From positions 80,328-144,327 of the forward strand of contig JAGARK010000016.1 in assembly GCA_017622295.1 (NCBI GenBank): a stretch of 64,000 nucleotides of DNA. Reading direction: 5' to 3'. Both the position numbers and the translations under genes were made by a program. Below, piece by piece: positions 1 to 64,000 of the stretch. This stretch comes from Oscillospiraceae bacterium. Lineage in GTDB: Bacteria; Bacillota; Clostridia; Oscillospirales; Oscillospiraceae. Every line of letters starts with the position of its first letter. Within the stretch, counting starts at the first letter, position 1. Under the pieces are notes generated by a model. The model made no database searches. It worked only from the letters and a program-made list of their open reading frames with translations, and was not told the DNA's origin.

Positions 1-209
1 CCTGCGCCCATACCGCCGGTGAGCTTCTCACCGATCTGCATCTTGTTGGGGCACTTGGACTTGTTCAGGTCCTGCTTATCGGTGTTGACAACGACAAAAT
101 CCACGCCGTCTACGCCGGCCTCGATCATACGGTTAATAACATTGTTGCCGGCGCCGCCGACACCAATCACTTTAATTTTAACTACGCGCTCCTGCAAAGA
201 TTCGGACAT
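1..209 (-). CDS. ftsZ: Cell division GTPase FtsZ, N-terminal part (cut by window edge)
   Basis: Only the first 69 codons are present; the rest lies beyond the window start. FtsZ is the tubulin-like GTPase that polymerises into the cytokinetic Z ring. The visible residues begin [21 protein letters not shown] and contain the FtsZ nucleotide-binding start, [13 protein letters not shown], followed by VVNTDKQDL and the GGMGAG stretch near the cut. The start is supported by a GGAGGAGAG ribosome binding site just upstream. It is the last visible gene of the dcw cluster and has its own promoter in the gap after ftsQ. No ftsA lies between ftsQ and ftsZ, unlike the arrangement in E. coli and Bacillus. 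Family identity is clear; the protein length cannot be given. Confidence 0.96.
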
Positions 210-289
210 AATCTCTCCTCCTATGTATCGTTTTTCAGCAACTGCGTTTGTTTTGCTGGTTTTACGTCTATTTTTGTTCGTACCCATAT

Positions 290-318
290 ATTCTATCCCG
301 AAAAATCCTTTTGGTCAA
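290..318 (-). promoter_or_regulatory. Sigma-A type promoter for ftsZ
   Basis: On the minus strand a TTGACC -35 box (313-318) and a TAGAAT -10 box (290-295) are separated by exactly 17 bases, in the 156-base gap between ftsQ and ftsZ. This would let ftsZ be expressed separately from the upstream dcw genes. Confidence 0.7.
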
Positions 319-365
319 TATTAATTCTAAACTTTCAGCGTAGAATTTACAATTTTCTTACAAAA

Positions 366-1598
366 TCACTCAAAGGGCGTATAGCCCACCTGGTCCTCCC
401 AGGTGACGAAACTGACATCCAGAATGCCCGTCTGATAGTCGCTGAGCTGGGCGATGGCTTGGGTCATGCAGGTGATTTTGTAGTCGAGCCTGCCGGTATC
501 GCCCAGACGGATCTGGTACTGATTGCCGTACCAAAGCTCGATGTTGGTCAGCGTCGTGACGTCCACACTGGCGATCAGGCCGACCATATCATTCAGCTCC
601 AGCGCTTCGAGAATGTTCAGCGACGCGCTCAGCCGTTCGGCCGGCGTGACGGTGACGGGAGGCTCGGTCTCCAGCAGCGACGCAGTGGGCGCGGTGGAAC
701 TGGCATCATCAAAGGTGATCTCCTGATATGCAATACCCTGCTCACCGACCACGGGATGGTCCAACTCCACGCCCAGCACCTTAGTATAGCCGCTGGCCGT
801 ACCGGCGTCCGTCTGCTCCACCACACGGCCGTCAGAGGTCATCAGCCACCAGGCCGCATTCTGGTCCTTGATGGCGTAAACCACATCGTACTCCGTAATA
901 TAAATATTAACCGTATCCGGCAAAGTTATTCCGATCCGCACCGTATCCACATAAGGAAGTTCTGCTTTGATCTTGCCGCTGGCGCGGATTCTGCCGAAGG
1001 TCAGCAGCTTCTCACCGCCTTCTATGCCGGAGGCATTCTGAACAGCCCAGGGGGTATAGGCCTTGTTGCCGTAGACCACCACATTCTCCACCTTGAAGAA
1101 TACGGAAAGTCCCAGGCTGATGGCAATGACCACCGCCATCACCGCCGCCAGCTGCAGCAGCAGCCGGTTCAGGTTAAAGGGCTTGGGCTGGGTGTAGACC
1201 ACCCTGGGGGCTCTGGAGCGGCGGGAGGCCTGCTTCCTTCGCTCCTGGGTCCGCTGGGCGGAGCGGCGGCGCTGCTGCTCCCGCTTTGCTTCCACAGGGT
1301 CCTGCGGCAGGGGCTCAGGCTTCTTCTTTTCTTCCTGGGCGTCCATCCGGAACACCATCTCCGGTGCATCGGATGCAACCGCCTCCATCTGGCGGCGCTG
1401 CTGCAGTTCCGCTTCAGCAGCACGCTCCCGGGGACGCCGGGTGCTCTGCTCCTGACGGCGGGCTGTCCGCTGCTCCTGGGCTGCAGGCTGCCGCTTGCGT
1501 TCCGGCTGACTGCGGCGGGAACCAGATGCTCCGCCCCGGGCTGCGGTACGGCTCCGCTTTCTCGGATCTTCGGGCCGCTTCTTCTTTTTGGTATCCAT
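366..1598 (-). CDS. ftsQ: Divisome protein FtsQ/DivIB with long basic N-terminal extension
   Basis: A 410-residue bitopic membrane protein. Residues 1-140 are a highly charged Arg/Gln/Glu-rich cytoplasmic region, residues about 146-168 form one membrane segment, and a POTRA-like domain follows (about 169-240, VENVVVYGNKAYTPWAV), then the FtsQ/DivIB beta domain. FtsQ/DivIB bridges FtsL and the FtsW/penicillin-binding-protein pair at the septum. The start has a GGAGGAGG site seven bases upstream. It lies between murG and ftsZ, the usual dcw position. The cytoplasmic tail is far longer than the roughly 25-30 residues typical of the family and is low complexity, so it may be disordered or bind DNA or membrane. 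The family call rests on position, topology and the POTRA pattern rather than strong motif identity. Confidence 0.88.
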   Translation of the reverse strand: MDTKKKKRPEDPRKRSRTAARGGASGSRRSQPERKRQPAAQEQRTARRQEQSTRRPRERAAEAELQQRRQMEAVASDAPEMVFRMDAQEEKKKPEPLPQDPVEAKREQQRRRSAQRTQERRKQASRRSRAPRVVYTQPKPFNLNRLLLQLAAVMAVVIAISLGLSVFFKVENVVVYGNKAYTPWAVQNASGIEGGEKLLTFGRIRASGKIKAELPYVDTVRIGITLPDTVNIYITEYDVVYAIKDQNAAWWLMTSDGRVVEQTDAGTASGYTKVLGVELDHPVVGEQGIAYQEITFDDASSTAPTASLLETEPPVTVTPAERLSASLNILEALELNDMVGLIASVDVTTLTNIELWYGNQYQIRLGDTGRLDYKITCMTQAIAQLSDYQTGILDVSFVTWEDQVGYTPFE

Positions 1599-1619
1599 AT
1601 TTTTCCTCCTCCGGCGGGG

Positions 1620-2744
1620 TCAGGCCTTGACCAGCTCCTCCAGAATGTCACAGATCCGCTCTGTCGCGTCCACCTTCACCAGGCCCTTCAGGGCCTTGGA
1701 CATTTCACTTCTGCGCTTGGAATCTGCCAGCAGCTCAGTCACTTCGCCGTAGATTTTTTCGGCGGAGCAGTCCTTTTCCAGCACCACCACAGCGCCGCCG
1801 CTGTTTTCCAGCACCCGGGCATTCTTCTCCTGGTGGTTGTTGGTCACATTGGGGGAAGGAATCAGGATGCAGGGAGTGCCTGCAGCAGCGATCTCATTGC
1901 AGGTGGCAGAGCCCGCACGGCCGATGACCACATCCGCAGCCACCATCACCAGGGGCATATCATAGATATACTCCCGCATGTCGATCTCCGGGCTGTGCTC
2001 CAGATCCACACCGTTGTGCTTGACCCGCTCCGGCATCCAGCCCCAGCCGAAGCTGCCCACGGCGTGGATGTGATGGAAGGGGAAATCATCCTTCTGCTCC
2101 ATGGCAAAGAGGTCTGCCATCGTCTCGTTCATAACCTTGGCGCCCTGGCTGCCGAAGGCAGAAACCACCAGCTGGCGATTACCCAGCTTCAGCTGATTTC
2201 TTGCCTCCTCCCGGGTCAGGCTCAGAAATTCCTGACGGATGGGCATACCGACGACGCTGACCTTCTCAGGGTTCTTGTAATACTGCCGGCTCTCTTCGAA
2301 GCAGACCATGACCCGGTCGGCGATGCCTGCCGCCATCTTGGTGGTCAGGCCGGGCAGGGCGTTGGCCTCGTGGACACAGGTGGGGATGCCCAACTGATGG
2401 CCGGCATAGAGAGCCGGGAAGCTGGCATAGCCGCCGGTACCGATGATCACATCGGGCCCAAATTCCCGGATGATCTTCTTGCAGCGCCCCACTGCACTGA
2501 GGACACACTTGATGGCATTGAAATTCTTCCTGATGGCCTCCAGATTCTTCTGGCGGCTCAGGCCGGACACCGGCAGGCACTTGAGCTCATAGCCTGCGTT
2601 GGGAACGAGCTTTTCCTCCATATGGCCCGAGGCGCCGATAAAGAGGATGTTGCAGTCCGGGTGTCTTTCCTTAATCATATTGGCAACTGCGATGGCCGGA
2701 TTGATATGTCCGGCAGTACCGCCGCAGGTTAAAATCACATTCAT
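1620..2744 (-). CDS. murG: MurG, UDP-GlcNAc:undecaprenyl-PP-MurNAc-pentapeptide GlcNAc transferase
   Basis: Encodes 374 residues. MurG is the peripheral inner-membrane glycosyltransferase that converts lipid I to lipid II using UDP-GlcNAc. The N-terminal glycine loop GGTAGHINPA and the C-terminal nucleotide-sugar motif GRAGSATCNEIAAAG are both present, as is HEANALPG in the acceptor region. The start at 2744 was chosen because the protein then begins MNVILTCGGTAGH. Its ATG overlaps the ftsW stop as ATGA, indicating translational coupling, and AGGAGG lies upstream inside ftsW. A longer in-frame extension exists but only overlaps ftsW. The length is usual for the family. Confidence 0.97.
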   Translation of the reverse strand: MNVILTCGGTAGHINPAIAVANMIKERHPDCNILFIGASGHMEEKLVPNAGYELKCLPVSGLSRQKNLEAIRKNFNAIKCVLSAVGRCKKIIREFGPDVIIGTGGYASFPALYAGHQLGIPTCVHEANALPGLTTKMAAGIADRVMVCFEESRQYYKNPEKVSVVGMPIRQEFLSLTREEARNQLKLGNRQLVVSAFGSQGAKVMNETMADLFAMEQKDDFPFHHIHAVGSFGWGWMPERVKHNGVDLEHSPEIDMREYIYDMPLVMVAADVVIGRAGSATCNEIAAAGTPCILIPSPNVTNNHQEKNARVLENSGGAVVVLEKDCSAEKIYGEVTELLADSKRRSEMSKALKGLVKVDATERICDILEELVKA

Positions 2745-3901
2745 AGGATAACCTCCTGTTTTTTGACTTGGCTGCGCTGTCTGGAAATGCTCAGAATGAT
2801 TCCCATCTCCCCCAGATTCACCGCCAGCGCCGTTCCTCCATAGGAGAAGAAGGGCAGCGCGATGCCTGTGGAGGGCAGCAAATTGGTTACCACACACAGA
2901 TTCAGAATGGTCTGAACCGCAATGAGGGTGGTAAGCCCTGCGGCCAGCACCGTGGAAAACCGGTCTGCTGCCCGAAGGGCGATCCAGTATCCCCGCAGGA
3001 TGGTCAGGGCAAAAAGCGCGATGATCAGCAGCGCCCCCACCAGTCCCAGCTCCTCGCAGATAATGGCAAAGATATAATCGTTATACTGAAAGGGCAGGTA
3101 CAGGTATTTCTGCCTGCTCTTTCCAAAGCCCAGCCCGAAGAGACCCCCGGACCCGATGGCGTACAGCGACTGGAGGATCTGATACCTGGTATCCCCCGGG
3201 TCCGCCTCCGGATGGAGCCATGCCGTGACACGGTCACCGGCATAGCCCATAAAGCTGATGTAAATTATGACGAACAGCGCCGCCGCCCCGGCTCCCGCCA
3301 GGAGCCATTTGGGGCTGGTACCGGCCACATACATCATCACCACGGCCACCATGCCCATGAGCATGATCGCCGAAAGATGCTTCTCCAGCGCCAGAGGCAC
3401 CAGAATCCCCATCAGGGCACAGCCGAAGCCAAGAACCCCGAAGCGGAATTTCTTTGCATCGGCTCCGAAGCGTATGGTCAGTCGGGCGAACAGCACAATC
3501 ATGGTGAATTTTGCCACCTCTGATGGCTGGAACTGGATGCCCGCCAGGTTGATCCAGCGCTTTGCGCCGTTGACCTCCTGGCCGATGACCAGCACAGAAA
3601 GCAGCAGCACGATGCTGACGATATACAGAAGCCAGGCGCTGCGCTGCCAAACCTGGGCCGGAACCCGGCTGAAGGCTCCCATAGCGATGAGGCCAATCAC
3701 GGCGCAGACCGCCTGCTTTTGCAGGTATTTGGTAGAAATCTGGTATCCGGTGTCATACTCGCTCTGGGCAAAGCTTGCCGAATACAGCATGGTAAGCCCC
3801 ACGATCAGCAGAAGCAATACCAGAATCAGAAAGGGAATGTCCACACTTTCGCCGATATTTCGGCGGTCCTCTTTGGCATACAGAGTGCGCTCTGCTGCCA
3901 T
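2741..3901 (-). CDS. ftsW: FtsW/RodA/SpoVE-family peptidoglycan glycosyltransferase
   Basis: A 386-residue SEDS-family polytopic membrane protein that polymerises lipid II at the septum with its partner class B penicillin-binding protein. Multiple hydrophobic segments begin at about residue 20. Family motifs include NGAKRWI, the loop GFGKSRQKYLYLPFQYNDYIF with the following EELGLVG, and the C-terminal STGIALPFFSYGG. The start at 3901 is preferred because AAGGAAAGGAG precedes it; longer frames run into mraY. It sits between mraY and murG, supporting FtsW over RodA. In spore formers the same slot can be occupied by SpoVE, so the vegetative or sporulation role cannot be separated from sequence alone. 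murD, usually found next to it, is missing here. Confidence 0.94.
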   Translation of the reverse strand: MAAERTLYAKEDRRNIGESVDIPFLILVLLLLIVGLTMLYSASFAQSEYDTGYQISTKYLQKQAVCAVIGLIAMGAFSRVPAQVWQRSAWLLYIVSIVLLLSVLVIGQEVNGAKRWINLAGIQFQPSEVAKFTMIVLFARLTIRFGADAKKFRFGVLGFGCALMGILVPLALEKHLSAIMLMGMVAVVMMYVAGTSPKWLLAGAGAAALFVIIYISFMGYAGDRVTAWLHPEADPGDTRYQILQSLYAIGSGGLFGLGFGKSRQKYLYLPFQYNDYIFAIICEELGLVGALLIIALFALTILRGYWIALRAADRFSTVLAAGLTTLIAVQTILNLCVVTNLLPSTGIALPFFSYGGTALAVNLGEMGIILSISRQRSQVKKQEVIL

Positions 3902-3939
3902 AAATGGGCTCCTTTCCTTAATATGGTTGAAAATGAATG

Positions 3940-4917
3940 TTATGCGATCAGGCCCTGAATGCCGAACCAGGCCAGGATGCACATCACAGTACAAACCAGG
4001 GTGAAAGAGATGACGATCTTCTCTTCCTTCCAGCCGCACATCTCAAAATGATGATGGATGGGAGACATCTTGAACAGTCGCTTGCCGTGGGTAGCCTTGA
4101 AATAACCAACCTGCAGGATCACGGAAAGGGTCTCGATGATGTAGATAAAGCCCACCAGGATCAGGATCAGGGGCATATCCAGTGCGAAGGCCAGAGCGCA
4201 GACCATGCCGCCCAGAAACAGGCTGCCGGTGTCTCCCATGAAGACCTTGGCAGGATGCCAGTTGTAGAACAGGTAAGCCACCAGGCCGCCCACCAGTGCG
4301 GCGGGAACCACAGCCAGGTCAAACCGGCCCATGGCTACGGCAGCCGCGGCAAAGAACACCATCACGGGAATCGTGACGCTGCTGCACAGGCCGTCCACAC
4401 CGTCGGTCAGGTTGACCGCGTTGTCACAGCCCACCATGACAAACATGGCAAAGAAAATGTACAGCACAGGATGCACGGCGACAGACACATTTACAAAGGG
4501 GATGTACAGTTCGGCAGTCATAACGCCCTGACGGTACAGGATGTAAAGATACAGGGCGGATGCCGCCATCTGAAGCAGCGCCTTCTGCAGTGAAGTCAGG
4601 CCCAGATTACGCTTCTTCACCAGCTTGGTGTAGTCATCCAGAAAGCCGATGAAGCCGAAGCACAGGCCCACCAAAAGGGCAAAGATGGCGGAATAATCCT
4701 CCATAAAGGGGATGTTGCACAGGGTGCAAATGATTGCAGAAAGCACGAACATCAGACCGCCCATCATGGGGGTACCGGCCTTGACATTGTGCCAGGTGGG
4801 ACCAACCTCCCGGATAGACTGACCGGCCTTCAATGCCCGCAGCACCGGCAGCAGCAGATAACCGATACCTGCCGTCATCACAAAACTGACCACTGCGGTA
4901 ATCAGGATTCTAGTCAT
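3940..4917 (-). CDS. mraY: MraY, phospho-MurNAc-pentapeptide translocase
   Basis: 325 residues, the normal family size. MraY is an integral membrane enzyme that transfers phospho-MurNAc-pentapeptide from the UDP carrier to undecaprenyl phosphate, making lipid I. Visible signatures are the DDYTK metal/substrate motif, NLTDGVDGLC, the FMGDTGSLFLGG loop and the HHHFE motif near the C-terminus. About ten hydrophobic segments are present. The start follows CGGAGGAAAACCT. It is preceded by murF with an 18-base gap and followed by ftsW with a 38-base gap, so cotranscription is likely. Confidence 0.97.
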   Translation of the reverse strand: MTRILITAVVSFVMTAGIGYLLLPVLRALKAGQSIREVGPTWHNVKAGTPMMGGLMFVLSAIICTLCNIPFMEDYSAIFALLVGLCFGFIGFLDDYTKLVKKRNLGLTSLQKALLQMAASALYLYILYRQGVMTAELYIPFVNVSVAVHPVLYIFFAMFVMVGCDNAVNLTDGVDGLCSSVTIPVMVFFAAAAVAMGRFDLAVVPAALVGGLVAYLFYNWHPAKVFMGDTGSLFLGGMVCALAFALDMPLILILVGFIYIIETLSVILQVGYFKATHGKRLFKMSPIHHHFEMCGWKEEKIVISFTLVCTVMCILAWFGIQGLIA

Positions 4918-4935
4918 AGGTTTTCCTCCGTAATG

Positions 4936-6294
4936 TTATTTCTCTTCTTCCAGGAACAATTTCAGGACATTTTCCATATGCATACCCCGGCTGCCCTTGA
5001 ACAGCAGCACATCACCGGGCTTGGCGGCAAATTTCAGAGCCTGAGCCAGAGCCTCGTGGGTATCAAAGCCTCTTGCTCTGGTTTCCGGCATGCCGCCGGT
5101 GATGGCACCCTTGACCACCCGGTCAGAATTGGGGCCATAGACAAAGACCATGTCCGCATTCTCCACGGCAATGCGGCCGATGCGGTAATGCTCTGCCCAG
5201 GCACAGTCACCCAGCTCCAGCATATCGCCCAGCACCGCGATGCGGCGGCCCGGCTTTTTGCCCAGAACCGCCAGAGCGGCAGTCATGGACTCGGGGCCGG
5301 CGTTGTAGCAGTCGCTGATAATGGTGTAGCCGTTTTTCTCATAAATCTCCTGACGGCCTGCCAGATTGCGGAACATGGACAGCCGCTCCTGAATCCGCAC
5401 AGGGGGCACTCCCAGTTCCAGGGCCACGCTGACGGCAGCCAGCGCGTCGGCAACAAAATGCTGTCCCTCCAGTGCCATCTGCACCAGGAAGCGATGACAC
5501 TTGGCCGCCGCATAGAAGCCCAGAATGCCGTCCTGCTCCTGAATCTCCTCCGCCCGGACACCGCAAAGAGCGTCGCTGCCGAAATAGGTGATCTCCTGAA
5601 CAGGCTTCTGGGGGAGACTCCGCAGCATCCGGTCGTCACCGTTGAGGATCAGCTTCGCGTTGTGGGCCATGCCTTCCAGAATTTCCAGCTTGGCCTTGCG
5701 GATGCCCTCGATGGAGCCCAGATGCTCGATGTGCATGGTGCCGATGTTGACAATCACGCCGATATCGGGCTGGGCGATGGAGGAAAGATAGGCCATCTCC
5801 CGGAAATGGTTCATACCCATTTCCAGCACAGCTACCTCGGTATCCTCCGGCATGGCAAGGATCGCCATGGGCATACCGATGTCGTTATTATGGTTGACAG
5901 GGGTCTTGGCAGTGCGGAAGGAGCCCTCCAAAACCGTTGCCACCATTTCCTTGGTGGTGCTTTTGCCCACAGAGCCGGTAATACCCACGGCCTTGAAGCC
6001 GATGCGCTGACGCTCCTGACGGGCGATATCGCCCAGGGCGATTCTGGGGTCGTCCACAATGATGGCGGGGTAATCGCCAACCTTGCGGCTGCACAGCACC
6101 GCCGCAGCGCCCTTTTCCATTGCCATAGGAATGAAATCATGTCCATCCCGGGCACCCTGGAGCACGATGAACAGCTGACCGGGCTGGATCACCCGGGTAT
6201 CGTTGTTGGCTCCGAAAAATTCAATATCTTCATACTTGGGATCCACCCAGCCGCCGCACCAGGCAGCGGCCTGCTTCAGTGTCAGTTTACCCAT
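4936..6294 (-). CDS. murF: MurF, UDP-MurNAc-tripeptide:D-Ala-D-Ala ligase
   Basis: 452 residues. MurF is the cytoplasmic ATP-dependent Mur ligase that adds D-Ala-D-Ala to complete the UDP-MurNAc-pentapeptide. It has an N-terminal substrate domain, the ATP loop GITGSVGKSTTKEM, a central Mur-ligase domain with EMGMNHFREM and NIGTMHIEHLGS, and a C-terminal ligase domain beginning near ISDCYNAGPESM with RRIAVLGDMLELG. It is separated by only 6 bases from the end of murE. Its substrate D-Ala-D-Ala would be supplied by the ddl gene at 45454-46524. Confidence 0.96.
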   Translation of the reverse strand: MGKLTLKQAAAWCGGWVDPKYEDIEFFGANNDTRVIQPGQLFIVLQGARDGHDFIPMAMEKGAAAVLCSRKVGDYPAIIVDDPRIALGDIARQERQRIGFKAVGITGSVGKSTTKEMVATVLEGSFRTAKTPVNHNNDIGMPMAILAMPEDTEVAVLEMGMNHFREMAYLSSIAQPDIGVIVNIGTMHIEHLGSIEGIRKAKLEILEGMAHNAKLILNGDDRMLRSLPQKPVQEITYFGSDALCGVRAEEIQEQDGILGFYAAAKCHRFLVQMALEGQHFVADALAAVSVALELGVPPVRIQERLSMFRNLAGRQEIYEKNGYTIISDCYNAGPESMTAALAVLGKKPGRRIAVLGDMLELGDCAWAEHYRIGRIAVENADMVFVYGPNSDRVVKGAITGGMPETRARGFDTHEALAQALKFAAKPGDVLLFKGSRGMHMENVLKLFLEEEK

Positions 6295-6300
6295 GAAAAG

Positions 6301-7755
6301 TTACCTCGTTTCCAGCAGGTGTGCCGCCACTTCTTCCCGCTCATCGAGATGGTTTTTGACGCCATTAATCTCCTGATAGGTTTCGTGGCCCTTTCCTGCC
6401 AGTACAATTATATCATCTTTTTGCGCAATGTCCATAGCATATCGAATCGCCTTGCACCGATTGGGCTCCACAACATAGTCACCCATAGAAGGATCCACGC
6501 CCTTGAGGATGTCATCGATGATAGCATTGGGGTCTTCCGTTCTGGGATTGTCGGAGGTGATGACCGCAAAATCCGACAGCCTGACGCCGATTTCACCCAT
6601 GATGGGCCGCTTGATGGGGTCCCGGTCGCCGCCGCAGCCAAAGACCGCGATGAGGCGGCCCTTGCAGAAGTCCTTCACGGAGCTCAGGACATTTTCAAGG
6701 CCGTCGGGGGTATGGGCATAGTCGATCAGCACGGAGTAATCCTTGCCGGGGGTGGGAACCACTTCGATTCTTCCCTTGACGCCCTGAACAGTTTTCAGGG
6801 CATTGGCGGTATCCTCCAGAGAAATGCCCAGCTGCTTTGCGATGCCGATGACCGTCAGGGCATTGTAGACGGTGAACTTGCCGGGGATGGGCAGGCTCAC
6901 ATCGTAGCGCTCGTCCAGACCTGCCACCACCTCAAAGCTGACACCCTCGGCATGGTACTCAGGGTACACGCCGTTCAGGTCGCCGTTGCCCAGAAGGGAT
7001 GTGGTCAGGGTGTGGTGATGAGGGGCTTTTTCCACCATGTGGAAGGAATAGAAGTCATCGGTGTTGATGACCGCCTTGTCGCAGCGGGTGAAGAGCTCCG
7101 CCTTTGCAGCGCAGTAGCCTGCCATGGTCTTGTGGAAATCCAGATGATCCTCCGTCAGATTGGTAAAGGCCGCAACGTTAAAATGAACGCCGCCCACCCG
7201 GTTCAGGGTAATGGCGTGGGAGGAGACCTCCATCACCACGTGGGTGCAGCCTGCGTCCCGCATCCGGGCAAAGAGGCCCTGAAGCTCCAGACTCTCAGGG
7301 GTGGTCCGCTCCGTGGGGATCACCTCATCGCCAACCAGATTCTCCATGGTACCGATGAGGCCAACCTTGGCCCCAATGGTCTTTTCCAGCACCTGCTTCA
7401 GCAGCAGTGTGGAGGAGGTCTTGCCGTTGGTGCCAGTGATGCCGATCATGGTCATGGCCTCGGCGGGACGGCCGTAGAAATTGATGCTGATCAGAGAAAG
7501 GGCCAGCCGGTCGTTGTCCACCAGCACATAGGGCACAGCGATTTCAGGCCTCTTTGCGGTAACCACCACCACCGCGCCCTTTTCCATGGCCATGGGGATA
7601 AAGCGGTTTCCGTCGGAAGCAAAGCCGGAAATTGCCACAAAGAGGCACTTTTCCCTGACTTTTCTGGAATCATAGGCAACATTCTCCACATCCATCTGCA
7701 TATCCGCATTGGATTCGAGAACAGTTACGTCTTTCAGCAAATCATTGAGTTTCAT
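6301..7755 (-). CDS. murE: MurE, UDP-MurNAc-dipeptide:meso-diaminopimelate ligase
   Basis: 484 residues. MurE adds the third amino acid of the peptidoglycan stem peptide. The ATP-binding loop GITGTNGKTSST and central motifs EVSSHAITLNRVGG and NLTEDHLDFH are present. The C-terminal DNPR sequence (SDNPRTEDP) is the known marker of meso-diaminopimelate specificity; lysine enzymes carry DNPA or similar. This predicts A1-gamma type peptidoglycan, as in most Clostridia. The start at 7755 has AAAGGAG upstream and overlaps the end of the penicillin-binding protein gene by 14 bases. Confidence 0.96.
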   Translation of the reverse strand: MKLNDLLKDVTVLESNADMQMDVENVAYDSRKVREKCLFVAISGFASDGNRFIPMAMEKGAVVVVTAKRPEIAVPYVLVDNDRLALSLISINFYGRPAEAMTMIGITGTNGKTSSTLLLKQVLEKTIGAKVGLIGTMENLVGDEVIPTERTTPESLELQGLFARMRDAGCTHVVMEVSSHAITLNRVGGVHFNVAAFTNLTEDHLDFHKTMAGYCAAKAELFTRCDKAVINTDDFYSFHMVEKAPHHHTLTTSLLGNGDLNGVYPEYHAEGVSFEVVAGLDERYDVSLPIPGKFTVYNALTVIGIAKQLGISLEDTANALKTVQGVKGRIEVVPTPGKDYSVLIDYAHTPDGLENVLSSVKDFCKGRLIAVFGCGGDRDPIKRPIMGEIGVRLSDFAVITSDNPRTEDPNAIIDDILKGVDPSMGDYVVEPNRCKAIRYAMDIAQKDDIIVLAGKGHETYQEINGVKNHLDEREEVAAHLLETR

Positions 7756-9877
7756 GGATTTCTCCTTTGTCGTTAGTCTCTGTGCCCAGGTACAGGAGCA
7801 CCTGGCTTCCGCCGGGTATGCGTGTTCCGGCGGCCGGAATCTGTCCGGTTACGTTCTCCCCCTCTCCCACAAATTGGGCGGTGAGAGATTGTTCGTTCAG
7901 TATTTTTTCAGCCTCACTCCGGGAAAGGCCCGTCAGGTCCTCCAGAAGGACTGTCTCTTCCTGTTCTGTTTTTTCGACACCCAGATAGGGCAGGATGTCC
8001 GACAGCACTGCACCGACGGTGGGCGCCGCCATGACGCCGCCGGAGATATACAGCCCCGTCTCCCGGGACGGCGTGTCCAGTGCCACCAGTACAATATACT
8101 CCGGATCGCTCATGGGTGCAATCCCCACGAAGGAGACAATTTTGTCCAGCACCCGGTTTCCGTTCTCATCAAAGACGTCGATCTTCTCGCTGGTGCCGGT
8201 CTTGCCACCGATGGCGAAGCCCGCCACCTGGGCATTCTTGGCGGTGCCGTCAGTGACCACGGACTCGATCAGTCCACGCATGGTCCGGGAGGTTTCCTCA
8301 CTGATGGTCCGGCGCACCACCGTGGGCTCCTGTTTTAATATGGTGTTTCCCTCAGCATCGACGATTTCCGAAACCAGATAGGGTTCCAGGAGATTCCCGC
8401 CATTGACCACCGAGGCAATGGCCCTCACCAGCTGCAGCGGCGTGATCTTAAAGGTCTGGCCGAAGGAACCGGAGGTCAGGGAGGCAGTACCCCACTTATC
8501 CGTATCGGTGATCAGGGACTTGTCGAAAAAGACGCCCTTGCTTTCCCCCGCCAGGTCAATGCCGGTCTTCTCCCGGATGCCGAATTGTTCGATGTACTCG
8601 TAAAACCGCTCACCGCCCAGCTTCAGAGCAATGTGGGCGAAGGCGATGTTGCAGGAATTCTGCAATGCCTGGGGCGTCTGCTCCGCCCCGTGTCCGGCAG
8701 AGCGCCAGCAGTGCAGCAGTTGGGACCGGCCCGGGATCTGCTCTGCGCCGCTGCAATGGAATGAGGTATTCAAATCGATGGCGCCGCAGTCCAGGGCCGC
8801 CGCCATGGTCAGCACCTTGAAGGTGGACCCCGGCTCATAGCCGTCGGAAATCACACGATTGCGCCACTGCTTCAGCCGGGCCGCGGTGAGTGCCTCCTGA
8901 TAGGCCGTCTTACCGGCGGTGTAGGCCTCGCTGTCTGTTGGGCTAAGCAAATACTGCAGCTTCATCTGCTCCAGCTGCGCCTGCGTTTCCTCGTTATAGA
9001 TTTCCAGGTAATTATTGGGGTCAAAGCTGCCCAGTGTGGCCATAGCCAGGATCTCCCCGGTCTTGCAGTTCATCACCAGGCCAAACGCCCCGTTCAGAAC
9101 GTCAAATTTTGCAATGGCCTCCTCCATCCGGTTTTCCAGACAGGCCTGAACAGTGGCATCCAGGGTCAGGATCAGGCTGCTGCCCTCGGTGGAGGAAATA
9201 TATGCTTCATAAGAAAAGGGCATATCCATCTCATTGTTGCCCTTGGAGGTGATGACCTTCCCGGCGGTGCCCTCCAGGAAGCTGTTGTAAGAGGCTTCGA
9301 TCCCCTCGCAGCCGGTACCGGAGTCATTGGTAAAGCCGATGACCTGGGCTGCCAGCGTCCCATAGGGGTAGACCCTCTGGGTGTTGGGCTCGAGATGGAT
9401 GCCCGAAATATCGTGTTCATTGATGTATGCGCGGATCTCGGCAGCGGTCTCCTCGCTGACCTTGGAGCCCACCTGCTTGTATCGCTTGGTCAGATCCCCC
9501 GCCTGCTCCAGGATCCACTGGGGATCCTTTTCCAGGATCCGGCCCAGTGTCTGTGCGATATCCTCCAGATCCTCCCCCGCCTGCTTCAGCTCGTGGGGAT
9601 CCAGATATATGTTTTCCACACCGATGCTGGTTGCCAGAATGTTCATGTTCCGGTCGTAAATATCTCCCCGGTCGGCGGAGACCTTTGTGGTGCGGGTCTG
9701 ATTACGCAGAGCCAGGGAGGAATAATAATCGTATTGGGTCACCATCAGCTGATACAGCCGGCAGCCCACCGGTATAAATGCCGCCACCCCCAACGCCGCC
9801 ATCACCGCCATGATCCGGTGATGATGCCCCGTGTCGGAGCGGAGTCTGGAATACTGCTTTTTTCGTTCCTTTCCCAT
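7742..9877 (-). CDS. Class B penicillin-binding transpeptidase with PASTA domain (FtsI/SpoVD type)
   Basis: 711 residues. It has a short basic N-terminus, one membrane anchor (about residues 22-42), a dimerisation domain starting near TTKVSADRGDIYDRN, and a transpeptidase domain. Active-site motifs are the STFK serine motif, SCN and KTGTSEK. One C-terminal PASTA domain follows (LSRSEAEKILNEQSL to the end). The protein crosslinks septal or spore cortex peptidoglycan with the FtsW-family partner. Bacillus has two paralogues in this slot, PBP2B and the sporulation-specific SpoVD; which role this gene has, or whether it does both, cannot be decided, so no symbol is given. The start at 9877 is preferred over an upstream in-frame ATG because GGAAAGG lies about nine bases away and MGKERKK resembles family N-termini. 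Confidence 0.94.
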   Translation of the reverse strand: MGKERKKQYSRLRSDTGHHHRIMAVMAALGVAAFIPVGCRLYQLMVTQYDYYSSLALRNQTRTTKVSADRGDIYDRNMNILATSIGVENIYLDPHELKQAGEDLEDIAQTLGRILEKDPQWILEQAGDLTKRYKQVGSKVSEETAAEIRAYINEHDISGIHLEPNTQRVYPYGTLAAQVIGFTNDSGTGCEGIEASYNSFLEGTAGKVITSKGNNEMDMPFSYEAYISSTEGSSLILTLDATVQACLENRMEEAIAKFDVLNGAFGLVMNCKTGEILAMATLGSFDPNNYLEIYNEETQAQLEQMKLQYLLSPTDSEAYTAGKTAYQEALTAARLKQWRNRVISDGYEPGSTFKVLTMAAALDCGAIDLNTSFHCSGAEQIPGRSQLLHCWRSAGHGAEQTPQALQNSCNIAFAHIALKLGGERFYEYIEQFGIREKTGIDLAGESKGVFFDKSLITDTDKWGTASLTSGSFGQTFKITPLQLVRAIASVVNGGNLLEPYLVSEIVDAEGNTILKQEPTVVRRTISEETSRTMRGLIESVVTDGTAKNAQVAGFAIGGKTGTSEKIDVFDENGNRVLDKIVSFVGIAPMSDPEYIVLVALDTPSRETGLYISGGVMAAPTVGAVLSDILPYLGVEKTEQEETVLLEDLTGLSRSEAEKILNEQSLTAQFVGEGENVTGQIPAAGTRIPGGSQVLLYLGTETNDKGEIHETQ

Positions 9878-9987
9878 ATCATCCGGCCTTTCCAGAGAGA
9901 GTCCACAGGACATGAATGGGCAGCAAGGGAAGCGATCCCTCACTGCCCATTGCAGCTGCTATCTCATTTTATTGGCCGAAATGGGCT

Positions 9988-10467
9988 TTATGCAAACCAC
10001 TGGGAGAAGAACCAGCAGATATTCTCCCAAAGGGTGGGTGCGGGCTCCGGCTGAGGGATATCCGCACGGATGGAAACGGTCCTGGCCTGCTCCACGGGGA
10101 TCATACCCAGTGCGGTGGCTTTTTCATAGACATCATCGGCGTCGAAGCCGGCGTGATAGGTCCTGTCCAGGGCCAGATTCTCATTCTGCAGAGAAATCAC
10201 ATAGCTTTCCATCCGGTTATACTCCTGCTGAACGGCGGACAGCTGATAGATGCCCACGGTCATCAGAATCATCATCACGCAGGCAACGGCAATGCCGCAC
10301 ACTGATGCGATGTCAAAATAGATGTTGATATTCTTTTCAATCTTGGGTACGGGCAGGACCAGCTTCTGCCGCTTCTTCTTGGGAACCGGCTTCAGCTCCG
10401 GCGCGGTTGCTTCGCTGCCGTAAATATAAAACTGATGCACATACTGAATATCAGGTTTGCGATCCAT
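9988..10467 (-). CDS. ftsL: FtsL-like septum protein
   Basis: 159 residues with FtsL topology: a basic cytoplasmic stretch (about 1-48), one membrane segment (about 52-75, IASVCGIAVACVMMILMTVG) and a short extracytoplasmic coiled-coil-like region (LSAVQQEYNRMESYVISLQNEN). Family sequence conservation is weak, so the call relies heavily on position between rsmH and the class B penicillin-binding protein, the invariant FtsL slot of dcw clusters. FtsL forms the FtsQ/DivIB-FtsL-DivIC complex that activates FtsW-PBP. The Pro-rich, Trp-containing C-terminus (QPEPAPTLWENICWFF) is unusual. Confidence 0.85.
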   Translation of the reverse strand: MDRKPDIQYVHQFYIYGSEATAPELKPVPKKKRQKLVLPVPKIEKNINIYFDIASVCGIAVACVMMILMTVGIYQLSAVQQEYNRMESYVISLQNENLALDRTYHAGFDADDVYEKATALGMIPVEQARTVSIRADIPQPEPAPTLWENICWFFSQWFA

Positions 10468-10500
10468 GTTGTTCTACTTCCTCTCAAGACCGGAACATTC

Positions 10501-11436
10501 TCAGAGCTTCTGACACACGCGCAGCTTGGCGCTGCGGGCTCTGGGATTGCGTTCCAGTTCTTCCTCTCCCGATACCACGGGTTTTCTGGTAATGATTTTC
10601 ACCTGAGGCTTCTTGCCGCAGACGCACACAGGGAAATTGGGCGGGCAGGTGCAGCCCTTGGCGGCATCTGCCATGGCGTTCTTGACGATCCGGTCTTCCA
10701 GGGAATGGAAGGTGATCACCGCCAGGCGGCCACCCTTATTCAGACAGGGGATGGCATCCTTCATAACCTTTTCCACACTGCCCAGTTCATCGTTTACCGC
10801 GATTCGGATGGCCTGGAAGCTGCGCTTGGCCGGATGCTGCTTCTCCCGCAGCGCGGCGGCGGGCATGGCGGAGCGGATGATATCCACAAGCTCCAGGGTT
10901 GTTTCGATGGGCTTCTCCTCCCGGCGGCTGCAGATGGCAGCCGCGATCCGGGGGGCATAGCGCTCCTCGCCGTAGTCATAGAGGATGCGCTTGAGCTCCT
11001 CCTGGCTCCAGGTGTTGACCACATCGTAAGCAGACAGCACATCCTCGCTGTTCATGCGCATGTCGAGAGGTGCGTCTGCCATATAGGAAAAGCCGCGGCT
11101 GCCGTCGTCCAGCTGAGGGGAAGAAACGCCCAGATCCAGCAGGATGCCGTCCACGCCCTCAATTTCCAGGTCCTCCAGAACCTGCCTGATCTCACAGAAA
11201 TTTGAGTGAACCAACGTCACCTTATCAGAGTAAGGCGCCAACCGCTCCCCTGCTGCCTTCAGGGCCACAGGGTCCCGGTCAATGCCGATGTGGCGGCCGG
11301 TGGTCAGCCGCTTGACGATTTCGCTGGAGTGGCCGGCGCCGCCCAGGGTGCCGTCCACATAAATGCCGTCAGGCTTGATATTAAGTCCTTCCAGACATTC
11401 CTCCAGAAGAACGGATACATGATGAAATTCTGTCAT
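10501..11436 (-). CDS. rsmH: RsmH, 16S rRNA (cytosine1402-N4)-methyltransferase
   Basis: 311 residues, the usual size. It methylates N4 of C1402 in the 16S rRNA decoding centre using S-adenosylmethionine. Motifs include FHHVSVLLEECLEGL at the N-terminus, the SAM-binding DGTLGGAGHS, GILLDLGVSSPQLDD, and FHSLEDRIVK followed by a Cys-rich insert (CTCPPNFPVCVCGKKP). The ATG overlaps the mraZ stop as ATGA. It is the second gene of the dcw operon, as in nearly all bacteria. Confidence 0.97.
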   Translation of the reverse strand: MTEFHHVSVLLEECLEGLNIKPDGIYVDGTLGGAGHSSEIVKRLTTGRHIGIDRDPVALKAAGERLAPYSDKVTLVHSNFCEIRQVLEDLEIEGVDGILLDLGVSSPQLDDGSRGFSYMADAPLDMRMNSEDVLSAYDVVNTWSQEELKRILYDYGEERYAPRIAAAICSRREEKPIETTLELVDIIRSAMPAAALREKQHPAKRSFQAIRIAVNDELGSVEKVMKDAIPCLNKGGRLAVITFHSLEDRIVKNAMADAAKGCTCPPNFPVCVCGKKPQVKIITRKPVVSGEEELERNPRARSAKLRVCQKL

Positions 11437-11861
11437 AGTCCGATTGCCTCCAGAGATGCCAACAATTTTTCGGGGGTCAGATTCTCAGCCTCAAAGGCCT
11501 CAAATTCGGCTGCGTCCCAGATCTCCGCCTGGCCTGCCCGGCCGACGATCATGACCTCCCGGGAGATACCGGCATAGTCAAGGAGAAACTGGGTCAGAGA
11601 AAACCGGAACTGCTTATCCGGATTACACTCGGTTGCATTCATAAAAATCAGGCTGGTGGCGCCGGAGCGCTGGGACAGGCTCAGTGCATTGAAATTGTCG
11701 CTGAGGTTCTGCCACTCGGCAGCGGTATAAACAGTCAGACAGCGATGACCGCAGTTGACGCCCAGGGTCACATAAAAATCCTCGCCCAGCTCACCTCGAA
11801 GCTTCGCGGGAACGAACAGACGATTCTTGTCATCCAGCTTTGCAGGGTACTTGCCGATCAT
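11433..11861 (-). CDS. mraZ: MraZ, transcriptional regulator of the dcw cluster
   Basis: 142 residues, the standard length. It has two SpoVT/AbrB-like MraZ modules, beginning MIGKYPAKLDDKNRLFVPAKLRGEL and, in the second half, NKTL-equivalent KQFRFSLTQFLLDYAGI. MraZ forms ring-shaped multimers that bind repeated boxes upstream of its own gene and regulate the cell-division cluster. The start has a perfect GGAGGTGA site seven bases upstream. It is the first gene of the operon, and three candidate binding boxes lie directly between its promoter and its ribosome binding site. Confidence 0.96.
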   Translation of the reverse strand: MIGKYPAKLDDKNRLFVPAKLRGELGEDFYVTLGVNCGHRCLTVYTAAEWQNLSDNFNALSLSQRSGATSLIFMNATECNPDKQFRFSLTQFLLDYAGISREVMIVGRAGQAEIWDAAEFEAFEAENLTPEKLLASLEAIGL

Positions 11862-11878
11862 TTGCGGTCACCTCCATT

Positions 11879-11906
11879 CCATTTCACTCCACTTTACTAC
11901 CCTTTT
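11879..11906 (-). promoter_or_regulatory. mraZ operator: Candidate MraZ operator, three boxes at 11-base spacing
   Basis: Read on the minus strand, AAAAGGG, AAAGTGG and AAATGGA occur with an exact 11-base period between the promoter and the mraZ start. Known MraZ sites are three or four direct repeats of a G-rich box (AAAGTGK type in mollicutes, TGGGN in enterics) spaced by about one helical turn, immediately upstream of mraZ. Assignment is by this similarity and position. Confidence 0.65.
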
Positions 11907-11921
11907 ACACCATTCATTGAC

Positions 11922-11950
11922 AGTATAACGCTTCTTGTTTCAAAAATCAA
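11922..11950 (-). promoter_or_regulatory. Sigma-A type promoter of the dcw operon
   Basis: Minus strand TTGATT (11945-11950) and TATACT (11922-11927) are separated by 17 bases, about 60 bases upstream of the mraZ start. No terminator-like hairpin lies between it and mraZ. Confidence 0.75.
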
Positions 11951-12008
11951 TCTTTTTTCCCGGTTTTTTTCAGGTGATGCCCCGAAAACACCCTATTTTT
12001 TGCATTTT

Positions 12009-12022
12009 CGAACGCTCGTTCT
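12009..12022 (-). promoter_or_regulatory. LexA (SOS) box-like palindrome upstream of the dcw promoter
   Basis: The minus strand reads AGAACGAGCGTTCG, matching the Gram-positive LexA/DinR consensus CGAACRNRYGTTYG except for the first base. It lies just after the clpC stop and 59 bases upstream of the dcw -35 box. A weak alternative promoter, TTGATT (12027-12032) and GAAAAT (12004-12009) with 17-base spacing, would carry the box in its spacer. Function is inferred from the motif only. Confidence 0.4.
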
Positions 12023-12028
12023 ATAAAA

Positions 12029-14353
12029 TCAAGCCTGAAAGCAGATCTGATCATCCTCCATCCGGGCCTTGATCCGGGAAGGCTTCCGGCCGCAGCGCAG
12101 CAGGAAGACCGCCAGAGGCCCCTCTACCCGCTCCTGTACCTGCCGCCGCATCTGCCGGGCGCCGCCTTTGCCCCGGCAGTCCCCAGCCAAACGGGCTGCC
12201 AGTTCCTTCGGCAGCTGCAGCTGGATGCCCTGGGCTGTCAGCCGGTCCTGAAGCTGCTGCAGATACTTCCGGGCGATGGCCTCCATGGCCTCCTCTCCCA
12301 GGGCGCGGAAGCAGATCACCCGGTCCAGCCGCCCCAGAAACTCCGGGGTAAAGGCCCGGCGCAGCGCTCCATCCAGTTCCTCCTGCCGTCCCGTGGGCCG
12401 GAAGCCCAGACCGTCGCTTTTTACTTCGCCCCCAATGTTGGAGGTCATCACCACGATGGCATTTTTGAAGCTGACCCTTCGGCCAGAAGAATCTGTCAGG
12501 CAGCCTTCTTCCATGATCTGCAGCAAAATCCCCGCCACATCGGGATGGGCCTTTTCCAGCTCATCCAGCAGCACCAGACAGTGGGGCCTGCGGCGGACGG
12601 CTTCTGTCAGCTTTCCGCCCTCTTCATAGCCCACATAGCCCGGAGGGGCGCCGATAAGCCGGGCCACCGAGTGCTTTTCCATATATTCCGACATATCCAG
12701 CCGGATCATGGCCTCCCGGGAGCCGAACATCTCCTCCGCCACGCAGCGGCACAGCTCCGTCTTGCCCACCCCTGTGGGGCCGGCAAAGAGCATACAGGCG
12801 ACGGGGCGGTGTTCATCCCGGATGCCGGAATACCCCCGGCGCAGGGCCTCCGCCACAGCCCCCACAGCCTCCTCCTGGCCAGTTACTCCCATGCAGAGGC
12901 ACTCCTCCAGCTTTAATAGCTTCTGCCGCTCGCTGGCTGTCAGCCTGCCTACAGGGATCCCCGTCCGGGCAGATACCGCCCAGGCCACATCCCCCGCCGT
13001 CACCGCCCGGGGTCTGCGGACCTCGGCGGCGTGATTCACCATTTTCTGCATCCGGTCCCGCAGCTCCGCCGCCTTTTCAAACCGGCTTTCCCGCACCGCG
13101 TTATGAAGCTCCTGTTCCAGATCCTTTCTAGCCCCACCGCGAATGGTCCCCATCTCCTCCATCCGGGCATGGGCTGCGCCCTCGTCCAGCAAATCGATGG
13201 CCTTGTCGGGAAGGTACAGATCCGGCAGATACCGCACCGAAAGCCGCACCGCCTCCTTCATTGCATCCTCCGTGATCCGCAGATGATGGTGCCGCTCCAG
13301 TCCCGGCTTTAGCCCATGAAGGATGGCCATCACCGCCTCCTGATCCGGCTCCTCCACCCGGACCGGGCGAAACCGCCGCTCCAGGGCTGGATCCTTTTCA
13401 ATGAATTTGCGGTATTCATCCAATGTGGTGGCCCCCAGCATCTGCAGCTCACCCCGGCCCAGGGCGGGCTTGAAAATGTTCGCCGCATCGATGGCGCCCT
13501 CCGCCGCCCCCGCGCCCACGATGGTGTGCATCTCATCCACAAAGAGAATCACATCACCGCTTCTGCGGATCTCCGTCAGCACATCCCGCAGCCGTTCCTC
13601 AAACTCCCCCCGGTACTTGGTACCCGCCACAAGATTTGCCATGTTCAGGCTGATGAGCCGTTTGTCCTTCAGCTGGGGCGGCACATTCCCCGCTGCCATC
13701 CGTTGGGCCAGCCCCTCTGCAATGGCGGTCTTCCCCACCCCCGGTTCCCCCACCAGGGCGGGATTGTTCTTATTCTTCCGGCACAGGATGCCGATGACCA
13801 TGTCGATCTCCCGCTCCCGGCCGATCACCGGCTCCATGGACGCTACCTTCAGCAGCAGGTCCTCGCTGAATTGTTCCAACAGTTTCGTCACAGTTTCCTC
13901 CTTCTTATGCCTGACCGGTGTGCTCTGCTCCCAGCGAATGTGATCCACCGTGTGGGTAAAGAGCTCTCCCCGGTCGATTCCTCCCAGCATCAATAATTCC
14001 CCTGCCCCGGTATTCTCCCGGCGGACCAGGGACAACAGCAGATGAACGGGGCCGATTTGGCGGGCCTTCTGGCTTCTGGCCTCCCGCATTGCCCCCCGGA
14101 GGATCCGCCTGGCCTCGGGCGTAAATCCCTGGGGCAGGGGCAGCGACGGCGTTCCCCTTCCGTATAACAGCACCGTACAGTCCTCCATAACCGCCGGTTC
14201 CAGCCCAAAAAGCCGCAGGATCTGCCCCGTATCCCCCGGATACTCCGCCAGCGCCAGCAGCAAATGGGCGCTGCCCACAAAGCTGTGCCCCATCCTCCGG
14301 GCCATCTTTCCCGCCTGCCGCAGCAGCTCAAGCGCTTCCGTTTCATAGCGCAT
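12029..14353 (-). CDS. clpC: ClpC-type AAA+ protein-unfolding ATPase
   Basis: 774 residues. It has an N-terminal Clp repeat domain (about 1-145), D1 ATPase with Walker A GEPGVGKTAIAEG and the VDEMHTIVGAG Walker B region, a middle domain with a UVR-like stretch (RESRFEKAAELRDRMQKM), and D2 ATPase with GPTGVGKTELC and the YVGYEEGG pore loop. ClpC unfolds substrates for the ClpP peptidase. The start at 14353 was chosen because AGGAGGGG lies eight bases upstream and MRYETEALELL fits family N-termini; the longer frame adds an unrelated hydrophobic stretch. In Bacillus, clpC follows ctsR-mcsA-mcsB; none of these is adjacent here, and no CtsR heptad repeat was seen upstream. Confidence 0.93.
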   Translation of the reverse strand: MRYETEALELLRQAGKMARRMGHSFVGSAHLLLALAEYPGDTGQILRLFGLEPAVMEDCTVLLYGRGTPSLPLPQGFTPEARRILRGAMREARSQKARQIGPVHLLLSLVRRENTGAGELLMLGGIDRGELFTHTVDHIRWEQSTPVRHKKEETVTKLLEQFSEDLLLKVASMEPVIGREREIDMVIGILCRKNKNNPALVGEPGVGKTAIAEGLAQRMAAGNVPPQLKDKRLISLNMANLVAGTKYRGEFEERLRDVLTEIRRSGDVILFVDEMHTIVGAGAAEGAIDAANIFKPALGRGELQMLGATTLDEYRKFIEKDPALERRFRPVRVEEPDQEAVMAILHGLKPGLERHHHLRITEDAMKEAVRLSVRYLPDLYLPDKAIDLLDEGAAHARMEEMGTIRGGARKDLEQELHNAVRESRFEKAAELRDRMQKMVNHAAEVRRPRAVTAGDVAWAVSARTGIPVGRLTASERQKLLKLEECLCMGVTGQEEAVGAVAEALRRGYSGIRDEHRPVACMLFAGPTGVGKTELCRCVAEEMFGSREAMIRLDMSEYMEKHSVARLIGAPPGYVGYEEGGKLTEAVRRRPHCLVLLDELEKAHPDVAGILLQIMEEGCLTDSSGRRVSFKNAIVVMTSNIGGEVKSDGLGFRPTGRQEELDGALRRAFTPEFLGRLDRVICFRALGEEAMEAIARKYLQQLQDRLTAQGIQLQLPKELAARLAGDCRGKGGARQMRRQVQERVEGPLAVFLLRCGRKPSRIKARMEDDQICFQA

Positions 14354-14424
14354 CGGCACCCCTCCTATCAGGAAGATTTTCGCCGGGGTACCAAAAAAAT
14401 ATACAGAAGATTTCAAAAAAGGAA

Positions 14425-14452
14425 TTGCATTTTCCGAAATCCATGCTATCAT
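14425..14452 (+). promoter_or_regulatory. Probable promoter for the ferredoxin gene
   Basis: TTGCAT (14425-14430) and TATCAT (14447-14452) are 16 bases apart. An imperfect inverted repeat, AGCTA-N6-TAGCT (14460-14475), covers the expected start of transcription and could be an operator. A GGAGG site (14496-14500) precedes the ferredoxin ATG. Confidence 0.45.
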
Positions 14453-14507
14453 TATCTTAAGCTATTTACTTAGCTAATGATTCAAAAAAACTTTTGGAGG
14501 TAATATC

Positions 14508-14678
14508 ATGGCTTACACTATCACCGATGCTTGCGTTGCTTGCGGTTCCTGCGCTGACCAGTGCCCCGTTGAGGCTATCTCTGAAGGCGACGGCAAGTAC
14601 GTCATCGACGCTGACGTCTGCGTTTCCTGCGGCTCCTGCGCCGATCAGTGCCCCACCGAAGCTATCGAGGAAGGCTGA
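14508..14678 (+). CDS. Small 2[4Fe-4S] clostridial-type ferredoxin
   Basis: A 56-residue protein. It has two CxxCxxCxxxCP cluster-binding motifs (first Cys at residues 9, 12, 15 and 19; second at 38, 41, 44 and 48), arranged as two near-identical halves reading CGSCADQCP. This is the classical Clostridium pasteurianum-type low-potential electron carrier serving pyruvate:ferredoxin oxidoreductase, hydrogenase and related anaerobic enzymes. The start has TTTTGGAGG seven bases upstream. It is monocistronic: a promoter lies upstream and a strong terminator follows immediately. The length and spacing are typical. Confidence 0.97.
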   Translation: MAYTITDACVACGSCADQCPVEAISEGDGKYVIDADVCVSCGSCADQCPTEAIEEG

Positions 14679-14698
14679 TTCTTTTTTGAATCGTATTG

Positions 14699-14734
14699 GC
14701 CTGCGCACGGATTTCGTGCGCAGGCTGATTTTTT
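14699..14734 (+). terminator. Intrinsic terminator after the ferredoxin gene
   Basis: A perfect 10-bp stem (14699-14708 with 14716-14725, arms CCTGCGCAC/GTGCGCAGG plus one closing pair) with a 7-base loop is followed by a T-rich tract (14729-14734). Confidence 0.88.
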
Positions 14735-14750
14735 ATGAGGGAGACTGCAT

Positions 14751-15443
14751 ATGGAAACACTTCCCAAGGGGCTGACACTAAAGCTTTGCGAAGGTGCCTT
14801 CCCCCTGAGCACCGATTCGATGGTACTGGCCCATTTTGTCCGGCTGCCGAAAAATGCACGGGTACTGGACCTTGGCTCCGGCTGCGGCGCCCTGGGGCTG
14901 CTGCTGTGCGCCAAGGATGACCGCTGCCAGGTCACCGGCCTGGAGCTGACGGAAAACGCCCATCTGACAGCCCTCGACAATATCCGCGAAAACGCTCTGC
15001 ACTCCCGCATGGAAAGTATATGCGGCGATCTGCGGACAATTGACCAGTATTTTTCTCCCGGCACTTTTTCCTGCTGTATTTCCAATCCTCCCTATTTTTC
15101 CGGAGGCCCTGCCAGTCTGACCGTTCCCCTGGCCCGGCGGGATGACTGCTGCAGTCCGGAGGAGCTGCTGCGCAGCGCCTCCATAGCCCTCAAATTCGGT
15201 GGGGACTTTTTCCTGGTCCACAAACCGGAAAAACTGGCGCAGTTGATTGCCTGCGGCGCATCAAACGCAATGGAAGCAAAGCAGCTGCGCCTTGTCCGCC
15301 ACAAAGAAGGCGGACCCATCACCACAATTCTTCTTCAGTTCCGAAAGGGCGGCAAGCCCGGACTGATCATCGACGAATTCTGCTTATTCGATTCCCGGGG
15401 CGATATGACACCCTATTACCGGGAAGTTTACCATATTTCATGA
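14751..15443 (+). CDS. tRNA1(Val) N6-adenine methyltransferase family protein (TrmN6-like)
   Basis: 230 residues with a Rossmann-type SAM methyltransferase fold. Motif I is VLDLGSGCGALGLLL, followed by VTGLELTENAH, and the catalytic NPPY motif (SNPPYFSGG) marks N6-adenine or N5-glutamine methylation. The arrangement and the N-terminal FPLSTDSMVLAHFV segment match the TrmN6/YfiC group, which modifies A37 of tRNA-Val in E. coli. The substrate in this organism is inferred. It lies directly before rsmI, a pairing common in Firmicutes, and its stop lies 11 bases before the rsmI start. Confidence 0.88.
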   Translation: METLPKGLTLKLCEGAFPLSTDSMVLAHFVRLPKNARVLDLGSGCGALGLLLCAKDDRCQVTGLELTENAHLTALDNIRENALHSRMESICGDLRTIDQYFSPGTFSCCISNPPYFSGGPASLTVPLARRDDCCSPEELLRSASIALKFGGDFFLVHKPEKLAQLIACGASNAMEAKQLRLVRHKEGGPITTILLQFRKGGKPGLIIDEFCLFDSRGDMTPYYREVYHIS

Positions 15444-15454
15444 GGAGGCATATC

Positions 15455-16282
15455 ATGGCCGGAATGTTATATCTCGTCCCCACCCCCATCGGCAATCTGG
15501 GAGATATCTCGGAGCGCTGCCGCAGGACCCTGGAAGAGGCGGATTTTATCGCCGCGGAGGACACCCGGGTTTCCCTGAAGCTCCTAAACCATCTGGGCAT
15601 CAAAAAAAGCCTTGTCAGCTACTACGAGCACAACAAGGCCTTCAAGGGTGAAAAAATCGTGGAGCGTATCCTGGCAGGCGAGACCTGCGCCCTGGTTTCC
15701 GATGCCGGCAGCCCCGCCATCTCCGATCCCGGGGAGGATCTCGTCAAGCTTTGCCATCAGGTGGGCATCACCGTGTGCGCCATTCCCGGTCCCTGCGCCG
15801 TCATCACCGGCCTGAGCATCTCCGGTCAGGCAACCGGCCGCTTCTGCTTCGAGGGCTTCCTGTCCACCTCCAAGAAGAGCCGCCGGGAGCATTTGGAGTC
15901 CCTGGTCCGAGAACAGCGGACCATGATCTTCTACGAAGCGCCCCACAAGCTGCTGACCACCCTGCAGGATATGGCGGAGCATTTCGGCGCCGACCGCTCC
16001 ATCAGCCTCTGCCGGGAACTGACCAAGCTCCATGAAGAGGTGATCCTCACCACCCTGGGCGCAGCCATTGAAAAGTACACCGAAAATCCCCCCAAGGGCG
16101 AGTTCGTCCTGGTGGTTGCCGGTGCCAGCGCCGAGGAAAAGCCCGCAGCCACCGCAGACGACGCCGCTGCCCGTGTGGCTCAGCTGATGACCGAAGGCCT
16201 CAGCCGTAAGGACGCCATCAAGCAGACCGCCAAGGAACTGGATCTTCCCAAAAATGTGGTATACGACGCCGCATTGCAGTAA
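15455..16282 (+). CDS. rsmI: RsmI, 16S rRNA (cytidine1402-2'-O)-methyltransferase
   Basis: 275 residues of the tetrapyrrole-methylase fold family. Conserved stretches are LYLVPTPIGNLGDIS, AAEDTRVSLKLLNHLGI, VSDAGSPAISDPGEDLV and IPGPCAVITGL, all typical of RsmI. It 2'-O-methylates C1402 of 16S rRNA, the same nucleotide N4-methylated by RsmH encoded at 10501-11436. The start at 15455 is chosen because AGGAGG lies six bases upstream; an earlier ATG at 15440 would put that site inside the coding sequence. A bidirectional terminator follows. Confidence 0.95.
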   Translation: MAGMLYLVPTPIGNLGDISERCRRTLEEADFIAAEDTRVSLKLLNHLGIKKSLVSYYEHNKAFKGEKIVERILAGETCALVSDAGSPAISDPGEDLVKLCHQVGITVCAIPGPCAVITGLSISGQATGRFCFEGFLSTSKKSRREHLESLVREQRTMIFYEAPHKLLTTLQDMAEHFGADRSISLCRELTKLHEEVILTTLGAAIEKYTENPPKGEFVLVVAGASAEEKPAATADDAAARVAQLMTEGLSRKDAIKQTAKELDLPKNVVYDAALQ

Positions 16283-16294
16283 TAATGCACAAAA

Positions 16295-16327
16295 ATGTCC
16301 CCCGGAAATTCCGGGGGACATTTGTTT
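16295..16327. terminator. Bidirectional terminator between rsmI and the AbrB-like gene
   Basis: A perfect 11-bp stem (ATGTCCCCCGG at 16295-16305, its complement at 16311-16321) with loop AAATT. T-rich flanks occur on both sides, so it can serve the converging genes. Confidence 0.85.
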
Positions 16328-16331
16328 ATTC

Positions 16332-16574
16332 TCAGTATTCAGACATCTTGTTGATACATTCCTGACATACATTCTTGCCGCGGTATGTCACAAGACCCCG
16401 GGAAGAACCACAAAACAGGCAGGCGGGTTCAAACTTCTGCAGGACAATCCGGTCGTTCTCCATAAAGATTTCCAACTCGTCTCGCTCGGCAATATCCAGC
16501 GTGCGCCGCAGTTCGATGGGCAACACAATTCTGCCGAGCTCGTCCACCTTGCGAATGATACCTGTAGACTTCAT
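16332..16574 (-). CDS. AbrB/SpoVT-family transition-state regulator with C-terminal cysteine pairs
   Basis: 80 residues. The N-terminal 45 residues are a swapped-hairpin AbrB DNA-binding domain (MKSTGIIRKVDELGRIVLP, then IELRRTL). The tail carries two CxxC pairs (CLFCGSS and VCQECINKM) that could bind zinc or an iron-sulfur centre. AbrB-family proteins are dimeric or tetrameric repressors controlling stationary-phase and sporulation genes. The 80-residue length with four C-terminal cysteines is recurrent in Clostridia but differs from Bacillus AbrB (94 residues, no such pairs). It has a perfect consensus promoter and is monocistronic. The targets are unknown. Confidence 0.88.
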   Translation of the reverse strand: MKSTGIIRKVDELGRIVLPIELRRTLDIAERDELEIFMENDRIVLQKFEPACLFCGSSRGLVTYRGKNVCQECINKMSEY

Positions 16575-16644
16575 AGTGGGCAGCTCTCCTCATTTTCCGA
16601 TTCATAAGCCACTGCTGAGTATGTTTTGTGACTTATTTGGGTAT

Positions 16645-16673
16645 ATTATAATGGTCTTCGGCACTAGTGTCAA
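16645..16673 (-). promoter_or_regulatory. Consensus sigma-A promoter for the AbrB-like gene
   Basis: Minus strand TTGACA (16668-16673) and TATAAT (16645-16650) with a 17-base spacer: both hexamers match the consensus fully. Transcription would begin about 65 bases before the start codon, leaving an untranslated leader. Confidence 0.85.
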
Positions 16674-16764
16674 CATTTTTTGAATATTTTGTAATATTTT
16701 GTTGGATTTTGACAAGCAAGATTTCCTCCCGTCAGCATATTGTATACCACAAGGAGGAATGGAC

Positions 16765-17343
16765 ATGGTTATGAGCTGGATTTGGAGCGGGATTGTTTTG
16801 ATTTCGCTGTTTTGCGCAGTACTTTCCGGCAGCGCAGGAGCTTTGGCGGCAGCAATTCCCCAGGGTGCCCAGGCCGGCATCACGCTGGCACTGTCCCTGG
16901 CAGGCTCCATCTGCCTGTGGACAGGCATCGGAAGACTGATGGAGCGTGCAGGTATGACGCAGGCGCTGTCCCGGCTTCTCGCACCGGCGCTGCACCGGAT
17001 CTTCCCCGGTACCCGCACCGATCCGGTACTGGCCCGGGAGCTTTCGGGCAATATCTGCGCCAATTTTCTGGGCCTCGGCAACGCCGCCACCCCCATGGGA
17101 ATTCGGGCAGTTCAGCGAATGGTTCGGACTGAGGGCATCGCCACCGATGAAATGTGCCGGCTCATTGTGCTGAACACCGCCTCCATCCAGCTGATTCCGG
17201 CAAATGTGGCGGCGGTGCGGGCATCTCTTGGCTGCACCACACCCTTTGACATTCTTCCGGCTGTCTGGATCACCAGCCTCTGCTCCGCCGGGCTGGGTGT
17301 TACCGCCGCCTGGCTGCTGGGAAGGCTGACGCACCATGAGTGA
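16765..17343 (+). CDS. spmA: Spore maturation protein SpmA
   Basis: 192 residues, four to five hydrophobic segments, with the nucleoside-transporter gate-type motif seen in SpmA/SpmB (NICANFLGLGNAATPMGI). In Bacillus, SpmA and SpmB are needed for full dehydration of the spore core and hence heat resistance. The start at 16765 is taken because AAGGAGG lies seven bases upstream; an ATG at 16759 is too close to that site. Its end overlaps spmB by eight bases, so the two are translationally coupled. The upstream region did not show a convincing sporulation-sigma promoter. Confidence 0.93.
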   Translation: MVMSWIWSGIVLISLFCAVLSGSAGALAAAIPQGAQAGITLALSLAGSICLWTGIGRLMERAGMTQALSRLLAPALHRIFPGTRTDPVLARELSGNICANFLGLGNAATPMGIRAVQRMVRTEGIATDEMCRLIVLNTASIQLIPANVAAVRASLGCTTPFDILPAVWITSLCSAGLGVTAAWLLGRLTHHE

Positions 17344-17845
17344 TTATATCGTTCCGCTGCTCATTCTGGCGGCGTCGCTTCTGACGCTGCACAAGAAAGA
17401 GAATACATACGACATCCTTCTTCAAGGCGGTGCAGAAGGACTGAAACTGCTGGTAACGATCATACCCGCCCTGGTGTTGCTGCTGTGCGCCGTCCATATG
17501 CTGCGGGCCTCCGGGGCGGTGGAGATGCTCACTTCCGTGCTGGCTCCTGTGTTTGAGTTCTGCGGGATCCCGAAGGAAACGGCCTTGCTGGTGTTGATTC
17601 GCCCCATCAGCGGCAGCGCCGCGCTGGCGGCGGGCGCGGATCTGATGGCCGAGTTTGGTCCGGACTCCCCCGTAGGCCGGACCGCAGCCGTGATGCTGGG
17701 TTCCACGGAAACCACCTTTTACACCATCAGCGTCTATTTCGGCGCGGCTGGAATCAACAAGACCCGCTATGCCATCCCGGCTGCATTATTCGCCGATCTG
17801 GTGGGATTCTGCATGGCCAGCTGGACGGTAAGGTGGCTGTTCTGA
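17336..17845 (+). CDS. spmB: Spore maturation protein SpmB
   Basis: 169 residues, membrane protein, partner of SpmA. It has the same gate-type fold, with LIRPISGSAALA and MLGSTETTFYTISVYFGAAGI near the C-terminal half, both hallmarks of SpmB. It overlaps spmA by eight bases. The length is close to Bacillus SpmB (about 178). No further genes are cotranscribed: a repeat element and a terminator follow. Confidence 0.93.
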   Translation: MSDYIVPLLILAASLLTLHKKENTYDILLQGGAEGLKLLVTIIPALVLLLCAVHMLRASGAVEMLTSVLAPVFEFCGIPKETALLVLIRPISGSAALAAGADLMAEFGPDSPVGRTAAVMLGSTETTFYTISVYFGAAGINKTRYAIPAALFADLVGFCMASWTVRWLF

Positions 17846-17848
17846 TAA

Positions 17849-17992
17849 GTTAATTGCAGTTTAGCGTGCTGCCGATGGCGTCAAATGGTATGCGCGTAGC
17901 CCACGATTTAAATTGTTTTCGTAGAAAACTCCTCAATTTTGCATACGGCATTCTGCATTTCGGGCTCCTGCCCGATAAACTGTAATTTGAAC
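17849..17992. repeat. MITE-like intergenic element with imperfect terminal inverted repeats
   Basis: The left end (17849-17866, GTTAATTGCAGTTTAGCG) and right end (17973-17992) are inverted repeats of about 18 bases with two substitutions and a two-base insertion. The 144-base interior has internal short palindromes (for example GGGCTCCTGCCC) and no ribosome binding site. It lies between spmB and a terminator. No second copy was noticed in this window, so its repetitive nature is inferred from structure only. Confidence 0.45.
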
Positions 17993-18011
17993 TCGCCCTG
18001 TAGAACGTCAG

Positions 18012-18039
18012 AAAGGACGCACATTTTCGTGCGTCCTTT
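18012..18039. terminator. Bidirectional terminator after the exonuclease and spmB region
   Basis: A perfect 11-bp stem (AAAGGACGCAC at 18012-18022, complement at 18029-18039) with a six-base loop. A-rich and T-rich flanks allow function in both directions. Confidence 0.85.
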
Positions 18040-18042
18040 TCA

Positions 18043-19029
18043 TTATTCCTTAACATTCTCCACAGCGGCCTTCCGGCGGCGGCGACGGCGGGTGGTGTGC
18101 TGTTCCTCGGGATCAGCCTTCTCCGCACGGCGGGCATATGCCTCGGCGGCCTCGGAGGTTGCCTCATAGGTCAGGCGGCTGACCCGGACCAGTCCGTTCT
18201 GCTGCTGGCTCAGCCGTACCCGGATCAGGAATTTACCATGCTCGGGGCAGGTTGCCAGATCCATATACCGGTGGCCGGGCTGGGCAAACCAGCGGGAGCC
18301 CAGCATCTTTCCATCGCAGATGGGGCACTTGTTCTCTTCGCCGGACATGGCGCTCAGAGCCGAGCGCTTGTCGGAGAAATCGTAGTAAACCTGGCGGCAG
18401 ATACAGCCGGGAAGCTCCGCGCCGTGGAAGCCGTTTTCATGGCTCTTCAGTGCCTCATCATACTCTCTGGCTCCCTTCTTCAGATCCAACCGGGCACAGA
18501 TCAGGGCCGTATGGTAGGCATCACCCAAAGCATCATGGGCAGGCCGGGTGGCCTCGATCTCAAACATCTCCATGGCGGTCTTCAGAGCCTTCTGGGCGGT
18601 GGAGCCGTCGGTCTGGGCGTTGAAGATCATCTGGGCATTGTACCACTTTTCGGTCCAGTCAGTCTCCAGGCCAAAGAGCTGGAGATTCTCCCGGAGGATG
18701 CCGATGTCATCAAAGCCCCAGGTCAGGAACACGATGTCCTCACCGCACCACTGCCGGAACTGCTCCATGGCATAGGGGAAAGGCACGCCCTCCTCTTTCA
18801 GCCGGGACTCCTTGATGCCCGTCAGCTTGCTGACCCGGCGGTTCAGGTGCCGATAATACTTGGGCTTGATCAAAATCTGAAATTCATCGGTAACCTGCTG
18901 GTCCTCCGTGACCCGGACGGCGCCGATCTGAATGATCTCGCCACGGATCTGAACCGGCAGCACCTTCTTGGAAGACGGGGAACCGGGCCAGGGCTGATTC
19001 CATTCCATATCCAAAACAATATATTGCAT
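18043..19029 (-). CDS. DnaQ-like DEDDh 3'-5' exonuclease with C-terminal zinc-ribbon-like and basic tail
   Basis: 328 residues. The N-terminal exonuclease domain (about 1-185) has Exo I VLDMEWN (D and E ligands), a central FLTWGFDDIGIL (Exo II) and the Exo III segment ATRPAHDALGDAYHT with the DEDDh His-Asp pair. This resembles KapD and RNase T/sporulation inhibitor-type exonucleases. The C-terminal part has a CxxC pair (CPICDGKM) followed by CPEHG, suggesting a zinc ribbon, then an Arg-rich tail (TTRRRRRRKAA). The substrate, DNA or RNA, cannot be decided. It is monocistronic, with its own promoter and a palindrome over the start site. Confidence 0.85.
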   Translation of the reverse strand: MQYIVLDMEWNQPWPGSPSSKKVLPVQIRGEIIQIGAVRVTEDQQVTDEFQILIKPKYYRHLNRRVSKLTGIKESRLKEEGVPFPYAMEQFRQWCGEDIVFLTWGFDDIGILRENLQLFGLETDWTEKWYNAQMIFNAQTDGSTAQKALKTAMEMFEIEATRPAHDALGDAYHTALICARLDLKKGAREYDEALKSHENGFHGAELPGCICRQVYYDFSDKRSALSAMSGEENKCPICDGKMLGSRWFAQPGHRYMDLATCPEHGKFLIRVRLSQQQNGLVRVSRLTYEATSEAAEAYARRAEKADPEEQHTTRRRRRRKAAVENVKE

Positions 19030-19052
19030 AGTCAGAAACCTCTAAATGTGTT

Positions 19053-19104
19053 TGTACATACTTTCGTACATAGTATCATAACACACAAGATGGCCCGCTG
19101 TAAA
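19053..19104 (-). promoter_or_regulatory. Promoter and palindromic operator of the exonuclease gene
   Basis: Minus strand TTTACA (19099-19104) and TATGAT (19075-19080) with an 18-base spacer. Immediately downstream, over the expected transcription start, is the inverted repeat TGTAC-N8-GTACA (19053-19070). This suggests repression by a dimeric regulator; which one is unknown. Confidence 0.5.
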
Positions 19105-19139
19105 CAGGAACTTGAAAAAATACAGCAGTTTTTCGGGCG

Positions 19140-19170
19140 AAAAATCCCCCGGAACCAAAGCTCCGGGGGA
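19140..19170 (-). terminator. Intrinsic terminator after nagB
   Basis: Minus strand: a 9-bp GC-rich stem (TCCCCCGGA at 19145-19153 paired with 19162-19170), an eight-base loop, then five U residues (19140-19144). Confidence 0.8.
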
Positions 19171-19184
19171 AAGATATCGTACAA

Positions 19185-19913
19185 TTACAGATCCAGCAGG
19201 GACAGAGCTTCCTCGTCAGCGACGATGGTGCAGTCAGGATGCAGCTGCAGGATGGAAGCGGGAACCTTGGGATCGATGGGGCCGGTGAACATGGCCTTGA
19301 CAGCCTGAGCCTTGTTCTTGCCGTTAACGACCATCAGAACCTTCTTGGCCTGCATGATACCCCAGATGCCCATGGTGTAGGCCTGGCGGGGAACATCGTC
19401 GCGGGAAGCGAAGAAGCGCTGGTTGGCGTCGATGGTGGACTCAGCCAGCTTGACGCAGTGGGTACCGGGGATGAAAACTTCGTCGGGCTCGTTGAAGCCG
19501 ATGTGGCCGTTGGGGCCCATGCCCAGCAGCTGCAGGTCGGTGTGCAGCTGGCCGATCAGCTTGTCATAGTTGCCACACTCAGCCTCGGGATCGTCAGTCA
19601 GGCCACTGGGGATGTTGCAGTTAGCCTGGTCGATGTTCACATGATCGAACAGGTTGTTGCGCATGAAGTAGGCATAGCTCTGATCGTGATCCTTGCTCAG
19701 GCCAACGTACTCGTCCAGATTGACGGTCTTGACCTGGGAGAAGTCCAGCTCGCCGGCTTCATACTTCTTGATCAGTTCCTTGTAGGTGCCAACAGGGCTG
19801 CTGCCGGTTGCCAGGCCCAGAACGCAGTCGGGCTTCAGGGTAACGACAGAAGCAATGATATTGCCAGCCTTGACGCTGACGTCAGCATAGTCTTTTGCGC
19901 GGATCAGTTTCAT
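19185..19913 (-). CDS. nagB: Glucosamine-6-phosphate deaminase NagB
   Basis: 242 residues, exactly the Bacillus-type short form without the E. coli allosteric extension. NagB converts glucosamine-6-phosphate to fructose-6-phosphate and ammonia in amino-sugar catabolism. Motifs are LGLATGSSPVGTYKEL, VNLDEYVGLSKDHDQSY (catalytic Asp) and GMGPNGHIGFNEP. The start MKLIRAKDYADV at 19913 matches family N-termini; the longer frame adds an unrelated N-terminus. A TATACT -10 element (minus strand, 19971-19976) lies upstream but its -35 is weak. nagA is not adjacent; the gene stands alone with a terminator. Confidence 0.96.
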   Translation of the reverse strand: MKLIRAKDYADVSVKAGNIIASVVTLKPDCVLGLATGSSPVGTYKELIKKYEAGELDFSQVKTVNLDEYVGLSKDHDQSYAYFMRNNLFDHVNIDQANCNIPSGLTDDPEAECGNYDKLIGQLHTDLQLLGMGPNGHIGFNEPDEVFIPGTHCVKLAESTIDANQRFFASRDDVPRQAYTMGIWGIMQAKKVLMVVNGKNKAQAVKAMFTGPIDPKVPASILQLHPDCTIVADEEALSLLDL

Positions 19914-20154
19914 AATGAGGGGTCCCCTTTCATGTAATTGAAGTTGGTTTTGGTTGTTTCTCTGATATTTAGTATAGCATCTTTCCCAAATCCTGTACAG
20001 TACCAATTTGAAAAAACAATCATTTTCTATAAAAACGCAATTCCATTCGACACGTCCGTCTTTAATCTGGCCTTAAATTTTATTACATATTTGGCACTGT
20101 ATTTATAGCCAGTCAGATGTATAATAGTACCATAAAGAAAAGGAGGCGACCAAA

Positions 20155-20724
20155 ATGGATCACCAAGCCAAACTCACCACAAGAAAGATCGTTTTTGTCG
20201 GCCTGATGGCCGCGCTGACCTGCATCGGCTCTTACATCCGAGTTGCCGTTCCCGTGGACATCGGCGGCAATTCTTACTTCCATCTGGGCAACATTTTCTG
20301 CGCCCTGTCCGGCATTCTGCTGGGCCCCTGGCTGGGCGGACTGGCCGCAGGTCTTGGCTCCGCCATCTTTGATATGTTCTATCCCGCATTCATCTCCGAG
20401 GCCTGGCTCACCTTCCTGATGAAGGGCGCCTACGGTCTGGCAGCAGGTCTGGTGGCCTGGACCGGCAAAAAGGAGCCGGGCGCAATCAAAGCGCTGCTTG
20501 CAACCGTCACCGGTGCATTAACCTACGCCGTGCTGTATCTGGCCAAGAGCTATTTCTACGGAGGTCTGCTGATCGCCGGTCTGACTCCCGACGCCGCCTG
20601 GCTGACGGTTCTGGGCAAGCTCCCCGCCACCATTTTCAACGCCGTGGTGGCTGTGATCTTCGCCCCCATCCTGGCAATCGCAATCAACAAAGCCCTGAAA
20701 CAGAATCATCTGGCTCTGGAATAA
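20155..20724 (+). CDS. ECF transporter S-component (substrate-binding membrane subunit)
   Basis: 189 residues, about six membrane segments. The N-terminal TTRKIVFVGLMAALTCIGSYIRV and the NSYFHLGNIFCALSGILLGPWLGGLAAG region are typical of ECF S-components that capture vitamins or their precursors. The ligand cannot be assigned; the sequence is closest in style to the general ECF-S family rather than RibU, ThiT or BioY. No EcfA/EcfA'/EcfT genes are nearby, so it would share a housekeeping energy module (group II ECF). A TATAAT box lies at 20120-20125, AAGGAGG precedes the start, and a terminator follows. No riboswitch was recognised in the leader. Confidence 0.82.
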   Translation: MDHQAKLTTRKIVFVGLMAALTCIGSYIRVAVPVDIGGNSYFHLGNIFCALSGILLGPWLGGLAAGLGSAIFDMFYPAFISEAWLTFLMKGAYGLAAGLVAWTGKKEPGAIKALLATVTGALTYAVLYLAKSYFYGGLLIAGLTPDAAWLTVLGKLPATIFNAVVAVIFAPILAIAINKALKQNHLALE

Positions 20725-20729
20725 TCTGC

Positions 20730-20763
20730 AATCCGCTCCTCCGGGAGCGGATTTTGCGTTTTT
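20730..20763 (+). terminator. Intrinsic terminator after the ECF S-component gene
   Basis: A perfect 10-bp stem (AATCCGCTCC at 20730-20739 with 20744-20753), loop TCCG, then a T-rich tract. Confidence 0.82.
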
Positions 20764-20787
20764 CCCCGGGGATTTATTTATCAAATG

Positions 20788-20818
20788 TTAACATATCCCA
20801 ATCGGGGCGTGGTATAAT
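20788..20818 (+). promoter_or_regulatory. Probable promoter for the alpha/beta hydrolase gene
   Basis: TATAAT (20813-20818) is a perfect -10. The best -35 is TTAACA (20788-20793) with a longer than usual 19-base spacer. Confidence 0.5.
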
Positions 20819-20846
20819 ATTACCAACCAACAAGGAGGAGCATTCT

Positions 20847-21719
20847 ATGTCACTGCAAGGGCTTCTGTTCAATCTTGACGCCTCCGTCAAGGATACTTCC
20901 CGGCTCCGTAAGACCCCCATGCCCGAGGGCGTCAGCCAATGCCGCAACATTTCCTACGGCTCCCACGGAAAATGGAGCCTGCTGGATGTCTATCATCCCC
21001 ACAACACTACCGCGCCGCTGCCCACCATTGTCAGCATTCACGGCGGCGGCTATGTCTACGGCACCAAGGAAGTCTACCGCTATTACGGCATGGACATGGC
21101 TTCCCGGGGCTTTGCCTTTGTGAATTTCAATTACCGCCTGGCGCCCAAATGGCGCTTCCCCACTCCCCTGTGGGATACCAACACCGTCATGGAATGGATC
21201 TGCTGTAACGCCGCCCGGTATTATCTGGATCCGAAGCGGATCATTCTGATCGGCGACTCTGCCGGCGCCCAGCTTGCCAGCCAGTACGCTGCCATTGCCA
21301 CCAATCCCGGTTATGCCGGCCAGTTTCACATGAGCGTGCCGGATATCAACATCCGTGCCGTGGGACTCAGCTGCGGCTTTTACAAGCTGGAGCAAATGCA
21401 CAATGGTCCCCTGCCGGGCCTGGCCCGGGACTATCTGGGTCCCCGGACCGCTGCAGCCGATCCCCGGCTGAAGGTCCTGCCCGCCATCACAGATCAGTAT
21501 CCTCCCTCTTTTGTGGTCACCGCTCATGAGGATTATCTGAAAGCGCACGCCGAGCCCATGTATGACCACCTGATCTGCAAGGGCGTCAACGCCGAATTCA
21601 AGTGCTACGGCTGCGAGGGAGATACCGCCGTGGGTCATGTCTTCCATACCCGCATCGATCACCCGGAAGCAATCAGATGCAACGATGACGCCGCTGCCTT
21701 TTTCCGTCAGTTCGTGTGA
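20847..21719 (+). CDS. Alpha/beta hydrolase (HSL-type esterase/acetylhydrolase)
   Basis: 290 residues, cytoplasmic, no signal peptide. It carries the oxyanion-hole motif HGGGYVYG and the nucleophile elbow GDSAGAQLA. The C-terminal catalytic Asp and His are plausibly at HEDYLKAHA and GHVFHTR. This matches the hormone-sensitive-lipase (BD-FAE/Abhydrolase_3) branch, which hydrolyses short-chain esters or acetylated xylo-oligosaccharides; the true substrate is unknown. The start at 20847 has AAGGAGGAG nine bases upstream; an earlier in-frame ATG would overlap the promoter. It is monocistronic with a terminator. Confidence 0.88.
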   Translation: MSLQGLLFNLDASVKDTSRLRKTPMPEGVSQCRNISYGSHGKWSLLDVYHPHNTTAPLPTIVSIHGGGYVYGTKEVYRYYGMDMASRGFAFVNFNYRLAPKWRFPTPLWDTNTVMEWICCNAARYYLDPKRIILIGDSAGAQLASQYAAIATNPGYAGQFHMSVPDINIRAVGLSCGFYKLEQMHNGPLPGLARDYLGPRTAAADPRLKVLPAITDQYPPSFVVTAHEDYLKAHAEPMYDHLICKGVNAEFKCYGCEGDTAVGHVFHTRIDHPEAIRCNDDAAAFFRQFV

Positions 21720-21724
21720 TCTTT

Positions 21725-21756
21725 CCCGCCTGTTTTTCAACAGGCGGGTTTTCTTT
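21725..21756 (+). terminator. Intrinsic terminator after the hydrolase gene
   Basis: A perfect 10-bp stem (CCCGCCTGTT at 21725-21734 with 21739-21748), a four-base loop, then TTTTCTTT. Confidence 0.88.
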
Positions 21757-21768
21757 CATTCCAGGCTC

Positions 21769-21797
21769 TTGTACATCGGAAGAATCTGCGATATAAT
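21769..21797 (+). promoter_or_regulatory. Sigma-A type promoter of the barnase-barstar operon
   Basis: TTGTAC (21769-21774) and TATAAT (21792-21797) with a 17-base spacer, 33 bases before the barnase start. Confidence 0.7.
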
Positions 21798-21829
21798 CTG
21801 TTCATCCCAAACAATATCAGGAGGAACCT

Positions 21830-22348
21830 ATGAAAAAGAAAATCAGTTCCATTCTCGCGCTGGTGCTGGTACTGATCGGCGCGTACTTTGGTTTCTTTGA
21901 CGGCGGCGAGATCACCGAACTGCCCCCGGAGGAGCCCCAGATCGGCATCCAGCAAACCGCAGAAGAACTCCCGGAGGAAGCCCCGGAAGAAGATACACTC
22001 ATATATGTCGGCGGAAGCTACACGACCAAAGACGATGTTGCTCTGTACATCCACACCTACGGCTGCCTGCCGGAAAATTTTATGACCAAAAAAGAGGCCC
22101 AGGCTCTTGGCTGGGAAGGCGGCGGCCTTGACCCCTATGCCGAAGGCATGTGCATCGGCGGCGACCGGTTCGGCAACTATGAGGGTCTGCTCCCCGATGC
22201 CGAAGGCCGGACCTGGACCGAATGCGACATCGACACCCTGGGTGCATCCAGCCGGGGCGCCAAGCGGATCGTCTTCTCCAATGACGGCCTGATCTACTAC
22301 ACGGGCGACCACTACGAAAGCTTCGAGCTGTTATACGGTGAGCCGTGA
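21830..22348 (+). CDS. Exported or membrane-tethered barnase-family ribonuclease
   Basis: 172 residues. It has a basic N-terminus and hydrophobic helix (about 4-23) with no clear signal-peptidase site, an acidic Pro/Glu-rich linker (about 27-55), then a microbial ribonuclease domain (about 58-172). Alignment by eye to Bacillus amyloliquefaciens barnase places all catalytic residues: general base E131 (GRTWTECDID), R142 and R146 (equivalents of R83 and R87), and H161 (TGDHYESF). It is a guanine-preferring endoribonuclease acting outside the cell. The cognate inhibitor gene overlaps by one base. A lipobox is absent, so anchoring by the uncleaved helix is inferred. Confidence 0.93.
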   Translation: MKKKISSILALVLVLIGAYFGFFDGGEITELPPEEPQIGIQQTAEELPEEAPEEDTLIYVGGSYTTKDDVALYIHTYGCLPENFMTKKEAQALGWEGGGLDPYAEGMCIGGDRFGNYEGLLPDAEGRTWTECDIDTLGASSRGAKRIVFSNDGLIYYTGDHYESFELLYGEP

Positions 22349-22605
22349 TGAAGGAAATCACCATCGATTGTCTGGGCATCGACAGCGCCCAGTCCCTCCA
22401 CAGCGTCCTTGCCGAGAAACTGGAATTTCCCCAGTGGTACGGCGCCAATCTGGACGCCCTTTACGATCTGCTCACCGCCATTTCCGAGGATACACGGCTG
22501 ATTCTGAACCATTTTGACACCCTCGGCAGTTTCCGCCGTGGCTTCCGGATGGTGCTCAACGACGCAGAGGACGAGAATCCCCATTTTTATGTAGATATTC
22601 TCTGA
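22348..22605 (+). CDS. Barstar-family ribonuclease inhibitor
   Basis: 85 residues. It has the barstar core FPQWYGANLDALYDLLT, where the two Asp residues (barstar D35 and D39 equivalents) insert into the barnase active site; barstar Trp38 is Tyr here. The protein is cytoplasmic and protects the cell from mis-sorted barnase. Its ATG overlaps the barnase stop (TGATG), so translation is coupled and no separate strong ribosome binding site is seen. A long terminator follows at once. Confidence 0.94.
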   Translation: MKEITIDCLGIDSAQSLHSVLAEKLEFPQWYGANLDALYDLLTAISEDTRLILNHFDTLGSFRRGFRMVLNDAEDENPHFYVDIL

Positions 22606-22638
22606 AAAGAGCCACCGGCTAAGCCGGTGGCTCTTTTC
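22604..22638. terminator. Bidirectional terminator between barstar and spoVAC
   Basis: A perfect 16-bp stem (22604-22619 with 22623-22638, core GAGCCACCGGC) and three-base loop, flanked by A and T runs. It overlaps both stop codons, so it can end both converging transcripts. Confidence 0.88.
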
Positions 22639-23074
22639 AGAACATCGTCCAAATCCAATAAATCAGCCCATAAATTACACTTGCACTCACACCATACACA
22701 ATCACCGGGCCGGCGATGGTGAACATTTTCGCACCGACACCCAGCACGAACCCCTCCGTTTTAAACTCTACCGCCGGAGCGGAAATGGAGTTAGCAAAAC
22801 CCGTAATGGGCACCAGGGTGCCTGCCCCCGCCATCTTGGCAATGTCATCATAGATGCTGAGGCCCGTCAGCAGTGCCGACAGTACAACCAGACTCATGGA
22901 GGCTGCCGTGCCCGCGTCGGTTTTGTCGAGCCCCATGGATGTGTACCAGTTGAGAAATGCCTGCCCGATGACACAGATCAGCCCGCCGATCCAGAAGGCA
23001 TTGAGGCAGTCCCGCCACATGGGCGATTTCGGACTCATTTCCTCCACCAGTTTACCGTATTCAAGTTCCTTCAT
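22637..23074 (-). CDS. spoVAC: Stage V sporulation protein AC (SpoVAC)
   Basis: 145 residues, four membrane segments. SpoVAC is part of the SpoVA channel that moves Ca-dipicolinate into the forespore and out during germination. Family features are AFWIGGLICVIGQ near the N-terminus and the C-terminal VGAKMFTIAGPVIVYGVSASVIYG. The start at 23074 is chosen because GGAGG is seven bases upstream; an ATG at 23078-23080 is one base from it. In most spore formers spoVAC is followed by spoVAD and spoVAE (spoVAEB). Here it stands alone between a terminator and a divergent MATE gene, so the other subunits must be elsewhere. Confidence 0.92.
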   Translation of the reverse strand: MKELEYGKLVEEMSPKSPMWRDCLNAFWIGGLICVIGQAFLNWYTSMGLDKTDAGTAASMSLVVLSALLTGLSIYDDIAKMAGAGTLVPITGFANSISAPAVEFKTEGFVLGVGAKMFTIAGPVIVYGVSASVIYGLIYWIWTMF

Positions 23075-23179
23075 TTCCATCCCTCCGGAGGTAGGATGCC
23101 CGGAGTCTTGACTTTTAACCGCCGGAGGAGTATAACAGTTTTATCGTCATCACTCGTTTGGAGGAAGGAAGTGGGGTTC

Positions 23180-24562
23180 ATGTATTCCGGTCAGCAGTCT
23201 CTGACGGAGGGTTCCATCTGGAAGCAGATGCTGCTTTTCGCCTTTCCGGTGTTCCTGGGCAATGTGTTCCAGCAATTTTATAACGCCTTCGACTCCTGGG
23301 CCGTGGGCAATTTCATCAGCGACAATGCCCTGGCCGCCGTCAGCTCCTCCGGCAGTCTGATTTTTCTGATGGTGGGCTTCTTCAATGGCCTGGCCATGGG
23401 CGCGGGCGTCATCATCGCCAAGCATTACGGCGCAAAGGACTACAGTGCCATGGAAAAAGCCATTCACACCGATGTGGCCTTCGGTCTCGTTGTGGGCGTT
23501 TTGCTGACCATCATCGGCGTCGCTGCCACACCGGTGATCCTGCGCTGGATGGACACGCCGGAGGAAGTCCTGCCCCTGTCCATTGTCTACTTCCGGTATT
23601 ATTTCTGCGGCGCCATTTTTATCGTGATGTACAATATTATGGTTGGCATCCTCCATGCCGTGGGTGACAGCCGCCATCCTCTGTACTACCTGATGATCTC
23701 CACCTGCGTCAACATCGTGCTGGATCTGCTGATGGTGGGCATATTCTTCCGGGGCAATGAGAAAATGGGCGTCGCCTCCGCAGCCCTCGCCACCACCATC
23801 TCCCAGGGCATCAGCGCCCTGCTGTGCTTCCTGCGCCTGCTGCGCACGAAGGAGCCGTATCGGCTGAAGATTCGGGAAATTGGCTTCCACTGGAAAAGCC
23901 TGAAGGACATCATCCGCTTTGGTCTTCCCTCCGGTATCCAGAATTCCGTGATTTCCATTGCCAATGTGGTTGTGCAGACCAATGTCAACAGCTTCGGCAA
24001 GGTCGCCATGGCCGGCCACGGCGCCTATGCCAAGATTGAAGGTTTCGCCTTCCTGCCGGTGACCTGCTTCATGCAGGCCCTGTCCACCTTTGTTGGACAG
24101 AATCTGGGCGCCCGGAAATACGACCGGGTCAAGCGGGGGGTAGCCTTCGGCCTGTGCTGCTCCATGGTCACGGCGGAGCTTATCGGCCTCACAGCCTATC
24201 TACTGGCTCCCCGGCTGATTGCCATTTTCAATGCCAATCCGGAGGTCATCGATTACGGCGTCCGGTACATGCGGGTCACCAGCCTGTTTTACTGCCTGCT
24301 GGCCTTCTCCCACTGCATCGCCGGCGTCATGCGGGGCGCGGGAAAGGCATCGGTTCCAATGATGGTAATGCTGATTTTCTGGTGCCTGATGCGCGTCACC
24401 TATATCAACATTGCCCTGCAATATGTCAACAAATTGGAAACCGTCGCCTGGGCATATCCCTTCAGCTGGAGCTGCAGCACGGTGGTCTTCCTGATCTACT
24501 TCCTGAAAGCCGACTGGATGCACAATTTCGACAGGCTTGATGCAAAGGCAAAAAAAGCATAA
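23180..24562 (+). CDS. MATE-family multidrug/toxin efflux transporter
   Basis: 460 residues with about 12 membrane segments in two homologous halves. Typical MATE sequence includes LFAFPVFLGNVFQQFYNAFDSWAVGNFI at the N-terminus, the following LAMGAGVIIAKHYGAKD, and GLPSGIQNSVISIANVVVQ starting the second half. These proteins exchange drugs or metabolites for Na+ or H+. A GTG at 23171 has ideal spacing to GGAGG (23160-23164) and would add three residues; the ATG at 23180 is the conservative choice. The track extending to 23096 lacks a ribosome binding site. The substrate cannot be predicted. Confidence 0.92.
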   Translation: MYSGQQSLTEGSIWKQMLLFAFPVFLGNVFQQFYNAFDSWAVGNFISDNALAAVSSSGSLIFLMVGFFNGLAMGAGVIIAKHYGAKDYSAMEKAIHTDVAFGLVVGVLLTIIGVAATPVILRWMDTPEEVLPLSIVYFRYYFCGAIFIVMYNIMVGILHAVGDSRHPLYYLMISTCVNIVLDLLMVGIFFRGNEKMGVASAALATTISQGISALLCFLRLLRTKEPYRLKIREIGFHWKSLKDIIRFGLPSGIQNSVISIANVVVQTNVNSFGKVAMAGHGAYAKIEGFAFLPVTCFMQALSTFVGQNLGARKYDRVKRGVAFGLCCSMVTAELIGLTAYLLAPRLIAIFNANPEVIDYGVRYMRVTSLFYCLLAFSHCIAGVMRGAGKASVPMMVMLIFWCLMRVTYINIALQYVNKLETVAWAYPFSWSCSTVVFLIYFLKADWMHNFDRLDAKAKKA

Positions 24563-24590
24563 AAAATCCGCCCTAAGGGGCGGATTTTTT
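24561..24590. terminator. Bidirectional terminator between MATE and mtnN
   Basis: A perfect 13-bp stem (24561-24573 with 24578-24590, core ATCCGCCC/GGGCGGAT), four-base loop, A6 and T6 tracts at the two feet. Confidence 0.86.
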
Positions 24591-25300
24591 CAGTTCTGTT
24601 CTGCCTGAAGGCGCTTTGCCATAGCCATGGTGACTCTTGCGCAGCGGTCAGCGGCGATGGCTTCAAAGGTGGGGTAGTCCATCTCGGCAGAGTCGTCCGC
24701 CTTGTCGGAGATGGCCCGGAGGATCACGAAAGGAACGCCGTTGCGGTATGCCGCATGGGCGATGGCCGCGCCCTCCATCTCGGTGCAGATAGCCCGGGTC
24801 TTTTCAATGATCTGCTCCTTGACCTTCTTATCTGCCACGAACAGATCGCCGCTGGCAACTCTGCCCACTTTGCTGTGGCCGGGATTCACCGCTTCGGCAG
24901 CGTCAAGGGCATAGCCCATCATCTTCTCATCTGCAGGGAACGCCACCACATCCATGCCGGGCACTCTGCCCATCTCATAGCCGAAGTGGACGCAGTCAAA
25001 ATCATGATACATGGCGTCACAGCTCACCACCAGGTCACCGATGTCCAGCTCGGCACACAGGGAGCCTGCAATGCCGGTGTTTACCAGATGGGTCACCTCA
25101 TACCGGTCGCACAGCAGCTGGGCGCACAGGGCAGCATTGACCTTGCCCACACCGCACTGGACCACCACAGCGGGAATGCCTTCCAGAATGCCCTCGCAGA
25201 ATTCCATTCCGGCGCGGGTGGAGACGGATGCGTTTTCCATTTTTTCCTTCAGCGTCGCGACCTCCACAGCCATGGCGCCGATGATTCCAAGTTTTGTCAT
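24590..25300 (-). CDS. mtnN: 5'-methylthioadenosine/S-adenosylhomocysteine nucleosidase
   Basis: 236 residues. It cleaves adenine from S-adenosylhomocysteine, methylthioadenosine and 5'-deoxyadenosine. Motifs are the N-terminal LGIIGAMAVEVATL (catalytic Glu), NTGIAGSL, and the C-terminal TEMEGAAIAHAA and ISDKAD (catalytic Asp). It follows luxS with a 10-base gap, so the two enzymes of the SAH-to-homocysteine route (Pfs then LuxS) form an operon. The start has AAGGAG upstream. Confidence 0.96.
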   Translation of the reverse strand: MTKLGIIGAMAVEVATLKEKMENASVSTRAGMEFCEGILEGIPAVVVQCGVGKVNAALCAQLLCDRYEVTHLVNTGIAGSLCAELDIGDLVVSCDAMYHDFDCVHFGYEMGRVPGMDVVAFPADEKMMGYALDAAEAVNPGHSKVGRVASGDLFVADKKVKEQIIEKTRAICTEMEGAAIAHAAYRNGVPFVILRAISDKADDSAEMDYPTFEAIAADRCARVTMAMAKRLQAEQN

Positions 25301-25310
25301 ATTCTTCTCC

Positions 25311-25787
25311 TTATTCCGGGTAGACCAGATGGGACCGGTCGATGTTTTCCAGCAGCTTCACATAGCGGCGGCCCAGGTAGTTTGCCATGGGCAGATTCAT
25401 ATCCAGATAATTGCCGCAGTCCTTGGCAGAAGCGCCAGGCACCTCGCCCCGGAAATCCCGTACAAATTCAAAACAATCCTTCACCAGTCCCAGAATATCG
25501 GCGGATTCATAGTCGCCGGTCAGCAGCAGATAGAAGCCCGTCCGGCAGCCCATGGGGCCGAAATAGAGAACTCTGTCCTTCCAGTCCGGCTCGTTGCGCA
25601 GGTAAGTGGCCGCCAGATGCTCGATGGTGTGGATCTCGGCGGTATTCATCACCGGCTCCTCGTTGGGATTGGTAACGCGCAGGTCAAAGGTGGTGACGGT
25701 CTCGGCGCCCACCTTATCCTTCCGGGAAACATACAGGCCCGGCTCCAGCTTGATATGGTCAATGGTAAAGCTTGTGATTTTTTCCAT
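25311..25787 (-). CDS. luxS: S-ribosylhomocysteinase LuxS (AI-2 synthase)
   Basis: 158 residues, the standard size. LuxS splits S-ribosylhomocysteine into homocysteine and the AI-2 precursor DPD. The metal site HTIEH (HxxEH) and the later catalytic Cys in GPMGCRTGFYLL are present, as is ATYLRN. The start MEKITSFTIDHIKL at 25787 fits the family; GGAGGAG lies 11 bases upstream. It is the first gene of the luxS-mtnN operon. The upstream region on the minus strand has a weak TATAAC -10 only. Confidence 0.97.
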   Translation of the reverse strand: MEKITSFTIDHIKLEPGLYVSRKDKVGAETVTTFDLRVTNPNEEPVMNTAEIHTIEHLAATYLRNEPDWKDRVLYFGPMGCRTGFYLLLTGDYESADILGLVKDCFEFVRDFRGEVPGASAKDCGNYLDMNLPMANYLGRRYVKLLENIDRSHLVYPE

Positions 25788-25932
25788 GTTGTTTTCTCTC
25801 CTCCACAGGGACAATTTGATTCGTTATGTTATATCATATCGCAAACAGTCCCCAAATGCAAGGAAAAAACATCCCCGATCCGCCTCAGTCCGGGACTGCG
25901 GCGGATTTCTGTCTCTTTTCTGGCAATTTAAC

Positions 25933-25961
25933 TTGCAATTTGTGAAAAGGGACAGTATAAT
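25933..25961 (+). promoter_or_regulatory. Sigma-A type promoter for the deacetylase-like gene
   Basis: TTGCAA (25933-25938) and TATAAT (25956-25961) with a 17-base spacer, 33 bases before the start codon at 25994. Confidence 0.75.
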
Positions 25962-25993
25962 AACCTTGACTAACCATGAAGGTAGGGATAATA

Positions 25994-27817
25994 ATGAACG
26001 TTAACGAATTCGATATTGATTTCGATTTTGAAAAAGAGTACGGTTTCGACACTCCCCCCGAAAAGGAAGAAGTTCCCGAGGCACCTGCCCAGGAGCCCGC
26101 TGCGGAGGATTTCGACCTGAGAGCTATTCTGAACTCCGATTACGGCGCCGAAGGAGATCCCGTCGGTGAGTTTAATTTTGATGAATATCTGAATGATCTT
26201 CCCGCTTCCGATCCTGTTCCCCCTGTCCAGTATGCCGAACAGGTCAGCGACGAGCCGACCATGAAATATAATGTTCCCGTGCAGTATGACGAAGCTGACG
26301 CATATATGCAGTCCGCTCAGTTTGACGGTGCCGGACAGGAGCCTTCTGTCGAAAGCCTCCTTTCCGGGGAGCAGCCCATCATTCCCAACGAGGCCTCTGA
26401 TGCGCCTGCTCAGCCCCGCCGCGAGCGTACCCAGCGCAGAAAGCCCCGCAGCAAGATGCGCCAGTTCAAGGACGATCTGCTGCCCCTGATCATTGCCGGC
26501 GCCGCTGCTGTTCTGATTCTGATCTTTATCTTCGGTTCCATCGGCCGGGCCATCTCCAGCGGTAAGACCAACAATGATAAGGCATCCGACTCCCAGGCCC
26601 AGCAGAGCGCCGAGGAGCTGGAAGCCAAGCAGGCCCGGCAGATCCTGGACAAGGCCGCTGCGCTGGCCGCCGGCTATGACTACCAGGCTGCCATCGATAT
26701 GCTGAACACCTTCACCGGCGACACCACCAAGTACACCGATTTCACCCTGCGCAGCTCTGAGTATGCCCAGGCCCTGACCCAGCTGGTGGCCCACAACGAT
26801 CCCGATGAAGTGGCTAACCTGTCCTTCCATGTTCTGATTGCCGATCCCTCCCGGGCATTCTCCAACCAGTCCCTGGGCGGCAAGTACAACCAGAACTTCG
26901 TCACCACTGATGAATTCCAGGCCATTCTGGAGCAGCTGTATGCCAACGATTTCGTCCTGGTCAGCATGAACGACTTCATCGACGAGGTCGCCGCCTCCGA
27001 CGGCTCCATCAGCTACGCCTCCAAGACCCTGTACCTGCCCGACGGCAAGAAGCCCATCATGATCACCGAGACCATGGTCAACTACTATAACTACATGATC
27101 GACGGCAACTCCGACGGCACCCCTGACGCCAACGGCGCAGGCTTTGCCAGCCGCCTGGTGGTTCAGAACGGCACCGTCAAGGCCGAAATGGTGGACAGCT
27201 CCGGCAATACCGTCGTAGGTGACTACGATCTGGTTCCCATCCTGGAGAACTTCATCAAGGACCATCCCGACTTCTCCTACCGCGGCGCAAGAGCAACTCT
27301 GGCCGTCTCCGGTTATGAGGGCATCTTCGGCTACCGCATCCAGGAGTCCGCGAAGGCCTCCAAGGGCGAAACCTACTACAATGAGCAGGTTGCCGGCGCC
27401 AAGGAAGTGGTCAGCGCCCTGCGTAACCTGGGCTATGAGATCGCCTGCTATACCTATAATGACAAGTCCTACAACAGTGCCAACGCCAACGAGATCCAGG
27501 CCGATATCGACCTGTGGACCGCTGAGATCGTTCCCGTGCTGGGCACTGTGGACACCATCGTCTACGCCAAGATGAGCGACATTGCCAGCTCCGGCGCTTA
27601 CTCCGGCAGCAAGTACAATGTGCTCAGCCGGGCAGGCTTCCGTTACTTCATCAGCAACGGCACCAAGAGCTCCACGGATGTGTACAGCGAGTATGTCCGC
27701 CAGAACCGCATCATGGTCACCGGCTCCCAGATGTACTACAGCTCCTCCACCTACTCTTCCTACTTTGATTCCAAGGCCGTGCTGAACTCCCTGCGCGGCA
27801 ACATCCCTCAGGCATAA
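25994..27817 (+). CDS. Membrane-anchored polysaccharide-deacetylase-like protein with degenerate catalytic motifs
   Basis: 607 residues. Residues 1-160 are an acidic, then basic, disordered cytoplasmic region; about 163-184 is one membrane helix; the rest is extracytoplasmic. The C-terminal part (about 270-600) resembles the clostridial NodB-like family: YNQNFVTTDEF, HPDFSYRGARATLAVSGYEGI, and a helix before GYEIACYTYND. In active members the first motif is an FDD-type Asp pair before NYYxYM; here it reads ITET before MVNYYNYM (residues 357-368). The later HSYGH-type His motif is replaced by CYTYND (485-490). Both metal-ligand sets appear lost, so binding rather than hydrolysis is inferred. 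The family recollection is from memory and should be checked. A strong promoter and terminator flank it. Confidence 0.7.
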   Translation: MNVNEFDIDFDFEKEYGFDTPPEKEEVPEAPAQEPAAEDFDLRAILNSDYGAEGDPVGEFNFDEYLNDLPASDPVPPVQYAEQVSDEPTMKYNVPVQYDEADAYMQSAQFDGAGQEPSVESLLSGEQPIIPNEASDAPAQPRRERTQRRKPRSKMRQFKDDLLPLIIAGAAAVLILIFIFGSIGRAISSGKTNNDKASDSQAQQSAEELEAKQARQILDKAAALAAGYDYQAAIDMLNTFTGDTTKYTDFTLRSSEYAQALTQLVAHNDPDEVANLSFHVLIADPSRAFSNQSLGGKYNQNFVTTDEFQAILEQLYANDFVLVSMNDFIDEVAASDGSISYASKTLYLPDGKKPIMITETMVNYYNYMIDGNSDGTPDANGAGFASRLVVQNGTVKAEMVDSSGNTVVGDYDLVPILENFIKDHPDFSYRGARATLAVSGYEGIFGYRIQESAKASKGETYYNEQVAGAKEVVSALRNLGYEIACYTYNDKSYNSANANEIQADIDLWTAEIVPVLGTVDTIVYAKMSDIASSGAYSGSKYNVLSRAGFRYFISNGTKSSTDVYSEYVRQNRIMVTGSQMYYSSSTYSSYFDSKAVLNSLRGNIPQA

Positions 27818-27825
27818 TTCAACAC

Positions 27826-27858
27826 CGTGCGCCGGGCCTCCCCCGGCGCACGATTTTT
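27826..27858 (+). terminator. Intrinsic terminator after the deacetylase-like gene
   Basis: An 11-bp GC-rich stem (CGTGCGCCGGG at 27826-27836 with 27842-27852), five-base loop, then ATTTTT. Confidence 0.85.
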
Positions 27859-27872
27859 ACGGAGGTCAATCA

Positions 27873-28106
27873 ATGGAACTCAAATCCGGCAAATATCGTC
27901 ATTTCAAAGGCAACGAATATGAACTCATCGGCGTTGCCAGGCACTCCGAGACGCTGGAGCCCATGGTGGTCTATCGGGCTCTATACGGCGAAAGGGGGCT
28001 GTGGGTCCGCCCTCTGGCCATGTGGACGGAACAGGTACAGCGGGCTGATTACAGCGGTCCCCGCTTTGTCTACGTCGGGCCCGTGGCAGCTGATGAGAAA
28101 GTTTAA
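27873..28106 (+). CDS. DUF1653 family protein
   Basis: 77 residues, cytoplasmic, beta-rich. It matches DUF1653: GKYRHFKGNEYELIGVARHSETLEPMVVYRALYGERGLWVRPLAM is nearly the whole domain. The biochemical role of the family is unknown. GGAGGT lies eight bases upstream of the start. It sits after a terminator and about 75 bases before the MdoB-like gene, with no evident terminator between, so read-through into that gene is possible. Confidence 0.88.
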   Translation: MELKSGKYRHFKGNEYELIGVARHSETLEPMVVYRALYGERGLWVRPLAMWTEQVQRADYSGPRFVYVGPVAADEKV

Positions 28107-28181
28107 AAAAACTTAATTTGCTTCTTCTGCGGTTGTCTGCTAAGATAATCGCCGATTTTTTATTTTTCGAGGCGATGTATC

Positions 28182-29654
28182 ATGTCCCCAAAAGCCAAAT
28201 ATCTCAAACGACATACCGTTTCCCCCGCCGCAGTCATTTGGGCAATCCTGCTTTTCATCGGGTATCTGTCCTTCTTTGCAGCCCGGTGGTTTGTTTCCAC
28301 CTATGGCCGGCTGGGGTTTGATTCGATCCTGTTTACCCTGAATTCCGATCTCCACGGCGTCCAGAGCGGACTTCTGACCCGGTTTACCCTGCTGGCACTT
28401 CTGCCCGCTGTGTCTTTGACGGCTGTGACGCAGCTGCTTCTGCTGCGCCTCCTGAGAGGCTGGATGCGGGTTACGGCAGCGGTGATTCTGGTTCTTTTTC
28501 TCATCTGCTTTGCCGCATGGGATGTAGAGCTTGACGACTATCTGCTGGATCAGATTCAAGAAAGCGACCTCTACGAAAAGCATTATGTGGACCCTGACTC
28601 TGTTTCCATCACCTTCCCGGAGGAAAAGCGCAATCTTGTCTACATCATGCTCGAATCCATGGAAACGACTTACCTGTCCAAGGCCCTGGGCGGCGGTGTG
28701 GAAGTAAATCTGATCCCGGAGCTCCATGAGCTGGCGGCGGATAACATCAATTTCTCCCACAACAGCGGCGTCGGCGGCTTCTACTGCACCTCCGGCGCCA
28801 CCTGGACCATCGGCGCCATGGTGGCCCAGACTGCCGGCATTCCCCTGAAGACCCCCACGGAGGACGTCAATGACTACGGAAAGGAAGGTGAAGCATTCCT
28901 CCCCGGTGTGACTTCCCTGACCAGCATCCTCCGGGATGAGGGCTATTACCAGGCCCTGATGGTGGGCTCAAATGCGGACTTTGGCGGCCGGCGGGCCTAT
29001 TTTACCCAGCATGGCATGGATATGGTCTATGACCTTTACACCGCCCGGAAGGATGGCATTGTCCCCCGGGATTATTTCGTCTGGTGGGGCATGGAAGACC
29101 TGCACCTGTTTGAATACGCCAGGCAGGAGCTGACAGAGATCGCTGCCCAGGATCAGCCCTTCGCTTTTACCCTGCTGACGGTAGATACCCACCATGTGGG
29201 CGGCTATCAGTGCGAATTCTGCACGGACAGCATCAGCGGCGAGACCTACGATCAATCCATCTCCTGCTCCAGCCGACAGGTTGCGGAATTTGTTTCCTGG
29301 CTTCAGGCTCAGGATTTCTACGAAAACACCACCGTGGTCATCGTCGGCGACCACGAAACCATGGACAACGGCTATATCCAGCGGAACGTTGCCGACAGCT
29401 ACCAGCGGATGGTCTACAATTGTTTCCTGAACTCTGCGGCGGAGGTCCAGGTAAGCAAAAACCGGAAATTCACTGCCGTGGACCTGTTTCCCACCACTCT
29501 GGCAGCTATGGGCTGTCAAATCGAGGGAAACCACCTGGGACTGGGTACCAACCTTTTCTCCTCCTCCCCCACACTGGCAGAGAGAATGGGCTTTCTCCGC
29601 TTCGATGACGAGCTGGCTAAGTCTTCCGACTATTATGAAGCCAATTTCTATTGA
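28182..29654 (+). CDS. Phosphoglycerol transferase-like sulfatase-fold membrane enzyme (MdoB/LtaS family)
   Basis: 490 residues. The N-terminal 115 residues hold about three membrane segments; the remainder is an extracytoplasmic alkaline-phosphatase-superfamily domain. Motifs are YIMLESMETTYL (metal Glu), TSGATWTIGAMVAQTAGIPL (region of the nucleophile Thr), TVDTHHVGG and GDHETMDNG (metal Asp-His). The TWTIxxMVAxxxGIPL signature is closer to E. coli MdoB/OpgB than to Bacillus LtaS. It probably moves phosphoglycerol from phosphatidylglycerol to a glycolipid or wall glycan; the acceptor is not predictable. GAGG is upstream and a terminator follows. Confidence 0.85.
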   Translation: MSPKAKYLKRHTVSPAAVIWAILLFIGYLSFFAARWFVSTYGRLGFDSILFTLNSDLHGVQSGLLTRFTLLALLPAVSLTAVTQLLLLRLLRGWMRVTAAVILVLFLICFAAWDVELDDYLLDQIQESDLYEKHYVDPDSVSITFPEEKRNLVYIMLESMETTYLSKALGGGVEVNLIPELHELAADNINFSHNSGVGGFYCTSGATWTIGAMVAQTAGIPLKTPTEDVNDYGKEGEAFLPGVTSLTSILRDEGYYQALMVGSNADFGGRRAYFTQHGMDMVYDLYTARKDGIVPRDYFVWWGMEDLHLFEYARQELTEIAAQDQPFAFTLLTVDTHHVGGYQCEFCTDSISGETYDQSISCSSRQVAEFVSWLQAQDFYENTTVVIVGDHETMDNGYIQRNVADSYQRMVYNCFLNSAAEVQVSKNRKFTAVDLFPTTLAAMGCQIEGNHLGLGTNLFSSSPTLAERMGFLRFDDELAKSSDYYEANFY

Positions 29655-29671
29655 GCATCACAATACCACAA

Positions 29672-29716
29672 ACAGCGGGTGTGCAGAAAAATCGCACACC
29701 CGCTGTAAAATTGTTT
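29672..29716 (+). terminator. Intrinsic terminator after the MdoB-like gene
   Basis: A perfect 13-bp stem (ACAGCGGGTGTGC at 29672-29684 with 29694-29706), nine-base loop, followed by AAAATTGTTT, a weak U tract. Confidence 0.7.
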
Positions 29717-29725
29717 AAAAAGTAC

Positions 29726-29754
29726 TTGACAAGTTAGCATTTGCTAACTATAAT
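29726..29754 (+). promoter_or_regulatory. Perfect consensus promoter of the tiny membrane protein gene
   Basis: TTGACA (29726-29731) and TATAAT (29749-29754), both exact, with a 17-base spacer that is almost entirely occupied by a palindromic operator. Confidence 0.88.
29733..29748 (+). promoter_or_regulatory. Operator 1, GTTAGC-N4-GCTAAC, inside the promoter spacer
   Basis: A perfect dyad with 6-bp arms and four-base centre lying between -35 and -10. Binding here would block RNA polymerase. The arms recall half of the DtxR/IdeR-type box (TTAGGTTAG), but the regulator is unknown. Confidence 0.75.
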
Positions 29755-29765
29755 ATGAGTACAAG

Positions 29766-29781
29766 GTTAGCAGCAGCTAAC
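29766..29781 (+). promoter_or_regulatory. Operator 2, GTTAGC-N4-GCTAAC, just after the transcription start
   Basis: Arms identical to operator 1 with a different centre (AGCA). The centres of the two sites are 33 bp apart, about three helical turns, so two dimers would sit on the same face of the DNA. Confidence 0.75.
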
Positions 29782-29831
29782 ACCATCCAAAACACCCATC
29801 CACAGTCCGTTACCGTAAAGGAGTTGGTACG

Positions 29832-29975
29832 ATGAGTCTGAATCATGTGGAACTGATTGGTATGGTGCTGGGCGGTCTTGTGACCGCAGCTCTGTTCGCA
29901 ATGAACATCTGCTCCCTGATCCGCGGCAGACGGATCTTCCGCGGCCCCCGCTCCTGCCGTCTGAAAATGATGTGA
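29832..29975 (+). CDS. Tiny single-pass membrane protein, function unknown
   Basis: 47 residues: a hydrophobic helix (about 8-30, ELIGMVLGGLVTAALFAMNI) and a basic tail (RGRRIFRGPRSCRLKMM). A good ribosome binding site, AAGGAG, lies nine bases before the ATG, and the gene has its own consensus promoter, twin operators and a strong terminator, which together support it being real. I do not recognise a family. Regulated tiny membrane proteins of this kind often modulate a transporter or kinase, but nothing here shows a partner. It lies divergent-facing next to the converging PadR-HAAS operon. Confidence 0.75.
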   Translation: MSLNHVELIGMVLGGLVTAALFAMNICSLIRGRRIFRGPRSCRLKMM

Positions 29976-29993
29976 ATTCCTATGCCTCCAATG

Positions 29994-30033
29994 GCCCCCC
30001 GGACCTTAAGCCATGAGTCCGGGGGGCTTTTTT
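29994..30033. terminator. Terminator after the tiny membrane protein gene
   Basis: A perfect 11-bp stem (GCCCCCCGGAC at 29994-30004 with 30017-30027), 12-base loop, then six T residues. It may also serve the converging HAAS gene. Confidence 0.82.
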
Positions 30034-31000
30034 ACTTTTTCAGGGTCTTTACGATTGCCTCCACCGTATCGAGCACCAAAGCAAACAGGATAATTCCCAG
30101 GAAGAATAACTGGAAATTCACAAATACTTCAGCAATGAATGCTGCGTCCCCTTCCATGATCTGTTCAATATGGGTGATGAATTCCCCGTTGATCAGGTTC
30201 GGTTTTGTCAGCCACAGAACCGCCACAACAACCGAGAGGCTATTGGTTACCAGAGTCGTAAGCATCACCTTACGATTGTACTGCCGTTCCAGCAGCCGCA
30301 CAGTCTCCCGAACAATATCCAGCACACCATAAATCAGAATCAAATACCAGCAGCCCTGCAGAACATCCACATCAAACAGCGGGATAATCTTCTCAGCGCC
30401 CCAATATCCGAAAATGTACTGAGGGGCAGCCAGGAACAGCACCAAAAATATGACGCAGAATGCAATACTGAAAACACATTCCCATCTGGAAATCTGCTCC
30501 GTTCTTTTGGGCACCGGAGGCAGATTGTCAAAATTGAACGGTTCGCCCAGTTGCACACCCCGCCGGCAGAAGAACGCAAACAGGATCGTCACAATGGCAA
30601 AGCCCTGCAAACAACCGGACCACATCATGGAAATCCAGGAGAGCAAGGTCTCATACCATAACTGCGCCTCCACGAAGTGGATAATCAAACCGGAAACCGT
30701 CATACCCAAGGCTACACAAGCCAGAACAATCCCTGTCACCAGTTTGTAAGTACCATAATAGGGCGGGCCAATCAGGCTTCTGCCGCTGTTCTCGTCATAT
30801 TTCGCGTACAGCTCCTGGGGGGTACCCAGCTCCGTCAGCACAATGCGGATATCCTTCTCAGCAGGCGCTGCATTGCCGCAGCGTTCGGTGAGCATATCTT
30901 CCACCAGTGCGTAAAGCTCCTTTTGCACATCGTCACGGATCCTATGATTCATCCGTTTGGTCACCGCGTAGATATAACGGTCGATCAGATCGTTTTTCAT
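30032..31000 (-). CDS. HAAS-domain membrane protein paired with a PadR regulator
   Basis: 322 residues. The N-terminal 85 residues are a HAAS-type domain (MKNDLIDRYIYAVTKRMNHRIRDDVQKELYALVEDML, then VLTELGTPQELYAKY), known to occur with PadR regulators. About seven membrane segments follow. The HAAS domain is thought to link PadR-like control to a membrane process; the substrate or signal is unknown. The ATG overlaps the padR stop as ATGA and GGAGGGAG lies upstream, so the genes are translationally coupled. No transporter gene is attached. Confidence 0.82.
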   Translation of the reverse strand: MKNDLIDRYIYAVTKRMNHRIRDDVQKELYALVEDMLTERCGNAAPAEKDIRIVLTELGTPQELYAKYDENSGRSLIGPPYYGTYKLVTGIVLACVALGMTVSGLIIHFVEAQLWYETLLSWISMMWSGCLQGFAIVTILFAFFCRRGVQLGEPFNFDNLPPVPKRTEQISRWECVFSIAFCVIFLVLFLAAPQYIFGYWGAEKIIPLFDVDVLQGCWYLILIYGVLDIVRETVRLLERQYNRKVMLTTLVTNSLSVVVAVLWLTKPNLINGEFITHIEQIMEGDAAFIAEVFVNFQLFFLGIILFALVLDTVEAIVKTLKK

Positions 31001-31335
31001 ATTTCTCCCTCCAGCATGGCGTTTACATTCGTTGCAAAACGGCTCCAATATTCCTTCGTCTTTTCCAACACTTCCTGGCCCTCAGGAGTGATCTGGTAGT
31101 ATTTCCTGGGCTTCCCTTCTCCGGTCTCCCACTGGCTTTTCAGCAGCCCCTGACCCTCCAGGCGACGCATCAGCGGATAAAGCGTATTGGCGTCCATGGG
31201 TATCTCCCGGTCGTTCAGCTTCTTCACCAGATTGTATCCATACATAGGCTCCTTCAGCTGGCTGAGCACCAGCAGAATCAGCGTCCCCCGGCGAAGCTCC
31301 AGCACCAGCCCCTGCACGATTTCGTCCGTATTCAT
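30997..31335 (-). CDS. PadR-family transcriptional repressor
   Basis: 112 residues. The winged-helix PadR domain is clear: LRRGTLILLVLSQLKEPMYGYNLVKKL, then TLYPLMRRLEGQGLLKSQW and KPRKYYQITPEGQEVL in the wing, ending in a dimerisation helix. Start MNTDEIVQGLVLE at 31335 has GGAGGAGG eight bases upstream; the longer frame would overlap the promoter. It probably represses its own operon through the palindrome at 31369-31389. PadR/HAAS pairs typically respond to cell-envelope stress or a small ligand, not identifiable here. Confidence 0.92.
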   Translation of the reverse strand: MNTDEIVQGLVLELRRGTLILLVLSQLKEPMYGYNLVKKLNDREIPMDANTLYPLMRRLEGQGLLKSQWETGEGKPRKYYQITPEGQEVLEKTKEYWSRFATNVNAMLEGEI

Positions 31336-31365
31336 ACTGTGCCTCCTCCCTTGTTGTGTAGCATC

Positions 31366-31394
31366 ATTATAGTGTGCATCGCACACTATGTCAA
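31366..31394 (-). promoter_or_regulatory. Consensus promoter with palindromic operator for padR-HAAS
   Basis: Minus strand TTGACA (31389-31394) and TATAAT (31366-31371), 17 apart, both perfect. The spacer is filled by the dyad ATAGTGTGC-N3-GCACACTAT (31369-31389). This is the expected layout for PadR autorepression. Confidence 0.82.
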
Positions 31395-31399
31395 GTATT

Positions 31400-31429
31400 A
31401 TTTTGCGGATGGCTTCCCATCCGCAAAAT
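31400..31429 (-). other. Hairpin directly after the uvrB stop, weak terminator
   Basis: A perfect 13-bp stem (31400-31412 with 31417-31429, core GCGGATGG) with a CTTC/GAAG tetraloop. On the minus strand there is no U tract beyond the stem, so termination is uncertain; it separates uvrB from the padR promoter by only five bases. Confidence 0.55.
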
Positions 31430-31430
31430 C

Positions 31431-33401
31431 CTATTTGATTCCGTTACCCCGCAGCTCGATGATCTGGTCTCTGAGCACGGCAGCGTACTCGTATTCCATC
31501 ATCCGGGCAGCTTCCTTCATCTGCTTCTCCAGGCGGGCGATCTCCTTTTCCTTCTCTGCCTTGGTCATCTTCACGCCGGTGCGGCCCTTCCGCTCTGCGG
31601 TGGGAGAAGAGATTTCAATCAGGTCACGAACGGACTTGATGACCGTCTTGGGCACAATGCCATGGGCCTCGTTGTAAGCATTCTGAATATCCCGGCGGCG
31701 GGCTGTCTCATCCATCGCCGCACGCATGGATGGCGTGATCTTGTCGGCATACATGATGACCTTGCCGTCGGCATTTCGGGCGGCACGGCCGATGGTCTGG
31801 ATCAAACTGGTCTCGCTTCTGAGGAAGCCCTCCTTGTCCGCGTCCAGAATGGCCACCAGACTGACTTCCGGCAGGTCAAGACCCTCACGCAGCAGATTGA
31901 TACCAACCAGCACATCGAACTTCGCCATCCGCAGATCCCGGATGATCTCCATCCGTTCCATGGCACCGATGTCGGAGTGCATATAGCGGACCTTGATGCC
32001 CGCTTTCTGCAGATACACCGTCAGGTCCTCTGCCATTTTCTTGGTCAGAGTGGTCACCAGCACCCGCTCGTTACGGGCGGTACGGGCGTTGATCTCTCCG
32101 ATCAGATCATCGATCTGACCGTCGATGGGCCGCACCTCCACCTCCGGATCCAGCAGACCTGTGGGGCGGATCACCTGCTCCACCGTCTGGCCGGAGCGGG
32201 TTCGCTCATACTCGGCAGGCGTCGCGGAAACATAGATCACCTGATTGAGCTTGCTGTCAAATTCGGTAAAATTCAGGGGACGGTTATCATAGGCCGAGGG
32301 CAGCCGGAAGCCGTAGTTCACCAGCGCGTCCTTACGGCTGCGGTCACCGGCGTACATGGCCCGGCACTGGGGCAGGGTCACATGGCTCTCATCAATGAAC
32401 AGCAGAAAATCATCCGGGAAATAGTCCAGCAGCGTGGTGGGAGGCGTGCCGGGAGCACGTCCCTGAATGACCCGGGAATAGTTTTCGATGCCGTTGCAGA
32501 AGCCGATCTCCGTCAGCATTTCCAGGTCATAGGCTGTTCGCTGCTGGATCCGCTGGGCTTCGATGAGCTTGTCCCGGGCCTTGAACCAGGCCACCTGCTC
32601 ATCGCATTCCCGCTGAATCTCAGCCATGGCCCGGTGGAGCTTCTCTTTGGAGGCAACATAGTGGCTGGCCGGGTAAATGGCCACATGGTCCAGATACCGC
32701 TCCGCCATGCCGGACACCGCGTTGATCTCGCTGATCCGGTCGATCTCATCGCCGAAGAACTCGATCCGGATGGCTCTGCCGGACCAGTAGGCGGGATAAA
32801 CTTCCAGGGTGTCGCCCCGGAGGCGGAATTTATTTCTGGAAAAGTCCAGATCGTTGCGCTCATAGCGGATCTCCGTCAGCTTCTTGAGAACCTCGTCCAG
32901 GGGGTATTCGTTGCCCACCCGCAGGGAGATGACCATGCTCTTATAGTCAATGGGGTCACCCAGGCCGTACAGGCAGCTCACCGAGGACACCACGATCACA
33001 TCCCGCCGCTCAAACAGGGCGGAGGTGGCGCTATGGCGCAGGCGGTCGATCTCCTCATTGACAGAGGCATCCTTTTCAATATAGGTATCCGTATGGGCAA
33101 TATAAGCCTCCGGCTGGTAGTAATCGTAGTAGGAAATGAAGTATTCCACCGCGTTATCAGGGAAAAACTCCCGGAACTCGCTGCACAGCTGGGCCGCCAG
33201 AGTCTTGTTATGGGCCAGCACCAGCGTCGGCCGGTTCAGCTTCTCAACGACCGATGCCATGGTAAAAGTCTTACCGGAGCCGGTAACGCCCAGCAGCGTC
33301 TGCTCCCGCAGACCCCAGTTGACGCCGTTGACCAGACCCGTAATGGCCTCCGGCTGGTCGCCGGAGGGACGATATTCGCTCACCAGTTTAAATTTGTCCA
33401 T
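31431..33401 (-). CDS. uvrB: UvrB, excinuclease ABC subunit B
   Basis: 656 residues. UvrB is the damage-verifying helicase-like subunit of nucleotide excision repair. It has the Walker [12 protein letters not shown], the beta-hairpin region [11 protein letters not shown], helicase motifs including DESHVTLPQ and QTIGRAARN, and a C-terminal UVR domain ([21 protein letters not shown]) that contacts UvrC. The start at 33401 follows AAGGAG and gives the usual [17 protein letters not shown]. It lies 26 bases after radC, so cotranscription from the radC promoter is likely. Confidence 0.97.
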
Positions 33402-33427
33402 ATTATCTCCTTCCGCGCAAACTCCGG

Positions 33428-34129
33428 CTATACAAGAACCCGGCATTCATCGGGATGATACACATCCGACTGGGCAAGAGACACAAAATCGTCATCTGCC
33501 ACAATAATATGGTCTACCAGGGTGATCTCCACCGCATCCAGAGCCAACGCTACCCGGCGGGTGGTGCTGATGTCCTCTCCGGAGGGCAGGGCCAGTCCGC
33601 TGGGATGATTGTGGGCCAGAATCACGGAACTGGCACCGGTCTGCATGGCCGCCTCCACGATCCTGCGGATGGGAACGGCTGCAGAATTGACGCTGCCTTC
33701 ACCAATCTCCTTGCAGCAGATGACCTTGCACTTGGCATCAAGGCACAGCAGAAATACCGTCTCATTGCGCCGGCCGCTGAAGTAAGGGAGCAGATATTGC
33801 CCGCATTTATCCACAGTACTGAGGATCACATCGCCCTGCATGGCCCGGTTCACCTGGTAATACCGCCAGGCCTGGCTGATCAGATTCAGAAACACTGCCG
33901 TTTTTTCGCCGACACCCTCAATCTTCTCCACTTCCGCCGGGTCTGCGTCCATCACGGCACTGAAGCTACCGAACCTCTTGATCAGGCTATGTGCCATAGG
34001 GTTCGTGTCTTTCTGCCTGAACACATAAAACAGCAGCATCTCCAGGACCTGGTGCTCTTCAAAATTATCCAGCCCCTCTTCCAGGAAGCGCTTGGTCAGC
34101 CGTTTCCGATGGCCGTCATGAATCGACAT
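33428..34129 (-). CDS. radC: RadC-family JAB/MPN domain protein
   Basis: 233 residues. The N-terminal half is a helix-hairpin-helix-like region ([12 protein letters not shown]); the C-terminal JAMM metal site [14 protein letters not shown] (HxHx10D) is complete, with the distant Glu probably within residues 110-150. Despite the name, the Bacillus gene is not needed for DNA repair and the biochemical function of the family is unsettled. The start at 34129 uses AGAGGTG eight bases upstream; a GTG at 34138 is in frame but lies on that site. It is the first gene of a radC-uvrB operon. Confidence 0.92.
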
Positions 34130-34156
34130 ATTTTTCACCTCTGCTTTGGTTTTTCC

Positions 34157-34185
34157 TTGCTATTTTCCAAATTCTTCGCTAGAAT
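34157..34185 (+). promoter_or_regulatory. Probable promoter for the histidine-kinase-like gene
   Basis: TTGCTA (34157-34162) and TAGAAT (34180-34185) with 17-base spacing, about 85 bases before the start codon. Confidence 0.5.
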
Positions 34186-34201
34186 AGAGATAGCAATCGA
34201 A

Positions 34202-34232
34202 TTCCGCCGAACGGATCTGCGGAAGTTTTTTT
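34202..34232 (+). other. Terminator-like hairpin in the leader of the kinase-like gene
   Basis: TTCCGC (34202-34207) can pair with GCGGAA (34219-34224), followed by G and seven T residues (34226-34232). It lies between the promoter and the ribosome binding site, so attenuation is possible, although the stem is short. Confidence 0.3.
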
Positions 34233-34269
34233 GATTTTTGCACATCATAGTGCCGTGAGGAGGCTGGTC

Positions 34270-35346
34270 ATGGAACAAATTTCGGATCATATGGAAATGC
34301 TGCACGCGGTGGACCGCCCCGCCTTCTGTGTCAAAGGCGGCATCATTGTCAAAGTGAACGCCGATGCAGCAGGCCTCCTGATTGAAACCGGCATCCCGGT
34401 TACCGACCTTCTGGAAACCGGGTCCGAGGAGTACGCCGCCTTTACAGGCGGGTGTCTGTATTTGAATCTGTCCCTGGCCGGCCACAGCATGGGCTGGTCC
34501 GTACTCCGGATGGAGGGCTTCGATCTGTTCCGTCTGGAGGATGACGAGGATGACCGGGAGCTCAAGGCCATGGCCCTGGCTGCCCGGACCCTGCGGGATC
34601 CCCTGTCCAGCGTGATGATCACCGCGGACCGGCTCTTCCCCCTCTCCGGACTGGCGGATGATCCCCAGACCCGGGAGCAGGTAGCCCGGCTCAACAGGGG
34701 GCTCATGCAGATGCTTCGGGTCATTAATAACATGTCTGATGCGGAACGCTACCACGCCGATACCGGCGTGCGTCAGCAGATCCGGGATATCAGTGCCGTC
34801 ATCGGCGAGGTCTTTGAAAAAGCCGCCTCTCTGGTGGAGCATACCGGCATTGCGCTGCGCTACGAGGGCCTCCACGAAACCGTTTACAGCCTCACGGACA
34901 GTGACAAGCTGGAACGGGCAATCCTGAATCTGCTTTCCAACGCCCTCAAGTTCACCCCCAGGGGCGGAAGCATCTGCGCAAAACTGACCCGCCGGGGTAA
35001 AAAGCTGTACCTGACCATTCAGGACAGCGGCCGCGGCATCGACGAGAGCCTCCGGGGCCAGCTTTTCTCCCGCTATGTTCGCCAGCCGGGGCTGGAGGAC
35101 GGAAGCTTCGGCATCGGCCTGGGAATGGTGCTGGTGCGCGCCGCTGCCGCCCTTCACGGCGGCACAGTGCTGGTGGATCAGCCGGCATCTGCCGGTATCC
35201 GGGTCACCATGAGCCTCGCCATCCGTCAGGAATCCCCAGGGCTTATCCGCAATCATATCCTGATTCCCGATTACGCCGGGGAGCTGGATCACGCACTGGT
35301 CGAACTGTCAGAGGTTCTGCCCCATGAGCTTTATGGTAACAATTGA
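34270..35346 (+). CDS. Cytosolic histidine-kinase-like protein lacking the phospho-acceptor histidine
   Basis: 358 residues, no membrane segment. Residues 1-90 may be a degenerate PAS-like sensor. The dimerisation helix (about 95-125) reads AARTLRDPLSSVMIT, where typical kinases have SHELRTPL; the acceptor His is replaced by Arg106. The HATPase domain looks intact: N box NLLSNALKFTPRGG, G1 DSGRGID and G2 GIGLGMVLV. No response regulator gene is adjacent. It could be an ATP-binding signalling protein acting in trans, or a kinase for another residue. AGGAGG lies seven bases before the start. It is monocistronic with a terminator after it. Confidence 0.82.
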   Translation: MEQISDHMEMLHAVDRPAFCVKGGIIVKVNADAAGLLIETGIPVTDLLETGSEEYAAFTGGCLYLNLSLAGHSMGWSVLRMEGFDLFRLEDDEDDRELKAMALAARTLRDPLSSVMITADRLFPLSGLADDPQTREQVARLNRGLMQMLRVINNMSDAERYHADTGVRQQIRDISAVIGEVFEKAASLVEHTGIALRYEGLHETVYSLTDSDKLERAILNLLSNALKFTPRGGSICAKLTRRGKKLYLTIQDSGRGIDESLRGQLFSRYVRQPGLEDGSFGIGLGMVLVRAAAALHGGTVLVDQPASAGIRVTMSLAIRQESPGLIRNHILIPDYAGELDHALVELSEVLPHELYGNN

Positions 35347-35354
35347 TTTTTCAC

Positions 35355-35385
35355 AGCGCACCGCCTGAGCGGTGCGCTATTTGTT

Positions 35386-35387
<2 letters not shown>
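35355..35387. terminator. Terminator between the kinase-like gene and uvrA
   Basis: A perfect 10-bp stem (AGCGCACCGC at 35355-35364 with 35369-35378), loop CTGA, then ATTTGTTTT. It overlaps neither stop codon and may serve both converging genes. Confidence 0.78.
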
Positions 35388-38208
<2,821 letters not shown>

Positions 38209-38241
38209 AAGCTGCCCTCTCTGTATCATTGGATTCCTTAT

Positions 38242-38270
38242 ATTATACCACAATACGCCACCTTACACAA
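38242..38270 (-). promoter_or_regulatory. Promoter of uvrA
   Basis: Minus strand TATAAT (38242-38247) is exact; the -35 TTGTGT (38265-38270) at 17 bases is weak. Confidence 0.55.
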
Positions 38271-38314
38271 GCACAAATGCAAACATAATTTCGTTATGCA
38301 GGTTGGAAAAGATA

Positions 38315-38344
38315 TTGCAATCCCTCCATTATTTGTGCTATAAT
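38315..38344 (+). promoter_or_regulatory. Promoter of the pth-mfd operon
   Basis: TTGCAA (38315-38320) and TATAAT (38339-38344) with an 18-base spacer, 57 bases before the pth start. Confidence 0.7.
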
Positions 38345-38400
38345 ATATGAGGTGAAATTTGCGCCACTGTATTATTTTTGAATGATTGGTAGAAGATACA

Positions 38401-38979
38401 ATGAACGAAACATGGTTAATTGTCGGCCTGGGCAATCCCGGCCGTGAATATGAAAAGACCCGCCACAACGCAGGCTTCCGGGCTATCGATCTGCTGGCGG
38501 ACAGCCTGGGCTGTAAGATCGACCGTCTGAAATTTCAAGGTCTCTATGGTCAGGTGAATTACAAGGGTAAAAAGCTGATGCTGCTCAAGCCCCAGACCTT
38601 CATGAATCTGTCCGGCCGCAGCGTGCTGCAGCTGAGTGCCTACTTCAACATCCCCCCTGCCCGGATCATCGTGATGTTTGACGATATCTCTCTGGTTCCC
38701 GGCAGGCTCCGGGTCCGGGCCGACGGCTCTGCTGGCGGACACAACGGCATCAAGTCCATTATCCAGGAGGTTGGCTCCCAATCCTTCCCCCGGGTGAAGA
38801 TCGGCGTCGGCGCCAAGCCCAATCCTGAATTCGATCTGGCCGACTGGGTGCTGTCCACCTTCTCCGCCAGCGAGGAAAAAGCCCTGAAGAACGCTCTGGA
38901 ATGGGCCGGCGAAGCGGCCCTCGCCATCATTGACCATGGCGTACCTGAGGCCGCCAACCGCTACAACGGAAAACAGTAA
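38401..38979 (+). CDS. pth: Peptidyl-tRNA hydrolase
   Basis: 192 residues, usual size. Pth releases tRNA from peptidyl-tRNA that drops off ribosomes. Family motifs are VGLGNPGREYEKTRHNAGF (catalytic His), KPQTFMNLSG (Asn), MFDDISLVPGRLRVR (catalytic Asp) and GGHNGIKSI. The start at 38401 gives a standard N-terminus; the longer frame adds five residues without a better ribosome binding site. It precedes mfd by 85 bases, the conserved order in Firmicutes. Confidence 0.96.
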   Translation: MNETWLIVGLGNPGREYEKTRHNAGFRAIDLLADSLGCKIDRLKFQGLYGQVNYKGKKLMLLKPQTFMNLSGRSVLQLSAYFNIPPARIIVMFDDISLVPGRLRVRADGSAGGHNGIKSIIQEVGSQSFPRVKIGVGAKPNPEFDLADWVLSTFSASEEKALKNALEWAGEAALAIIDHGVPEAANRYNGKQ

Positions 38980-38992
38980 TTTGTCATAATCA

Positions 38993-39021
38993 CGGAAAGG
39001 GGCGAAAGATTCCCCTTTCCG
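38993..39021 (+). other. Hairpin between pth and mfd
   Basis: A perfect 10-bp stem (CGGAAAGGGG at 38993-39002 with 39012-39021) and nine-base loop without a U tract. It may stabilise or partly terminate the upstream message. Confidence 0.4.
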
Positions 39022-39064
39022 CGTAGCCATTTATTCTGTAATTCCCATTTTGTGAGGAAAAATT

Positions 39065-42000
39065 ATGGAAAAACTTCTCTCTGTTTTAAAATCCATCCCT
39101 GAATACGTTTCCCTGCTGGATTCCCTCTCCCGGGGTGAAAGCGCGGCCATCACCGGCATCGGTCAGATCAACCGCTCCCACATGATCGCCGGTCTGACCC
39201 AGCACACCGCCGACCCCATCGTAATCATCTGTCAGGATGACATCGCCGCCCGACGGCTTCAGGAGGAGCTGAAAAGCTTCCTGGGAGAAACCGCACCCTT
39301 CCTCCCCAGCCGGGAACTGACCTTCTATGACGCATCCGTAGTTTCCCGGGCCTGGGAGCAGAAGCGCCTGCGGCAGCTCCACGATCTGGCCTCCGGCAAA
39401 ACGCCCCTTCAGATCTTCACCTGGGAGAGCCTGAGCCAGCGGACCATGCCCCGGGCGGTACTGACCCGGGCTGCCTTCCGGCTGGAAGCTGGTGAGGAAT
39501 ACCGCCTGGAAGACCTGCTGGACAATTTGGTGTCCTCCGGTTACAGCCGCTGCGCCATGGTCGAAGGTCCCGGTCAGTTTGCCCTGCGCGGCGGAATTCT
39601 GGATATCTACTCCCCCGCCGCCGATCGGCCTGTCCGTGTGGAATTCTTCGGCGACGAGCTGGATACCATGGGCTATTTCGACCCGGATACCCAGCGACGT
39701 ACTGAGAATATCGATTCCATGCTGGTCCTGCCCGTGGGCGAGACCCAGCCCAGACTCCATCCCGAGGGCATCGCGGGTCTGTGCAGCGATATCGAGCGGC
39801 TGATCCAGCGGCAGAAGCGCCGGAAGAACATCAACGAGAGCCTGATCTCCACCCTGAGCAAGGATCTGGAAAAATACGAAAACGGTCTGCAAAATGCAGC
39901 CTCGGACCGCTATATGGCCCTGATCTACCCCGAAATGTCCACCGCCATGGACTATGTCCCCCGTAACGCCACCCTCATCCTCTGCGACCAGGGCAATCTG
40001 AAACGCGCCGCCCGGACCCGCTCCGATGAGATCGGTCTCCAGCTGGACAGCCTGCTGCAGGCCGGTCTGGTTGCCGGTGAGCTTTGCGACTATGTCAGCG
40101 CCTGGGAGGATTTCTGCAGCCAGCTTCGCGGACGCACAGCAGTTTACTTTGACTCCTTCGGCGGCGCCGCCTATCCCGAGGATTGCCCGCCCAAGGTTCT
40201 GCTGCCCATGACAGCCAAGCAGCTGCCGGGCTACGGCGGCAATATGGACACCGCCGCCACGGACCTGGCCCACTATCAGAAGATGGAATTCGGCAGTCTG
40301 GTCCTTTGCGGCACCCGCCGCCGGGCGGAGCTGCTTCAGGAGATGCTCCGGGCAAAGGATCTTTCCAGCTTCATCTGCATCCCCCTGACCACCATGCCCA
40401 AGGCTGGTCAGATCCTGCTGACCGAGGGAACCATCCCCTACGGCATGGAATATCCCAATTCCAAGCTGGCCATCCTGACAGAAGGCCAGCTCCTGGCCCG
40501 GCAGGCGCCCAAGCGGAAAGCCGCCGCCAAAAAGACCGGCTCCACCAACCGCCAGAAGCTGAACTCCTTCACGGACCTGACACCCGGCGATCTGGTGGTC
40601 CACGAAAACTACGGCATCGGCCGTTTTGTGGCCATGGAGCAGATCAAGGTGGACGGCGCCACCAAGGACTATATCAAGATCGCCTACCAGGGCTCCGATA
40701 CTCTCTTCGTCCCCGCCACCCAGCTGGATCTGGTGAGCAAATACATCGGAGGCGGCAGCGAGGATACCAATGTCCGGCTGAACAAGATCGGCTCCGACGC
40801 CTGGCAGAAGACCAAGGCCAAGGCCCGGAAGGCCGCCAAGGATATGGCCGGTGAACTGATCCAGCTCTACGCCGCCCGGAAACGGCAGGAAGGCTTCGCC
40901 TTTGCCGCCGACTCCCCCTGGCAGCAGGAATTTGAGGATAATTTCGCTTATCCCGAAACCGACGATCAGCTGCGCTGCATCGCCGAGATCAAGCACGATA
41001 TGGAATCCCCCATCCCCATGGACCGGCTTCTGTGCGGCGATGTGGGCTTCGGCAAAACCGAGGTTGCCCTCCGGGCCGTCATGAAGGCCATCATGGACGG
41101 CAAGCAGGTGGCCATTCTGGTGCCTACCACGGTCCTGGCCCAGCAGCATTATCAGACCGCCGTGGCCCGGTTCCGGGGCTTCCCGGTGAACATCGACGTG
41201 CTCAGCCGGTTCCGTACCGCCGCCCAGCAGCGGCAGACCCTCATGAACCTCCGGGCAGGCTCCGTGGATCTGATTATTGGCACCCACAAGCTGATCCAGA
41301 AAAACGTCGAATACAAGGATCTGGGCCTGCTGGTCATCGATGAGGAGCAGCGCTTCGGCGTCAGCCACAAGGAACGCCTGAAAGAGATCTCCAAGGGCGT
41401 GGATGTGCTGACCCTCTCCGCCACCCCCATTCCGAGAACTCTGAACATGGCCCTCTCCGGCATCCGGGATATGTCCACCCTGGAAGAGCCCCCGGCGGAC
41501 CGGTATCCGGTTCAGACCTTCGTCATGGAGCATAACAACGCCATCATCGACGACGCCATCCGCCGGGAAATCGAGCGGGGCGGCCAGGTCTACTATCTGC
41601 ACAACAAGGTGGAAACCATCGACCAGATCGCCTCGGGCCTCCAGAAGCGGATCCCCGGCCTCAGCGTGGCTGTGGCTCATGGTCAGATGGGCGAGGAAGC
41701 CCTGGGCGATGTGATGCACGCCATGGCCGACGGCGATATCCAGGTGCTGGTATGCACCACCATCATTGAGACCGGGCTGGACATCCCCAACGCCAACACC
41801 CTGATCATCGAAAACGCCGACCGCTTTGGCCTCTCCCAGCTGCATCAGCTTCGGGGCCGCGTGGGCCGCTCCACCCGCCACGCCTACGCCTACTTCACCT
41901 ACCGCCCGGACAAGCAGCTGACAGAAATCGCCGAAAAGCGACTGAGCGCCATCCGGGACTTTGCCGAGTTCGGCTCCGGCTTCAAGATCGCCATGCGTGA

Positions 42001-42583
42001 CCTGGAGATCCGCGGTGCGGGCAATCTGCTGGGCGCCGAGCAGTCCGGTCACATGATGAGCGTGGGCTACGATATGTACCTGAAGCTGCTGGACGAAGCG
42101 GTTCTGGAAGAAAAGGGCGAGGCACCCAAACAGCCTGACTGCACCGCCGACCTGAACGTCACCGCAAACGTCGACAAGCACTATGTTTCCCGAGGGGAGG
42201 AACGGATGGACCTCTACCGCCGGATGGCTGCCATCCGAAGCCAGGAGGACGCGGACGACCTGCTGGACGAGATCGTGGACCGCTACGGCGAGCCGCCCAA
42301 GGGCGTGCTGAATCTGATCGACATTGCCCTGCTCCGCGCCACCGCGCGGCAGCTTGGCATCAAGGACATCAAGCAGAAGGCCGGAGATGTGCTGTTCACC
42401 CTGGTGAATCTGAACTTCGACGCTGTGGGCAATCTCTGCGCAGACCCGGATTATCAGAAGCGGGTGCTGTTTGTGGCCAACGCCAAGGAGCCCACCCTGC
42501 GCCTGAAGCTGGCCCCCGGCGTGGACAGCCTGAAGCAGTCCAGGGTCTTTGTCCAGCGTTATGCGGACTTCATGAAATCTTAA
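39065..42583 (+). CDS. mfd: Transcription-repair coupling factor Mfd
   Basis: 1172 residues. Mfd displaces stalled RNA polymerase and recruits UvrA. Order of domains: UvrB-homology region (about 1-330), linker, RNA-polymerase-interacting CarD-like domain (DLTPGDLVVHENYGIGRF, near residue 500), superfamily 2 translocase with Walker A CGDVGFGKTEVALRA and DEEQRFGV (DExQ box), motif VI region QLHQLRGRVGRS, and a C-terminal TRCF domain (GEERMDLYRRM). The start has GAGG upstream and the length is usual. uvrA, uvrB and mfd lie within 11 kb, though in separate transcripts. Confidence 0.97.
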   Translation: MEKLLSVLKSIPEYVSLLDSLSRGESAAITGIGQINRSHMIAGLTQHTADPIVIICQDDIAARRLQEELKSFLGETAPFLPSRELTFYDASVVSRAWEQKRLRQLHDLASGKTPLQIFTWESLSQRTMPRAVLTRAAFRLEAGEEYRLEDLLDNLVSSGYSRCAMVEGPGQFALRGGILDIYSPAADRPVRVEFFGDELDTMGYFDPDTQRRTENIDSMLVLPVGETQPRLHPEGIAGLCSDIERLIQRQKRRKNINESLISTLSKDLEKYENGLQNAASDRYMALIYPEMSTAMDYVPRNATLILCDQGNLKRAARTRSDEIGLQLDSLLQAGLVAGELCDYVSAWEDFCSQLRGRTAVYFDSFGGAAYPEDCPPKVLLPMTAKQLPGYGGNMDTAATDLAHYQKMEFGSLVLCGTRRRAELLQEMLRAKDLSSFICIPLTTMPKAGQILLTEGTIPYGMEYPNSKLAILTEGQLLARQAPKRKAAAKKTGSTNRQKLNSFTDLTPGDLVVHENYGIGRFVAMEQIKVDGATKDYIKIAYQGSDTLFVPATQLDLVSKYIGGGSEDTNVRLNKIGSDAWQKTKAKARKAAKDMAGELIQLYAARKRQEGFAFAADSPWQQEFEDNFAYPETDDQLRCIAEIKHDMESPIPMDRLLCGDVGFGKTEVALRAVMKAIMDGKQVAILVPTTVLAQQHYQTAVARFRGFPVNIDVLSRFRTAAQQRQTLMNLRAGSVDLIIGTHKLIQKNVEYKDLGLLVIDEEQRFGVSHKERLKEISKGVDVLTLSATPIPRTLNMALSGIRDMSTLEEPPADRYPVQTFVMEHNNAIIDDAIRREIERGGQVYYLHNKVETIDQIASGLQKRIPGLSVAVAHGQMGEEALGDVMHAMADGDIQVLVCTTIIETGLDIPNANTLIIENADRFGLSQLHQLRGRVGRSTRHAYAYFTYRPDKQLTEIAEKRLSAIRDFAEFGSGFKIAMRDLEIRGAGNLLGAEQSGHMMSVGYDMYLKLLDEAVLEEKGEAPKQPDCTADLNVTANVDKHYVSRGEERMDLYRRMAAIRSQEDADDLLDEIVDRYGEPPKGVLNLIDIALLRATARQLGIKDIKQKAGDVLFTLVNLNFDAVGNLCADPDYQKRVLFVANAKEPTLRLKLAPGVDSLKQSRVFVQRYADFMKS

Positions 42584-42594
42584 GCAAGTCTATA

Positions 42595-42622
42595 TTGAAA
42601 TCTTTAGAATTTGTGGTACAAT
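42595..42622 (+). promoter_or_regulatory. Promoter for the VanW-family gene
   Basis: TTGAAA (42595-42600) and TACAAT (42617-42622) with a 16-base spacer, just after the mfd stop. Confidence 0.6.
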
Positions 42623-42658
42623 ATACCCCAAATCACAATAAATGAGGAGTTGATTATC

Positions 42659-44494
42659 TTGGGTAAATTCTCTCAGCCCCGTGGAAATATAACCCATGAA
42701 CCCGCCGTCAAGTCCGCCCCCAAAAAGAAGAAATCGGGCCGTGCCGCCGTTCTGATCTGCCTGTGCGTCCTGGCTATCGCGCTGTTGGCCGGCAGCATCG
42801 TAGGCGTCTGGTACTTCGCGCTGGGCGGCGCGGATGATGGTCTGATTCTCAGCAATGTCACCGCCGCTGGCATCAATCTGGGCGGCATGACCAGGGAGCA
42901 GGCCTCCGCCGCCCTCCACCAGGCAACGGACCTGACCTACACTTCCGAAAATATGGTCATTGAGCTTCCCGATGTAACGCTGGAGCTCTCCCCCGCCGAT
43001 ACCGGCGCAAAGCTTGATGTAGATGCTGTCATAGAGGAAGCCTTCAGCTATGGCCGCACCGGCACCAAGGCAGAGCGGGAGCAGGTCAAGGCCAACGCCC
43101 TGGCCTCCAAGCATCCCATTGCCCTGCTGCCCTATCTGAACCTGAACATGGATTTCATCCGTGCACAGCTGGAGGAATACGGCAGCAGCTTCAACAGCGA
43201 GTACTCCCCCTCCTCCGTTACTGTCGATGGCGAGATGCCGGTGCTGGATGCCTCCGCCGAGGACTTTGATCCCGAAGCCCAGGGCCAGACCATGACCATC
43301 GAGCTGGGTACCCCCGGCCGGAATGTGGACATTGAAGGCATCTATAATTCCGTGCTGGATGCTTACAGCTACAATGAATTCCTGGTCGTCTGCGAGATGA
43401 CCGAGGAGGAGACCACTCCCGAATTTATCGATCTTGCAAGCCTGTACGAAGAGTACCATTTTGAGCCCCAGGACGCTGCCATGGACCCGGAGACCTTCGA
43501 TGTCACCCCCGAGGTCTACGGCTACGGCTTTGATCTGGAAGAAGCCCAGCTTCTGATGGAAGAAGCCATCTACGGCGACACCATCGAACTCCAGCTGAAC
43601 CTCATTGCTCCCGAGGTGTTGAGCGAAGAGCTGTCCGGCCTGCTGTTCCGGGATGTGCTGGCTTCCTACGAAACCGAGCACACCAACGACAAAAACCGCA
43701 ATAACAATCTGACTCTGGCCTGCGCCTCCATCAACAATCTGGTACTGCAGCCCGGTGACACCTTCGACTACAACAAAGCTCTGGGCAAGCGCACCACCGA
43801 AAACGGTTATAAAGCTGCCAACGCTTACAGCGCCGGTATGACCGTCAAGGAAATCGGCGGCGGCATCTGCCAGGTCTCCTCCACCCTGTACTACTGCACC
43901 CTGATCGCCGACCTGGAGATCGTTTCCCGCAGCCCCCACAGCTATGTCTCCTCCTACATCCCCATGGGCATGGACGCAGCAGTCAGCTGGGGCGGCCCCG
44001 AGTTCCGCTTTAAGAATAACACCAATTATCCCATCCGCATCGAAGCCGAAGTGGCCGACGGCAAGGTAAAGATCCGCCTCATCGGCACCGACGAAAAGGA
44101 TTACTACATCAAAATGGAGTACGAGGTAACCAGCACCGTCAAGCCCACCACCGAGACCGTGGAGATCCCCGCTGACAACAACCCTGAAAACTACAAGGAC
44201 GGCCAGGTCATCTCCACCCCCTACACCGGCTACACCGTCAAGACCTACAAGCTGAAGTATGACAAGGAAACCGATGAGCTGATCTCCCGCGAATTCGACA
44301 GAACCTCTACATACAAGTACCGCAACAAACAGATCGCTTCCATCGTCAACAAAACGCCCGAAACGGAGCCCACCACTCCCCCCGCCACCGAGGCTCCCAC
44401 ACCCCCTGCAACAGAAGCACCCACTACGCCTCCTGTCGAAACCCCGGCACCTACCCAGCCGCCGATTACGGACAGCGGCATATCGGAAGGTTAA
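42659..44494 (+). CDS. VanW-family extracytoplasmic protein with peptidoglycan-binding-type domain
   Basis: 611 residues starting at a TTG codon; GAGGAG lies nine bases upstream and no better start exists in frame. Basic N-terminus, one membrane helix (about 31-54, LICLCVLAIALLAGSIVGVWYF), a putative PG-binding-4 type region (about 60-340), then the VanW domain (DTFDYNKALGKRTTENGYKAA, GGGICQVSSTLYYCTL, SPHSYVSSYIPMGMDAAVSWG). A Thr/Pro-rich low-complexity tail (about 565-605) may span the wall. The family is linked to glycopeptide-resistance operons by name only; its function is unknown. It has its own promoter and terminator. Confidence 0.88.
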   Translation: MGKFSQPRGNITHEPAVKSAPKKKKSGRAAVLICLCVLAIALLAGSIVGVWYFALGGADDGLILSNVTAAGINLGGMTREQASAALHQATDLTYTSENMVIELPDVTLELSPADTGAKLDVDAVIEEAFSYGRTGTKAEREQVKANALASKHPIALLPYLNLNMDFIRAQLEEYGSSFNSEYSPSSVTVDGEMPVLDASAEDFDPEAQGQTMTIELGTPGRNVDIEGIYNSVLDAYSYNEFLVVCEMTEEETTPEFIDLASLYEEYHFEPQDAAMDPETFDVTPEVYGYGFDLEEAQLLMEEAIYGDTIELQLNLIAPEVLSEELSGLLFRDVLASYETEHTNDKNRNNNLTLACASINNLVLQPGDTFDYNKALGKRTTENGYKAANAYSAGMTVKEIGGGICQVSSTLYYCTLIADLEIVSRSPHSYVSSYIPMGMDAAVSWGGPEFRFKNNTNYPIRIEAEVADGKVKIRLIGTDEKDYYIKMEYEVTSTVKPTTETVEIPADNNPENYKDGQVISTPYTGYTVKTYKLKYDKETDELISREFDRTSTYKYRNKQIASIVNKTPETEPTTPPATEAPTPPATEAPTTPPVETPAPTQPPITDSGISEG

Positions 44495-44495
44495 C

Positions 44496-44529
44496 AAAAA
44501 AGACGCATTCAAGTGAATGCGTCTTTTTT
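44496..44529 (+). terminator. Intrinsic terminator after the VanW-family gene
   Basis: A perfect 15-bp stem (44496-44510 with 44515-44529, core AGACGCATTC) and loop AAGT, ending in six T residues. Confidence 0.88.
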
Positions 44530-44542
44530 ATTCGGAAATCAG

Positions 44543-44571
44543 TTGTGTTTTCCCAGTCAGCCTGATATAAT
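44543..44571 (+). promoter_or_regulatory. Promoter for the small zinc-ribbon membrane protein
   Basis: TTGTGT (44543-44548) and TATAAT (44566-44571), 17-base spacer. Confidence 0.55.
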
Positions 44572-44603
44572 TGCAATATGTGCATGGATTTGGAGGGATT
44601 TCA

Positions 44604-44984
44604 ATGTTCCAGAATATCGGTGGAAAAATCAAAGTTTTGGCCCAGGTCGTCTGCTGGATCGGTATCAGCATCTCAATCATCGCGGGAATCGCACTGATAT
44701 CGGAAGGCGGATTTATATTTGGTCTTGTCATGGCTGCAGCTGGTTCCCTGGCCTCTTGGGTGGGTTCTTTCCTGACTTACGGATTGGGCCAACTGATCGA
44801 AAACACCGACATCTTGGTAGCCCTGTCAAAAAAAGCAGCGCTGCGGGCACAGGCAGCTGACGACACGCAGCAGGATGGTCCCGATGAAACAACCAGCTGC
44901 CCCCACTGCGGTAAACCAATTATTGTTCCCGCGGGGACCCTCTTTGCATACTGTCCCTGGTGCAACAAATCCATCGACCCGTAA
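44604..44984 (+). CDS. Small membrane protein with C-terminal zinc ribbon
   Basis: 126 residues. Two hydrophobic segments (about 10-32 and 38-62) are followed by a soluble tail with a zinc ribbon (CPHCGKPIIVPAGTLFAYCPWC). I do not recognise a specific family; the layout of two membrane helices plus a double-CxxC ribbon recurs in Firmicutes without known function. The start at 44604 has TGGAGGG seven bases upstream; an earlier in-frame ATG lacks a site. It has its own promoter and a terminator. Confidence 0.75.
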   Translation: MFQNIGGKIKVLAQVVCWIGISISIIAGIALISEGGFIFGLVMAAAGSLASWVGSFLTYGLGQLIENTDILVALSKKAALRAQAADDTQQDGPDETTSCPHCGKPIIVPAGTLFAYCPWCNKSIDP

Positions 44985-44998
44985 TCAACCTTACTTAA

Positions 44999-45026
44999 AC
45001 AGCCAGCCACCTTCGTGGCTGGCTGT
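44999..45026. terminator. Bidirectional terminator between the zinc-ribbon gene and ywiB
   Basis: A perfect 12-bp stem (ACAGCCAGCCAC at 44999-45010 with 45015-45026), loop CTTC. Tails are only moderately T-rich. Confidence 0.75.
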
Positions 45027-45031
45027 ACTGT

Positions 45032-45457
45032 TTATTTTGCGCGGATATCCAGATGATAGTCCACAACGCCTGCGGCGCTGTTTTCGATGTCAATGCTGTA
45101 AATCAGATCGATCATGCCGCCCTCGGGCATGATGTCAAAGAACACCCGCTGGGCGCAGACCGTGATCATCAACGCGCCGAAATCCATCTGATACAGGGAC
45201 TCGTGATACACGCCCTCCTGGAAGATCATCTGGGAATAGAGCTTGCCGGTGCGGGTCAGGGTGATCTTGCCGGGCTCCACGCGGAAGGTGGTGGTGACAC
45301 CCAGCAGCCCCGTCAGCTCCGTTTCATCGTAGCTGATGTCCCAGCCGCCGTTGCAGAACTCCATGGTTCCGTCCGTCACCAGCTCGATGACGTCCGGATC
45401 TTGCTGCTCGTCATAGCTCTGTCTGCCGCAGATCGACAGCACCACGGGAATTTTCAT
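45032..45457 (-). CDS. DUF1934 (YwiB-like) calycin-fold protein
   Basis: 141 residues, predominantly beta, cytoplasmic. It matches the DUF1934/YwiB group: VVLSICGRQSYDEQQDPDVIELVTDGTM, then YDETELTGLLGVTTTF and the final IYSIDIE strand. The function is unknown; a lipocalin/calycin-like barrel binding a small ligand is the usual structural inference. Its ATG overlaps the ddl stop (ATGA), so it is coupled to D-Ala-D-Ala ligase. In Bacillus ywiB sits near argS instead, so the partnership here is of interest. Confidence 0.82.
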   Translation of the reverse strand: MKIPVVLSICGRQSYDEQQDPDVIELVTDGTMEFCNGGWDISYDETELTGLLGVTTTFRVEPGKITLTRTGKLYSQMIFQEGVYHESLYQMDFGALMITVCAQRVFFDIMPEGGMIDLIYSIDIENSAAGVVDYHLDIRAK

Positions 45458-46524
45458 TTGCAGGCCTCCTGGGCAAGCATCAGCAGTTCGTCGATCAGCT
45501 GGCTGTAAGGAATGCCGCTGGCAGCGAAGAGCTTGGGATACATGGAAATGGAAGTGAATCCGGGCAGGGTATTGATCTCGTTGAAGACGATCCGGTTGTC
45601 GCCGTGGGTCACAAAGAAGTCCACACGGCTCAGGCCCTGGCAGCCGATGGCGCTGTAGACCTTCACGGCCATCTCGCGGACCTGCTCTTCCACTTCCTCG
45701 GAGATCCGGGCGGGAATATAAGCGGTGGAGGTATCAGTGACATACTTGGCGTCATAATCATAGAATTCAGCACCGGAGTCAATCTCACCGCAGATGGATG
45801 CCACGGGATTGTCGTTGCCCATAACGGCCACTTCGATCTCACGGCCGTTGATGAATTCTTCAACCAGGATCTTATCGTCAAACTTGGCAGCCTCGCCCAG
45901 TGCCTTTTCCAGAGCGGTACGGCCGCCAGCCTTGGAAACACCCACGGAGGAGCCAGTGCCGGCAGGCTTGACGAACATGGGATAGGTGAACTTCTGCTCC
46001 AGAGCGGCAATCACATGATCCACATGGCTCTGCAGCTCATGGCTGCGGACCAGATGCCAGGCAGCCTGGGGCACGCCGGCGTGATCGATGACCAGCTTGG
46101 TCAGAGTCTTGTCCATGGACACTGCGGACGCAGCCACATGGGGGCCAACATAGGGAATACCCGCCAGCTGCAGCAGGCCCTGCATGGCGCCGTCTTCGCC
46201 GTTTTCACCGTGGAGAACCGGGAATACCACATCGATCCGTTCCCGGACCACGCAGTCGCCCTCAAAGCGGAACAGGCCCTGACCACGGACAGGAGAGATG
46301 GTGCCGCGGCAGTTTTTGGGGTTGTGCAGCCATGCGCCGCTGGGCAGCTCGGAATAATCGTCACCGCCGTAGATGATCCAGTCGCCATCCTTGGTGATGC
46401 CCACAGGGAAGACATTGTACTTGCTGTGATCGATATTGTTCAGGACGGACTCCGCAGAGCGCAGGGATACTTCGTGCTCCGGGCTCATGCCGCCGAAGAG
46501 AATGCAAACGCTGAGTTTTTTCAA
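45454..46524 (-). CDS. ddl: D-alanine--D-alanine ligase
   Basis: 356 residues of the ATP-grasp fold. Motifs: VCILFGGMSPEHEVSLRSAESV, HGENGEDGAMQGLL, KPAGTGSSVGVSKA (phosphate loop), VEEFINGREIEVAVMG and NEINTLPGFTSISMYP. It makes the D-Ala-D-Ala substrate of MurF. The start is a TTG at 46524 with GAGG eight bases upstream; another TTG at 46548 lacks a site. The sequence does not by itself separate D-Ala-D-Ala from D-Ala-D-Ser or D-Lac types; no van genes are near. Confidence 0.94.
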   Translation of the reverse strand: MKKLSVCILFGGMSPEHEVSLRSAESVLNNIDHSKYNVFPVGITKDGDWIIYGGDDYSELPSGAWLHNPKNCRGTISPVRGQGLFRFEGDCVVRERIDVVFPVLHGENGEDGAMQGLLQLAGIPYVGPHVAASAVSMDKTLTKLVIDHAGVPQAAWHLVRSHELQSHVDHVIAALEQKFTYPMFVKPAGTGSSVGVSKAGGRTALEKALGEAAKFDDKILVEEFINGREIEVAVMGNDNPVASICGEIDSGAEFYDYDAKYVTDTSTAYIPARISEEVEEQVREMAVKVYSAIGCQGLSRVDFFVTHGDNRIVFNEINTLPGFTSISMYPKLFAASGIPYSQLIDELLMLAQEACK

Positions 46525-46634
46525 AACAATCGCCTCATTTATTTTCAAAATTATAAATTTACAATTTCCATCTGGAAATTTGGAGATTCAGTGCTATAAT
46601 AAACCCAATGTGACTGTGCAAGGGAGGAATCGCT

Positions 46635-47042
46635 ATGCAAATTGATCTGACCGCCAAAGAATTCCGGCATCTTCTGGATATGGTATACATCGGAAACTGG
46701 GTCCTCAACTCCACCAGAGGAGACGACCGCTTCAAAGAATATGACGATATCGAAAGCAAGCTTTTCTCGCTGTGCAAGGGCACCAAGCTGAAGGTGCTTC
46801 AGGAGGACTGGAACGGCATCTGCGTTCCTTCCAGGGCCTATGCCGAAGGCGGAATCCATGAAGCCATCGGATTCTATGAAGACAACATATTCTATGAGAT
46901 CCTGGCAGAGGAGCTTTCCCGCCGGGACATGGAATATCCGGTCATCAATGAGGAAAACTATGACGAGATCGTCACCAGAATGGACGGCTATATGCGTGAA
47001 TTCCAGTCTTCCGGACTGGACCATCTGGTGCTGGAAGATTGA
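46635..47042 (+). CDS. Conserved hypothetical protein
   Basis: 135 residues, soluble, acidic, rich in Asp, Glu and aromatic residues, with no membrane segment or Cys motif. It begins MQIDLTAKEFRHLLDMVYIGNWVLNS and ends in a helix SGLDHLVLED. I do not recognise a family or function. AGGGAGGAA lies eight bases before the start, TATAAT is at 46595-46600 with a weak -35, and a strong terminator follows, so it is a genuine monocistronic gene. Confidence 0.78.
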   Translation: MQIDLTAKEFRHLLDMVYIGNWVLNSTRGDDRFKEYDDIESKLFSLCKGTKLKVLQEDWNGICVPSRAYAEGGIHEAIGFYEDNIFYEILAEELSRRDMEYPVINEENYDEIVTRMDGYMREFQSSGLDHLVLED

Positions 47043-47047
47043 GTTTT

Positions 47048-47077
47048 AAAAATGTGCCGCATAAGCGGCACATTTTT
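47048..47077. terminator. Bidirectional terminator between the hypothetical gene and murC
   Basis: A perfect 13-bp stem (AAAAATGTGCCGC at 47048-47060 with 47065-47077), loop ATAA, with A and T runs in the arms. Confidence 0.86.
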
Positions 47078-47082
47078 CATTG

Positions 47083-48438
47083 TTACAGAAGTGCTTCGCC
47101 GGCCCGGTAAATATCACCTGCGCCAATGGTCAGAACGATGTCGCCTTCCCGGGCATTGCTGCGAATCCAGGCGGTGACATCCGGCAAGGTCTCGCAGAAG
47201 ACGGCGCCGGGAATCTCCCGGGCCAGATCCATGGAAGAAATACCGGAGGTATTACGTTCCCGGGCTGCATAGATCTCCGCCAGGACCACCTGATCGGCCT
47301 TCTTCAGCTCCCGGACGAAATCGTCGAACAGGGCCTTGGTGCGGGTGTAGGTATGGGGCTGGAAAGCAGCGATCACGCGCTTGTAGCCCATGGTCTTCAC
47401 CGCATCCAGAGTGGCAGCCAACTCACCGGGATGGTGGGCATAGTCATCATAGATGTCCGCGCCGTTGAACTTGCCCTTGAACTCCATCCGGCGGCCCGCA
47501 CCATGGAAGGAAGCCAGGCCACGGGCGCAGATGTCACCGGGGATGCCCATCATCCAGGCAGTACCGGCAGCAGCCAGGGCATTGATGGCATTGTGCCTGC
47601 CGACCACACCCAGGTTCAGGTGGCAGTAATACTCATCGTCGCAGATCACGTCATAGCTGCGGTAATCATCGGTGATGTTGCGCACGTGAATCCGGTTGCT
47701 CTCTTCCAGACCGAAGCTCACATACTTCAGGCCCTTCATGGCGTCCACGGTATTGACATCGTCACCGTTTGCCAGGATGCCGCTCTTGGAGGATTCAGCA
47801 AACTGATGGAAGGACTTCTCGATATCCTGCAGATCCTTGAAGTAGTCCAGATGGTCCTCCTCAATGTTCAGCACCACAGCCAGCGTGGGGAAGAAATTCA
47901 GGAAGGAATCGCAGTATTCGCAGCTCTCCATGACGATTGTATCACCGTGGCCAACCCGATGGCCCGCGTGAAGCAGGGGCAGATAGCCGCCGATCATAAC
48001 GGTGGGATCCTTCTGTGCCTCCATCATGATGTGGGTGACCATGGAAGTGGTGGTGGTTTTACCGTGGGTGCCGGAAATGCAAATAGCGTTCTTATAGGAC
48101 TTCATGATCTCGCCCCAGGCCTGGGCACGCTCAAAGACCGGAATACCTGCGGCACGGGCTGCGGCAATCTCAGGGTTATCATTATGTGCGGCAGCGGTGC
48201 GAATGATGCAGTCCGCGCCCCGGATGTTCTCCTCCCGGTGCCCGATGGCAACATCGATGCCCTTGGCGATCAGCTCATCCGTAGAAACGGAAGCATTCAT
48301 ATCAGAGCCGGTGACCAGCACCCCCATGCCCTTGAGCACCAGGCCCAGAGGACGCATGGAAACGCCGCCGATTCCGACCAGATGGACACGCTTGCCGGAT
48401 TGAAAATATGCCTCAATATTCTTATTGTGTTTAACCAT
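47083..48438 (-). CDS. murC: MurC, UDP-N-acetylmuramate--L-alanine ligase
   Basis: 451 residues. It adds the first amino acid of the stem peptide to UDP-MurNAc. Motifs: VHLVGIGGVSMRPLGL, ISGTHGKTTTTSMV (ATP loop), ESCEYCDSFLNF, NIEEDHLDYF and YDDYAHHPGE (MurC hallmark). It is monocistronic with its own promoter, 35 kb from the dcw cluster, where Firmicutes sometimes keep murC. GGGAG lies about ten bases upstream. Confidence 0.96.
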   Translation of the reverse strand: MVKHNKNIEAYFQSGKRVHLVGIGGVSMRPLGLVLKGMGVLVTGSDMNASVSTDELIAKGIDVAIGHREENIRGADCIIRTAAAHNDNPEIAAARAAGIPVFERAQAWGEIMKSYKNAICISGTHGKTTTTSMVTHIMMEAQKDPTVMIGGYLPLLHAGHRVGHGDTIVMESCEYCDSFLNFFPTLAVVLNIEEDHLDYFKDLQDIEKSFHQFAESSKSGILANGDDVNTVDAMKGLKYVSFGLEESNRIHVRNITDDYRSYDVICDDEYYCHLNLGVVGRHNAINALAAAGTAWMMGIPGDICARGLASFHGAGRRMEFKGKFNGADIYDDYAHHPGELAATLDAVKTMGYKRVIAAFQPHTYTRTKALFDDFVRELKKADQVVLAEIYAARERNTSGISSMDLAREIPGAVFCETLPDVTAWIRSNAREGDIVLTIGAGDIYRAGEALL

Positions 48439-48484
48439 TCATTCAGTTCTCCCGATAGTGGTTTCATTTTCATATAACCGTAAT

Positions 48485-48513
48485 ATTATATAGCATCCTT
48501 AAGAAATTTACAA
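48485..48513 (-). promoter_or_regulatory. Promoter of murC
   Basis: Minus strand TTGTAA (48508-48513) and TATAAT (48485-48490), 17-base spacer. Confidence 0.65.
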
Positions 48514-48606
48514 CTATTAATATTTACTTTTCTCATTTATTCTGCAAAAAATTCAACATTTTCCGCCCCAAAAGAACACTTGTGCGCCGCTTTTGGCCAC
48601 TAGCAC

Positions 48607-48636
48607 ACAAAAGAGGACTCCCGAAGGAGTCCTCTT
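48607..48636 (-). terminator. Intrinsic terminator after the NhaC-family gene
   Basis: A perfect 11-bp stem (48611-48621 with 48626-48636, AAGAGGACTCC), loop CGAA; on the minus strand the U tract is short (TTTT). Confidence 0.75.
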
Positions 48637-48648
48637 CATTTCTTAAGA

Positions 48649-50364
48649 TCAGGCCTTTTTCTTCTGTGCGGAACGGATGGCCAGAAGAACCACGAACATC
48701 AGCACCAGGCAGACAGGCAGCACGATCATCCAGTTCTGGACAAAGCCAGCCAGAATGAAGCCCACAAAGGAGACTGCGCAGGTTGTCATGACGTAGGGCA
48801 GCTGAGTGTTGACATGGTTGATGTGGTCACACTGGCCGCCGGTGGAAGCCATGATGGTGGTGTCGGAAATGGGAGAGCAGTGGTCACCGGCAACAGCACC
48901 TGCCAGGCAGGCAGAAACGGCAATGATCATCAGCTCGCCGCTGGGGAACACGGAGCAAACGATGGGCAGCAGGATGCCGAAGGTACCCCAGGAGGTACCG
49001 GTGGCAAATGCCAGACCCAACGCAATCAGGAAGACGATGGCAGGCAGGAAATTGGACAGACCAGCCGCAGCACCACGGACGATCTCAGCCACGAAGACCT
49101 TTGCACCCAGATTGTTGGTAACACCGGACAGAGTCCATGCGAAGGTCAGAATCAGAATGGCCGCAGCCATCAGCTTGAAGCCGTCGGAAACAGAGTTGGT
49201 GAATTCCTTCAGAGTGACGATCTTTCTGGGAACGTACAGGATGGCAGTGATGACCAGCGCAATGGCAGAGCCCAGAACCAGGCCGACGGAAGCATCAGAG
49301 TTGCCGAAGGCATCGATGAAGTTCATATAGCTGCCGGACTCGGCATCGAAGAAGCCGCCGGTGTAAATCATGGTCAGCACGCAGCAGACAATCAGAGAGA
49401 CAACGGGCAGTACCAGGTCGATAACCTTGCCTCTGGGGTTGCCTGCCTCATCGTTGGAATCAGCGTAGGGACGGGCAGCGGTGGTGTACAGGTCGCCGTT
49501 CATAGCGTTCTGCTCGTGAATACGCATGCTGCCGTAGTCAAAGCCCATCAGGGTGATCATAACGACCATGGCCAGAGTCAGCAGTGCGTAGAAGTTATAG
49601 GGAATGGAGCTGATAAACAGGGTCAGGCCCTCACCCTCGGGAGCGACACTGGAAACAGCGGCAGCCCAGGAGGAGATGGGAGCAATGATGCAGACAGGAG
49701 CTGCGGTTGCATCGATGATGTAGGACAGCTTTGCACGGGAGATGTTGTGCTTGTCGGTAACAGGCCGCATGACGGAACCGACAGTCAGGCAGTTGAAGTA
49801 GTCATCGATGAAGATCAGGCAGCCCAGCACAACGGTGGACAGCTGGGCGCCTGCACGGGTCTTGATATGATCCTTTGCCCAGCGGCCGTAGGCAGCGGAG
49901 CCGCCGGCCTTGTTGATCAGACTGACCATCATACCCAGAATAACCAGGAAAATCAGAATGCCCACATTCCAGGAGTCGGAGAGCTTGGAAATCATCACAT
50001 CAAAAGTGTTGGTGACCATGCCCCAGACGTTAAAGTTGGAGTACATCAGTGCGCCGGACAGAATGCCGATGAACAGAGAGGAATAAACCTCCTTGGTAAT
50101 CAGCGCCAGACCGATGGCAATGATGGGGGGCATCAGAGACCAGAAGGTGGCATAGGTGCCAATGGACTCCCGGATGGTAGCAATGGCAGTGCTGATATTG
50201 GCCTCAAAATTCTCGTCAACAGCCACATTGTCGGAATAGCTGTCCAGATATTCCAGGGCCATGTCGGGGTCAGTGTACTCGGATGCGGCGGCGGTCATGG
50301 CAAAGCAGCCGATCAACGCTGCAATCATGAGCAGCAGCATCAGAGTTCTTGTCATTTTTCTCAT
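48649..50364 (-). CDS. NhaC-family Na+-coupled transporter, probable lysine permease (LysW type)
   Basis: 571 residues. A signal-like first helix (about 7-27) is followed by an extracytoplasmic stretch and about 11 further membrane segments. NhaC features include IFIDDYFNCLTVGSVMRPV, the start of the half-site IDATAAPVCIIAPISSWAA, FATGTSWGTFGILLPIV and AGDHCSPISDTTIMAS. The family includes Na+/H+ antiporters and amino-acid carriers. A lysine riboswitch directly upstream points to lysine import, the role predicted for LysW-type members. The start at 50364 (MRKMTRT) is chosen with AAAGGA about nine bases upstream; the longer frame runs through the riboswitch and is not coding. Confidence 0.88.
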   Translation of the reverse strand: MRKMTRTLMLLLMIAALIGCFAMTAAASEYTDPDMALEYLDSYSDNVAVDENFEANISTAIATIRESIGTYATFWSLMPPIIAIGLALITKEVYSSLFIGILSGALMYSNFNVWGMVTNTFDVMISKLSDSWNVGILIFLVILGMMVSLINKAGGSAAYGRWAKDHIKTRAGAQLSTVVLGCLIFIDDYFNCLTVGSVMRPVTDKHNISRAKLSYIIDATAAPVCIIAPISSWAAAVSSVAPEGEGLTLFISSIPYNFYALLTLAMVVMITLMGFDYGSMRIHEQNAMNGDLYTTAARPYADSNDEAGNPRGKVIDLVLPVVSLIVCCVLTMIYTGGFFDAESGSYMNFIDAFGNSDASVGLVLGSAIALVITAILYVPRKIVTLKEFTNSVSDGFKLMAAAILILTFAWTLSGVTNNLGAKVFVAEIVRGAAAGLSNFLPAIVFLIALGLAFATGTSWGTFGILLPIVCSVFPSGELMIIAVSACLAGAVAGDHCSPISDTTIMASTGGQCDHINHVNTQLPYVMTTCAVSFVGFILAGFVQNWMIVLPVCLVLMFVVLLAIRSAQKKKA

Positions 50365-50394
50365 TTTTCTACGTCCTTTCTCTTTTGTGTTAAA

Positions 50395-50433
50395 GAAAAA
50401 ACCATGAATTTGGAAGACTCCAACATTCATGGT
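50395..50433 (-). terminator. Riboswitch-linked intrinsic terminator
   Basis: Minus strand: ACCATGAAT and TTGGA arms (50419-50433) pair with 50401-50414 around a four-base loop with one bulged G, followed by UUUUUUC (50395-50400). It lies between the aptamer and the start codon of the transporter. Confidence 0.85.
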
Positions 50434-50463
50434 CAGCAGGCCGCAGCCAAAGAGACAACGAAT

Positions 50464-50623
50464 GATAGCGCTCCACTTTCGTGACAGTACGCCGGATTTT
50501 CTCCGTCGTCCCAGAATACCCTGCCCGGGAAAAGCAGAATACCCTTCGGCAGCTTGCCCCTTCCCCATGGCCGGAAATCCCGCTCCGGATGGCCTGGGTA
50601 CTCATGCGCGCCGCACCTCTATC
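50464..50623 (-). ncRNA. Lysine riboswitch (L box) aptamer
   Basis: The minus strand shows the ordered conserved elements of the lysine aptamer: GATAGAGGTGCG at the 5' side, ATGAGTA, GGGGAAGGGGC, GCTGCCGAAG, and GTGGAGCGCTATC at the 3' side. GATAG and CTATC can close helix P1 (50619-50623 with 50464-50468), giving a 160-base aptamer. A terminator follows. High lysine would favour termination and lower transporter synthesis. Identification is by motif order; no covariance search was run. Confidence 0.9.
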
Positions 50624-50651
50624 GATTCACAGTTATTTCATTAACGCTGAA

Positions 50652-50680
50652 AGTATATCATTTTACCAAAGAATTGTCAA
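50652..50680 (-). promoter_or_regulatory. Promoter of the riboswitch-controlled transporter
   Basis: Minus strand TTGACA (50675-50680) and TATACT (50652-50657) with a 17-base spacer; transcription would begin about 20 bases before the aptamer. Confidence 0.85.
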
Positions 50681-50721
50681 CATTATTCCGGGAATTTCCG
50701 CATCCTTTTAAACATTTCTGC

Positions 50722-50763
50722 AAAAATATCCCCTTGCGCGGTGTTGTCTACGCGCAAGGGGAT
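50722..50763 (-). terminator. Intrinsic terminator ending the lipoprotein operon
   Basis: Minus strand: a 13-bp stem (50728-50740 with 50751-50763, ATCCCCTTGCGCG), ten-base loop, then TTTTT (50722-50726). It lies directly after the 1402-residue lipoprotein gene. Confidence 0.83.
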
Positions 50764-50770
50764 AAATACG

Positions 50771-53700
50771 TTATTCGCTTACAGGTTCCGTGCTCTGAGG
50801 CTCGGTTTCCTGTACCGCTTCAGGCTCCGTGGCAATGGGCTCCTGCTCCGCAGGAAGCTCCTCCACAGCTTCAGCCTGCTCAGTGGTTTCTTCCTCTGCA
50901 GGCTCCGCAACGATCTCTTCCTCACCAGGATTGACCTCTTCGGTCACTTCCTCGGAAATGATCTCCTGAACGGGCTCCTCGGGGATCTGCACTGTCTGAA
51001 CAGGCTCCTCTTCCCTGGCGATGAACTCACCGCAGATGATGAACTCTGCCTCCAGACAGCTGATGACAGCATCCTCGTCGTAGGAATCCACCGGCTCGGT
51101 AGCAGTGACCAGAATCAGGACCTCATCGCCCTTGCGGACTTCCATGGACACATTCTCATTCTCAGTCCATGCTTCTTCCTGCTCGTCATACTCCCAGAGA
51201 GTAACTTCCTCCTCCGTACGCTGATTGATCAGCGTTATATTGGCACGGATGTCTTTAAGCTCGTTTTCCTCGTCCAGAACAAAGGTCAGGGTGCCTTCCT
51301 CGGTGGCCTTCCAGGTGTAGTAGTAACCCACACTTTCAGCCTCCAGGGAAACTTCGACCTTTTCAAGATCCTTGTCCTTCAGCTCCAAAGGATTCTCTTC
51401 GGTACCCTCAGGCTCTTCCTCCCGGGCCGCAGCCTGCTGGACAGGTGCGGGTTCAGAAGATACAAAGGATACGGTCACAGCGCTTTCAACCGCGGGATAG
51501 CTGGCACTGTGTGCCACCACATTCAGGTAGACCACATCGCCGGCGCTGACGCTCATGGTGATGGGAGATACCGGCTTGTTGGAATCCCAGACAGAGACGG
51601 TTTCGTAGTTGCCCTGATGGATCAGGGTTGCATTGAGCACCTTGGTATCCTCCACTGCGACGGACAGTTCACCATCACTGGGAGCAGTCCAGGTGTAGTA
51701 ATAACCTTCATCCTGGCCGGCGGGCAGCTGAACCAGAACATTGCCCGGCTTCAGTGCTTCGGGGTTTTCCAGATGGCCCAGCAGATACTCGAAGTCCAGG
51801 GAATAGGTCTTTGCCACATCACTGGTGGAAACCAGCATGATCTCCAGCGGGTTGTTCATATCCGTTTCGGGAGTGAACAGAGAAATCACGCCATTTGCAT
51901 CTGCGCTGTAGCTGACGCCCTTGATGGTCAGAGTCAGATCCGCTGCATCATGGATGGTCAGCATCTGCTCGCCGATTCTGGTGTAAGCATAGACCGTATG
52001 GCCGGAAATCAAAGGAATGCGTACATGGTTGGAAGACATGTACAGCATCAGCTCCTCACTGCCGCTGACGCTGCAGGAAAGGGTGATTTCACTTTCTTCC
52101 GCTGCATCACCTGCACGGATGCCGATCAGTAGCTCATCCCCCGCGGAAACCAGATTGGAAACCACAGGATATCCAAAGCCGTTGACCCAGCCGTCTGCGC
52201 TCTGGGTGAATTCGACGCCGCTGGTGATGTTGCGAATGGAGACATCATAGCCCTCCACCGCTTCATTCATCATCACTGCGGACAGCACGCCCTCAGAATC
52301 AGAGGTCCAGCTGTAATAATAGCTGTCAGTACCCGCAGGAATGGTGCAGATCAGATAACTGACACTGTCAACAGCCTCGGGGTTCTGCTCCGTGCCCACA
52401 GGTGCGTCAATGGAAATAACATAGTCCGCATCAGACTCGGAATTGTTGGTAATTCCAAAGATACCGGACTCGGTAATCGTCACAGACAGTTCTCCAGTCT
52501 CGGAGGTAAATACTTCCCCATCCTGCACCACAGTCAGATCCGCGCCGGAAATGGTTGCCACCAGACCAACCGCATCGGCAGAACAATACCAGGTCTTGCC
52601 GGAAGGCACAGTGATGGTGTTCTCACCGTTTTCCAGAATGACGGGATTACTTGTGGAGCCGTAGGCAGCCTCGAAAGAGGCTTCAATCACCAGATCGACT
52701 GCAGGATAGCTGGAATTTCTGGAAGTAATATTGAGGATGACCTCCTGCCCGGCGCTGATCTCCATGGTCATGGGATTGGTAACGGTGTTCATATCCCACA
52801 GATTCACGGTATCGTAATTGCTCTGATTGCTCAGAGTCATATTGGCAAGCTTGAGATAGCTCTCACCAACCTGGATCGTCAGAATACCATCATCCTCAGC
52901 AGTCCAGGTGTAGCAGTAGCCGTCATCGTTGCCCTCAGGCACATTGACGGAGGTCTGGCCCAGCTTGAGCTGCTCGGGGTTGTACATATGACCCAGAGGA
53001 TACTCGAAGGTCATGGTGTAGGTCTTTGCGGCCTGGCTGGTGCTGACCAGCTTGATCTCGACGGGATGGCGGGGATCGGATTCGGGCGTAACCAGCTTGA
53101 TGACGCCGCTGCCGTCGGGACCATACTCCTCACCATTGATAATCAGCTTCAGATCTGCAGCGTCATGAACCGTCAGAATCTGCTCGCCTTCTCTGGTGTG
53201 GGCATACACCTCAATCCAGGAAGCAGCGGGGATCTTCACGGTGCCGTTTGTGATGCTGAACATCACATCACTGGTACCGCTGACAGATGTGACCGACGTG
53301 ATCTGTGCCACGGTGGCGCGTTCGCCGCCGCTCACTGTCACAATAATCTGAACCTCGTCACCGATCTCAACCAGATTGGAAACCGTGGGATACACGCCGC
53401 CGCTGAGCCATCCATCGGTGCTCAGGGACATGGCGGAAGCCTTGGTCAGATTGTTGACGGTGACATCATAAGTAACGTCGGCGCTGCTGTCAGTCAGGTT
53501 GAGCACCTCCATGACATTGACGGAAAGGACACCGGTCTGATCCGCCGTCCAGCTGTAATAGTAACCCTCATAATCGGAGGATACGCTGGCAGTGGCGCTT
53601 CCAAGAGTCTCCAGAATCTCAGGATCCGCTTCGCCGCCCTGGGGATACACAAAGCTAACAGTGTAAGACAGCTCCGCATCACTGTTGTTACCGAAGACCA

Positions 53701-54979
53701 GCTCAACAGGCGCCTCAGCATCCTGCGCTGCGGGGATCCGCAGGTTCACGATGCCCTGTGCGTCCGCGCCATAAGTCACATTGTCGTACATGACATAGGC
53801 GTTTTCGTTTTCGATGGTCAGGGTCATGCCGCCGACATTGTACACATTGTAGTGCACATAGCTTTCGGCAGGAATCAGCGCGGTCTCGAAGCTTTCGCGG
53901 CCCTCCATATCCTCTTCATAGGGATTGGTCACAGAGCCGGGAGCGCCGGAAACGGTGCCCGCAAGCACGACTTCTGCCTCTGTTTCGGCAGGTGTGACGG
54001 CCACATGGATAATGGCCTCATCGCCGGTAAGCAGATCCACACTGATGGTTCCGTCGGCGCTGTCAGCCAGAGAAACCGTCTGTTCACCAACGGTGATGGA
54101 AACATCGTACTGCACCTCTTCAGGGGTCACGCTTTCCACCCGGAAAGCAAGATTGCAGTTGAATTCTGCCGTCCAGCTGTAGTAATAGCCGTCCGGATAA
54201 TCCGCATTCAGCTTGACGGTCATGGAGGCAATATCCTCCAGAACCTCGGGATTCTGCATCGTGCCCATGGGCGCTGCAAACTTCATGGTATAAATCTCTT
54301 CAGCATCGGACTTGTTGCCCAGCTGAACAGACACAGGCGTCACTTCATCCACTGCGGTCAGCTTCACCATCACGAGGCCGTTTTCATCGGCTTCATAGGT
54401 ATTGCCGTCGTAAACGACATAAGCGTCCGCATCTTCGATGTTCAGGACCATACCATTTGCCTGGTAGAAATTATAGAAGATTTCGCCCTCAACGGGAATC
54501 ATAACGGAACCAACGGACACCTCAGTTTCTTCACCAACACTCAGGAACTCGGTATATGCGTTGTTCACCGTACCGGGAGCATCCACCTCCAGAACCTCAG
54601 GCTCTGTGGGCTTGGTTTCCTCCTCATCGCCGGTACCGACATCAGGTACCTCGGAACCGGTAAAGCCGCCGGTACCGCCGGGAGTGGAATTGCCGCCGGC
54701 AGAAGAGTCCTCCTCTTCCTCCTCGGGCTCCGTCTCCTCAGTGGGTTCGGTGCTCTCTTCAGTGGGTTCCGTGCTTTCCTCGGTGGGTTCCTCCGTTGCC
54801 ACGGGCGCATCTGTTGCAGGGGCATTCTCCGTAACAGGAGTCGTTGCCTGCAACTCAGTATTTGTGGGCTGTTTGCCGTTGTCACCGGATTTTCCGATAC
54901 AGCCAGCCAGCAGCGCCACGCAAAGAACCATACAAGCCAATCCGATCAGCAATCCGATTCGCTTTAAGTTATTCTTCAT
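50771..54979 (-). CDS. Large lipoprotein with six GYYYxWTA beta-sandwich-like modules
   Basis: 1402 residues. Lipoprotein signal with lipobox LLAGC (Cys27), then a Thr/Glu/Pro-rich low-complexity stalk (about 40-135). The body has alternating modules: one type reads FYNFYxxNGMVLNIEDADAYVVYDGNTY, and the other reads GYYYSWTA or variants. Six copies of the latter occur (GYYYSWTAE, GYYYSWTAD, GYCYTWTAE, SYYYSWTSD, GYYYTWTAP, GYYYTWKAT). The C-terminus is another Glu-rich stretch. Modules are of the pre-peptidase/jelly-roll or CBM-like kind, but I cannot assign a ligand. A related pair of modules occurs in the 1054-residue lipoprotein. It is the last gene of the operon. AAGGAGAGAG precedes the start. 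Confidence 0.78.
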   Translation of the reverse strand: MKNNLKRIGLLIGLACMVLCVALLAGCIGKSGDNGKQPTNTELQATTPVTENAPATDAPVATEEPTEESTEPTEESTEPTEETEPEEEEEDSSAGGNSTPGGTGGFTGSEVPDVGTGDEEETKPTEPEVLEVDAPGTVNNAYTEFLSVGEETEVSVGSVMIPVEGEIFYNFYQANGMVLNIEDADAYVVYDGNTYEADENGLVMVKLTAVDEVTPVSVQLGNKSDAEEIYTMKFAAPMGTMQNPEVLEDIASMTVKLNADYPDGYYYSWTAEFNCNLAFRVESVTPEEVQYDVSITVGEQTVSLADSADGTISVDLLTGDEAIIHVAVTPAETEAEVVLAGTVSGAPGSVTNPYEEDMEGRESFETALIPAESYVHYNVYNVGGMTLTIENENAYVMYDNVTYGADAQGIVNLRIPAAQDAEAPVELVFGNNSDAELSYTVSFVYPQGGEADPEILETLGSATASVSSDYEGYYYSWTADQTGVLSVNVMEVLNLTDSSADVTYDVTVNNLTKASAMSLSTDGWLSGGVYPTVSNLVEIGDEVQIIVTVSGGERATVAQITSVTSVSGTSDVMFSITNGTVKIPAASWIEVYAHTREGEQILTVHDAADLKLIINGEEYGPDGSGVIKLVTPESDPRHPVEIKLVSTSQAAKTYTMTFEYPLGHMYNPEQLKLGQTSVNVPEGNDDGYCYTWTAEDDGILTIQVGESYLKLANMTLSNQSNYDTVNLWDMNTVTNPMTMEISAGQEVILNITSRNSSYPAVDLVIEASFEAAYGSTSNPVILENGENTITVPSGKTWYCSADAVGLVATISGADLTVVQDGEVFTSETGELSVTITESGIFGITNNSESDADYVISIDAPVGTEQNPEAVDSVSYLICTIPAGTDSYYYSWTSDSEGVLSAVMMNEAVEGYDVSIRNITSGVEFTQSADGWVNGFGYPVVSNLVSAGDELLIGIRAGDAAEESEITLSCSVSGSEELMLYMSSNHVRIPLISGHTVYAYTRIGEQMLTIHDAADLTLTIKGVSYSADANGVISLFTPETDMNNPLEIMLVSTSDVAKTYSLDFEYLLGHLENPEALKPGNVLVQLPAGQDEGYYYTWTAPSDGELSVAVEDTKVLNATLIHQGNYETVSVWDSNKPVSPITMSVSAGDVVYLNVVAHSASYPAVESAVTVSFVSSEPAPVQQAAAREEEPEGTEENPLELKDKDLEKVEVSLEAESVGYYYTWKATEEGTLTFVLDEENELKDIRANITLINQRTEEEVTLWEYDEQEEAWTENENVSMEVRKGDEVLILVTATEPVDSYDEDAVISCLEAEFIICGEFIAREEEPVQTVQIPEEPVQEIISEEVTEEVNPGEEEIVAEPAEEETTEQAEAVEELPAEQEPIATEPEAVQETEPQSTEPVSE

Positions 54980-55040
54980 GGCTCTCTCTCCTTCATTGTT
55001 TTTGTAACAATGGCCGTAGGCCCTTCCGAGGCCGCCGAGA

Positions 55041-55466
55041 TTACTCAGCAGCCTTCAGAGTAATGGTCAGTTCGGTGGAACCGTCTTCGAAATAGAATTC
55101 CCGCTCCTCAGTGCTGTAGGTGAAACCTGCGGGCATAGCCAGGAAGCTCACCTTATAATCGGCCTCCTGAACGTTAAACTCCGCAACACCGGATTCATTG
55201 GTCATGCCGGGGAAACAGGTATCCAGGCAAATCTGAACCATGGCGCCGGCAATGCCGTTGCCCTCTTCGTCAACGACAGTGACAGAGTAGTTGGTCAGGC
55301 CGGAGTCAGCAGCTTCAGTCTCGGGTACAGCCTCGGTGGGAGCTTCGGTTGCGGGAGCTTCAGTGGGAGCTTCGGTAGCTTCCGCGTTATTGCCGCCGCA
55401 GGCGCACAGGCTCAGAGCCATGCACAGAACCAGAAGCAGTGCAGCAATATTTTTGATGGTCTTCAT
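55041..55466 (-). CDS. Small lipoprotein with one Ig-like (CNA-B/carboxypeptidase-regulatory) domain
   Basis: 141 residues. Signal peptide with lipobox LCAC (Cys23), an Ala/Pro/Thr/Glu linker (TEAPTEAPATEAPTEA), then one beta domain (about 58-139, YSVTVVDEEGNGIAGAMVQICLD). The beta domain resembles the N-terminal domains of the two thioredoxin-like lipoproteins in the same operon, so this may be a stand-alone version. AAGGAGGAAAAA lies upstream of the start. A GC-rich hairpin without U tract lies between it and the preceding gene. Confidence 0.8.
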   Translation of the reverse strand: MKTIKNIAALLLVLCMALSLCACGGNNAEATEAPTEAPATEAPTEAVPETEAADSGLTNYSVTVVDEEGNGIAGAMVQICLDTCFPGMTNESGVAEFNVQEADYKVSFLAMPAGFTYSTEEREFYFEDGSTELTITLKAAE

Positions 55467-55547
55467 AATGGTTTTTCCTCCTTCATTTCCGGCAGATTTG
55501 ATTCATCCGCGGAATGAAACGCAATTTTCAGATTTCTCTGCGATCCC

Positions 55548-55573
55548 GGCTCCCCCGCATAGGCGGGGAAGCC
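55548..55573 (-). other. Intercistronic hairpin inside the lipoprotein operon
   Basis: An 11-bp stem with one mismatch (55548-55558 with 55563-55573, GGCTCCCCCGC) and a four-base loop. It has no U tract, so it may protect or process the upstream message rather than end it. Confidence 0.4.
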
Positions 55574-55584
55574 TTTAAATCGCA

Positions 55585-58500
55585 TTACTTAAAATAGCAG
55601 CATGCAAACATCCAGGCAACATTTGCATTCAGACCGGCCAGCTCGACAAACAGATAGTTTGCATTCTCTGCATCCCACCATCCGGCGTAATCGCCGCCCT
55701 GCTGGATCATGTACATCAGATCCTCATTCAGCGGATACAGACCGTAGGTCTCGTCCATAGACTGACAATATGCAGTCATCAGAGGTGCATAATCTTCCTT
55801 TCGGATTGCGACGCCCTCTTCGTAGAACACCTGCTTGAAGCCGGTGCCGTACTGGCTGGTAACGCCGAACATATTGGAGAACTGAATGTACGGAGCGGTC
55901 TGGCCCAGGTTCACATAGACCAGAGGACCGGTTGCGGAATTCAGATGGTAGTAACCATCGGAACCCAGGACCAGCGTGTGGCTTCCTGCCGTCAGATCAA
56001 AGTAGGTAAGGGTCTTTCCGGATGCACCGGTGACCTTATACACTTCTGTGGGCGAGCCTGCACCCTCGTAGACTTCTGCGGGTAGGTCACTTTCATCCAA
56101 AACAGCATCGCCGATTCGGGTGACGATCAGCACAGCATCGGAGCTCTTGGTGAGACCAATAACATAGCTAATACCCAGCATGCTTTCCTTCACGTTGATC
56201 GTAAAGGCATTATTCTCCAGATCGATGTCGTTCAGGTTCGGGAATGTGGAAGCACCCCAATAACTAACCTCTGCACTGGAATTCGCAGCGGTAATCTGGT
56301 AAGTACCGGACACCTCGGGAGTGAACAGATAGTAGTTGTAAACATTGGACTGCATGCCGGAGATATAGGTAGCGCCATCATACACATGATATGCAATACC
56401 CACGGAGCTGCCGCCGACGTGGAGCTCCTCACCCTCTGTGCCGCACTTTTCATAGGCGGTAATAGTGATGGAGGTCTTGTCTGCTGAAAGGACTGCGTCT
56501 GCGGTATTATACCAGTAAGAACCGGAGAATGCCAGAGATACGGTATAATTGCCCTCAGCCAGCTGATGGGTCACGGTACCATCAGCGCCGACCTGCTTCA
56601 TGGCTACAAAGCTGCCGTCCTCCTTCAGGAAGGTGACAGACACATTCTGGATGGGCTTGCCGCTGTAGTCCACTACCTTGACGGTGTAGTCAATGCCGCT
56701 GGCGCTGTTGCTGCCGGCAGTCATGGAAGCGGTCAGCGTCGTGGCGCCGTCCTCGAAGGTAAAGCTGCCATCCACATAGCCGTCGGCGATGACATAAACG
56801 GTATAGGTATCCTTATCCAGCGTCAGCTTGATCTGGCCGGTGGCATCGGTGTAGCCCTGGCTGCCGCCCATTGCCACCAGCGCACCGGAGATGGGAGCAC
56901 CGGAAGCATCAACCACCGTAACGGTGTAGTCGGTCAGCACCACTTCCTTTTTGTCCAGCTTGATGGAAATATTGGGAATGGCTTCCGTCAGGGTGAAATT
57001 GCTGGTATTTCCGGTGTAACCGGAGGGGAACTTCAATGTTACCGCATAGGTTCCGGGTACCAGTTTGGTGGCTGCCACACCGGACTCGTTGGTTGTCAGA
57101 GGAACAGAGGTGCCATCTACATCCAGGTACACCGTTGCGCCGGAAATGGGGGCTCTGCTTTCGTCGGTAATCGAGACGGAATAGATGATCTTCTCTGCCT
57201 GCTCATCATCCTCACTGCCATCATCTTCGCCGACGTAGGCATTGAAACTGAAATTACCCGAGGGATAGGAACCGCTGCTGTCCGGCAGCGTGGACACAAT
57301 CAGCTGAACACTGTTGCCTGCACTGATCTTGACAGACAGAATGGGATTACCTGCCTCAGACTTTCCCGCATCCTCGCTCAGAATCCGGTAAGCACCGGTG
57401 CTCAGATTATACAGCGTATAGCCGTAGGGAACGCCTGCGGTAACGCCGGTCAGCTCAACAGTCAGAACGCCGGCTTCCTTTGCACGGTACAGATAGTAAA
57501 CACCCTGGCTGTTGCCTGCGGGAACCTTCACATTGAACTCACCCAGTTCCATGGTATAAGGATTGCCGATGGTGCCCGTGGGCATTGCAAGGTTTACCTT
57601 AAAGATTTTCGTTTCCTCGCCGTTATTGCCGAAGCCTAGCACAACAGCTGAGGAGGTATCGGCAGAAGTAACGGCCAGGCTGACCGTACCGTTGGACGGT
57701 GAATAGGTCTTGTTATTATAAACAATGTATGCGTCCTTGTCCTTGATGGAAACATACCGGGTACCGGTAATCTTGTAGACATTCACATACACGACCTCGC
57801 CGGGTTCGACCTGAACCTCAAAGCTTGTTACACCGCCAACGTCAGTAGGGTTTTCGAAATCATCTTCATCATCTTCGCTCTCGATTTCTTCCAGATCCTT
57901 CACCACAGTCTGCTCATAGTCTTCCGCGGTAAAGAATGCGAAGATATCCTCAAAGGTCTCGCTGTCAGTGACGCTGCCCATGTGCATAAAGCTGATCACA
58001 CCATAGCGGTCAATGACCACAGTGGTGGGATAGCCGGTCAGCTGCATGGCAGACTCCCAGGAGCTGCTGCACTGTGCCATGGGGAAAGTCAGACCCAATT
58101 CCTTCTGGAATGCTGCGATGGCTTCATCGTCCGCATTCACAGGGTTCAGCGCCAAAATCTCGATCTTGTCGCTGTACTTTTCATAAGCCTCCTGCAGCGA
58201 AGGGAATTCCGCCTTGCAGGGAGAGCATTCAACGTACCAGAAATTCAGAACAACAGCTTCCTTCTGCTCCAGCAGCTCGGAAAGCTTGTATTCTGTTCCG
58301 TCACATGCAGTGACGGTAAAGTCAAACATGGCATCTCCCAGCTTGACCTGAATGCCTGCCAGGGCATCCTCATCGACCAGCTCCATGGGCAGACGAATCT
58401 GCGTATCGGCACCGGTGATGCTGTAATATTCCTCAACCACATAGCCCGTAGGCACATCCTTCAGCACAGCCACATAGCTGCCGCTGGAAGTATCGGAAAA

Positions 58501-58749
58501 AGAGATCTGACCGGCATCGTCCGTCTTTGCAAACCATACCAGATCTGCCAGGGACTTATCGGTGTAAATGTACACACCGATCCCCGCCAGCGGCATTCCC
58601 TTCTCCGTGGAGACGGTGACGGTATAGTTACCATCGGGGCTGGTCTGTGCGGTGGGTTCCGGTTCCTGCTTTCGGCAGGCAAACATTGAGATGCTCATGC
58701 AAAACACAAGGCAAAAGGCTAAGATTCTTCTCAGTCTTTTCATTGTCAT
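55585..58749 (-). CDS. Large lipoprotein with TlpA/ResA-like thioredoxin domain (CSPC) and Ig-like repeats
   Basis: 1054 residues. Signal with lipobox MFAC (Cys25). N-terminal Ig-like domain (about 40-120), then a thioredoxin-like domain (about 135-290) with active site CSPC (Cys175/Cys178) and a cis-Pro segment LTGYPTTVVID (Pro241). Next come modules like those of the 1402-residue protein, four CNA-B/Ig-like repeats (YSVSITDESRAPISGATVYLDVDG, YTVTVVDASGAPISGALVAM, YTVKVVDYSGKPIQNVSVTF), and a C-terminal region of about 270 residues shared with the 422-residue lipoprotein (GYYHLNSATGPLVYVNLG, LYPLNEDL, WMFACCYFK). It probably acts on extracytoplasmic thiols; the partner is unknown. The start at 58749 is the best of three in-frame ATGs but uncertain by a few residues. 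Confidence 0.82.
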   Translation of the reverse strand: MTMKRLRRILAFCLVFCMSISMFACRKQEPEPTAQTSPDGNYTVTVSTEKGMPLAGIGVYIYTDKSLADLVWFAKTDDAGQISFSDTSSGSYVAVLKDVPTGYVVEEYYSITGADTQIRLPMELVDEDALAGIQVKLGDAMFDFTVTACDGTEYKLSELLEQKEAVVLNFWYVECSPCKAEFPSLQEAYEKYSDKIEILALNPVNADDEAIAAFQKELGLTFPMAQCSSSWESAMQLTGYPTTVVIDRYGVISFMHMGSVTDSETFEDIFAFFTAEDYEQTVVKDLEEIESEDDEDDFENPTDVGGVTSFEVQVEPGEVVYVNVYKITGTRYVSIKDKDAYIVYNNKTYSPSNGTVSLAVTSADTSSAVVLGFGNNGEETKIFKVNLAMPTGTIGNPYTMELGEFNVKVPAGNSQGVYYLYRAKEAGVLTVELTGVTAGVPYGYTLYNLSTGAYRILSEDAGKSEAGNPILSVKISAGNSVQLIVSTLPDSSGSYPSGNFSFNAYVGEDDGSEDDEQAEKIIYSVSITDESRAPISGATVYLDVDGTSVPLTTNESGVAATKLVPGTYAVTLKFPSGYTGNTSNFTLTEAIPNISIKLDKKEVVLTDYTVTVVDASGAPISGALVAMGGSQGYTDATGQIKLTLDKDTYTVYVIADGYVDGSFTFEDGATTLTASMTAGSNSASGIDYTVKVVDYSGKPIQNVSVTFLKEDGSFVAMKQVGADGTVTHQLAEGNYTVSLAFSGSYWYNTADAVLSADKTSITITAYEKCGTEGEELHVGGSSVGIAYHVYDGATYISGMQSNVYNYYLFTPEVSGTYQITAANSSAEVSYWGASTFPNLNDIDLENNAFTINVKESMLGISYVIGLTKSSDAVLIVTRIGDAVLDESDLPAEVYEGAGSPTEVYKVTGASGKTLTYFDLTAGSHTLVLGSDGYYHLNSATGPLVYVNLGQTAPYIQFSNMFGVTSQYGTGFKQVFYEEGVAIRKEDYAPLMTAYCQSMDETYGLYPLNEDLMYMIQQGGDYAGWWDAENANYLFVELAGLNANVAWMFACCYFK

Positions 58750-58789
58750 AACATTACACGCTCCCAACATAATAGTTGATTATGTATGA

Positions 58790-60058
58790 TTATCCTGCAA
58801 TATAGCAGCACATGAACAGCCAGGCGATCTCGGAATTAATGCCGGGGACCATATTGCCGTTCTCGTCCACAAACAGATAGGAAGAGCTGCTGGAATCGAA
58901 CCACTCGGAGTGGTCGCCGCGCTGCTGAATGATGTACTTCAGATCCTCGGTCAGAGGATAGACGCCATTGGACTCATCCATGCAGGCGATGTACTCCAGC
59001 AGGCACTCGGTGTAGCTTTCCTTCTTGACGAACTCGCCGTTCTCATCGTAGAAGTACTTGCTGACGCCTGAGTTATCCAGAATGGTCTTGAAGGAATCCA
59101 GATAATTGCCGTCCTTGCCCAGATTGACCAGGACCAGAGGACCATCAGCAGAATCCAGATGGTAGAAGCCATCCTTCTCGTTCAGGACCAGATTGTACTT
59201 GCCGGTTTCGGCAGTCAGATCAAACTCCTTCAGGGAAGCGCCGGCGGGCAGCGTATAGGGAGCCAGCTCAGCGGTGGTCTCATAGATCATCCAGGGCTCA
59301 TCGGCCAGAGTGCGCTCTGCTTCGCCGATGCGCTCAATGGCCAGGGTGCAGCCGTCTGCATCCGCGGCCTCAATGCCGATGACCAGGGTGGTGGTACCAC
59401 TGTCGCCGGTGCCGATCATGCTGGCGCTGATGGAAACGGTAAAGGCATTGTCGGTCACCTCAGCCAGATTGTTTTCCTGAACGAAGTGGGGCGCGCCGTA
59501 GTAGCCGATCTGACCGGCATCTTCAATCACGGAAAACTCATAGGTACCGGCGATGCTGGGGGTGAACAGGAAATAGTTCATCTTGCCAGCCTCCAGATCA
59601 ACTCTGGTACAGCCGGTGGAGACCCGGTAAGCGTTGTAGCTCTCATCCCGGACCACCAGGGTGGAAGCCTCAGCTGCAGGAGTGTAAGAAAGAACAACTT
59701 CCAGCTCGGTCTTGCTTGCGGACAGATTCAGATCAGCAGCATCATAATAGTAGCTGCCTTCGGTATCGGTGAACATCAGTTCAACCTGATAATCACCCTT
59801 GGCCATGACCTTCGCGGCCACGCCGTTGGCATCAACCACCTGCATGGCGGCCTGCTGGCCGTTGCTCATGAAGCGGACGATGACACCTTCGGTGTAGGGG
59901 TTGCCGAGTGCATCGGCAACCTTCACCTGATAATTTGCTTCGCCGGAGCCTACGCTGACGCCGCTTTCAGGCTTTTCGCCGCCGCAGGCACTCAGCATTA
60001 AAGCAACGCACAGAAGCATTGCCAAAACCAGCACGCTGGTTCTTCTCTTGTTAGTCAT
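58790..60058 (-). CDS. Lipoprotein with shared C-terminal GYYH/CCYY module
   Basis: 422 residues. Signal with lipobox LSAC (Cys25), an Ig-like domain (about 42-125), a middle beta region (FLFTPSIAGTYEF), and a C-terminal part paralogous to the 1054-residue lipoprotein: GFYHLDSADGPLVLVNLG, YPLTEDLKYIIQQRGDHSEW and final AWLFMCCYIAG. It has no thioredoxin domain. I do not recognise the C-terminal module as a named family. It lies 34 bases after the first lipoprotein gene and 40 before the next, so it belongs to the same operon. Confidence 0.8.
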   Translation of the reverse strand: MTNKRRTSVLVLAMLLCVALMLSACGGEKPESGVSVGSGEANYQVKVADALGNPYTEGVIVRFMSNGQQAAMQVVDANGVAAKVMAKGDYQVELMFTDTEGSYYYDAADLNLSASKTELEVVLSYTPAAEASTLVVRDESYNAYRVSTGCTRVDLEAGKMNYFLFTPSIAGTYEFSVIEDAGQIGYYGAPHFVQENNLAEVTDNAFTVSISASMIGTGDSGTTTLVIGIEAADADGCTLAIERIGEAERTLADEPWMIYETTAELAPYTLPAGASLKEFDLTAETGKYNLVLNEKDGFYHLDSADGPLVLVNLGKDGNYLDSFKTILDNSGVSKYFYDENGEFVKKESYTECLLEYIACMDESNGVYPLTEDLKYIIQQRGDHSEWFDSSSSSYLFVDENGNMVPGINSEIAWLFMCCYIAG

Positions 60059-60092
60059 TGAAAAATCTCCTTGGGAAATCGGTGCTTAAAGA

Positions 60093-62939
60093 TCATGCAC
60101 CCAGATAGTCATAATAGTAGCACATCTTGATCCAGGAATCGTCCACGTTTTCAAAAGTGTACTTGTCCATGATCTTCTGGAGCAGCTCAGCCAGGTCCTC
60201 GTCAACGGGAACACAGCCGATCTTCTCGGCGCTGCCAGTGGTGATGACCTTATCCAGGTAAGCTCTGACCTGCTCGGTCAGGTCCTCGCCGGTACCGTGG
60301 TACTTGCCGGCGTAGACATCCTCCAGCTGATAGATCTCAGCATAGGCTTCATATTCGTCGCCCCACAGCTCACGCAGATACTCATCGGTGGCATCCGCAT
60401 CACCGTCGAACTTGTCCAGGAAGGAAATGATGTACAGGTCGTCCTCGGTCTTGCTGAAATCGAAGCCGCCCAGGTCAATCATACCGGTGATCATAACGGT
60501 CTCACCGTTCTCATCCTTCTTGACGGTGCCGTCTTCATTATAAGAGGGCACATTGGAAACGGGAGTACCAAAGACGCCCGTGGCACCGGTGAAATCAGCA
60601 TAGATGATGCTTCCGTACTTCTGGTTACCGTTGGCATCCTTGCCCAGATCCTCGTGGTAGTAGCCATCCTCGCCCAGGACAACATCGATACCGCCGGAGA
60701 TCAGATAATACATGGCTTCGCCGGTTGCGTCGGTGTCATAGGTGAAGTATCCGGGAGAGCAGGCGCGGAACAGCTGATAAGAGGTACCCACGAACTCGAT
60801 ATCATAATAGATGTAGCCGACTTCGTAGACATCCCAGAATGCGATATCAATGTAGTACTTCTCCCCTGCTTCCATATAATACAGCATGGAAACATTGTCA
60901 GTATCTTCGTACATTCTCTCGCAGTGCTCATAGACCATCAGCTCTTCGCGGTTCTCGTTGAAGATCCAGCCTTCAACGCCGTCCTGGGATTCGTTGCGGG
61001 AGGTGATGCGATAGACGCCGGAGCGATCAGGAATGAACTCAGCAATCAGACCTCTGGGAATGATGGGACGGTTGTAGTAGAAGTAGTTGGACTCCACATT
61101 CTTGCCCAGCTTTGCTTTGTAAGCAGACTGTGCACTCAGGCCCTTGATGGGGTCCTCCAGCTGACCGCCCTTGGAGCCGTAGACCTGGTAGTAGGAACAC
61201 AGCTTCAGCCACTCATTCTCATCATCATCGAAGCCTGCGATATCTGCGACAGTCTTCAGCAGCTCTGCCAGCTCGTAATCAACGGTGCAAATACCATTCA
61301 GAGAAGAGTTGGAAGCATAGTTGCAATACTGAACCAGATCATCATAGTAGTTATGACCGTCAGCGACCAGATCGCCGTCGTAGGCCAGATCCCAAACAGT
61401 CTTCTCCTCATTGAACTCGGTGTAGTTCATCAGGTCAGCCAGCAGCAGGGGGCCGTTCTCCTCACCGACGTGATAGTAGCCGTCCTTTTCATTGTAGACG
61501 ACGTCCACATACTCATACTCGAAGCCGTCATCCACAGCGGTGGCTGCAAAACGGGGAATATAAGACTCGGTTTCGATATCATCAGCATCGACAATACGCA
61601 TATTCTTAATGTAAACGGTATCGTCACCAACATTGCCGCTCTCATCCTTCAGGTAGCACAGGGCCACTTCATAGGTGCCGTCTTCCAGGGCGACCCAGGG
61701 ATAGCAGCTCTTCCACTCCTCAGAATCGGAAACGCCGGAAATCTGATAGATATCCTCATTGTCAACGATGACAAACAGCACATCGGAGGCACCCTCGGTG
61801 GAGGACAGATAATCAAAACCAACAGCCTGGCCTGCCTTCAGAGTCACATCGGCATAAAGAATTGCATAAGACTCTTCGATCTCCTGGTTGGAGGCCTTCA
61901 GGCAAGCTTCACCGTTTTTCTCAGCTTCAATGAAGGGCCAGCAGTATTCTGCGCTCTCGCCTTCTTCTGCGCGGTAAGTAATTTCGTACTCAGAGCTGTT
62001 CAGGATCGCAGCAACATTCTCGGAAGAATCCATCTCGTAAGTAGGCTTGACATTGGTGATCAGCTCACTGACGCTGCCGTACAGCTTCTGCTCGTAATCG
62101 TCACCGGTAAAGGTTTCGAAGATGCTGGTGAAGGGTCTCAGGCTGGTAATGCCGCCGACCTCGATCAGACAAATGACGCCGTAACGGTCAATGATGATAG
62201 AGGTGGGATAACCGCTGATCCCAAAGGTAGCAGACCAGGAAGCGGGGCACTCAGCCATGGGGAAAGTCAGACCCATGCTCTGCTGATAAGCGCCGACTGC
62301 AGCATTGCCTTCCTGCAGCGGATCCAAAGCAATGACGCCTGCCTTATCCTTGAACATCTGGTAGGCTTCTTCCATATAGGGGAACTCGTTTGCACAGGGA
62401 CCGCAGGTGGTGAAGAAGAAGTTCAGCAGAACAACTTCCTTCTCTTCCAGCATTGCAGAAAGAGTGACGGTCTCGCCGGCAGGGGTGATGACACTGAAGT
62501 CATACATAACATCACCCAAACCCAGAGTTGCACCGGCAAGGTTTTCACCCCGGACCACGGAAGATTTCAGCTTCAGATTAGCAGAATTGCCGCTGAAGCC
62601 GTAGCTTTCTGCCACTTCATATCCCTTGGGAGCGCCGGATACAACAATGGCATAGGAATCGCTCTCGGGCATCTGGAAGCTGACATTACCGTCTGCATCG
62701 GTTTCACCATACTGTACCAGATTAGCCAGGGTGCTATCCTCATAAACATAAACATCAATTCCGGCCATAGCCATGCCGCCCATAGTGGTGACATTGACAC
62801 TGTAGCCGCGGTTGGCTGCATCGCCGGTGGTTGTCTCTTCGGGGGTTTCCTCAGAACCACAGCCAGTCAATGCAGCAGCCATCGAAAGGATCATCGCCAC
62901 GGCGAGAATCAACGACAGCAGTTTCTTAATATTGCTCAT
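60093..62939 (-). CDS. Large lipoprotein with TlpA/ResA-like thioredoxin domain (CGPC)
   Basis: 948 residues. Signal with lipobox ALTGC (Cys27). Ig-like domain (about 46-128), thioredoxin-like domain (about 135-290) with active site CGPC (Cys179/Cys182) and cis-Pro ISGYPTSIIID (Pro245). A beta-rich region follows (ATLKAGQAVGFDYLSS), then two divergent copies of the C-terminal module found in the two next genes (GYYHVGEENGPLLLADL with WLKLCSYY, and GYYHEDLG with WIKMCYYYDYLGA). CGPC is the classical thioredoxin dipeptide, suggesting a reductase-like potential. The start at 62939 follows AGGAGG by seven bases. It is the first gene of the operon and has a good promoter upstream. Confidence 0.83.
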   Translation of the reverse strand: MSNIKKLLSLILAVAMILSMAAALTGCGSEETPEETTTGDAANRGYSVNVTTMGGMAMAGIDVYVYEDSTLANLVQYGETDADGNVSFQMPESDSYAIVVSGAPKGYEVAESYGFSGNSANLKLKSSVVRGENLAGATLGLGDVMYDFSVITPAGETVTLSAMLEEKEVVLLNFFFTTCGPCANEFPYMEEAYQMFKDKAGVIALDPLQEGNAAVGAYQQSMGLTFPMAECPASWSATFGISGYPTSIIIDRYGVICLIEVGGITSLRPFTSIFETFTGDDYEQKLYGSVSELITNVKPTYEMDSSENVAAILNSSEYEITYRAEEGESAEYCWPFIEAEKNGEACLKASNQEIEESYAILYADVTLKAGQAVGFDYLSSTEGASDVLFVIVDNEDIYQISGVSDSEEWKSCYPWVALEDGTYEVALCYLKDESGNVGDDTVYIKNMRIVDADDIETESYIPRFAATAVDDGFEYEYVDVVYNEKDGYYHVGEENGPLLLADLMNYTEFNEEKTVWDLAYDGDLVADGHNYYDDLVQYCNYASNSSLNGICTVDYELAELLKTVADIAGFDDDENEWLKLCSYYQVYGSKGGQLEDPIKGLSAQSAYKAKLGKNVESNYFYYNRPIIPRGLIAEFIPDRSGVYRITSRNESQDGVEGWIFNENREELMVYEHCERMYEDTDNVSMLYYMEAGEKYYIDIAFWDVYEVGYIYYDIEFVGTSYQLFRACSPGYFTYDTDATGEAMYYLISGGIDVVLGEDGYYHEDLGKDANGNQKYGSIIYADFTGATGVFGTPVSNVPSYNEDGTVKKDENGETVMITGMIDLGGFDFSKTEDDLYIISFLDKFDGDADATDEYLRELWGDEYEAYAEIYQLEDVYAGKYHGTGEDLTEQVRAYLDKVITTGSAEKIGCVPVDEDLAELLQKIMDKYTFENVDDSWIKMCYYYDYLGA

Positions 62940-63011
62940 TACGTCCTCCTGTTTGTCTTTCGCACGAATTTGTTCCATAAATGGGCAAATTTACCCTTTT
63001 ATATCCAATAT

Positions 63012-63040
63012 ATAGTAACACAGGAAGTCCGAATCGTCAA
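63012..63040 (-). promoter_or_regulatory. Promoter of the five-gene lipoprotein operon
   Basis: Minus strand TTGACG (63035-63040) and TACTAT (63012-63017), 17-base spacer, about 70 bases before the first lipoprotein start. The -10 is imperfect. Confidence 0.6.
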
Positions 63041-63087
63041 TAGACAGTCTTTTAATATTTCCTTAAGCTCTTAAGAATTCTGAGTAG

Positions 63088-63121
63088 AAAAAACACCCCG
63101 GAATCCGAAGATTCCGGGGTG
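63088..63121 (-). terminator. Intrinsic terminator after the CxxC-repeat surface protein
   Basis: Minus strand: a perfect 12-bp stem (CACCCCGGAATC at 63094-63105 with 63110-63121), loop CGAA, followed by TTTTTT (63088-63093). Confidence 0.87.
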
Positions 63122-63172
63122 CGGATATTATTGCGTCATCCGGTTTATCGTCAACGCAGCTTCAGTTAAAAC

Positions 63173-64000
63173 TTAAGCAACGCGCTTCTTGGAAACCAGG
63201 ACGAAAGCGACAGCGGACAGAGCCATAACAGCAACCCAAACCATGATCATGGCGGTGTCGCCAGTCTGAGTCTCGGATGCGCCGCAGACGGTGCAGATGC
63301 CGTCGTCGCCGAACTCATGGCCCAGAGCAGCGATGATAACGCGCTTGAAGTTGGTCAGCTGAGTCAGTTCCTCGTTCTGCCAGACCTGCTCACAAGACTC
63401 ACAGTACCAGTACTCAATGTTACCGTTAGCGGAGCAAGTGGGATCCTTAGCCTCGACGTGGATGATTTCGCAGCCAACCTCGGGAATGATGACGTTCTTC
63501 ATGTTGGTCAGCTGGGTCAGAGCCTCGTCCTGCCAGACAGTCAGGCAGTCAGCGCAGTACCAGTACTCGATGTTGCCCTCGTAGTGGCAACCGGCCTCAA
63601 CAGCCTCAACATGGATGAGGTCGTGGCTTGCCTCGGCCTTGATAACGTTCTTGGAGTTGGTGATCTGAGTCAGAGCCTCGTCTGCCCAGTAGATCTCACA
63701 GACGGAGCAGAACCAGTACTCGGTGTTGTAGCAGGACTCAGCAACATGCTCCAGCTCGTGGGTAGCCTCAGCCTTGATGACGTTCTTGGAGTTGGTGATC
63801 TGAGTCAGAGCCTCGTCTGCCCAGTAGATCTCACAAACGGAGCAGAACCAGTACTCGGTGTTGTAGCAGGACTCTGCAACGTGCTCCAGCTCGTGGGTAG
63901 CCTCAGCCTTGATGACGTTCTTGGAGTTGGTGATCTGAGTCAGAGCCTCGTCTGCCCAGTAGATCTCACAAACGGAGCAGAACCAGTACTCGGTGTTGTA
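63173..64000 (-). CDS. Cell-surface protein with CxxC repeats and sortase-like C-terminal anchor (5' end outside window)
   Basis: The last 275 residues; the N-terminus lies beyond 64000. The frame is open from the window edge to the stop. It consists of 45-residue repeats of the form EYWFCSVCEIYWADEALTQIT, each with a CxxC pair, then two more divergent copies and a final CTVCGA unit. Similar repeats occur in clostridial surface proteins. The C-terminus is a membrane anchor (MIMVWVAVMALSAVAFVLV) preceded by QTGD and followed by KKRVA: a sortase-type layout, but without the usual Pro (LPxTG). A start at 63502 suggested by the longest ATG frame is internal and not the real start. Confidence 0.82.
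   Translation of the reverse strand, partial: YNTEYWFCSVCEIYWADEALTQITNSKNVIKAEATHELEHVAESCYNTEYWFCSVCEIYWADEALTQITNSKNVIKAEATHELEHVAESCYNTEYWFCSVCEIYWADEALTQITNSKNVIKAEASHDLIHVEAVEAGCHYEGNIEYWYCADCLTVWQDEALTQLTNMKNVIIPEVGCEIIHVEAKDPTCSANGNIEYWYCESCEQVWQNEELTQLTNFKRVIIAALGHEFGDDGICTVCGASETQTGDTAMIMVWVAVMALSAVAFVLVSKKRVA
63646..64000 (-). repeat. 135-bp tandem repeats in the surface protein gene
   Basis: Units begin at about 63646, 63781 and 63916 (the last cut by the window edge). By eye the first two differ at about three positions over 135 bases. More divergent copies lie at 63493 and 63340. Each unit encodes 45 residues with one CxxC. Confidence 0.85.

Follow-up and report, generated by a model that had tools for sequence, protein, structure and literature searches.

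A recurrent operon of exported proteins, two with thioredoxin domains, and its linkage to subtilase, peptide-import and membrane redox genes in gut Clostridia

Introduction

Cell-envelope subtilases act together with Opp importers in protein-utilisation systems of the lactocepin-like type. Thioredoxin-fold proteins are found on the Gram-positive surface as well, and the pneumococcal Etrx1 and Etrx2 are surface thioredoxin lipoproteins that operate with CcdA and MsrAB2 (PMC3914529). In NapH-like systems a membrane Fer4_5 Fe-S protein is the proposed electron donor of an extracytosolic domain (PMC8238504). A functional description of the clostridial gene set consisting of a CD1871A-type CXXC protein, a NapH-like Fe-S protein and a TlpA protein did not turn up in our searches of the open-access literature, and the passages of PMC10880999 that were consulted do not deal with membrane thiol reduction.

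Here we describe five adjacent genes, g1 to g5, from an Oscillospiraceae bacterium, two of which encode TlpA/ResA-like thioredoxin domains. Compared with the features of Etrx-CcdA-MsrAB2, a surface thioredoxin-fold lipoprotein is present (g1 by lipobox pattern, g3 by eye) and a CcdA partner was not found. An initial annotation of the DNA knew of no named system with this composition, and none turned up in our search either.

Results

Organization of the operon

The window, i.e., the whole 64,000-nt stretch of DNA that was analysed, carries g1 to g5 on its minus strand (Table 1), and an open reading frame check verified the positions and lengths first given for five lipoprotein-type genes on one strand, with gaps of 34, 40, 118 and 61 bases in the order g1 to g5. 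Longer alternative starts would give 961 aa for g1 and 1061 aa for g3. The intrinsic terminator of the upstream gene isolates the operon from that gene. A promoter had been placed before the first gene and the first U-tract terminator after the last; both assignments agree with what was found, the former as a promoter-like site recognised by consensus match only and the latter as a hairpin with a U run, which escaped the pattern scanner because its loop is longer than 8 bases. The same pattern scan gave no minus-strand terminator-like site in the gaps between g1 and g5. As 18 promoter-like sites were observed in the region compared to 11.0 expected from shuffles, further such sites may lie inside the operon.

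Each of the five N-termini has one hydrophobic helix followed by a cysteine that by eye is in a lipobox-like setting (g1 C27, g2 C25, g3 C25, g4 C23, g5 C27). The automatic lipobox pattern was passed by g1, g2, and g5 and failed by g3 (MFAC) and g4 (LCAC), and lipidation of the latter two is therefore less certain. We conclude that g1 to g5 constitute an operon-like unit and that their products are exported and probably lipidated.

Table 1. Features of the operon and its flanks in the 64,000-nt window
Feature	Position	Strand	Description
Terminator of upstream gene	63093..63122	-	intrinsic; 13-pair stem + U run; -25.6 kcal/mol, z -6.3
Promoter-like site before g1	63012..63040	-	TTGACG-17-TACTAT, TG before second hexamer, 9/12 matches; consensus match only
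g1, 948-aa lipoprotein	60093..62939	-	weak N-terminal Ig/Cna-B-like domain, TlpA/ResA domain (CGPC), further domains
g1 TlpA/ResA thioredoxin domain, aa ~136-266	62142..62534	-	C179-G-P-C182; Redoxin 41 bits, cut-off 26.6
g2, 422-aa lipoprotein	58790..60058	-	weak Ig-like N-terminus + C-terminal domain with no convincing family match
C-terminal domain common to g1, g2, g3 (g2 aa ~265-422)	58790..59266	-	DGxYH + GP motifs, Cys pair; BLAST g1/g2/g3
g3, 1054-aa exported protein	55585..58749	-	CarboxypepD_reg 1.7e-19 (3 stretches), AhpC-TSA 1.4e-15, SpaA 3.7e-11
g3 TlpA/ResA thioredoxin domain, aa ~134-264	57958..58350	-	C175-S-P-C178; Redoxin/AhpC-TSA E 6e-14 and 1e-15
g3-g4 gap	55467..55584	-	strong hairpin without U run; -48.1 kcal/mol, z -4.2
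g4, 141-aa exported protein	55041..55466	-	one Cna-B/Ig-like domain; SpaA 1.2e-3, below cut-off
g4 conserved Cys pair C80-x3-C84	55215..55229	-	both Cys in 24/24 aligned family members, 3-5 residues between
g5, 1402-aa lipoprotein	50771..54979	-	several stretches resemble one g3 region
Terminator after g5	50722..50764	-	intrinsic; 14-pair hairpin then U run; -27.5 kcal/mol, z -7.3

Domains of the five proteins

The two TlpA/ResA-like domains, CGPC in g1 and CSPC in g3, were recognised in the initial annotation and are confirmed by Pfam and, for g1, PDB matches. For g1 the domain matches Redoxin and AhpC-TSA at E 2e-10 and 4e-10 and ResA chains in PDB at 9e-13 (4e-24 with a profile), and both C179 and C182 are invariant among 62 sequences. 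With the ResA model (NCBIfam PRK03147) g1 and g3 score 65.6 and 78.8 bits against a curated cut-off of 170, and judged by sequence the domains are ResA-like, not ResA. A plain role as ResA in cytochrome maturation was rejected, as the ResA, DsbE, and StoA models are far below cut-off and the genome, which is 75.6% complete, gave no match to DsbD_TM.

The region of g1 around aa 480-590 is a domain of the type that forms the C-terminus of g2 and g3, and a similar element with a cysteine pair is found at the C-terminus of g1. The cysteine pairs 551/581 and 909/940 are kept in 27-30 of 30 sequences, and C581 and C940 are invariant in 62. A profile of the C-terminal half of g2 matches only g1, g2, g3, and a g1 paralogue in the same genome, and there is no convincing Pfam or PDB match for the domain; the best match of g2 in the PDB profile search is only at E 0.046. 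Among 43 g2 members, Ig-type Pfam matches (Big_3_5, Big_1) occur in up to 19, the best at E 9e-6. A match of g2 aa 265-299 to PLipase_C_C was discarded, being below cut-off (E 0.006) and present in one of the 43.

In g3 the order is an N-terminal Ig-like domain, the TlpA domain, a region shared with g5, Cna-B/transthyretin-like domains and the C-terminal domain shared with g2. Ig-like, CNA-B-like or jelly-roll-like modules had been described as shared among the five proteins; above the Pfam cut-offs such domains are seen in g3 alone (SpaA, CarboxypepD_reg, Big_1, MG4), g1 and g4 stay below them and g5 is without any Pfam family under E 0.1. As several stretches of g5 resemble one g3 region, g5 is probably built of repeats.

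Partner genes of the operon

Three recurrent partners were tested for: a giant S8 subtilase, an oligopeptide importer consisting of the lipoprotein p425, a solute-binding protein (SBP) and Opp components, and a membrane redox pair. One member of the redox pair is a fusion of a NapH-like Fe-S protein with a TlpA domain, and the other is a membrane protein with a CD1871A-type CXXC at its end. The fusion carries Fer4_5, Fer4, and Redoxin domains by Pfam, with Fer4_5 (PF12801) at 57.1 bits against a cut-off of 22, and it reaches 68.4 bits with the NapH/MauN subfamily model, below that model's own cut-off of 213. Twenty cysteine columns are present in 11/11 aligned members. The TlpA domain of the fusion is probably located outside the membrane, since the last hydrophobic helix is preceded by six K/R and followed by none. 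In the partner, residues 221-256 of 256 match the CD1871A CXXC model (NF040920) at 40.2 bits, cut-off 32. Neither of these two proteins contains an FMN-binding domain when scanned, and TlpA occupies that place.

All parts of the module are present in one genome, the partners being on another contig (C37) than the window, which is why they were invisible in the initial annotation. On C37 the two Opp ATPases, OppC, OppB, the SBP, p425, and the S8 subtilase are encoded on one strand, divergent from the pair of CXXC and Fe-S/TlpA genes. The protease, which has an S8 + PA + fn3_5 make-up, adjoins the SBP, OppB, OppC and ATPase genes and is the only S8 protein found in the genome. Fourteen long S8 proteins of the loci have 18-27 cysteines each, and nine cysteine columns are present in all 14.

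Linkage in relatives and co-occurrence across the genus

The order of the operon genes recurs in relatives, the check by which the initial annotation proposed to judge the unit, and the relatives with the operon are from ruminant guts in every record that names a source. Of 171 loci found in relatives 80 were examined, and at least one partner (S8, p425/SBP/Opp or the redox pair) is near the operon in 46/80 loci and in 42/60 of those of at least 15 kb. These counts come from translated searches; 42/60 supersedes an earlier gene-caller count of 38/60, in which some rows were empty. The second representative of some query families was taken from the 80 loci, and the contig of the first p425/SBP/Opp queries is also among them; when the four loci that were sources of queries are left out a partner is found in 42/76 loci (39/57 of at least 15 kb), and the partner counts are unchanged when only first representatives are used. 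As controls, 11 of 12 window proteins were found in 0/80 loci and the remaining one in 2/80. The arrangements observed in the 80 loci are convergent downstream Fe-S/CXXC genes (22), divergent S8 (12), upstream p425/SBP/Opp (10), and downstream S8 (6). There is no partner in 34/80 loci, including 18/60 of at least 15 kb, and g1 also occurs alone, e.g., in loci L005, L065, L066, and L068.

Co-occurrence was counted in a genus set of 136 genomes, of which only 40 combine completeness of 90% or more with contamination of 5% or less, and all figures are raw genome counts that ignore kinship. There are 30 long g1 matches in 24 of the genomes, including the one studied here. Among the matches listed, the Fe-S/TlpA fusion is found in 22/24 genomes with long g1 matches vs. 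11/112 without, and S8 in 23/24 vs. 35/112. Of the 27 genomes with both S8 and the fusion, again among the matches listed, 17 have the start of the S8 gene no more than 5 kb from the fusion gene and 20 no more than 20 kb. On one contig and within 25 kb, fusion and g1 lie together in only 10 of the 22 genomes with both, and S8 and g1 in 12 of the 23 with both. Among the matches listed, 6/33 fusion genomes are without S8 and 11/33 without long g1, and two g1 genomes are without a fusion found (G022, with g1-g4 and no S8 found; G044, with g1-g3 and an S8 fragment only).

There is almost no overlap between the fusion and DsbD/CcdA in the genus: DsbD_TM was found in 1/33 fusion genomes, as a weak match, compared to 46/103 of the others (kinship ignored, among the matches listed). 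The count exists in two versions, and only the second leaves out the rows of G057 (weak) and G092 (below cut-off). In the genome studied here, which is 75.6% complete, DsbD_TM (PF02683) gave no matches, and the control was positive in 10/14 genomes.

Discussion

The membership of operon, protease, importer, and redox pair in one module is well supported. As to what the module does, the way the electrons run, the pairing of donors with acceptors and the role of extracellular proteins as substrate are inferred. In the reading that we prefer, and to which we give about an even chance, the operon is the surface arm of a module for utilisation of extracellular protein. The Fe-S/TlpA fusion and the CXXC protein would carry electrons outward from the cytoplasm or a membrane pool independently of DsbD/CcdA and reduce the thioredoxin domains of g1 and g3, which in the reduced state would break disulfides of extracellular proteins. 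The proteins opened in this way would be cut by the giant exported S8 subtilase, and the resulting peptides taken up by p425 and the SBP/Opp importer. Probable roles are scaffolding or substrate binding for g2, g5, and the C-terminal domains of g1-g3, and the conserved cysteine pair makes g4 a candidate for a thiol relay or redox switch. It is tempting to speculate further, with somewhat less than even confidence, that this is a reductive proteolysis locus, the counterpart of a polysaccharide utilisation locus, where an anaerobe spends electrons through an Fe-S/CXXC/TlpA conduit so that food or host proteins held shut by disulfides are opened by its multidomain surface thioredoxins and become accessible to the subtilase and importer, and that the C-terminal domain of g1-g3 is a new domain for docking of substrate or protease. 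If true, uncultured gut Clostridia would gain a concrete anaerobic means to attack disulfide-rich proteins, and the CXXC/Fe-S/TlpA gene set would acquire a proposed function, extracytosolic thiol reduction by a route other than CcdA.

Many of the components carry conserved cysteines and could therefore themselves be the clients. The thioredoxin lipoproteins would then keep the exported cysteine proteins of the module, i.e., S8, the C-terminal domains of g1, g2, and g3, and g4, reduced or correctly paired, with an indirect effect on proteolysis. The conserved cysteine columns of the subtilase, the two pairs in g1 and the pair in g4 are all consistent with this; on the other hand two large multidomain thioredoxin proteins in one operon seem much for housekeeping and g1 also occurs away from S8, and we regard such maintenance as rather unlikely though by no means negligible. 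That S8 can be missing where g1 and the fusion occur also fits a module that dumps excess reducing equivalents on extracellular disulfides of proteins, cystine or mucin as a fermentative acceptor, with proteolysis secondary, and NapH-like proteins have been proposed for respiratory electron transfer in published systems (PMC8238504). An electron sink does not predict the recurrent linkage to S8 and Opp, however, and is considered improbable.

Repair of oxidised surface proteins, in which surface thioredoxins feed a reductase as do the thioredoxin-fold lipoproteins of Streptococcus pneumoniae with CcdA and MsrAB2 (PMC3914529), is quite improbable here: no methionine sulfoxide reductase family was detected in Pfam scans of 5, 8, 6, and 5 proteins, and the genome has no DsbD_TM protein that could be found. 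The initial annotation had suggested that the thiol chemistry goes together with adhesion or the binding of glycans. Pilins and adhesins do contain domains of the SpaA and Big_1 types, and SpaA, CarboxypepD_reg, and Big_1 are above cut-off in g3, with a weak similar match in g4 and a region of g5 in common with g3. Yet these are generic beta folds that show no binding and pass the cut-off in g3 only, no carbohydrate-binding family is above cut-off in g1-g5, and the neighbouring genes that were looked for and turned up encode a subtilase, an oligopeptide importer, and an Fe-S/TlpA/CXXC carrier. Adhesion or glycan binding was accordingly rejected as the main function and is the idea to which we give very little probability.

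The proposed utilisation module resembles several described systems and differs from each. It shares with Etrx1/Etrx2 (PMC3914529) thioredoxin-fold domains on Gram-positive surface lipoproteins and a membrane electron donor as partner, but the candidate donor is a NapH-like Fe-S/TlpA fusion with a CXXC protein and not CcdA, g1 and g3 are much larger and multidomain, and the linked genes are for a protease and peptide import. With NapH-like systems (PMC8238504) it has a membrane Fer4_5 Fe-S protein in common, but in the two proteins scanned the extracytosolic carrier would be the TlpA thioredoxin domain of the fusion and not an FMN-binding domain. As in the DsbD/CcdA-ResA/TlpA pathway there is an exported TlpA/ResA fold with CXXC that faces outward from the membrane; unlike in that pathway no DsbD_TM protein was found in the genome, and in the genus DsbD_TM and the fusion hardly ever coincide. 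Among the seven best-scoring loci from 36 outside genomes of the phylum, all have a CXXC reading frame adjoining a NapH-like Fe-S gene and five have a TlpA-type gene in the short stretch covered. In that outside set each element has a small gene of its own, whereas in the present unit the TlpA domain is part of the Fe-S protein, the CXXC element is part of a larger membrane protein, and both genes are associated with a protease and peptide locus. Finally, the module has an S8 + PA + fn3_5 subtilase with an oligopeptide importer in common with lactocepin-like systems, and differs from them in its dedicated surface thioredoxins and candidate electron supply.

Operon structure and domains

The initial annotation, made from the sequence alone, had described an operon of five lipoprotein genes (g1 to g5), and their count, lengths, strand and gaps all agree with the re-examined sequence. 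Each product begins with a single hydrophobic helix followed by a lipobox-like cysteine; g1, g2 and g5 pass the automatic lipobox pattern, and g3 and g4 were accepted by eye only. The previous gene's terminator bounds the operon on the upstream side, a strong hairpin with a U run closes it on the downstream side, and a promoter-like site lies upstream of g1. As the region has only slightly more such sites than expected (18 against 11.0), transcription of g1 to g5 as one unit is, judged from these signals, no more than likely. The g3-g4 gap contains a strong hairpin (z -4.2) that lacks a U run and is perhaps an mRNA-stabilising or processing element.

Both g1 and g3 contain a TlpA/ResA thioredoxin domain. 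The top PDB match of a g1 profile (62 sequences) was ResA (4e-24), and the best 60 of 211 matches all fell within the thioredoxin domain. All 62 sequences keep both active-site cysteines, C179 and C182; the two residues between them vary (CGPC 28, CSWC 22, CTWC 8, plus others, tallied over thioredoxin domains of proteins labelled g1 by script, some in fact of g3 type). A C-terminal-type domain, for which Pfam and PDB searches gave no convincing relative, is common to g1, g2 and g3; within it g1 has conserved cysteine pairs (551/581 and 909/940, 27–30 of 30 sequences), and a profile of the C-terminal half of g2 matched only g1, g2, g3 and a second g1 copy in the own genome. This copy, on another contig, is 63% identical and stands alone, with no g2–g5 adjoining. 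The g3 product additionally has Cna-B/transthyretin-like domains, and one of its regions resembles several stretches of g5. A single Cna-B/transthyretin-like domain, scoring below cut-off, makes up g4, where two cysteines besides that of the lipobox, separated by 3–5 residues, are kept in 24/24 aligned members; because their spacing varies, a loop disulfide or thiol pair would fit better than a thioredoxin-type active site.

Coordinates of features in the window and in fetched loci (L-numbers)
Feature	Sequence	Position	Strand
Operon g1–g5	window	50771-62939	-
Hairpin, g3-g4 gap	window	55467-55584	-
CxxC-repeat gene upstream of operon	window	63173-64000	-
Homologue of CxxC-repeat gene	L032	11519-13429	
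Second g1 gene, own genome	L005	8705-11521	
Stretch compared with L030 and L031 for synteny	L006	5131-13866	
CxxC-rich thioredoxin-domain protein	L058	9544-10668	
CxxC-rich thioredoxin-domain protein	L059	4406-5407	
CxxC-rich thioredoxin-domain protein	L061	531-1817	
CxxC-rich thioredoxin-domain protein	L064	5460-6557	
CxxC-rich thioredoxin-domain protein	L069	6563-7954	

Distribution and gene neighbourhood

Long g1 matches were found in 24 of the 136 genomes of the genus, at 30 places (two in G000), and each of these genomes has at least one such match that is closely followed, on the same strand, by a further thioredoxin-type match. Many of 40 fetched stretches of 4–20 kb each show the order g1-g2-g3-g4, frequently accompanied by a large g5-like gene; a shorter form consists of g1, a small thioredoxin lipoprotein and g4. 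In an order-wide sample g1 was found at E 1e-60 in 13/394 genomes (own included) from three families, and the distribution is therefore patchy. A GTDB scan with one genome per species gave 171 relatives, labelled Oscillospiraceae, Clostridia, some Lachnospiraceae and one Agathobacter; the source, where the record title gives one, is a ruminant gut site.

The best 80 of these 171 loci were retained, some of them on the same contigs as genus loci. The neighbouring genes in relatives are the strongest new evidence. One neighbour encodes a Fer4_5/Fer4 membrane Fe-S protein, NapH-like, with a fused C-terminal redoxin/TlpA domain (Fe-S/TlpA), and is preceded by a gene for a membrane protein that matches the curated CD1871A CXXC family at its end. 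Another is a large subtilase of the S8 family, carrying PA and fn3_5 domains, which accounted for 6/6 flanking genes tested beside the Fe-S/CXXC genes, and the third set comprises p425 (an uncharacterised lipoprotein-like gene), a solute-binding protein, and permeases and ATPases of an oligopeptide importer (Opp). In translated searches at least one partner gene was present in 46/80 loci and in 42/60 loci of 15 kb or more (42/76 and 39/57 without the four loci that supplied queries), and none in 34/80. Eleven of the twelve control proteins, taken from the window, gave no match in any of the 80 loci, and the twelfth matched in 2; neither the antiporter nor the MurC gene close to the window operon turned up in any of them. 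The Fe-S/CXXC genes are convergent and downstream in 22 loci, S8 is divergent from g1 in 12 and downstream on the same strand in 6, and p425, the solute-binding protein and Opp are upstream on the same strand in 10, four loci being counted twice. Because the partners re-associate in differing arrangements, the association argues for a functional link rather than mere shared ancestry.

In the own genome two Opp ATPases, OppC, OppB, the solute-binding protein, p425 and the S8 subtilase, the sole S8 gene found there, lie on one strand of a separate contig, and the CXXC and Fe-S/TlpA genes are divergent from them. A synteny comparison of L006 with L030 and L031 suggests that close relatives have the operon between the Fe-S/TlpA gene and a 370-aa gene, a place where the own genome lacks it, its operon being on another contig. 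In the close relative G073 the operon directly follows the Fe-S/TlpA gene. In G057 the contig with Fe-S/TlpA stops about 450 bases beyond that gene and the operon contig starts close to where a g5-like gene ends, so these contigs may be contiguous. Also in G057, the genes upstream of g1 resemble those following Fe-S/TlpA in the own genome at about 80% DNA identity. The operon therefore appears to have moved, or to be placed elsewhere, in the own-genome assembly.

Upstream of the operon in the window, a gene that runs off the contig end encodes repeats of about 45–51 aa with CxxC pairs (5 DNA copies, 135–153 base spacing). A homologue in L032, situated between g4 and Fe-S/TlpA, has a match to the LPXTG anchor model. 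Some thioredoxin-domain proteins of relatives carry CxxC-rich N-terminal stretches that by eye are similar in style to these repeats.

Across the genus, the full fusion, called above our own cut of 400 bits, was found in 33/136 genomes, i.e., in 22/24 with long g1 and 11/112 without (Fisher 3e-15), and S8 in 23/24 and 35/112, respectively (Fisher 2e-9), both values ignoring phylogeny and genome incompleteness. S8 starts no more than 5 kb from the fusion in 17/27 genomes having both, and no more than 20 kb from it in 20/27; of the genomes that also have g1, only 10/22 have the fusion, and 12/23 S8, within 25 kb of g1. DsbD_TM, found in 47/136 genomes, occurs in 1/33 fusion genomes (a weak match, G057) against 46/103 others (Fisher 2e-6, again ignoring phylogeny and incompleteness), or in 0/33 against 45/103 without this match and one below cut-off.

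In a phylum sample 37/398 genomes matched the fusion at E 1e-60, and 36/36 matches outside the own genome end by residue 297, i.e., cover the Fe-S half only. At the seven best-scoring outside loci (L151-L157) an open frame of 48–108 aa ending ICLECIG[IL]G, recognised as CD1871A-like CXXC by motif and not by family-model score, adjoins the NapH-like Fe-S gene in 7/7, and a TlpA-type gene is near in 5/7. The fusion therefore resembles a merged version of a redox gene set that is more widespread among clostridia. Searches of an open-access library turned up no function for this recurrent CXXC and NapH-like pair.

Possible function

By the positive-inside rule the fused TlpA domain is predicted to be outside the membrane (6 K/R before the last helix, 0 after) and so, less clearly, is the terminal CXXC of its partner (3 before, 1 after). 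It is proposed that electrons from the cytoplasm or quinol would enter the Fe-S clusters, pass on to the membrane unit's CXXC and TlpA, and from there through g1/g3 to disulfides outside. Because a protease and a peptide importer are linked to the operon, it is suggested that these disulfides would sit in proteins destined for digestion; the genome report on Fervidobacterium islandicum, a feather-degrading anaerobe, likewise suggests disulfide-acting enzymes beside proteases (PMC4587914). In the main rival explanation, the thioredoxins would instead act on cysteine-rich proteins of the module itself: 14 long S8 proteins have 18–27 cysteines each, with 9 columns present in 14/14. The protein-digestion reading is also countered by the 34/80 loci that lack any partner, by the occurrence of g1 alone, by the 11/33 fusion genomes with no long g1 match and the 6/33 lacking S8, and by two g1 genomes (G022 and G044) in which no fusion was found.

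Comparison with known systems

The module would work like the surface thioredoxin pathway that the pneumococcal Etrx, CcdA and MsrAB2 proteins form (PMC3914529), although it is not a member as defined there, no DsbD/CcdA protein having been found. Nor does the module appear to be a member of the NapH-like extracytosolic electron carriers as defined in PMC8238504; no FMN-binding domain was seen in the two membrane proteins and the carrier domain here is TlpA, but the module would work similarly to these carriers.
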